From IMG/VR virus record IMGVR_UViG_3300032092_000276, positions 1 to 22,854 of that record: a DNA stretch of 22,854 nt; one strand, given 5' to 3'. The notes beneath the pieces are model-generated. The model saw only the letters and a program-made list of their open reading frames with translations, did no database searches and was not told the origin of the DNA. This document shows, one piece after another, positions 1 to 22,854 of this stretch (positions are counted from its first letter, which is position 1; each line of letters opens with the position of its first letter). This stretch comes from a virus. Position numbers and translations under genes: made by a program.

Positions 1-1
1 T

Positions 2-109
2 AAAATACCCTATCGTTTTTTTCGCCTAACCGAACTCGGCGAGCTGTGCCTTCCCCAACCTCAGCCTGTTGGCATCGTAGGGAAGATCAGGCGAATCCTA
101 GGATTCTGA
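2..109 (+). CDS. Possible C-terminal end of an upstream gene
   Basis: One frame is open from the window edge to TGA at 107-109, giving about 35 residues (begins KIPYRFF, ends RRILGF). The stop lies at the right side of an inverted repeat, as a gene end might. Thirty-six open codons can occur by chance, and no family is recognisable, so this is only a candidate tail of a gene starting left of the window. Confidence 0.3.
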   Translation, partial: KIPYRFFRLTELGELCLPQPQPVGIVGKIRRILGF

Positions 110-111
110 TC
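85..111. repeat. Inverted repeat with 14-bp perfect palindrome
   Basis: GAATCCTAGGATTC at 93-106 is a perfect palindrome. It sits inside a longer imperfect arm pair, GATCAG (85-90) with CTGATC (106-111). As RNA it would fold into an 11-bp stem with a 3-nt bulge. No T-run follows, so it is not a standard terminator. It lies just upstream of the C11 run and the first gene, and could be an operator, a processing site or a recombination scar. Confidence 0.55.
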
Positions 112-115
112 ATCA

Positions 116-126
116 CCCCCCCCCCC
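116..126 (+). repeat. Homopolymer C11
   Basis: Eleven consecutive C lie between the inverted repeat and the first copy of TCACAAGCC (128-136), 15 bases upstream of the chosen start at 142. A matching G11 run lies at 1705-1715, also next to TCACAAGCC copies. Runs this long are unusual in phage DNA and can slip. Confidence 0.9.
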
Positions 127-141
127 ATCACAAGCCTCCCA

Positions 142-858
142 ATGAACACCAGCACCCGCGCCTCATTCAAGGATGCAAACCACGCCCACGCCTCTACGGC
201 CCGTGGCCCCCTGCTCAGGCCCGAAGGGGTGATCCTGCCGAACACCACCACCACCACAAGCCAACCCGCCACCCTACAGGCCCAAGAGCTGGAGAAGGCC
301 CATCAAGCCCAAATCACCTACACCCGCACCGCCAGCACCGACGCCCATTGCGCCACCCTTGCAGCCTGCTACCGGGAGGCATTGAACAATGAAGAGGCGC
401 AATTGCCCGTAACCCATGCCCTGCTCACAAGTGCACGCTACTGGCTATATGAGCAGTATTATCTAGTATTAAACAAAGGCTACTGTCCTGTGTTCCTTCC
501 AGGCCCACAGCCACTTGAGTCTGCCCTAATAGCATTTTCTCAACCATCCCCGTATCCATACACTATACGTGCTGTACCTGTCTCCACAGACAACAACGGC
601 TCCCACCCTGTATGGACACCGTTTGAGAACCTACTGTTCAGGTTCGTGCATGATTACGCTCATTTCACCATTGGAGCCCCCGCCACCTTTGATGGCGAGC
701 TCGCAGTAGCACGCCACACCCTCACCCCGGCGGTCCGAGCAGACGAGCCCTTAGCGCGTTTCCTGGCCTCTGAGAGTGTAGGGCAGGTTGCCTTGTCCAT
801 CGTGACAGGCACCTACCCTGAGCAGATCATCGCCGCCGGCATTCTGGAGCTTATCTAA
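142..858 (+). CDS. Conserved phage protein with HDYAHF motif, function unknown
   Basis: The protein has 238 residues from ATG 142. A GTG at 46 would add 32 residues, but these read through the palindrome and the C11 run, so I prefer 142. The N-terminal 60 residues are Thr/Ala-rich and probably disordered. The C-terminal half has FRFVHDYAHF followed by FDGELAVARH, then a SESVGQ segment and a TYPEQI segment. From memory this resembles a phage family, common in actinophages, with a pattern like FRxVHDxxGH...F..hGE...H...E..GQ. The conserved His, Asp and Glu could bind metal, but no activity is known to me. Its stop is one base before the next ATG, so it is coupled with the DUF7178-like gene. AT content is a little higher than in the replication genes. 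Confidence 0.75.
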   Translation: MNTSTRASFKDANHAHASTARGPLLRPEGVILPNTTTTTSQPATLQAQELEKAHQAQITYTRTASTDAHCATLAACYREALNNEEAQLPVTHALLTSARYWLYEQYYLVLNKGYCPVFLPGPQPLESALIAFSQPSPYPYTIRAVPVSTDNNGSHPVWTPFENLLFRFVHDYAHFTIGAPATFDGELAVARHTLTPAVRADEPLARFLASESVGQVALSIVTGTYPEQIIAAGILELI

Positions 859-859
859 A

Positions 860-1513
860 ATGATTAAACCTCCCATCACAAGCCGAACCACTGGCATCAT
901 TGGCACCTTTCACCTCTCCACGGAATCCGAACGTATCGCCGGTCGTCAGTGGTATTCACAAGCCCACACAGCCGCCCTTGACCTATCAGCATCCTACCCG
1001 GTAGGAGTGATCACAGCCGCCGGTGTGATAGCTGCGCTCAGCCCCAATAATCGATGGTATCGCAACCTGTTAGACGCAGATGCACTAATCGACTGCTACC
1101 ACGAACGAGGAGCACATGCAGCCTCACAGGTCAAGGTCTGTACCTACGCCGCCATGGCACAAAAGGCCTTGACGATCCTAAAACTGCAGCATCCAACCGT
1201 AGAAGATGTGGCCACGATTCTAAACGGTCGAAAGATTACAGCTTTCTACCGCTGCATTCTCGGATCACAGACGGCTGTATGCGTAGATGGTCACGCCTAT
1301 TCAATATGGGCAGGCGAAACGATCCGCACCAATAAAACCCCTAAGATCAGCCCCAGACTCTATGAACAGATCGCACGCGACTACATACAAGCCGCCGCCA
1401 TGATTGGCCACTGCCCGTCACCTACTCTTCACGGTCCCAATAACCCCTTTCTTACCCCCGTGCAACTACAAGCAATAACATGGGTTGCCCATAAACGCAT
1501 CAATGGCCGGTGA
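860..1513 (+). CDS. DUF7178-like protein, possible HhH glycosylase-type fold
   Basis: The 217-residue protein begins at ATG 860, directly after the preceding stop. It has the string VIAALSPNNRWYRNLLDA, then a GRKITAFYRCI segment and CVDGHAYSIW, and ends near LQAITWVAHKR. This arrangement (LSPxxxWxxN, a lysine-containing helix, then V-D-xH) matches what I recall of phage DUF7178 proteins. Their layout is reminiscent of helix-hairpin-helix DNA glycosylases, where a Lys and an Asp form the catalytic pair; here K and D lie in those segments. A role in base excision or in modification of host DNA is inference only. It forms a two-gene unit with the HDYAHF protein. Confidence 0.75.
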   Translation: MIKPPITSRTTGIIGTFHLSTESERIAGRQWYSQAHTAALDLSASYPVGVITAAGVIAALSPNNRWYRNLLDADALIDCYHERGAHAASQVKVCTYAAMAQKALTILKLQHPTVEDVATILNGRKITAFYRCILGSQTAVCVDGHAYSIWAGETIRTNKTPKISPRLYEQIARDYIQAAAMIGHCPSPTLHGPNNPFLTPVQLQAITWVAHKRINGR

Positions 1514-1527
1514 CACGATACCGCCTG

Positions 1528-1689
1528 ATGGACCTTAGCAACCTAGACAGGGAGCTGATCGCATGGCGCAACCACATTTGGGCCCAACGCCTCATTGATG
1601 CCAGCAACCGCATTGGCCGACCTTCAGGCCTCAGTCCGCCACCATCTCAACCGATCAGCCCCCCTGATCATCCAGGCCCTGCTCCATAA
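1528..1689 (+). CDS. Small hypothetical protein, Pro-rich tail
   Basis: ATG 1528 to TAA 1687-1689 encodes 53 residues. The first 33 (start MDLSNLDRELIAWRNHIWAQ) look like an amphipathic helix. The last 20 are Pro/Ser-rich. It begins 14 bases after the preceding gene. Its stop codon falls in the loop and stem edge of a strong terminator, so translation to the end would disturb that hairpin. A competing frame from 1595 crosses the terminator, the G11 run and the 18-bp repeats and is much less gene-like. No family recognised. Confidence 0.5.
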   Translation: MDLSNLDRELIAWRNHIWAQRLIDASNRIGRPSGLSPPPSQPISPPDHPGPAP

Positions 1690-1700
1690 GCAGGGCTTTT
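1676..1700 (+). terminator. Rho-independent terminator
   Basis: GCCCTGCT (1676-1683), loop CCATA, AGCAGGGC (1689-1696), then TTTT. The 8-bp stem is perfect and GC-rich. It ends the first transcription block of two or three genes. The stop codon of the 53-residue ORF (1687-1689) overlaps the loop, so a ribosome finishing that ORF would cover the stem and could reduce termination. Confidence 0.8.
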
Positions 1701-1704
1701 CTAT

Positions 1705-1715
1705 GGGGGGGGGGG
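1705..1715 (+). repeat. Homopolymer G11
   Basis: Eleven consecutive G follow the terminator by a few bases and precede two TCACAAGCC copies. It is the strand complement of the C11 run at 116-126, so the two runs bracket the first block of genes in inverted orientation. Confidence 0.9.
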
Positions 1716-1718
1716 TTA

Positions 1719-1742
1719 TCACAAGCCTAAGAATCACAAGCC
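1719..1742 (+). repeat. Pair of TCACAAGCC copies, part of a dispersed 9-mer family
   Basis: Copies lie at 1719-1727 and 1734-1742, separated by six bases. The same 9-mer occurs at 128, 876, 956, 2486, 2981, 6477, 7288 and 11783 (start positions), all on the + strand. I saw no GGCTTGTGA. About 0.1 copies per strand are expected by chance in 23 kb. Several are preceded by AT or CCAT. Copies occur both between and inside genes, and in more than one reading frame. Confidence 0.7.
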
Positions 1743-1796
1743 GACTGGGGCGTGGACAATTTCAACTCTGGCCCACTTCGACTGGGGCGTGGACAA
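1742..1796 (+). repeat. Two direct copies of an 18-bp element
   Basis: CGACTGGGGCGTGGACAA is found at 1742-1759 and 1779-1796, start-to-start spacing 37 bp (about 3.5 helical turns). Both copies are in the 156-bp gap between the terminator block and the next gene. I found no further exact copy in the window. They may be operators, or early promoter elements for the phage or host polymerase, as each contains TGGACA, close to a sigma70 -35 box. Confidence 0.75.
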
Positions 1797-1820
1797 AAGG
1801 CCCGCCTTTGATGGTACACT
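1790..1820 (+). promoter_or_regulatory. Candidate host sigma70-type promoter
   Basis: TGGACA (1790-1795), inside the second 18-bp repeat, and TACACT (1815-1820) resemble -35 and -10 boxes. The 19-bp spacer is longer than ideal. Position fits: it is downstream of a terminator and 25 bases before ATG 1846, which starts a long chain of coupled genes. Weak match overall. Confidence 0.35.
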
Positions 1821-1845
1821 TAAGAGGTCCTCAACGGAGCCGACC

Positions 1846-2040
1846 ATGACCCAACCGCAAGTAGCTCAAAACCGCCTTCCCATCATCGACTACACGGAAG
1901 ACCTTCAGGAATTTTACGCTTTCAGAGATGCCTTGCTTGGTCCTCCCAGTCCTGTGGTAGAATCCTCTGGTCCAGGCATCAGCTCCTCTGAGCCTGAACC
2001 TATCCCTCCCAACACCTTCCCCGCCTCCGACATCTACTGA
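1846..2040 (+). CDS. Small acidic hypothetical protein
   Basis: ATG 1846 has GGAG about seven bases upstream, so I prefer it to the GTG at 1789, which would read through the repeats and the putative -10 box. The 64-residue product (start MTQPQVAQNR) has an ordered-looking N-terminal half with LQEFYAFRDALLG and a Pro/Ser/Glu-rich, probably disordered C-terminal half. It is the first gene after the candidate promoter and shares one base with the next gene. Small acidic early proteins of T7-like phages often inhibit host enzymes, but nothing in this sequence points to a target. Confidence 0.65.
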   Translation: MTQPQVAQNRLPIIDYTEDLQEFYAFRDALLGPPSPVVESSGPGISSSEPEPIPPNTFPASDIY

Positions 2041-2282
2041 TGAGCAACTCCAGCAGCACCGTGGACACCTCCCCCGTCAACCCCATCATCCAGCAGGCTC
2101 GCTGGATCACTACCAAACTCAGGATCAAAGGCCAACGTGCCCTCACTGGGGGAGAGAAAACCTTCATTGCCCAGCTCTCCTATCGAGCTACCGTCCAAAA
2201 CGATCGCACCGCCCAGCGACTGATCAGCGACATCACCGTGGCCCATCTGGAATATCAACTTACCCTCACATCAAACAAATGA
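2040..2282 (+). CDS. Small hypothetical protein
   Basis: The 80-residue product starts at ATG 2040, overlapping the previous TGA by one base. After a Ser/Thr-rich 12-residue leader it appears all-helical (IIQQARWITTKLR, then GGEKTFIAQLSYRATVQ and a final helix). There is no signal peptide, membrane segment or cysteine. It ends with an ATGA overlap onto the next gene. No family recognised. The shared chain suggests expression with its neighbours early in infection. Confidence 0.7.
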   Translation: MSNSSSTVDTSPVNPIIQQARWITTKLRIKGQRALTGGEKTFIAQLSYRATVQNDRTAQRLISDITVAHLEYQLTLTSNK

Positions 2283-2617
2283 GTATTGCCTTTGAGCCCT
2301 TGGTTGACCCTGAGGACTATGATGAGTTGATCTATGAGATGCTTCACAGTGTCGTCGATCGCACCATCGAGTTGGCATCCAAGGCTGACACCGCTTACAC
2401 ACCTCACGACAACACTGAGGGAGAACGTGATGCTGATAATGAGGATCGTGAAGAGTCCTATGAAGGTTTCGTCAACATCATCCGCTCACAAGCCAACTTC
2501 ACCCCATCAGAACAAGCTGAGTTTCAATCCACTGGAATACTGCTGAATTGTCTGATCAACGCAGCAGTGGCACGACGGTCTAGCCTCTACCACGACACCC
2601 ATCCGGAGGAATCATGA
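2279..2617 (+). CDS. Acidic hypothetical protein
   Basis: The 112-residue protein starts at ATG 2279 (ATGA overlap with the previous gene) and ends with an ATGA overlap onto the next. It is strongly acidic, with a Glu/Asp-rich stretch around residues 46-60 (NTEGERDADNEDREE) between two helical regions. A TCACAAGCC copy (2486) lies within the gene. Acidic helical proteins of this size can be DNA mimics or polymerase inhibitors in phages, but I see no specific family signature. Confidence 0.7.
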   Translation: MSIAFEPLVDPEDYDELIYEMLHSVVDRTIELASKADTAYTPHDNTEGERDADNEDREESYEGFVNIIRSQANFTPSEQAEFQSTGILLNCLINAAVARRSSLYHDTHPEES

Positions 2618-2868
2618 TCCACTACACCCCACCTCAAACCATTCCACCCGCCCAAGCCGGCGAGATCGCAGTCTACATTGCAGCCAAAGCACTATGCTTT
2701 GCCTTAGACGGCAGGCTTCCCACATCCGAACTCCAAGCAGGCCTTGATCGAGGCCTTGCTGCAGTAGGTCTGCGGCCCATTCCTCCTCACCAGATCATGC
2801 CAATCTGGAAATCGGCTATACAGATTGTTGAAGACCCAAAAGCCTGTCCATTTCTTCTAAAACCCTGA
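2614..2868 (+). CDS. Small hypothetical protein, 3' end duplicated downstream
   Basis: The 84-residue product starts at ATG 2614 with GGAGGAATC just upstream, a good Shine-Dalgarno, and ATGA coupling. It has a helical core (AGEIAVYIAAKALCFALDG) and ends in CPFLLKP. The DNA encoding CPFLLKP and its stop reappears at 3814-3837, after the glycosyltransferase gene, where it joins the next gene by an ATGA overlap. Before the insertion this gene was probably followed directly by the gene at 3834. Function unknown. Confidence 0.75.
   Translation: MIHYTPPQTIPPAQAGEIAVYIAAKALCFALDGRLPTSELQAGLDRGLAAVGLRPIPPHQIMPIWKSAIQIVEDPKACPFLLKP
2844..2861 (+). repeat. 18-bp direct repeat, left copy
   Basis: CTGTCCATTTCTTCTAAA, at the 3' end of the gene ending at 2868, is repeated exactly at 3813-3830. 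The repeats flank the glycosyltransferase gene with 969 bp start-to-start spacing. Confidence 0.9.
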
Positions 2869-2883
2869 ACTTCCCACACCGTC

Positions 2884-3774
2884 ATGTACTTGGAAGCCGT
2901 CATTGTTTGCGTCAACTATTCTGACTTTCTGGCGCACACCCTGCCAGAGAATCGAACAATGTTTGACAACATGGTTGTTGTCACAAGCCTCAACGATCTG
3001 GATACAGTTAGAATTTGCAATAAATACAACGTCAGGTGCATCCAGACCGATGCGTTCTATCAAAACAAAGAAGTGTTCAACAAAGGAGCTGGCATCAATG
3101 TCGGCCTAAAAGCGTTGAATCGTACAGGATGGGTTTTGCACCTCGACGCAGACATCTATCTACCTCCGCTAACTCGGCATGTACTCCGTAAGGAATGCCT
3201 CCAGCCAAACAAGATATACTCAGCTGATCGTCTGATGTGTCCCGACTACGAAAGCTGGGCACAATATCGTAGGAGCTGGAGAAGCGTGCATGAAGACTGG
3301 AGCTTCACTCACCTCGACCTATTTCGAGCTGGCAGTCGTATTGTGCAGTATGGCGAATACTTGGATGAAGGCACTCCCGATGGTTGGGTCCCTATTGGCT
3401 ACTTCCAACTTTGGAATCCAAATGGATCAGGAATTCACACCTATCCAGCAAACCACGGTGCGGCCGATCGCAGCGACGTGTTGCATGCAAAGCAGTGGAC
3501 AAGGGCCAATAGGGTCCTGATTCCCGAAGTGGTAGTCATTCACCTGGAAAGCGAAGAGTGCACGATGGGAGCAAACTGGAGGGGAAGAAGAACCATGTGG
3601 TTCGGGCCTGCACCTCAGCTCCCACAGATCAAAGAAGCGGAAGTGCCACCGGAGGAGTCCTGCACGCACTTCACACCCTGCCCGCTTCCTCCTACCGTGC
3701 CTCGTCGCTGCCCAGAACTTTGGTGGCCGCTGCGTGGTATAGTACGATGGCTGTTGAGGCTTCCCCGCTACTGA
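2884..3774 (+). CDS. Glycosyltransferase, GT-A fold
   Basis: The 296-residue protein begins at ATG 2884. The N-terminus has beta-strands typical of a GT-A nucleotide-sugar domain (EAVIVCVNYSDFL, MVVVTSLND), then NKGAGINVGL and HLDADIYLPP, whose D88-A-D90 is the metal-binding DxD motif. A later part contains GYFQLWNP and a VVVIHLES segment. The C-terminus is Pro-rich and ends in a Trp-rich amphipathic stretch. The enzyme would transfer a sugar from a nucleotide donor; the acceptor may be phage DNA, a virion protein or a host surface glycan, and cannot be read from sequence. Its first half is more AT-rich than neighbouring genes. It is flanked by 18-bp direct repeats and interrupts an otherwise coupled gene chain, so it looks like an inserted accessory gene. 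Confidence 0.85.
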   Translation: MYLEAVIVCVNYSDFLAHTLPENRTMFDNMVVVTSLNDLDTVRICNKYNVRCIQTDAFYQNKEVFNKGAGINVGLKALNRTGWVLHLDADIYLPPLTRHVLRKECLQPNKIYSADRLMCPDYESWAQYRRSWRSVHEDWSFTHLDLFRAGSRIVQYGEYLDEGTPDGWVPIGYFQLWNPNGSGIHTYPANHGAADRSDVLHAKQWTRANRVLIPEVVVIHLESEECTMGANWRGRRTMWFGPAPQLPQIKEAEVPPEESCTHFTPCPLPPTVPRRCPELWWPLRGIVRWLLRLPRY

Positions 3775-3812
3775 ATGGCAACTCCCGCCCAGCTGGTCTA
3801 AGAGCCGAACGT

Positions 3813-3830
3813 CTGTCCATTTCTTCTAAA
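3813..3830 (+). repeat. 18-bp direct repeat, right copy
   Basis: Exact copy of 2844-2861. In the same reading frame it again encodes CPFLLK, followed by P and a stop (3814-3837). Upstream in that frame a TAA occurs at 3799-3801, so only a remnant of about eleven codons remains, preceded by EPNV rather than EDPKA. This is a gene-end scar rather than a gene. Confidence 0.9.
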
Positions 3831-3833
3831 GCC

Positions 3834-4073
3834 ATGATCCCATCCAATGAACAAGTTGATGCAGAGCTTGATAGATTCAGGCCTACGTCTGCTTTCAATT
3901 CAGCCAAGCCTCCACTAGGCCTGCGTCCTCGACGTATTGCCGATAACCTCAGGGCCATCGAGATTCACGAAGCAATCGGTCGAGCCTTGACCCATATTCA
4001 CATCCAGCCCATCCCCTCTGAATGGATCGATGAGTTTGTTGAGATCATCAACCGCTACCCACCCAAGCCATGA
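3834..4073 (+). CDS. Small hypothetical protein
   Basis: From ATG 3834 the product has 79 residues (start MIPSNEQVDAELDRFRP, end EIINRYPPKP). The start overlaps the stop of the duplicated CPFLLKP remnant as ATGA, the same coupling seen at intact junctions nearby, which supports this start. An in-frame ATG at 3747 would add 29 residues, including the repeat read in another frame, and is less likely. The protein has a basic linker (GLRPRRIADNLR) and two helices. It shares an ATGA junction with the small membrane gene. No family recognised. Confidence 0.65.
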   Translation: MIPSNEQVDAELDRFRPTSAFNSAKPPLGLRPRRIADNLRAIEIHEAIGRALTHIHIQPIPSEWIDEFVEIINRYPPKP

Positions 4074-4210
4074 TCACTCCCGTTGAGCTCTGCATTGCTG
4101 TCGGATACTCTACTGCTGCTGGCATTGCCTTAGGGGCGGAGTTGTGGCCCTTTGCTGTCTGCCTGGTTGCCCTGCAAGTCGCGTTTGTCACCAAGACCTT
4201 AACTACCTGA
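4070..4210 (+). CDS. Small membrane protein
   Basis: ATG 4070 (ATGA overlap with the previous stop) to TGA 4208-4210 encodes 46 residues. Residues 6-40 are almost entirely hydrophobic, with a short Glu/Leu/Trp/Pro turn in the middle (GAELWPF), so it could span the membrane once or as a tight two-helix hairpin. The C-terminus is short and polar (TKTLTT). Small membrane proteins are frequent among early genes of T7-like phages, but no specific family is recognised. Confidence 0.6.
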   Translation: MITPVELCIAVGYSTAAGIALGAELWPFAVCLVALQVAFVTKTLTT

Positions 4211-4213
4211 ACC

Positions 4214-4405
4214 ATGGACCTGAAATCATGTAGTCACTGTGGCGTCGTAATTGATGGCGACAGGCTCTACTTTGCCCCAAGAGGAAAGTGGCACGATGAA
4301 GAAGGCGTGATACGCCGTCATCTCGTGGCTGTCAAACCCAATAAGGACCTAGGGGCTTATGTCGAGTGCCCATCATGTCACCAGCCCATTTTCGAAGATA
4401 GCTGA
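4214..4405 (+). CDS. Small Cys4 zinc-binding protein
   Basis: The 63-residue product starts at ATG 4214, three bases after the preceding stop. CSHC (C6, C9) near the N-terminus and CPSC (C52, C55) near the C-terminus form a zinc-ribbon-like Cys4 set, separated by a basic, beta-rich middle with KWHDEEGVIRRH. Zinc ribbons of this size bind nucleic acid or bridge proteins. Its location immediately before the RNA polymerase would fit a transcription or host-takeover role, but that is inference from position. Confidence 0.7.
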   Translation: MDLKSCSHCGVVIDGDRLYFAPRGKWHDEEGVIRRHLVAVKPNKDLGAYVECPSCHQPIFEDS

Positions 4406-4408
4406 CAC

Positions 4409-6910
4409 ATGGCAACTCCAGACCAGATCCAACGGCAATTCCAACGAGAGCTTCAGGCCCACCAGGAAGGCATCCAACGCCTTCACCTGGCCACATCCAA
4501 GGCCGAAGCACGCCAGTATGCCTCCAGCTCCATCTACGGGCAGAAACTCGTCGACCAGGGGCTGGGGGCCGCCATCGAGGCCATCGAATCGAAACGCTCC
4601 AAGATCGCTGCCGGCTCCACCGGGGAGTACGCGGCCCACGTTGCCCTCCTCGAGGGTGTGCCCTCTTCGACCTTGGCCCTGATCGTCCTCAAAACCACCA
4701 TCGATCTGGTCTTCGAAAAGCGTGATCGGTTCACCATTGGCACCCCCTACGCCAGCGTGGTTCATGCCATCGGCTCGCGGGCCTTCGATGAGTGTCTCCT
4801 GAGTCAATTCTCACAAGCTGAACCCGACGCCTACAATGGCACCAGAATCCACCGATCCAAAGGCTACGGCTACCGGGTGGCAAAGTACCGAGCCACCATG
4901 CGGCGCATTTCCCACGATGCCATCCGCTGGCCGGCAGGGTACAAGGTGAAAATAGGGGCTTGGCTCCTGGATCGGCTGTGCTCCGCCACCGGCTGGTTCC
5001 ATGCTGAGGAGGTGCGGACCAGCGGCCGAAAGACGCTCACCGTGCTGCGGCCTGCCCCTGAGGTCACCAAAGCCATCGAGGCCATGCTGCACGCCGCAGA
5101 GGCCGTCTCAGCCTGCTGCTGGCCCATGCTGTGCGAGCCCAACCCATGGGAGCCTGATCTGGCTGCCACCCCTGGAGGCTACCTGACCTCTGAGCTGCGA
5201 TCGGGGACCCGTTCCTGGCTCATCCGAGGAGTCAGTCATGCCAAGGTGTCTCGGAGCTTTCCACCTAAAGGGGGAACGCGAAACCGCGCCTCCCTAGATG
5301 ACGGTGAGGGGTCGGGAGACCCCACCTCCCAGACAGCTCTCCTAGCTGAACCAGCTATCTTAGCTATCTCTCCTGAATATCATGCCATCAATCCTGGGTC
5401 ACCAGATCTCCAGATTCCTGTCCGCTTCCTGAACACCATCCAACAGGTGGCCTACCAGATCAACCCCTCCATCCTGGAGGTCGCCATCAGGTGTCAGGAG
5501 GCCCGCCTCTCGATCGGATCCTTCCGGAACTCCGACCCTCTCCCCCTCCCTCACAAACCAGACCCCTGGGAGACGGCCTCTGAAAAGGAGAAGAAGGCCT
5601 ACAAGAAGGGTCGCGTCGAGGTCGAGGAGGAGAACTCCCTCCTGGCCCAGCGCAACTACCAGACCTCTGAGACCCTCTACATCGCCAAGATGTACCGGGA
5701 CGAGGAGTCATTTTTCTTCCCGTGGTCATTCGACTTCCGTGGTCGGGTCTATCCTCTCGCCAACCACCTCAACCCACAGGGCACCGATTTTGCTCGCTCC
5801 CTGCTGGTGTCGTCCTACTCCGGCCCTGCCGATCGGGAGTGGCTGGGTTTCCAGGTGGCCACCACCTTCGGCCTGGGAAAGGAGACCCTTCTGGAGCGTC
5901 AACGGTGGGTCGAGGATAACCGGGGCCTGATCGCCGGCATCGCCCGAGACCCTATGGGCACCATCTCCACCTGGCAGGGGGCCGACGAACCCTGGCAGTT
6001 CCTGGCCGCCTGCATCGAGTTCTACGCCTGCTTCATCGACTGCTCCAGGGCCTGGTCCAATCTCTTCGTGGGCTTCGACGCCACCTGCTCTGGCCTTCAG
6101 CATCTGGCAGCCCTCACCCGGGACCGTGGAGCTGCTGAGCTGGTCAACGTGGCTCCCACGCCCAAGCCCGCCGACGCCTACAAGACCGTGGCCGAGGCCT
6201 CAAAGCGATACCTCCTCGAGGCGTTCCACCCACTGATCACCCGCAAGCTCACCAAACGGGTCGTGATGTGCCTCCCCTACGGGCTCACCCAGAGCTCCGC
6301 CCGGGATTACCTTCGGCAGGCACTGCCCAAGGGTCATGGGATCCCACTGCCCGACCTGGTGGAGGCAGTCTACCGCAAGGCCATCCCAGAGGTCCTTCCA
6401 GGCCCCATGCGGGCCCGGGAGTGGATCCAGAAGGTGGTGAACCAGGTCTCCCAGGACACCGGCCGTCCTGTGGCCTTCACAAGCCCATCCGGCTTCCCAG
6501 TGATTCTGGACAAGCGGGTCTACCCTACAGAGCTGGTCGACACCAAGCTGCTGGGCCGCCGCATCAGGGTGACCGTGGCAGACTTCGATTCCACCACCGC
6601 TCCCCTCAACAACCGCAAGATCACCATCGGATCGGTGCCAAACCTGATCCACGCCTTCGATGCGGCCCTGCTGCACCTTGCCTTCGAGGAGTGGGAGAGG
6701 CCGATCGCCCTTGTTCACGACTGCATCTCGACTCTTTCCTGCGATGTTGGCTGGACAATGGACCACATCCGGGGAATCTTTGCTACGATGTACGAGGAAG
6801 ACCAGCTGGGCCGCTGGGCTGATCAGCTCGGAGTCCCTGTGGACCCTGATGTCATGATCGGAACCCTCGACCCAGCTGAAATCCGAGAATCCAACTACCT
6901 GTTCTGCTGA
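4409..6910 (+). CDS. T7-like single-subunit DNA-directed RNA polymerase
   Basis: The 833-residue enzyme (T7 gp1 is 883) transcribes middle and late phage genes. Visible signatures: DFRGRVYPL before the palm; motif A FVGFDATCSG with catalytic D557; motif B with K616 and Y624 at the same eight-residue spacing as T7 K631 and Y639; motif C VHDC with catalytic D771. The C-terminus is NYLFC, a hydrophobic foot comparable to T7's FAFA. Residues about 281-321 (5249-5371) form a Gly/Pro/Ala-rich segment with no counterpart I recall in T7 or cyanophage enzymes, and the DNA there can form strong hairpins. ATG 4409 lies three bases after the previous stop; the end overlaps the next ATG by one base. Confidence 0.97.
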   Translation: MATPDQIQRQFQRELQAHQEGIQRLHLATSKAEARQYASSSIYGQKLVDQGLGAAIEAIESKRSKIAAGSTGEYAAHVALLEGVPSSTLALIVLKTTIDLVFEKRDRFTIGTPYASVVHAIGSRAFDECLLSQFSQAEPDAYNGTRIHRSKGYGYRVAKYRATMRRISHDAIRWPAGYKVKIGAWLLDRLCSATGWFHAEEVRTSGRKTLTVLRPAPEVTKAIEAMLHAAEAVSACCWPMLCEPNPWEPDLAATPGGYLTSELRSGTRSWLIRGVSHAKVSRSFPPKGGTRNRASLDDGEGSGDPTSQTALLAEPAILAISPEYHAINPGSPDLQIPVRFLNTIQQVAYQINPSILEVAIRCQEARLSIGSFRNSDPLPLPHKPDPWETASEKEKKAYKKGRVEVEEENSLLAQRNYQTSETLYIAKMYRDEESFFFPWSFDFRGRVYPLANHLNPQGTDFARSLLVSSYSGPADREWLGFQVATTFGLGKETLLERQRWVEDNRGLIAGIARDPMGTISTWQGADEPWQFLAACIEFYACFIDCSRAWSNLFVGFDATCSGLQHLAALTRDRGAAELVNVAPTPKPADAYKTVAEASKRYLLEAFHPLITRKLTKRVVMCLPYGLTQSSARDYLRQALPKGHGIPLPDLVEAVYRKAIPEVLPGPMRAREWIQKVVNQVSQDTGRPVAFTSPSGFPVILDKRVYPTELVDTKLLGRRIRVTVADFDSTTAPLNNRKITIGSVPNLIHAFDAALLHLAFEEWERPIALVHDCISTLSCDVGWTMDHIRGIFATMYEEDQLGRWADQLGVPVDPDVMIGTLDPAEIRESNYLFC

Positions 6911-7155
6911 TGTCCTCCCGATCCAAAGATGCTGCTAAGCTGGCTGAGTTGGCCGCCAAGCATGAAGAAGCCGTCAGTCTAGTGCTTCGCCTCACTGAGT
7001 TCGTGAGGGAGATTGATACCCGTCTCTCAGCTGATCTCGAGCGGCCGAGTGCTGGCCTGCGCACCGGGCCTGCATGCCGAAATGGTGGCCGATCTGGCCC
7101 GCTGCAGCCCCTTGAGCGGCAGCAGTTATGGCGCCGCCGAACAGCGTGTAATTGA
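6910..7155 (+). CDS. Helical small protein, first part of a two-frame locus
   Basis: ATG 6910 overlaps the RNA polymerase stop by one base. The first 45 or so residues (MSSRSKDAAKLAELAAKHEE onward to RLSADLE) form a convincing amphipathic helix. After about position 7045 this frame becomes Arg/Pro/Gly-rich and not protein-like, while the +1 frame becomes helical and runs to 7252. Either two genes overlap, or one roughly 115-residue coiled-coil protein is made by a +1 shift near 7045-7085. A sequencing insertion is also possible. Given as the unshifted reading. Confidence 0.5.
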   Translation: MSSRSKDAAKLAELAAKHEEAVSLVLRLTEFVREIDTRLSADLERPSAGLRTGPACRNGGRSGPLQPLERQQLWRRRTACN

Positions 7156-7252
7156 ACTGGAGCAGGCCAATGATGATCTGGAACACCGACTGCTAAGTCT
7201 CGAAGGTTCCAGGGTTTCACCACCTCCATTCGACTACCTGCCTCCCATCTGA
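7082..7252 (+). CDS. Coiled-coil protein, second part of the two-frame locus
   Basis: In the +1 frame relative to 6910, ATG 7082 gives 56 residues including AAEQRVIELEQANDDLEHRL, a leucine-heptad coiled coil, and a Pro-rich end (SPPPFDYLPPI). No Shine-Dalgarno precedes ATG 7082, so it may be the second half of the protein that starts at 6910, reached by frameshift, rather than a separate gene. An 86-bp gap follows, holding a hairpin at 7258-7274 and a TCACAAGCC copy at 7288. Confidence 0.5.
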   Translation: MVADLARCSPLSGSSYGAAEQRVIELEQANDDLEHRLLSLEGSRVSPPPFDYLPPI

Positions 7253-7339
7253 CACCCGGGGCTGACCAGCCGCCCCACCCAAGGCCATCACAAGCCACTG
7301 GATCCATCACCCACCTTCTTTTCCCTTCAATCAGCCATC

Positions 7340-7654
7340 ATGGCCCTATCCAAGCGCGACGAGTCCAAGATCGGAACCTTCGCCTTTCATGATCCCAAAC
7401 CAGCCGAGCTCTTTGAGCCTACTCAGATCGGTGCAATCAGCATCTTCCAATACGGCGTCAACACTGCGGGCGATGCTCTGAAGTGCATCGGCACCCCTTA
7501 CAAGATCCGCTTCGAGCGCTCCGTGACTGACCAGGCCATTAAGACAGCTAAGAAAGTTGTCAAGGAGCTCAACGCTGGGACCTTTGACGTTGATTCCCCT
7601 GTGATCTGCATCCCAACCGGCCGCCCCCGTGGCCGCCAGAAGGTGGCAGTATGA
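7340..7654 (+). CDS. Hypothetical protein with basic C-terminus
   Basis: The 104-residue protein starts at ATG 7340. It has a mixed alpha/beta core (IGTFAFHDPKP, ISIFQYGVN, YKIRFERSV) and a basic C-terminal tail (PTGRPRGRQKVAV), which could contact nucleic acid. It follows an 86-bp gap that contains a GGGGCT/AGCCgCC hairpin (7258-7274), one dispersed 9-mer and a pyrimidine-rich run, so a promoter or processing site may lie there. It ends in an ATGA overlap with the membrane protein gene. No family recognised. Confidence 0.75.
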   Translation: MALSKRDESKIGTFAFHDPKPAELFEPTQIGAISIFQYGVNTAGDALKCIGTPYKIRFERSVTDQAIKTAKKVVKELNAGTFDVDSPVICIPTGRPRGRQKVAV

Positions 7655-7806
7655 ACAGCTTCAGCGTATTATTGGCGGTTCTGTTCATTGGACTCAAGCT
7701 CACAGGTCACGTTGCTTGGCCTTGGCTTTGGGTGCTGGCTCCCGTCTGGATCCCCGCAGCCCTTGTTTTTGGGACGCTGCTTGCTGCGGCCATTCTCAAT
7801 CGCTGA
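7651..7806 (+). CDS. Small membrane protein, Fragile-X-F (Tmemb_185A) type
   Basis: ATG 7651 (ATGA overlap) to TGA 7804-7806 encodes 51 residues. The string FIGLKLTGHVAWPWLWVLAP closely follows the phage pattern LKLxGxIxWxWxWVLxPLW seen in short proteins annotated as transmembrane Fragile-X-F. There are two hydrophobic segments, about residues 4-18 and 22-47, probably both in the host inner membrane. Such proteins are common in phages but their role is unknown to me. A 53-bp G/C-rich spacer separates it from the next gene. Confidence 0.75.
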   Translation: MNSFSVLLAVLFIGLKLTGHVAWPWLWVLAPVWIPAALVFGTLLAAAILNR

Positions 7807-7859
7807 TCCCCTTTCACCACGTCCCGGGGGGCCTTGTGCTCCCCTCCGATAACCAACCT

Positions 7860-8126
7860 ATGGCTTCCTTCGAGGAGATCGCCGAACTGGCCTCCGACAT
7901 CAACACCGCTCTTGGCACGACCATCGATCCGGATTCCCTGGAGCACATCATCGAAACTCACCTGGTGGAGGACTTCCCTGATGTCCCCATCCAGGAGGTT
8001 AAGGAGCAGGTCTTCAACGCTATCCTCCTTTCTGACGCCCTGGTGGCTGCTCAGGATGGTGAAAGCATCGAGACCATCGAAGCTGAGGTAAACCAGACCG
8101 CTGAAAAGCTGGGGGTGGAAGCGTGA
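7860..8126 (+). CDS. Acidic helical hypothetical protein
   Basis: ATG 7860 gives 88 residues; the frame is open further upstream but that part overlaps the membrane protein gene in another frame. The product is acidic and helical (start MASFEEIAELASDINTALG, then PIQEVKEQVFNAILLSDAL). It ends in a GTGA overlap with the next small gene, just upstream of the ssDNA-binding protein. It may work with DNA replication proteins, but only position suggests this. Confidence 0.75.
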   Translation: MASFEEIAELASDINTALGTTIDPDSLEHIIETHLVEDFPDVPIQEVKEQVFNAILLSDALVAAQDGESIETIEAEVNQTAEKLGVEA

Positions 8127-8296
8127 GTTTCCCAGGCCCATCCGCCCGCTCCGAACTCACTGATCTCGAGAAGAGCCTGGTGGACACCCACTGGGATGAC
8201 TCCCTCGATGGTGATCGCACCAACTTTGAGGCCGTCGAGATCTTCCTCGATCCCTTCCTGAACACCATCCGCCTTCAACAATCCAATGAGTCTTAA
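8123..8296 (+). CDS. Small acidic hypothetical protein, GTG start
   Basis: GTG 8123 overlaps the previous TGA as GTGA, and the frame runs to TAA 8294-8296, 57 residues. The sequence is acidic, with DLEKSLVDTHWDDSLDGD and a final helix (AVEIFLDPFLNTIRLQQ). It overlaps the start of the ssDNA-binding protein gene by 11 bases. The other frames here are shorter or less protein-like. No family recognised. Confidence 0.6.
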   Translation: MSFPGPSARSELTDLEKSLVDTHWDDSLDGDRTNFEAVEIFLDPFLNTIRLQQSNES

Positions 8297-8846
8297 ATAC
8301 ACCGACTTTGTCCTCACCACCAAACTCGAGGGTTTCATCTCCCTCAAGCCCTCCGGCAAGTACAACAACTGCCGCATTGGGTTCACCCTGAGCGACGAGG
8401 ATTTCGATCAATTCGAGGATGAATACACCAAAGCCCTCGATGCTGGAACCGCTGAGATCCTCAGCAAATTCCCGGGGTCTCGTGTTGGTGTTGAGGCCCA
8501 GCCTTGGGGCGAGGATGGCTGCATCAAGTACAGCTACGGCAACCCAGATCCTGGTCCAGAGGATTCCAAGAAGCCCGACTTCCTGTGGGTCCATGGCCCA
8601 GACAACCTACCCTTCGACCTCTCAACGATGGTCCTGGAGGGCAGTACGGTTCAGCTGGCCATCCGCCTTAAGCCCTACGTCTTCGGCAAGAAGGTGGGTC
8701 TCTCGCTTCGTATCCGTGCAGGCAAGATCATCAGCGTGGTTTCCAAGGGTCAAGCACCGCCGCCTGTGACCAAGGATGAGGCTGCCTCCCTGTTTGGCGC
8801 TGGCCCAGTGCTCGAACCTGAAGACGACGACGACATTCCCTTCTGA
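8286..8846 (+). CDS. Single-stranded DNA-binding protein, T7 gp2.5-like
   Basis: The 186-residue protein starts at ATG 8286. Its N-terminal part has the beta-rich look of an OB fold (TDFVLTTKLEGFISLKPS, QLAIRLKPYVFGKKVGLSL). It ends in an acidic tail closing with a Phe, DDDDIPF, the hallmark by which T7 gp2.5 and bacterial SSBs contact polymerase and helicase. It coats replication-fork ssDNA and would coordinate the phage polymerase and primase-helicase encoded downstream. Position before endonuclease I is the same as in T7 (genes 2.5 and 3). T7 gp2.5 has 232 residues, so this is shorter. Confidence 0.85.
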   Translation: MSLKYTDFVLTTKLEGFISLKPSGKYNNCRIGFTLSDEDFDQFEDEYTKALDAGTAEILSKFPGSRVGVEAQPWGEDGCIKYSYGNPDPGPEDSKKPDFLWVHGPDNLPFDLSTMVLEGSTVQLAIRLKPYVFGKKVGLSLRIRAGKIISVVSKGQAPPPVTKDEAASLFGAGPVLEPEDDDDIPF

Positions 8847-8851
8847 TACCC

Positions 8852-9217
8852 ATGCCGGCCTTCCGATCCAAGCTCGAGGCTACAGTCTGGGCAACGATCG
8901 AGGAGGCCCAACCGGGTGCCCAGTTCGAAAGCCTCAAGTTGCCGTACACCCTCGACCATACATACACTCCAGACATCATCCTGCCTAATGGGGTGATCCT
9001 GGAGGTCAAAGGGAAGTTCATCCAAAAGGGTCATGATTGTCGCCCTAAAATGCTGGCAATTAAGAAGGCCTTTCCGGACCTAGACATCCGGTTCATCCTG
9101 CAAACCCCTGGGGCACCCGTTGCCCCTCGGGCCAAGATGACTCACTCTGAGTGGTGTGATAAGCATGGCTTCAAGTGGTGTCATTACAAAACTATCCCCC
9201 CTGCATGGCTCCTGTAA
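8852..9217 (+). CDS. Endonuclease I, T7 gp3-like Holliday junction resolvase
   Basis: The 121-residue enzyme (T7 gp3: 149) starts at ATG 8852. The active-site set is visible: E9 in KLEATV, D41 in TYTPDIILPNG, and E51 and K53 in EVKGKF, matching T7 E20, D55, E65 and K67. It resolves branched DNA and helps degrade host DNA for reuse. The last 13 bases overlap the primase-helicase start. No lysozyme/amidase gene (T7 gp3.5) follows, unlike T7. Confidence 0.95.
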   Translation: MPAFRSKLEATVWATIEEAQPGAQFESLKLPYTLDHTYTPDIILPNGVILEVKGKFIQKGHDCRPKMLAIKKAFPDLDIRFILQTPGAPVAPRAKMTHSEWCDKHGFKWCHYKTIPPAWLL

Positions 9218-10809
9218 ATCACGATGAGCAAGACTCCGAGTTCGTTCGGCACATCTCGTGCCCTTCCTGTGGGTCTTCTGATGCAAACTCCCTCTACACC
9301 GACGGACATGAGCATTGTTTTACCTGCGGCCGACACACCGGGCCTAAGGGTGATCAGGTCCAGTCACAGGCGCCGGCCGTTGACCTCCCTGGAGAGGTCA
9401 TGGCTCTCAAGTCGAGAGGACTTACTGCTGAGACTTGCCGCAAGTTTGGCGTGCGTCTCGATGCCACCAAGAAACGCATCATTCTTCCGTACCACGACGA
9501 CACCGGACGACTTGTAGCCTACAAGTCCAAGTACCAGGACAAGACCCATCCGGTCACGGGTGATCTTCCTGGGACCCTCTTCGGCCAGCATCTCTTCGGA
9601 GGGGGTAAGTCCCTCGTAATCACCGAGGGCGAGCTTGACGCTCTGGCGGTCTACCAGTGCCGACCCAACTGGCCTGTCGTCTCGGTCCCCTTGGGGGCCA
9701 AGGCCGCCAAGAAGGCCATCCAGGCTAACCTCAAGTACCTCCTCAACTTCGAGGAGATCATCCTGTTCTTCGATAACGACGACGCGGGCCTAGCAGCAGC
9801 GCAAGAATGCGCCCCTCTGCTTCCCGGTGCTCGGACGTTCATTGCCACAGCTGCGCCCCTCAAGGACGCCAATGAAGCCCTCCTCGCTGCCCCTGAGAAT
9901 GTCCGTCAAGCAATCTGGAACAAGAAGCCCTGGCGCCCTGCAGCTGTGGTTTCCGGTGAATCGCTCTTTGCGCTCGTTTCTTCCCCACTTCGCGGGCGGG
10001 ATGCTCTGTGGCCTTATAGTGAGCTCAATGAGCTTACCGGCGGTCTCCGTAGGGGTGAGCTCGTTACTCTTACGGCCGGCACAGGCGTTGGTAAGTCCAC
10101 TTTCTGCGGTGAAACAGCCCAATCCCTAGTTCAGCAAGGTGAGAAGATTGGCTATGTGGCCCTCGAGGAATCCCTCCAGCGGACGGCCCTGAGGCTTATG
10201 ACGGTCGAGGCCTCCAGGCCCCTGCACCTCAACAATGAGATCCCTCCCGAGGACCTCCGAAAGGCCTTCGACAATTCAGTCGGATCAGGCCGGGTGGTCT
10301 TCAACTCTGGCTTCAGGGCCGTCGACCCGGTGGAGCTCCTGAACGAGCTACGCTTCATGGTCATGGCTGAGGAGTGCCACTGGCTCTTCGTGGATCACCT
10401 GAGCATTTTGATCTCAGGCAACGACGAGGGGGATGAGAGGAAGCTGATCGATGTCACCATGACAAAGCTGCGGCAATTCGTCGAAGAGACGAACTGTGGC
10501 ATGTTCCTCATCAGCCATCTCACCGGGGTCCAGGGAGGAGGCAAAGGCCACGAGAGCGGCGGACGGGCCCACCTCAGTCAACTCCGAGGCAGTCGCTCCA
10601 TCGGTCAGCTCTCTGACATCGTGATCGCCCTGGAGCGTGACCTGGAGGAAGGTGAGAACGGCACCTTGGTGCGCGTCCTCAAGAACCGCCACAACGGGCG
10701 CACCGGCCCAGCCGGGAAGGTGTGCTACAATTCAGAGACCGGACGGATGCTTGAAGATCTCTCCGGCTACTTTCCACCCACACAAGAAAAGGAGGAATCT
10801 CCATTTTGA
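9205..10809 (+). CDS. Primase-helicase, T7 gp4-like
   Basis: From ATG 9205 the protein has 534 residues (T7 gp4A: 566); an earlier in-frame GTG at 9175 lies deeper inside the endonuclease gene. Domains in order: zinc-binding CPSC...CFTC (C19, C22, C38, C41); TOPRIM primase with EGELD (from E141) and FFDNDDAG (D190 and following); RecA-like helicase with Walker A GTGVGKST (292-299) and a Walker B region WLFVDHLSIL. It unwinds the fork as a hexamer and makes primers for the phage DNA polymerase. The C-terminus is short and acidic, ending in SPF. AAGGAGG near the 3' end serves the next small gene. Confidence 0.97.
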   Translation: MAPVNHDEQDSEFVRHISCPSCGSSDANSLYTDGHEHCFTCGRHTGPKGDQVQSQAPAVDLPGEVMALKSRGLTAETCRKFGVRLDATKKRIILPYHDDTGRLVAYKSKYQDKTHPVTGDLPGTLFGQHLFGGGKSLVITEGELDALAVYQCRPNWPVVSVPLGAKAAKKAIQANLKYLLNFEEIILFFDNDDAGLAAAQECAPLLPGARTFIATAAPLKDANEALLAAPENVRQAIWNKKPWRPAAVVSGESLFALVSSPLRGRDALWPYSELNELTGGLRRGELVTLTAGTGVGKSTFCGETAQSLVQQGEKIGYVALEESLQRTALRLMTVEASRPLHLNNEIPPEDLRKAFDNSVGSGRVVFNSGFRAVDPVELLNELRFMVMAEECHWLFVDHLSILISGNDEGDERKLIDVTMTKLRQFVEETNCGMFLISHLTGVQGGGKGHESGGRAHLSQLRGSRSIGQLSDIVIALERDLEEGENGTLVRVLKNRHNGRTGPAGKVCYNSETGRMLEDLSGYFPPTQEKEESPF

Positions 10810-10925
10810 CCAAGCAACGCAAGCGAGTGGACATCAAGGCTATCCTGAAAGACCCGAAGCTCGCTAAAGAGCTGATGGATGGAGCCACCGACTTCATCTG
10901 CAAGGTGGAGCGCATCCGAGAATGA
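10806..10925 (+). CDS. 39-residue basic/helical protein, TTG start
   Basis: TTG 10806 overlaps the primase-helicase stop and follows a strong AAGGAGG by about ten bases, which supports initiation at this rare codon. The product begins MTKQRKRVDIKAILKDP and reads to TGA 10923-10925, which overlaps the next ATG as ATGA. The VDIxAIL-DP...ELM pattern resembles tiny proteins I recall next to replication genes in podoviruses. It is basic at the N-terminus and could bind DNA or the replisome. Function unknown. Confidence 0.7.
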   Translation: MTKQRKRVDIKAILKDPKLAKELMDGATDFICKVERIRE

Positions 10926-11311
10926 AACTCAATCCTGACCTCGCTGAGTCTCTTGTCCGATCTCTGGTCTTCGCAGGGGGCACGCAAGAAATAATGATTA
11001 CCGGCTCTATTGCTATCGGCGCGACCTTCCACACTGCTGCCTTGGATTTAGATTTCGTCTGTCACTCCCGAGATTTTACTCATCTTCGTGGTTCCTGGGA
11101 GGAGAGCCCGTACTTTGTCGGCCAAAGCTACAAGAAAGACATAGATGGGATCCCATTCAATGCTATTGTTGTAGCAAGTGTAGGGGAGTTCCAGGCCTGG
11201 AAAATCGCAACCAAGGCCCTCTATAACCCAAACAAGAAATGGCCGAGCAAGTCCCAGAGGATTGCTGCATTCCAACCTATACTCACTGCAGCCCGTGAGG
11301 TACTTTGCTGA
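10922..11311 (+). CDS. Nucleotidyltransferase-fold protein
   Basis: The 129-residue protein starts at ATG 10922 with an ATGA overlap. GSIAIG (G28, S29) followed by LDLDF (D42, D44) matches the hG[GS]...DhD signature of the Pol-beta/MNT nucleotidyltransferase superfamily. A third acid could come from the D-G-I-P-F region after a two-strand segment. Such proteins transfer NMP groups to proteins, RNAs or small molecules; members include MNT-type antitoxins and AMPylators. It is placed between primase-helicase and DNA polymerase and its TGA overlaps the polymerase ATG. The substrate is unknown. Base composition is slightly AT-richer than its neighbours, which suits acquisition. Confidence 0.65.
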   Translation: MKLNPDLAESLVRSLVFAGGTQEIMITGSIAIGATFHTAALDLDFVCHSRDFTHLRGSWEESPYFVGQSYKKDIDGIPFNAIVVASVGEFQAWKIATKALYNPNKKWPSKSQRIAAFQPILTAAREVLC

Positions 11312-13110
11312 TGAGACTCTCCTTCGACCTCGAGACCAATGGCTTCATGCGGCAGGGGTTCGACACGATCCACTGCCTCGTGACCCGCGACCTGGACACC
11401 CACGAGGTCCATGTCTACAACGACCAGGGCACCCACGAGTCCATCGTGACGGGGATAAAGTACCTGGCTGAGGCTGACCTCCTGGTTGGCCACAACATCA
11501 TCAACTACGACATCGAGGTGATCCACGAGCTCTACCCCTGGTTCGAGGCCACGGAGATCGAGCTACGTGACACCCTGATCTTGAGCCGCCTGTTCTTCCC
11601 GCATGTGCTGGGGTTGGACTATAAGGCTCGGCAGAAGGGTATGCCACTCAAACTCTACGGCCGGCACAGCCTGGAGTCCTGGGGATGGCGTCTCAACTAC
11701 CACAAAGGCGACTACAAGGATCATGCTGACTGGTCCACCTGGTCCCAGGAGATGCAGGACTACTGCGTCCGCGACGTGGAGGTCACAAGCCTGCTGTGGG
11801 AGCGCCTAAAAGGCAGGGCCGAGCAATTTACACGGGCCGTGACAATGGAGCACGACTGTGCAAGGATCATGGCCATCCAGGAACGGTACGGCTGGCCTTT
11901 CGATGTGAAGGCCGGTGAGCAGCTCGAAAGCGTTCTCAGAAGCGAGTCAGAACAGCTGGCTTCTGAGTTACGCAGTGCCTTCCCCTATGTGGCCGGCAAG
12001 CCCATGACCCCCAAGCGGAATAATTCCACCATGGGGTACATCCAGGGGGCACCCTTCACCAAACTGCAGGACTTCAATCCGACCAGCCGTGATCACATTG
12101 CCTGGGTCTTCCAGACCTGGCGAGGCTGGGAGCCAGAGGAGTTCACCGACACCGGCAAGCCCAAGATCGACGAGTCGGTTCTCTTGGCCATCGACACCTC
12201 TGAGGCCAAAACCTTCGCTCGAATGCTCGAGCTTCAGAAGGGGCTCGGTCAGCTGAGCGAGGGGAAGAACTCCTGGCTCAAGCAGGTCACCCGGGCAGGC
12301 CGAATCCACCACTCGTGCTCCCTCGCCACCAACACCGGACGCAATGCGCATCGTTCCCCCAATCTTGGTCAGGTATCCTCTGACCCTCGCTGTCGTGCTC
12401 TCTTCGGTCCTGGCGATGGTTTCGTGGAGGTGGGGGCTGATGCTTCGGGTCTGGAGCTTCGGATGCTTGGACACTATCTCGCGTTCTTCGACTCCGGCCG
12501 CTTCGCCGACATCGTCGTCAACGGCGACATCCACCAGATCAACGCCGACGCCACCACCCAGGCCTTAGGCATCGAGATCACCCGCAAGGCCGTCAAAACG
12601 ATCACCTACGCCTTCCTCTATGGGGCCGGCGATGAGAAGCTCGGACGCACCGTCGATCCCCTCCTGAAGGGGAAGTCTGCAGCCTCCCTGGGCAAGAAGG
12701 TTCGGGCTGCCTTCGTGCAGGCCATCCCCGGCCTTGGGCCCCTCCTGGAGTCCGTCAAGGCCCGCTCTAAGAACGACACCCTCAAGGCCCTCGATGGCCG
12801 AGTGCTGTACCTCCAGGGCAAGCAACACGCCGCCCTCAACTACCTGCTCCAGTCTGCTGGCGCCATCGTCTGCAAGAACTGGGTGGTGGAAAGCTACCGG
12901 AACATCGACGGAGAGCTCCGTTTCGGGATCGACTACACCCCCCTCGGTTTTATCCACGACGAGATCCAGGTGGCCGTCTCCCCTGTGGAGGTGGACACCG
13001 TCAAGCGGATCCTCACCGAGTCGATCGTCACGGTCGGTGCATCCTTCAACCTCAACGTGCCGCTGGCCTCCGAGGCCAAACACGGTCCCAACTGGGCCTC
13101 GTGCCACTAA
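11311..13110 (+). CDS. DNA polymerase, family A (T7 gp5-like)
   Basis: I choose ATG 11311, which overlaps the previous stop; a TTG six bases earlier is possible. The 599-residue enzyme (T7 gp5: 704) has an exonuclease domain with FDLETNG (D6, E8), GHNIINYD and YCVRDVEVT, then the polymerase domain: motif A VGADASGLELRMLGHY, motif B with KTITYAFLYGAGDEKLG, and motif C IHDEIQVAV. The tyrosine matching T7 Y526 is kept. It replicates the phage genome with the primase-helicase and SSB encoded upstream. T7 recruits host thioredoxin through a thumb loop of 76 residues; the shorter length here suggests a reduced loop, but I cannot measure it without alignment. Confidence 0.97.
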   Translation: MRLSFDLETNGFMRQGFDTIHCLVTRDLDTHEVHVYNDQGTHESIVTGIKYLAEADLLVGHNIINYDIEVIHELYPWFEATEIELRDTLILSRLFFPHVLGLDYKARQKGMPLKLYGRHSLESWGWRLNYHKGDYKDHADWSTWSQEMQDYCVRDVEVTSLLWERLKGRAEQFTRAVTMEHDCARIMAIQERYGWPFDVKAGEQLESVLRSESEQLASELRSAFPYVAGKPMTPKRNNSTMGYIQGAPFTKLQDFNPTSRDHIAWVFQTWRGWEPEEFTDTGKPKIDESVLLAIDTSEAKTFARMLELQKGLGQLSEGKNSWLKQVTRAGRIHHSCSLATNTGRNAHRSPNLGQVSSDPRCRALFGPGDGFVEVGADASGLELRMLGHYLAFFDSGRFADIVVNGDIHQINADATTQALGIEITRKAVKTITYAFLYGAGDEKLGRTVDPLLKGKSAASLGKKVRAAFVQAIPGLGPLLESVKARSKNDTLKALDGRVLYLQGKQHAALNYLLQSAGAIVCKNWVVESYRNIDGELRFGIDYTPLGFIHDEIQVAVSPVEVDTVKRILTESIVTVGASFNLNVPLASEAKHGPNWASCH

Positions 13111-13115
13111 CAAAC

Positions 13116-13331
13116 ATGACCGGAATCGAACTGATTGCTGCCATCCAGGATCTCCCTCTCGACGATCGGGGACTTCCGGTGCGCCTCTTCACAGATCATG
13201 GTCAATGCGCCATGACGGCAAACGAGGTATCCATCGGAGGAACCCTGGAAGAGGAGTACATGGCTGCATTGGCCTCCCAGGAGGACTACCCTGACGATAC
13301 CATCCACAAGTTCATTTTGATTGACGCATGA
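13116..13331 (+). CDS. Small acidic protein, tandem paralogue A
   Basis: ATG 13116 is five bases after the polymerase stop. The 71-residue product and the next gene share MTGxELI at the start, LPVR, EVSI-G, EY, an ED/DD patch and HKFILI at the end, so they are paralogues. The N-terminus is a short helix, the rest looks like beta strands with acidic loops. It overlaps paralogue B as ATGA. The family is unknown to me; expression between polymerase and exonuclease suggests a role during replication. Confidence 0.75.
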   Translation: MTGIELIAAIQDLPLDDRGLPVRLFTDHGQCAMTANEVSIGGTLEEEYMAALASQEDYPDDTIHKFILIDA

Positions 13332-13555
13332 CCGGACAAGAACTAATCACCAAGCTCTCAGAGCTGGGCCCCGACCTTCTCAAACTCCCTGTCCGAGGGA
13401 AGTCTGTATGCCGTCACTACGAGTATGGTAGAGCAGCTACAGAAGTCTCTATAGCCGGTGCTGATCGTGACGACAAGGAGTACCTGGATATAATCTATCC
13501 TGATGAGGAAGACTTCGATGATGCTTCCGTCCACAAATTCATTCTAATTGGTTAA
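13328..13555 (+). CDS. Small acidic protein, tandem paralogue B
   Basis: The 75-residue product starts at ATG 13328. It aligns end to end with the preceding gene (MTGQELI, LPVR, EVSIAG, HKFILI), with the middle diverged and two Cys/His positions (VCRHYEYG) not shared. Codon use here is somewhat more AT-rich at third positions than in the flanking polymerase and exonuclease. Its TAA overlaps the exonuclease ATG by one base. Most simply a tandem duplication followed by divergence. Confidence 0.75.
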   Translation: MTGQELITKLSELGPDLLKLPVRGKSVCRHYEYGRAATEVSIAGADRDDKEYLDIIYPDEEDFDDASVHKFILIG

Positions 13556-14289
13556 TGACAAAACGCCCCGACATCCTTCTCATCGACGCGGACACTCCCG
13601 CCTACGTCGCTTGCCAATCCTCGGAGATCGAGGTTGAGCATGGTGACTGGCACATGGTGGCCTCTAACTTCCCACAGGCTTGCCGTCGTTTCCAGGAGAC
13701 CATCGAGCTGTGGCAGAAGCACTTCCAGTGTGACACCATCGAGCTCTTCTTCACAGGTCGAAACAACTTCCGAAAGACCGTCGACCCTGAGTACAAGGGC
13801 CACCGCCAGAAGCGAAAGCCCTTGGGGTTCTACCGACTGGTCAAACTCGCTCTCGAGCAGTACCCCTCCCAGTTGGTAGAAGGCCTCGAAGCTGACGACC
13901 TCCTGGGTATGCGCTGCCACCAGACCGAGCTGAACGTCGTCCTGATCTCTGCCGACAAGGACCTTCGACAGATCCAATGCCGCCAATGGAACGGCACCGA
14001 GGAGGTTACCCCAACCCTGGAGGAATGCGATCACTTCTTCTTCCAGCAGATCCTCACAGGTGACGCTGTGGACGGCTACAAGGGCTGCCCCGGCATCGGA
14101 GCGGTCAAGGCCAAGGCCCTCCTCGACAAGACCCCCCGGGAGCTCTGGTGGAAGGCTATCGTCCACACCTTCGTCAAAGCTGGGCTCACGGAAGCAGACG
14201 CTTTACAGAATGCCCGCCTTGCACGCATCCTCCGTCCGGGGGAGTATGATTGGAAAGCACGCACCCCCATCCTATGGACCCCCTCGTAG
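13555..14289 (+). CDS. 5'-3' exonuclease, T7 gp6-like (FEN family)
   Basis: The 244-residue protein (T7 gp6: 300) starts at ATG 13555. FEN-type metal-site acids are visible: ILLIDADTPAY near the N-terminus (D11, D13), EGLEADDLLG in the middle and LISADKDLRQI, followed by a helix-hairpin-helix-like GCPGIGAVKAKALL. A basic loop YKGHRQKRKP lies in the arch region. It removes RNA primers and degrades host DNA with endonuclease I. The gene order polymerase then exonuclease matches T7 genes 5 and 6. Confidence 0.95.
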   Translation: MTKRPDILLIDADTPAYVACQSSEIEVEHGDWHMVASNFPQACRRFQETIELWQKHFQCDTIELFFTGRNNFRKTVDPEYKGHRQKRKPLGFYRLVKLALEQYPSQLVEGLEADDLLGMRCHQTELNVVLISADKDLRQIQCRQWNGTEEVTPTLEECDHFFFQQILTGDAVDGYKGCPGIGAVKAKALLDKTPRELWWKAIVHTFVKAGLTEADALQNARLARILRPGEYDWKARTPILWTPS

Positions 14290-14555
14290 TCTCAGCTTGG
14301 GGCACAGCTGCCCTGCTCATCATCCTCTTCCAAGATCCAAATGTCCCTACCTTCATCAGACTGCGAGTTTCCCAAGCAGTTATCGCTGTTCGAGGTTCCC
14401 TACTCAGAGGAAGGCTTTGGTTCAGGCTTTCCCTCACACGACGCTCATTTCGAAACGACTGGATCGGACGGAGACTTCGATCTTGGGAGCTATGGTCCAT
14501 CCAACGAAACCCTGCCTACCGTGAGCTCTTCAATAACGACCACCCCCGAAAGTGA
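14274..14555 (+). CDS. Possible small membrane protein, overlaps the next gene
   Basis: ATG 14274 lies 16 bases inside the exonuclease end and opens 93 residues. The start (MDPLVVSAWGTAALLIILFQ) is a plausible N-terminal membrane segment and covers 14290-14340, where nothing else codes. The rest is very Arg-rich and overlaps the DUF6378-like gene in another frame, which is suspicious. If the DUF6378-like gene really starts at GTG 14521, the overlap shrinks to 35 bases and this gene becomes more credible. Confidence 0.4.
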   Translation: MDPLVVSAWGTAALLIILFQDPNVPTFIRLRVSQAVIAVRGSLLRGRLWFRLSLTRRSFRNDWIGRRLRSWELWSIQRNPAYRELFNNDHPRK

Positions 14556-14826
14556 CGTAGCAGCCACATTGGCCGAGCGAGGGAAGCGCTACGGGGACTT
14601 CGTGGGACATGCCAGGGTGACCCAGCGACTAAAGGCTGTGCTGGCAGACGAGCTTGCCCAGAGGGGGAAGTTTCTTGCTCCTGACCAACAGGAGGCCCTT
14701 GAGATGATCTTCCACAAGATCGGCCGTGTCGTCAATGGCGACCCAGACTATGATGATTCCTGGCACGACATTGCTGGATATGCTAAGCTGGTTGATGACC
14801 GCCTTGTAAAGGAGCAAGCTAAGTGA
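14341..14826 (+). CDS. DUF6378-like phage protein
   Basis: ATG 14341 gives 161 residues; GTG 14521 in the same frame would give 101. The C-terminal 95 residues carry the family pattern: LAERGKRYGDF, then L...Q.EALEMIFHKIGRVV, NGDP and DSWHDIAGYAKLV. I recall this as DUF6378, common in phages and often near nucleotide-metabolism genes. Its H-K-I...NGDP...D-W-D layout recalls all-alpha pyrophosphatase-like proteins, but the activity is not established to my knowledge. The N-terminal 65 residues are acidic and low-complexity and may not be translated. Confidence 0.8.
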   Translation: MSLPSSDCEFPKQLSLFEVPYSEEGFGSGFPSHDAHFETTGSDGDFDLGSYGPSNETLPTVSSSITTTPESDVAATLAERGKRYGDFVGHARVTQRLKAVLADELAQRGKFLAPDQQEALEMIFHKIGRVVNGDPDYDDSWHDIAGYAKLVDDRLVKEQAK

Positions 14827-14969
14827 TTGAAATCATCAAACCTAAGCCCATCTTCGAGCGCATCACTGACCTTTGTGGAAATCACGACAGGCAGTCCTAT
14901 TACCTAGCTTTGATGCTCGCCAGCTTTGACGACGATTCCGACGATGAGGAGGAAGTTGATGAAGGCTGA
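14823..14969 (+). CDS. Small acidic-tailed protein, GTG start
   Basis: GTG 14823 overlaps the previous TGA as GTGA. The 48-residue product has a basic/hydrophobic start (IEIIKPKPIFERITD), a helix (RQSYYLALMLASF) and an extremely acidic tail (about 12 Asp/Glu in the last 16 residues). The acidic codons (GAGGAGGAAG) double as the Shine-Dalgarno of the next gene at 14959. The function is unknown. Confidence 0.6.
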   Translation: MIEIIKPKPIFERITDLCGNHDRQSYYLALMLASFDDDSDDEEEVDEG

Positions 14970-15123
14970 AATCCTTGCCGATGGCACTATGGCGATCACG
15001 GCTGAAAACCCAACCGAAGCCTATGCGCTGAGGTGCTGGCATAACGAACAGCCCAGGAATGTTATCCAATGCAACTGGGCTGTGAAGTGCTGGCCTCAGT
15101 CGACTACAAAAAGAAGTGACTAA
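14959..15123 (+). CDS. Small hypothetical protein
   Basis: ATG 14959 has AGGAGG eight bases upstream, inside the previous gene, which decides this start over the earlier in-frame TTG at 14926. The 54 residues begin MKAEILADGTMAITAENPTE, predicted as a beta hairpin, followed by a helix (AYALRCWHNE) and a Cys/Trp-containing segment (CNWAVKCWP). Overlaps the acidic-tailed gene by 11 bases. No family recognised. Confidence 0.65.
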   Translation: MKAEILADGTMAITAENPTEAYALRCWHNEQPRNVIQCNWAVKCWPQSTTKRSD

Positions 15124-15126
15124 CCT

Positions 15127-15334
15127 ATGGCCCAGGGCGACCGCATCATCAGCAGCGTAGACAGCTACGCGGCTATCCTTGATGAGCTGGAAGGGCGGAT
15201 GGTGGAGAACACCACCGCCATGCTCCGCACACCTCCCCAGTTTCCGGGTTGCACGCGATCAAGGTGCAGTCCAGATTCTTGGCAATACCCTCTTCGTCCT
15301 GAAAGACGTCTCCTCCCACCTCGCCGTAGCTTGA
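15127..15334 (+). CDS. Two-frame small gene, possible +1 frameshift
   Basis: ATG 15127 begins a good N-terminus (MAQGDRIISSVDSYAAILDE to about ENTTAMLRT). After about 15230 that frame becomes Pro/Arg-rich and only becomes protein-like again at the separate gene starting at 15337. In the +1 frame, 15242-15334 reads FRVARDQGAVQILGNTLFV and ends LAVA before TGA. A product of about 68 residues would need a +1 shift near 15215-15245. A separate +1-frame ORF from ATG 15182 exists but starts with an unlikely sequence (MSWKGGWWR). Sequence error, pseudogene or programmed shift cannot be told apart here. Confidence 0.45.
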
Positions 15335-15336
15335 CC

Positions 15337-15597
15337 ATGAGCCGACCCAATGCCTTCGGAGTGATCGAGCGGGTGCTCAATCTCCACGACGAACTAACTG
15401 AGGCCCAGCGCGAGTTGTTTGCCAAGTGTGAAATCATCAAAACCCTACAGGAGCGTGTCAGGAAACTCGAAGCGGAGATTCAAGGTTATGATGATATCTT
15501 ACAGCAAAGCATTCACGAAAAATTTCAGCTAGAAGAAAAGCACAAAGCGCATCTTGCTCGCATCCACGAATCACACCCTGAGGTTGTTATTGAATGA
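15337..15597 (+). CDS. Coiled-coil hypothetical protein
   Basis: ATG 15337 is two bases after the TGA at 15332-15334 in the +1 frame, consistent with coupling. The 86-residue product has a continuous heptad region (about residues 20-75) with KTLQERVRKLEAEIQGYDDI and EKFQLEEKHKAHLAR. The frame is open upstream to 15127, but that intervening sequence does not look like protein. It ends in an ATGA overlap with MazG. Base composition drops in GC in its second half. Function unknown. Confidence 0.7.
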   Translation: MSRPNAFGVIERVLNLHDELTEAQRELFAKCEIIKTLQERVRKLEAEIQGYDDILQQSIHEKFQLEEKHKAHLARIHESHPEVVIE

Positions 15598-15974
15598 GCC
15601 GCTCATCCATCACCCCTGACATGACCCACCAGCACGAGGCCCTCACCTGGAGGAGTGCCTTTGGAGTTGCAACACCGGCCCCTGATACCGCTCCCCTCCA
15701 GGTTGGCCTGATAGCTGAGGAATACCAGGAGTTTCTGGACGCCTACCACGACGCAGAGGAGACTCACACCCTCAAGGAGCTGGCCGATCTGGTTTTCACC
15801 TGCTACCAGTTCGCCGCAGCCAAAGGGTGGAACCTGGACCTTGCTCTCACTCGGGTTTTCGCGAGTAACATGAGCAAGCTCGACATCGACGGCAAACCGA
15901 TCCTCCGAGAGGATGGTAAGATCCTGAAGGGGCCCGGGTACTTTGAGCCACAGCTCACTGACCTTATCCCATGA
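15594..15974 (+). CDS. mazG: MazG-type NTP pyrophosphohydrolase
   Basis: The 126-residue protein starts at ATG 15594 (ATGA). The MazG/HisE signature EExxE (E42, E43, E46 in AEEYQEF) followed by ExxD (E62, D65 in KELADLVF) binds Mg and hydrolyses NTPs or dNTPs to monophosphates. The C-terminal part, with SKLDIDGKPILREDGKILK, is like other short phage MazG proteins. Cyanophages widely carry mazG; proposed roles are nucleotide recycling or lowering host alarmone levels. Its place beside the RNR genes suits nucleotide supply. Confidence 0.9.
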   Translation: MSRSSITPDMTHQHEALTWRSAFGVATPAPDTAPLQVGLIAEEYQEFLDAYHDAEETHTLKELADLVFTCYQFAAAKGWNLDLALTRVFASNMSKLDIDGKPILREDGKILKGPGYFEPQLTDLIP

Positions 15975-16159
15975 TCAAAAACTACTGGGACTGGGGATTC
16001 TCCAGGGAAGCTCCTGGTCAGTCGGCCATCTGCCGAGTCTGTAAGCAGGAAATCCCTAAGGGTCAGGATTCCATCTTGCTCACCACCCGGCATTCCGACA
16101 AGTTTGCCCGCCTCTTCTTCCACCCCGACTGCTTCCCTGAGAAGTCCACCATTACATGA
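15971..16159 (+). CDS. Small CxxC/HxxC putative zinc protein
   Basis: The 62-residue product starts at ATG 15971 (ATGA). C21 and C24 (CRVC) plus H51 and C54 (HPDC) form a C2HC zinc site resembling a PARP-type or LIM-like small finger, with basic residues between (RHSDKFARLFF). It ends in an ATGA overlap with RNR alpha. It may bind DNA ends or protein partners; no target is visible. Confidence 0.7.
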   Translation: MIKNYWDWGFSREAPGQSAICRVCKQEIPKGQDSILLTTRHSDKFARLFFHPDCFPEKSTIT

Positions 16160-17565
16160 CCACCCCTGTCTCTGCCAAGATCTCCCGCACAGGCCGGGTC
16201 CAGTCCTGGGTGAATGACCCTACCAGCAGGCTGCCCGTGTCATGCACCGTCTTCGTGGTGGAAGACTCCATGGAGGGCCCAGATGGCATCGAGGCCTCCT
16301 GGCGGTTCGCCTCCTACGCCCTCCGCAACGGGGCCGGATGCGCGATCCACTTGAGTAAGCTTCGCCCCAAAGGATCCGACAATGGTCGCGGCCTGACAGC
16401 CAGTGGACCCGTCTCCTTTGCCAAGATCTACTCAACGATCAATGAGATTCTCCGACGTGGGGGAACCTTCAAGAACGGGGCAATCACCCTGCATCTTGAC
16501 TACGACCACCCTGACGCCCTTGAGTTCATCACGGCCGATCGTCGTGAGCTCCCCTGGTGCAAGCGGTGCCTCGATGTTGATTCGGACTTCCTGAACAATT
16601 CTTCAGAAGAGTTCATTGAGGCCGTCCTTAAGGCCATCGCCTCCGGTGACCTGTGGCTCAACAAGATCCGTTTTGACGAGAACCAGCACCGAATCTGGGG
16701 CAACGTCTGCCTGGAAGTTTACCTTCCCCATCGGGGAACGTGCCTCCTGCAGCACGTCAACCTGGGCCAATGCACTCTCGACACCTTGGAAGAGGCCTTT
16801 GTTGAAGGCATGACTTCCTTAGTGGAGCTCCATCCCAAGACTGGAGTAGGCGAGGCAGGGGTCTACCTTAGCCCCGACAACGACAAACAGGTTGGACTGG
16901 GCATCCTGGGTCTGGCCAACTTCCTGGCCCAGGAGGATGTCACCTATGCCCAGCTGGCTGCAGTTTACCGCGCATGGTCTTCCGGGGAAACGGTTCCGGA
17001 TTCCTGCGCCAAAGCACTGGGCATCACCCTCGGCCTCCTGAAGGCCATTGATCGGGCTGGCGCTATTGCCCGGGAGGCTGGGCTGAAGCGTGCCTTTGCC
17101 ATTGCTCCCACAGCCTCCTGCTCGTACCGCAGCACCGACCTTCGTGGTTATGCCTGCACCCCTGAGCTGGCACCTCCCATCAGCCGGAATATCGATCGGG
17201 ACTCGGGAACCTTCGGGGTGCAGACCTTCGAGTATCCCCCTGATGTCGAAACAGCTGAAGAAGTGGGCTGGGAGGATTACAAGGCAGTGGCTGACCTGAT
17301 CGTCACCCTCTTCCAGAGTGACGGATTGTTCCATGGCTACAGCTTCAACAGCTGGAGCGACAGGGTTACCTACGACCGGGACTTCCTGATTGATTGGCTG
17401 TACGGTCCTCAGACCAGCCTCTATTACTCCCTCCAGGTGGCATCAGATACACAAGCCAAAGACGATGCTCTGGGGATCCTTGGAACTGATCTCTGGCCTG
17501 AGTTTGCTTTTGAGCACGGTCAGTGCGGCCTAGACACCTCCGAGTGTCAGAGCTGTGCTGAATGA
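16156..17565 (+). CDS. nrdA: Ribonucleotide reductase alpha subunit, class I, cyanopodovirus type
   Basis: The 469-residue enzyme reduces ribonucleotides to dNTP precursors. The active-site triad NxCxE is N183, C185, E187 (GNVCLEVY). The redox pair is C30 (PVSCTVF) and C206 (GQCTLD). Y423-Y424 (LYYSLQ) form the radical-transfer dyad characteristic of class I. The C-terminal tail has C457, C464 and C467 (CGLDTSECQSC) for reduction by thioredoxin or glutaredoxin. It lacks an N-terminal ATP cone and is much shorter than E. coli NrdA (761). P-SSP7-like RNRs were once annotated as class II and later reassigned to class I; the Tyr dyad and the beta gene downstream support class I here. ATG 16156 overlaps the previous stop. 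Confidence 0.92.
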   Translation: MTTPVSAKISRTGRVQSWVNDPTSRLPVSCTVFVVEDSMEGPDGIEASWRFASYALRNGAGCAIHLSKLRPKGSDNGRGLTASGPVSFAKIYSTINEILRRGGTFKNGAITLHLDYDHPDALEFITADRRELPWCKRCLDVDSDFLNNSSEEFIEAVLKAIASGDLWLNKIRFDENQHRIWGNVCLEVYLPHRGTCLLQHVNLGQCTLDTLEEAFVEGMTSLVELHPKTGVGEAGVYLSPDNDKQVGLGILGLANFLAQEDVTYAQLAAVYRAWSSGETVPDSCAKALGITLGLLKAIDRAGAIAREAGLKRAFAIAPTASCSYRSTDLRGYACTPELAPPISRNIDRDSGTFGVQTFEYPPDVETAEEVGWEDYKAVADLIVTLFQSDGLFHGYSFNSWSDRVTYDRDFLIDWLYGPQTSLYYSLQVASDTQAKDDALGILGTDLWPEFAFEHGQCGLDTSECQSCAE

Positions 17566-17909
17566 GTCAAGTACATCGATTTCAAGTTCCAGGCGCTCTG
17601 TTCATCGAGAGGCAGGTTGATCGTTGGAATGGTGAGGGCTTCATCGCCTGGAAACCTCACACCAGTATGTGCTTCACCGACCGCAAGTCCCTTCTTCGGT
17701 TTATTGCTTGGCCGGCAAAAACACCTACTGGTGAAGAGATCCGAGCATGGCTGCGAGACTTTGACCCTGTTGTGGATCACGAACCACCCACCCATGATCC
17801 ACAACCAGCCTTGTCGTTATCGGGCGAACTGCTGGCCACCGGCTTTGGCCCAGAGGTTCATGCCTTGGATGAATTCGATCCTAATCACCTCACTCGCACT
17901 ATCATCTGA
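17562..17909 (+). CDS. Hypothetical protein between RNR subunits
   Basis: The 115-residue protein starts at ATG 17562 with an ATGA overlap onto nrdA and ends with a one-base overlap onto nrdB, so the three are co-translated. It has a beta-rich N-terminal half (FQVPGALFIERQV, GFIAWKPH, MCFTD) and a Pro/Asp-rich C-terminal half. No CxxC is present, so it is not an ordinary glutaredoxin or thioredoxin. Its fixed position suggests an RNR accessory or assembly role, but the sequence shows no known family. Confidence 0.75.
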   Translation: MSQVHRFQVPGALFIERQVDRWNGEGFIAWKPHTSMCFTDRKSLLRFIAWPAKTPTGEEIRAWLRDFDPVVDHEPPTHDPQPALSLSGELLATGFGPEVHALDEFDPNHLTRTII

Positions 17910-18640
17910 TGTCCTCCCCTAGTCCGTATGTCTCCGTCCTTACCCGCAAGCGAAAGTGGACCCCGACCCAGGTCTCCGCTGGGCCCATTAAAGAGGGCAC
18001 CCATGAAACGATTCATCGATGCCTGGCTCTACGGCATCTCGAGCTGCCTGTTAGGGATCTACTTAAGGCAGGGCTTGCCCATGATCTGCCATCCACTGAG
18101 GGTGTGGTGGCTGCCCTGAGGTCCAACATGGCCGACGAGGAGCGTCACGATCAGGCCCTCCAGTTCGTGGTCGACGCCCACGGCACCCACTCCAAGGACG
18201 AGGCCACCGGGCTGAACATCCGTGATGCCTGGGTTGCCCACCCCGACCATCCCATCCTGAAGGCCGCCATCCTTGAACGCTCCGTCTTCTTCGTCCTCCT
18301 GCCCTTCCTCAGGTTCGCCGGTGATGTTGGGATCCGAACCGTTGCTGCCGACATCAGCCGCGATGAACAGGTCCACGTCGCAGTCCACCACATGGTGGCG
18401 TCAGAGCTTGGCCTCAAGCCCTCACAAAGCCTCAATTCTCTGCGGAGGGCCACCGTCGATTGGGTCTTTACCAAACTGATTGGTCCAGGCCAGTTGGGAT
18501 CAGATTTCTGGCTTGCCGCCTCCGACAACCTCTACGGACGCGGCAAAGCCCCCGAGCTGAGCGCAACCCGATCGGCACGAATGCTAGCCTTCTTCGAAGC
18601 ATCCAATGTAGATCTTCCCTCCTATGGATCGATATACTGA
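17909..18640 (+). CDS. nrdB: Ribonucleotide reductase beta subunit, ferritin-like, no radical tyrosine seen
   Basis: The 243-residue protein (E. coli NrdB: 376) starts at ATG 17909. Ferritin-like metal ligands can be placed as E33 (HETIH), E77 and H80 (DEERH), E123 (ILERS), and E153 and H156 (RDEQVH). If E77/H80 match E. coli E115/H118, the radical-tyrosine position is L84. If E33/H36 match them instead, it is A40. Neither is Tyr. The subunit would generate the radical passed to the Y-Y dyad of alpha, perhaps from a metal-based or modified-residue oxidant as in Tyr-less subclasses. Proximity to nrdA and shared cyanopodovirus layout support the call. Confidence 0.85.
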   Translation: MSSPSPYVSVLTRKRKWTPTQVSAGPIKEGTHETIHRCLALRHLELPVRDLLKAGLAHDLPSTEGVVAALRSNMADEERHDQALQFVVDAHGTHSKDEATGLNIRDAWVAHPDHPILKAAILERSVFFVLLPFLRFAGDVGIRTVAADISRDEQVHVAVHHMVASELGLKPSQSLNSLRRATVDWVFTKLIGPGQLGSDFWLAASDNLYGRGKAPELSATRSARMLAFFEASNVDLPSYGSIY

Positions 18641-18869
18641 GCTTGTTAGTGAGTCCTGCCGTGTCGCTGCGCTGGGTGACTGTTACTGGAACGAGAGATT
18701 CCGATCAGCACTCAGTAACCGTGGACTGGAGTTGATTGATCCTCGACCCTTACGTGACGAAGATTCAAACTACCCTCATGGTGGCCCCATGCAGGCCCCC
18801 TGCTGTTTCCCACAACATCCCTATTCTTGGCCCGAAGGCTCTCTCATTGTATTCTGCTCCCATGGATGA
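18624..18869 (+). CDS. Small Cys-rich hypothetical protein
   Basis: ATG 18624 lies 17 bases inside the nrdB end; 81 residues. It contains five cysteines (SESCRVAALGDCYW, APCCFPQ and FCSHG) and a helical N-terminus, with a Pro/Asp-rich middle. It overlaps the next gene by eight bases. No CxxC redox pair, so not a clear thioredoxin-like partner for RNR. Unknown family. Confidence 0.6.
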   Translation: MDRYTELVSESCRVAALGDCYWNERFRSALSNRGLELIDPRPLRDEDSNYPHGGPMQAPCCFPQHPYSWPEGSLIVFCSHG

Positions 18870-19065
18870 GCCCACCTGGTACTTAGTGTTTGCAGGCTCT
18901 AGCTGTGATGGTAGAGGTGATCCCGACTTCAAAGGAAGGACCACGGATCGATTGGATGCCATAAGCCTTTATCGTAAGTTCGTTTGTAGTTCTTATGATT
19001 TTGGTCGTATTGTCGAAGTGACTGCCACTACCTACAAGCAACTCCGCATTCCTAAAAATGACTGA
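18862..19065 (+). CDS. Small hypothetical protein
   Basis: I choose ATG 18862, giving 67 residues, over an in-frame TTG at 18736 that would lie wholly inside the previous gene. The sequence begins MDEPTWYLVFAGSSCDGRGD, has TTDRLDAISLYRKF and ends YKQLRIPKND. It looks like an alpha/beta domain. The AT content is higher near its 3' end. The stop overlaps the next gene by eight bases. No family recognised. Confidence 0.65.
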   Translation: MDEPTWYLVFAGSSCDGRGDPDFKGRTTDRLDAISLYRKFVCSSYDFGRIVEVTATTYKQLRIPKND

Positions 19066-19231
19066 CCCTCTTCGCATCCTTGTCGACGAGCTGATTAAGG
19101 CCTTCCCAGATACATACCCCCCCATCAGCCTCACGGAGAAAGAGTTCGCCTTTCGTGCTGGGCAAGTAGACATCTGCCGACGCCTTTTAACAGCCAGGGA
19201 CAACTTCGACATCGACCGTGATCTGACATAG
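19058..19231 (+). CDS. Small conserved-looking podovirus protein
   Basis: ATG 19058 to TAG 19229-19231 encodes 57 residues: MTDPLRILVDELIKAFPD, then ISLTEKEFAFRAGQVDICR and a short acidic end. The LTExEFAxRAGQV...R pattern resembles small proteins I recall just before the structural genes of T7-like phages. Function unknown. A 19-base gap separates it from the first Pro-rich MCL protein. Confidence 0.65.
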   Translation: MTDPLRILVDELIKAFPDTYPPISLTEKEFAFRAGQVDICRRLLTARDNFDIDRDLT

Positions 19232-19250
19232 CACTTTTGCCTTTCCTTCT

Positions 19251-19517
19251 ATGTGTCTGTCCAGAGGCCAAAAACGACGATCAGCTCCACCTCCTCCTCC
19301 GGCTCCACCCCCAGCTCCCCCTGATTCGGGACCGATGCAGCCTCCAGCCTCTGGTAACCTAATCCAACAAAGCATGGTTTTGCCAGGAGGATTGGGCACA
19401 ATCGAGTCCGTTACATCCGCCAATGGGTACACCGAGGGCCCTGCCTTGGATAGTCCATTTGGTATGGAAAGCCAGCGGGTAAAGAGAGAGAAGGCCCGAC
19501 TTTCCATTGCGCCATAG
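19251..19517 (+). CDS. Pro-rich small virion-type protein, MCL copy 1
   Basis: The 88-residue product starts at ATG 19251: MCLSRGQKRRSAPPPPPAPP, then a Gly/Ser region and a basic C-terminal end, REKARLSIAP. The next gene has the same plan: an MCL start, Pro-rich linker and basic R-x-L-x-I-P-like tail. T7 gp7.3, a tail-assembly virion protein encoded before the portal, has a comparable basic, low-complexity plan and a KKSLSV-type tail, so a gp7.3-like role is possible by position. There are few constraints in the linker. Confidence 0.6.
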   Translation: MCLSRGQKRRSAPPPPPAPPPAPPDSGPMQPPASGNLIQQSMVLPGGLGTIESVTSANGYTEGPALDSPFGMESQRVKREKARLSIAP

Positions 19518-19520
19518 ACT

Positions 19521-19757
19521 ATGTGCCTATTCCGAAGTCCTTCACGACCGACTCAATCAGCTCCCACCCCAGCTGCCCCTCCACCTACTCCTACCCCAGC
19601 ACCAGCACCGCTAGCCCCGGTGCTTCCTTCATGGATGGCTACCTCACCAACAGGTGCAGGGATCATCCGCAAGACAGAAGCGCAACGCACCGCACCCAAG
19701 CAGGCCGCCCGTGGTCCGTCTCGTTTGCTCATTCCCCTCGCTGGGAGTAAGCCGTGA
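19521..19757 (+). CDS. Pro-rich small virion-type protein, MCL copy 2
   Basis: The 78-residue product starts at ATG 19521, only three bases after the first copy ends. It begins MCLFRSPSRPTQSAP, continues with a Pro/Ala-rich linker and ends with a basic PSRLLIPLAGSKP. This LxIPL tail is what I recall from small pre-portal proteins of T7-like phages. Its TGA overlaps the portal GTG start as GTGA. Another frame from 19523 also lacks stops but is Ser/His-rich and less likely. Confidence 0.65.
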   Translation: MCLFRSPSRPTQSAPTPAAPPPTPTPAPAPLAPVLPSWMATSPTGAGIIRKTEAQRTAPKQAARGPSRLLIPLAGSKP

Positions 19758-21421
19758 GGAGCCGTACTGCTGCATCCCGCTATGAGTATCTGACATCTGA
19801 TCGCACCGAGTTTCTTGATTCGGCTCGTATAGCCACCGCCTTATCTCTTCCGTACCTACTCCCTCCCTCTGGACATAGCTCCGGAAACAAGCTGCCCACT
19901 CCCTGGCAGTCCATGGGAGCCCGAGGTTGCAACGTCATCACCTCGAAGATCATGATGGCGTTGTTCCCTGTAAACACGTCGTTCTTCAAGCTTCAAGTCT
20001 CTGACGGGAAGTTCGTCGCCAATCCTCAACTCAATTCAACGATTCGCTCTGAAGTCGATGCCAGTCTGGCAAAGATGGAGCGTATCGTCAACCAGAGCAT
20101 AACGGGTGGCTTGGATCGGGTGACCCTGACCCAAGGCATTCGCCACAGTGTGGCCACCGGCAACGGCCTTCTGTTCGATAGTAAGGATGGTCTCAAGTTC
20201 TACCCACTCGATCGCTATGTCTGCGTCCGAAACGGTGTAGGTTTCCCTGTAGAGATCGTGACCGTCGAAGGAGTAGACCGAGACACACTGCCTGTCCGCT
20301 TCCACATCGACGGGGAGAAAGTCAATGGGGTCCAGAAGGACTCTGATGGCCCCTCGACGGTTGCTGAAGTCTCCCTCGAGGAGAATGAGGTTCTGGTCTA
20401 CACCTGGGCCAAGGTCAAGGACGGTCAGTGGCGGTGGTATCAAGAGATCGATGGGATAAAACTCAAGAAATCAGAGGGGCAGTGCCCTGTAGATGCGCCG
20501 GCCTGGATCCCCATCCGCTTCAATATCGTCGACGGTGAGAACTATGGCCGTGGGCGCATCGAGGAGTTTATCGGCGATCTCACGAGCCTAGAGGGCCTGA
20601 CTAAGGCATTGGTTCAAGGATCAGCAGAGGCTGTCAAGATCCGCTACCTCCTGAATCCTGGAGCCATCACAAAGCCCGCCGAGTTCGCACAAGCCGAGAA
20701 TGGCGACATCCTGGTGGGCAGGCCTGAGGACCTGGTGGCCGTGCAGCTTGGGAAGCAGGCTGACATGGCCACAGCCTTCCAGATGGCACAGGCCTTGATC
20801 AAGTCCCTCTCCGAGGCCTTCCTGATCCTGTCCGTCCGCCAGTCGGAGCGCACCACGGCCGAGGAGGTCCGTGCGGTCCAGCAGGAGGTCATGGAGCAGC
20901 TTTCTGGCATCATGGGCACACTCACCACCGAGGTGGCCGTTCCCTTCCTGAGGCGCCGGCTGTCGGTGCTCCAGCGCAAGGGCCAGCTGCCCAAGCTGCC
21001 CAATGGTCTGGTACTGCCCACCGTGGTTGCAGGCCTCGATGGCATCGGCCGTGGCCAAGATCGGGAGGCCCTGCTCCGGGTGGCCACCACCATCCAGCAG
21101 GCCCTGGGTCCTGAGGTCTTTGCCCAGAGGGTGGACATTGACGAATTTATCAAGCGACTCTTCACTTCCGATGGCATCGATCCCGTTGGCCTGATTGTCT
21201 CCCAGGAAAACCAGGACAAGGCTCGCCAAGAAGCCCAAACTGTCCAGATCCAGCAGTCCTTGGTCGATCAGGTCGGTCAGCTGGTCAAAGCCCCCATGAT
21301 GGATCCCCGTGCCAACCCCGAAGCCCCAGAAGCGATCAACAGCCTTGCCAACCCAGACGACTCCGCCGCCCCCGCTGGAGCTCCAGCCAAAGGTGGCCTC
21401 CCAGCAGGAGGACCAGGATAG
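19754..21421 (+). CDS. Portal (head-tail connector) protein, T7 gp8-like
   Basis: GTG 19754 is the start (GTGA overlap); no in-frame ATG lies nearby, and the T7-like N-terminus begins soon after (SRYEYLTSDRTEFLDSAR). The 555-residue protein (T7 gp8: 536) has portal-like segments LPTPWQSMGARGCNVITSK and LRSSEAF-type helix equivalents (ALIKSLSEAFLILSVRQSER). The C-terminal 40 residues are Pro/Ala-rich. Twelve copies form the ring at the capsid vertex through which DNA is packaged. It is followed by scaffold and capsid genes, as in T7. Confidence 0.95.
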   Translation: MRSRTAASRYEYLTSDRTEFLDSARIATALSLPYLLPPSGHSSGNKLPTPWQSMGARGCNVITSKIMMALFPVNTSFFKLQVSDGKFVANPQLNSTIRSEVDASLAKMERIVNQSITGGLDRVTLTQGIRHSVATGNGLLFDSKDGLKFYPLDRYVCVRNGVGFPVEIVTVEGVDRDTLPVRFHIDGEKVNGVQKDSDGPSTVAEVSLEENEVLVYTWAKVKDGQWRWYQEIDGIKLKKSEGQCPVDAPAWIPIRFNIVDGENYGRGRIEEFIGDLTSLEGLTKALVQGSAEAVKIRYLLNPGAITKPAEFAQAENGDILVGRPEDLVAVQLGKQADMATAFQMAQALIKSLSEAFLILSVRQSERTTAEEVRAVQQEVMEQLSGIMGTLTTEVAVPFLRRRLSVLQRKGQLPKLPNGLVLPTVVAGLDGIGRGQDREALLRVATTIQQALGPEVFAQRVDIDEFIKRLFTSDGIDPVGLIVSQENQDKARQEAQTVQIQQSLVDQVGQLVKAPMMDPRANPEAPEAINSLANPDDSAAPAGAPAKGGLPAGGPG

Positions 21422-21608
21422 ATCCTCTCCTCCTGATGATCCGATCATTGAGCTCACCATCCACTCCACGGACCGACCCATCGTGGGCAAGCCAACGGTG
21501 AGGACGAGGGTAGCCAAGCCCCCCATTGGGGCACGGTCCCTCGTTCGGACCCCAGGACTGAATCAGATCCAGATGGTCGTTGCACAATCCCCTGAAACTA
21601 CCCCATGA
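21309..21608 (+). CDS. Small ORF overlapping the portal end
   Basis: This 99-residue frame opens at 21309 inside the portal gene and ends with an ATGA overlap onto the scaffold gene. Residues 37-99 (positions 21417 on) lie outside the portal and look like protein (IIELTIHSTDRPIVGKPTV). The part inside the portal is Pro/Gln-rich and may be a shadow. GTG 21483 is an alternative start giving 41 residues. Some cyanopodoviruses carry photosynthesis genes at this place; none is present here. Confidence 0.45.
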   Translation: MPTPKPQKRSTALPTQTTPPPPLELQPKVASQQEDQDRSSPPDDPIIELTIHSTDRPIVGKPTVRTRVAKPPIGARSLVRTPGLNQIQMVVAQSPETTP

Positions 21609-22447
21609 GCTCCATCCACGAAGAAATCGAAGAGAACCAGCGCCTAGCCCGGGAGCAGCAGTTCCTCGAGACCGGAACCCGCCTTGCTGAGGAGGAGGCC
21701 CGCCAGGAGGAGGCCGTCTTCACCAAGGCACGCGAGGCCCAGGAGGCTGAGCAGGGCGTCCTCCCCGAGAAGTACCAGGGCAAGTCGGCCGCCGAGGTCT
21801 ACGCCCTGATGCAGAAGGAGATCGCCTTCAAAGCCGAGCAGGCCAAAAAGGGTGAGTCCACTGAGGAGGGCCAGGAAGAGGCCCCTGAAGTCGCTCCTGA
21901 AGAATCCCCCGCCGAGGAGGAAGCGGAGGCAGAGACGGCCCTCAAGGAGGCCTCTGAAGAGTTCTACAAGAACGAGGGCAAGCTCGACGAGGCCACCGTA
22001 GCCAAACTTGAGGCCCTGCCCAGTGCTGACCTGATCAAGGCATGGCAGAAGCTGCAGTCGCAGGCTGAGGTTCCGGCCCCCATCTCCGATGCCGATGCCC
22101 AGGAGATCGTCACCTCTGTGGGTGGCCAGGAGGCCTACAACCAGACCCTGGCTTGGGCAGCCGAGAATCTCTCCCCTGAGGATCGGGCAGCCTACGACCA
22201 GGTGATCACCTCCGGCAACAAGGCCGCCACACGGTTTGCCGTGGAGGCCCTCACGAACCGCTACAAGGCGGCTGTGGGCTTCGATGGGGAGATGGCCTCT
22301 GGTGGCAGGGCCAAGGCCCCAGGAGTCAAGCCATACCGGTCTGAGGCTGAACTGCGGCGTGACCTCTCCAACCCACGCTATCAGCAGGATCCCGCCTTCC
22401 GCCTCGATGTGGAAGATCGGCTTGCCGTTTCAGGCGAGCTTCTCTAG
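21605..22447 (+). CDS. Capsid assembly scaffolding protein, T7 gp9-like
   Basis: The 280-residue protein (T7 gp9: 307) starts at ATG 21605. It is acidic and helical: an N-terminal coiled coil (EENQRLAREQQFLETGTRLA), a VLPEKYQGKSAAEVYALM segment, a long Glu/Ala-rich region (about residues 80-125) and a C-terminal YRSEAELRRDLSNPRY segment, which matches the conserved end of T7-like scaffolds (Y..EAE...D..DPRY). It guides capsid shell assembly and leaves the procapsid. The major capsid gene follows after 183 bp. Confidence 0.93.
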   Translation: MSSIHEEIEENQRLAREQQFLETGTRLAEEEARQEEAVFTKAREAQEAEQGVLPEKYQGKSAAEVYALMQKEIAFKAEQAKKGESTEEGQEEAPEVAPEESPAEEEAEAETALKEASEEFYKNEGKLDEATVAKLEALPSADLIKAWQKLQSQAEVPAPISDADAQEIVTSVGGQEAYNQTLAWAAENLSPEDRAAYDQVITSGNKAATRFAVEALTNRYKAAVGFDGEMASGGRAKAPGVKPYRSEAELRRDLSNPRYQQDPAFRLDVEDRLAVSGELL

Positions 22448-22457
22448 TCGATTAACG

Positions 22458-22494
22458 CCAGATGGTGTACCCCGGGTTCGACTCCCGGGGCTGG
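22458..22494 (+). other. tRNA T-arm-like hairpin between scaffold and capsid
   Basis: CCCCGGG (22470-22476), loop TTCGACT, CCCGGGG (22484-22490): a 7-bp GC stem with a 7-nt loop. GGTTCGACTCC inside it fits the tRNA B-box/T-loop consensus. CCAG (22458-22461) can pair with CTGG (22491-22494) outside it. No anticodon or D arm with a matching acceptor stem is present upstream, and no T-run follows, so it is neither a full tRNA nor a standard terminator. Confidence 0.6.
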
Positions 22495-22517
22495 TATTGG
22501 GTGGCTCCCATTAACAG

Positions 22518-22529
22518 CCGAACGTTCGG
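22518..22529. repeat. 12-bp perfect palindrome in the capsid leader
   Basis: CCGAACGTTCGG is perfectly palindromic. Including the flanking CAG and TTG, RNA could form a 7-bp stem with loop ACGU. It lies in the 183-bp leader of the capsid gene with the T-arm-like hairpin and the next palindrome. It might be a regulatory binding site or a processing hairpin. Confidence 0.6.
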
Positions 22530-22585
22530 TTGGACCCTCTGCGGAGGATAATCCATACCCGTTGATTTTTCTGCGCTTCATATTT

Positions 22586-22599
22586 GACTGAGCTCAGTC
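22586..22599. repeat. 14-bp perfect palindrome in the capsid leader
   Basis: GACTGAGCTCAGTC is perfectly palindromic and lies 31 bases before the capsid start codon. With TTGACT overlapping its left edge and TACAAT at 22622-22627 the area has promoter-like parts, but the 32-bp separation is too long for a normal sigma70 promoter. Confidence 0.6.
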
Positions 22600-22630
22600 G
22601 ATCGGTTCACACCCCTTCGACTACAATTCC

Positions 22631-22854
22631 GTGACTTTTACCGTAACCCAACCCGGCCGCGCCAATAAGGCCGGCGACCAAAGGGCCCTCTTCCTCAAGC
22701 TGTTCTCCGGCGAGGTATATGAGGCCTTCCGCAACGCCACGATCTTCAAGGACACCGTCCTCAACAAGCAGATCAGCAACGGACGATCCCACCAGTTTAT
22801 CCACACTGGTCGGATTACTGCAGCCTACCACACCCCTGGTACTGCCATCCTTGG
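22631..22854 (+). CDS. Major capsid protein, T7 gp10-like, 5' end only
   Basis: GTG 22631 opens a frame running off the window. The 74 visible residues include ANKAGDQRALFLKLFSGEVY and LNKQISNGRSHQF, then TPGT, which match the N-terminal arm and start of the HK97-fold capsid protein in T7-like cyanophages (pattern GDxxALFLKxFSGEV). There is no in-frame ATG upstream before stops and no clear Shine-Dalgarno, so initiation may depend on the structured leader. Position after the scaffold gene agrees. The missing 3' part lies beyond the window. Confidence 0.92.
   Translation, partial: MTFTVTQPGRANKAGDQRALFLKLFSGEVYEAFRNATIFKDTVLNKQISNGRSHQFIHTGRITAAYHTPGTAIL

Follow-up and report, generated by a model that had tools for sequence, protein, structure and literature searches.

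Phage mosaicism has been attributed to illegitimate recombination at gene boundaries or at short conserved boundary sequences (PMC3029335). The closest published case that we found for the locus described here is gene 68 of mycobacteriophage Island3: its 3' end shares approximately 50-60 bp with the upstream gene, its close relative Brujita has one copy and no extra gene, and the difference has been explained by recombination at short shared ends (PMC3029335). Our locus resembles Island3 in that an inserted gene lies beside a tail-sharing gene and that a close relative is single-copy and lacks the insert (PMC3029335). The nature of the second tail differs, however. In Island3, the inserted gene encodes the common tail as its own C-terminus, and the single copy of Brujita is a recombinant of both (PMC3029335). 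The second tail of our locus, in contrast, is an untranslated stump, beside which the first 18 nt of an RNA polymerase (RNAP) gene have been left. The survival of both the stump and the RNAP start points to an illegitimate join and not to an exchange between tails.

The window, i.e. the whole stretch of DNA that was analysed, is a 22,854-bp virus record from a T7-like phage with cyanophage kin; it consists of one metagenomic contig and is probably a fragment. The closest named relatives of its RNAP are those of Syn5-like Synechococcus podoviruses (about 38% amino acid identity). Thus, the phage resembles the Syn5-like cyano-autographiviruses (Synechococcus phage Syn5, S-CBP42) in its single-subunit RNAP, whereas these phages have no DNA match to the early region of the window, and the predicted glycosyltransferase (GT) and gene 2614 are unmatched there. 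Among 50,697 phage records, zero DNA matches were found for the early region (1700-5200) and zero protein matches for gene 2614 and for GT, or a relative of GT, as the query. For gene 3834, we found weak partial matches only in the phage records and no relative among the viral contigs. Residues 25-75 of the gene 3834 protein resemble, at about 40% identity, short proteins from SPO1-like phages of Bacillus and T7-like phages of Pseudomonas. The features of the locus are listed below, where designations such as L009 refer to related viral records.

2614..2868, + strand: gene 2614, an early gene of 84 aa, present as an L009-like allele; the left repeat copy lies at its end
2844..2861, + strand: left copy of the exact 18-bp repeat, within a 48-bp repeat of 79% identity (2821-2868), at the end of gene 2614
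2869..2883, + strand: 15-bp spacer ahead of the GT start; from gene 1789 to RNAP, only one other gap exceeds 3 nt (open reading frame coordinates)
2884..3774, + strand: predicted GT2-like, GT-A-type glycosyltransferase, 296 aa, DxD at D88/D90
3775..3792, + strand: scar 1, the first 18 nt of an RNAP gene (6 codons, MATPAQ), abutting the GT stop
3788..3837, + strand: scar 2, the 3' end that remains of a second 2614 allele (L011-like), together with the former ATGA junction (three-way alignment)
3813..3830, + strand: right copy of the exact 18-bp repeat, an exact match to the left copy
3834..4073, + strand: gene 3834, 79 aa, chimeric (BLASTN and protein alignment)
4070..4210, + strand: 46-aa gene, whose L013 homologue directly precedes RNAP
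4214..4405, + strand: zinc-ribbon-like gene of 63 aa, located between the 46-aa gene and RNAP; L013 has no such gene at this place
4409..6910, + strand: single-subunit phage RNAP, resident copy (Pfam RNA_pol 1.1e-57), closest to L011

According to the open reading frame coordinates, the genes from 1789 to RNAP are tightly packed, with overlaps or gaps of at most 3 nt. There are two exceptions, namely 15 nt before GT and 59 nt between GT and gene 3834, and GT is therefore the sole break in a coupled gene series. It is also the place of a direct repeat. The sequence CTGTCCATTTCTTCTAAA is present exactly twice in the window (2844-2861 and 3813-3830), and a repeat search extends this exact core to 48 nt with 79% identity (2821-2868 and 3790-3837). 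No direct repeat longer than 18 bp was detected anywhere in the window. In 300 dinucleotide shuffles of the window, the longest direct repeat measured 16 bp when its copies lay within 1 kb of each other and 17 bp when the distance was not limited; as no 18-bp direct repeat arose, we consider the repeat to be real.

A preliminary description of this DNA had reported that the exact repeat flanks GT and that both copies end in CPFLLKP and a stop, which we confirm. The coordinates likewise bear out that the left copy ends gene 2614 (stop at 2866-2868) and that the stop of the right copy (3835-3837) overlaps the ATG at 3834 as ATGA. The copies had also been described as lying in the same frame. This is correct for the remnant itself, but no gene reads into the right copy, because there is an in-frame TAA at 3799-3801 and GT ends at 3774. 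When one repeat copy and the segment between the copies are removed, an intact 84-aa gene, an ATGA and an intact 79-aa gene are obtained, and the proposed coupled pair is thus restored.

The window contains a second 18-bp direct repeat that is unrelated to the first. The sequence CGACTGGGGC occurs as a pair, 30-37 bp apart, at 1742-1759 and 1779-1796, and such pairs were also observed in L013 (3042 and 3079) and L051 (4 and 34). It is possible that this pair, upstream of the early operon, acts as a control site.

Next to the repeat itself, the gene order in related viruses is informative. Searches with RNAP and gene 2614 resulted in five distinct relatives with a readable region before RNAP. 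In L009 (identical to L012), L016 and L051, the 2614 homologue is directly followed by RNAP. L013, together with L017, which has the same region, carries the order 2614-ATGA-3834-ATGA-46-aa gene-RNAP, and its ATGA-joined homologues of genes 2614 and 3834 are located at 5636-5884 and 5881-6078. In L011, the 2614 homologue is joined by ATGA to a gene with a 3834-type N-terminus (9-266 and 263-499), followed by a 66-aa gene and RNAP; a scan for the 3834 N-terminus found L011 as the only match. Before RNAP, GT is absent from 5/5 distinct relatives that show the RNAP start, and a protein search detected it in none of the 11 relative records, several of which are fragments. Hence, the GT-free, ATGA-joined neighbours that the preliminary description had suggested searching for are present in L011 and L013/L017, and the pattern that it had named as contrary evidence, i.e. 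GT at this place without the repeat in all relatives, was not seen among the relatives examined. When the sequence that encodes CPFLLKP was sought in a degenerate DNA scan, 27 contigs were obtained, one of which was recognised as related, namely the L009 contig. Upstream of the 2614 homologue in L009, at about 650-1160, lies a gene that by eye resembles a GNAT-type acetyltransferase; in L051 and in the window, this position is filled by gene 2279 or its homologue.

The blocks around GT have different closest relatives. The region 2614-2869 has 81.6% DNA identity to L012 (1201-1456) and 67.3% to L011, and it is followed beyond GT by an L011-like block: positions 3785-3887 align without gaps to L011 214-316 (BLASTN, 83.5%, E 1.5e-25), which spans the end of the 2614 gene and the start of the next gene in L011. 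Gene 3834 changes affinity within its length, as its first 17 aa are L011-like and its body is L013-like. The match of 3905-4211 to L013 (5901-6216) continues up to the RNAP start of L013. RNAP is again closest to L011, with a DNA identity of 87.3% compared to 82.2% for L012. The sequence CTGACACATGGC before RNAP is found in the window (4399-4412) and in L011 (694-707) despite different preceding genes, i.e. the 63-aa zinc-ribbon-like gene in the window and the 66-aa gene in L011. This common sequence is a further indication that genes were exchanged while the junction with RNAP was retained.

Between GT and gene 3834, we found two scars. The first one, the RNAP start at 3775-3792 (ATGGCAACTCCCGCCCAG), had been overlooked in the preliminary description. 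It is identical to the first 18 nt of the L009/L012 RNAP gene (start 1456) and agrees with the RNAP start of the window itself at 16/18 positions, where the best value in 200 shuffles of the region was 14/18. The scar forms an 8-codon micro-ORF that ends with the TAA at 3799-3801, and it is preceded by a zero-gap stop/ATG junction, as is the RNAP of L009. The second scar reads QLV-stop-EPNVCPFLLKP-stop, compared to QLVQDPRVCPLLLKP-stop in L011. In a three-way alignment, the window tracks the L009 RNAP to 3792 and the 2614 tail of L011 from 3788, and the scars overlap by a shared microhomology of about 5 bp (CCCAG/CCCAA). Both remnants are untranslated or micro-ORF scars.

The repeat had initially been interpreted as a single gene end that was duplicated. 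Beyond the 18-bp core, however, the right copy agrees with the L011 allele at 23/27 positions and with its own left copy at 17/27. Since the right copy is L011-like and the left gene is L009-like, the repeat copies are the ends of two different alleles, and the right copy is the stump of a second, L011-like one. The core itself is identical in both copies and differs from L011 at 4/18 positions; this identity could stem from a parental allele missing among the sampled relatives or from local gene conversion.

A further candidate for a captured RNAP start was not counted. The 66-aa gene of L011 (500-700) begins with 12 nt that also start the RNAP gene of L011 (ATGGCCACTCCC), but the same 12 nt are found in L013 on an unrelated gene at 3147. 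The PHROG match of this 66-aa gene starts at residue 6, and here a captured RNAP start is possible.

From the allele affinities, the identities of both scars and the GT-free relatives, we infer a donor gene order, an order of events and a recombination pathway. We propose, with a probability of about 0.8, that two related T7-like phages recombined, one an L009-like parent with the order 2614-GT-RNAP and the other an L011/L013-like parent with the order 2614-ATGA-3834. Before this event, GT would have entered the L009-like parent where the stop of 2614 meets the start of RNAP, so that the GT stop would have been followed by a full RNAP gene beginning with ATGGCAACTCCCGCCCAGATCCAACG. This donor order is probable because GT arrived together with an RNAP gene start; no phage with this order was found among the relatives searched. 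The other parent, near L011 and L013, would have carried 2614-ATGA-3834 and further genes before RNAP. The segment consisting of 2614, GT and the RNAP start was then probably imported from the L009-like phage. The right crossover would have been illegitimate, with the microhomology of about 5 bp (CCCAG/CCCAA) connecting codon 6 of the donor RNAP to a point in the resident 2614 that is about 15 codons short of the gene end. The left crossover would lie somewhere in or upstream of 2614; it cannot be placed more precisely, because the L011 record stops there and the upstream genes of L009 are different ones. The recombinant would thereby have gained GT and a full donor-type 2614, and retained the last 15 codons of the old 2614 with its ATGA junction to 3834. 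As the relatives are only 67-87% identical in DNA, the true parents are unsampled. The earlier proposal that GT was added by recombination that kept the old junction thus holds, given the GT-free 2614-ATGA-3834 order in L011 and L013/L017, although its mechanism needs correction.

Instead of two parents, the insertion might have duplicated the tail of gene 2614, in a target-site-like manner or by replication slippage, and the copies might have diverged later. Such a duplication would fit the exact 18-bp core and the C-terminal peptide that the copies have in common. We nevertheless regard it as improbable: outside the core, the right copy is nearer to L011 than to its own left copy, it runs on into gene 3834 as in L011, and the RNAP start at 3775-3792 is left unexplained. 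In view of the allele affinity, we rejected a target-site duplication proper, as the copies are two divergent alleles. Insertion by a transposon or a homing endonuclease was also rejected, since the flanking copies are divergent and GT is the only gene between them, with no transposase or endonuclease gene there.

The order of events could also be reversed, such that the GT arrangement is old and the GT-free relatives are deletions through recombination between the tails. Although such a deletion is mechanically easy, since joining the 18-bp copies gives two intact ATGA-coupled genes, we give this order very little credence. GT is lacking in all five relatives with an RNAP start, including the most divergent ones (L016 and L051), scar 1 needs a pre-existing 2614-RNAP or GT-RNAP order, and the single tail of L011 is not a recombinant of the left and right copies. 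Lastly, one metagenomic contig with segments that resemble different relatives could be an assembler chimera of two co-occurring phages. This is scarcely plausible here, as the about 5 bp that are common at the 3792/3793 join are below what an assembler usually needs, the genes are intact on both sides and the flanks keep the gene order of the family.

In the proposed recombination, the acquired gene encodes a predicted, divergent GT2-like enzyme. Pfam GT2 models matched members of the family with values up to 2.7e-7, and the protein of the window with 0.012, which is below the cut-off. Relatives were found on eight other viral contigs (49-56% identity in the best tblastn segment; about 50-58% amino acid identity over aligned residues 1-245); bacterial genome records contain more distant relatives. 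D88 and D90 do not vary in the alignment. The family carries no name in NCBIfam or PHROGs. An AlphaFold2 model is confident for approximately residues 1-110 only, i.e. the N-terminal, nucleotide-binding half, and the best Foldseek hits are mostly nucleotide-sugar glycosyltransferases of the GT-A type, at low TM-scores. From about residue 245, the C-terminal tail is proline-rich and then hydrophobic and basic; it is unique and has CPELWWPLRGIVRWLLRLPRY as its end. The tails of several relatives are likewise tryptophan-rich or hydrophobic and basic. Based on the fold, the tail and the position before RNAP, the predicted enzyme is probably membrane-associated and would modify an envelope-linked glycan early in infection.

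A moron in the strict sense has its own promoter and terminator, and a deviating base composition is often cited. We found no promoter-like site just before GT in consensus scans, by which promoters of other types may be missed. Just after GT, its strand showed no terminator-like site in a scan whose terminator count did not exceed that of shuffles. The comparison of base composition, which had been suggested as a check, was uninformative as a mark of foreign origin: the GC content of GT (0.516) is like that of the small flanking genes (0.499-0.551). Given these negative scans and a composition like that of the neighbours, we do not call GT a strict moron. The locus is instead a gene insertion by mosaic recombination, with a gene that is absent from relatives and blocks that have different closest relatives. 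It resembles mosaic joins in that, within a compact operon, the new gene fits exactly between one stop codon and the next start codon, and in that the adjoining blocks differ in their relatives.

GT might in addition be a removable cassette, since a recombination event that joined the two tails would excise it precisely and give back the coupled 2614-3834 pair. We consider this very unlikely; if it were true, the population may switch between GT-plus and GT-minus, and the old junction would be a built-in exit.

Across six arrangements, the stretch between 2614 and RNAP contains 0 to 4 extra genes, always placed between stop and start codons, and is thus a site of repeated gene gain. The window is a clear and well-resolved case of known, ordinary phage mosaicism near gene boundaries. 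Whereas most mosaic joins are traceless, both parental gene junctions persist here as short scars. A single genome therefore allows the parental gene orders, the breakpoint and the microhomology to be read, and these can be tested with the help of relatives.
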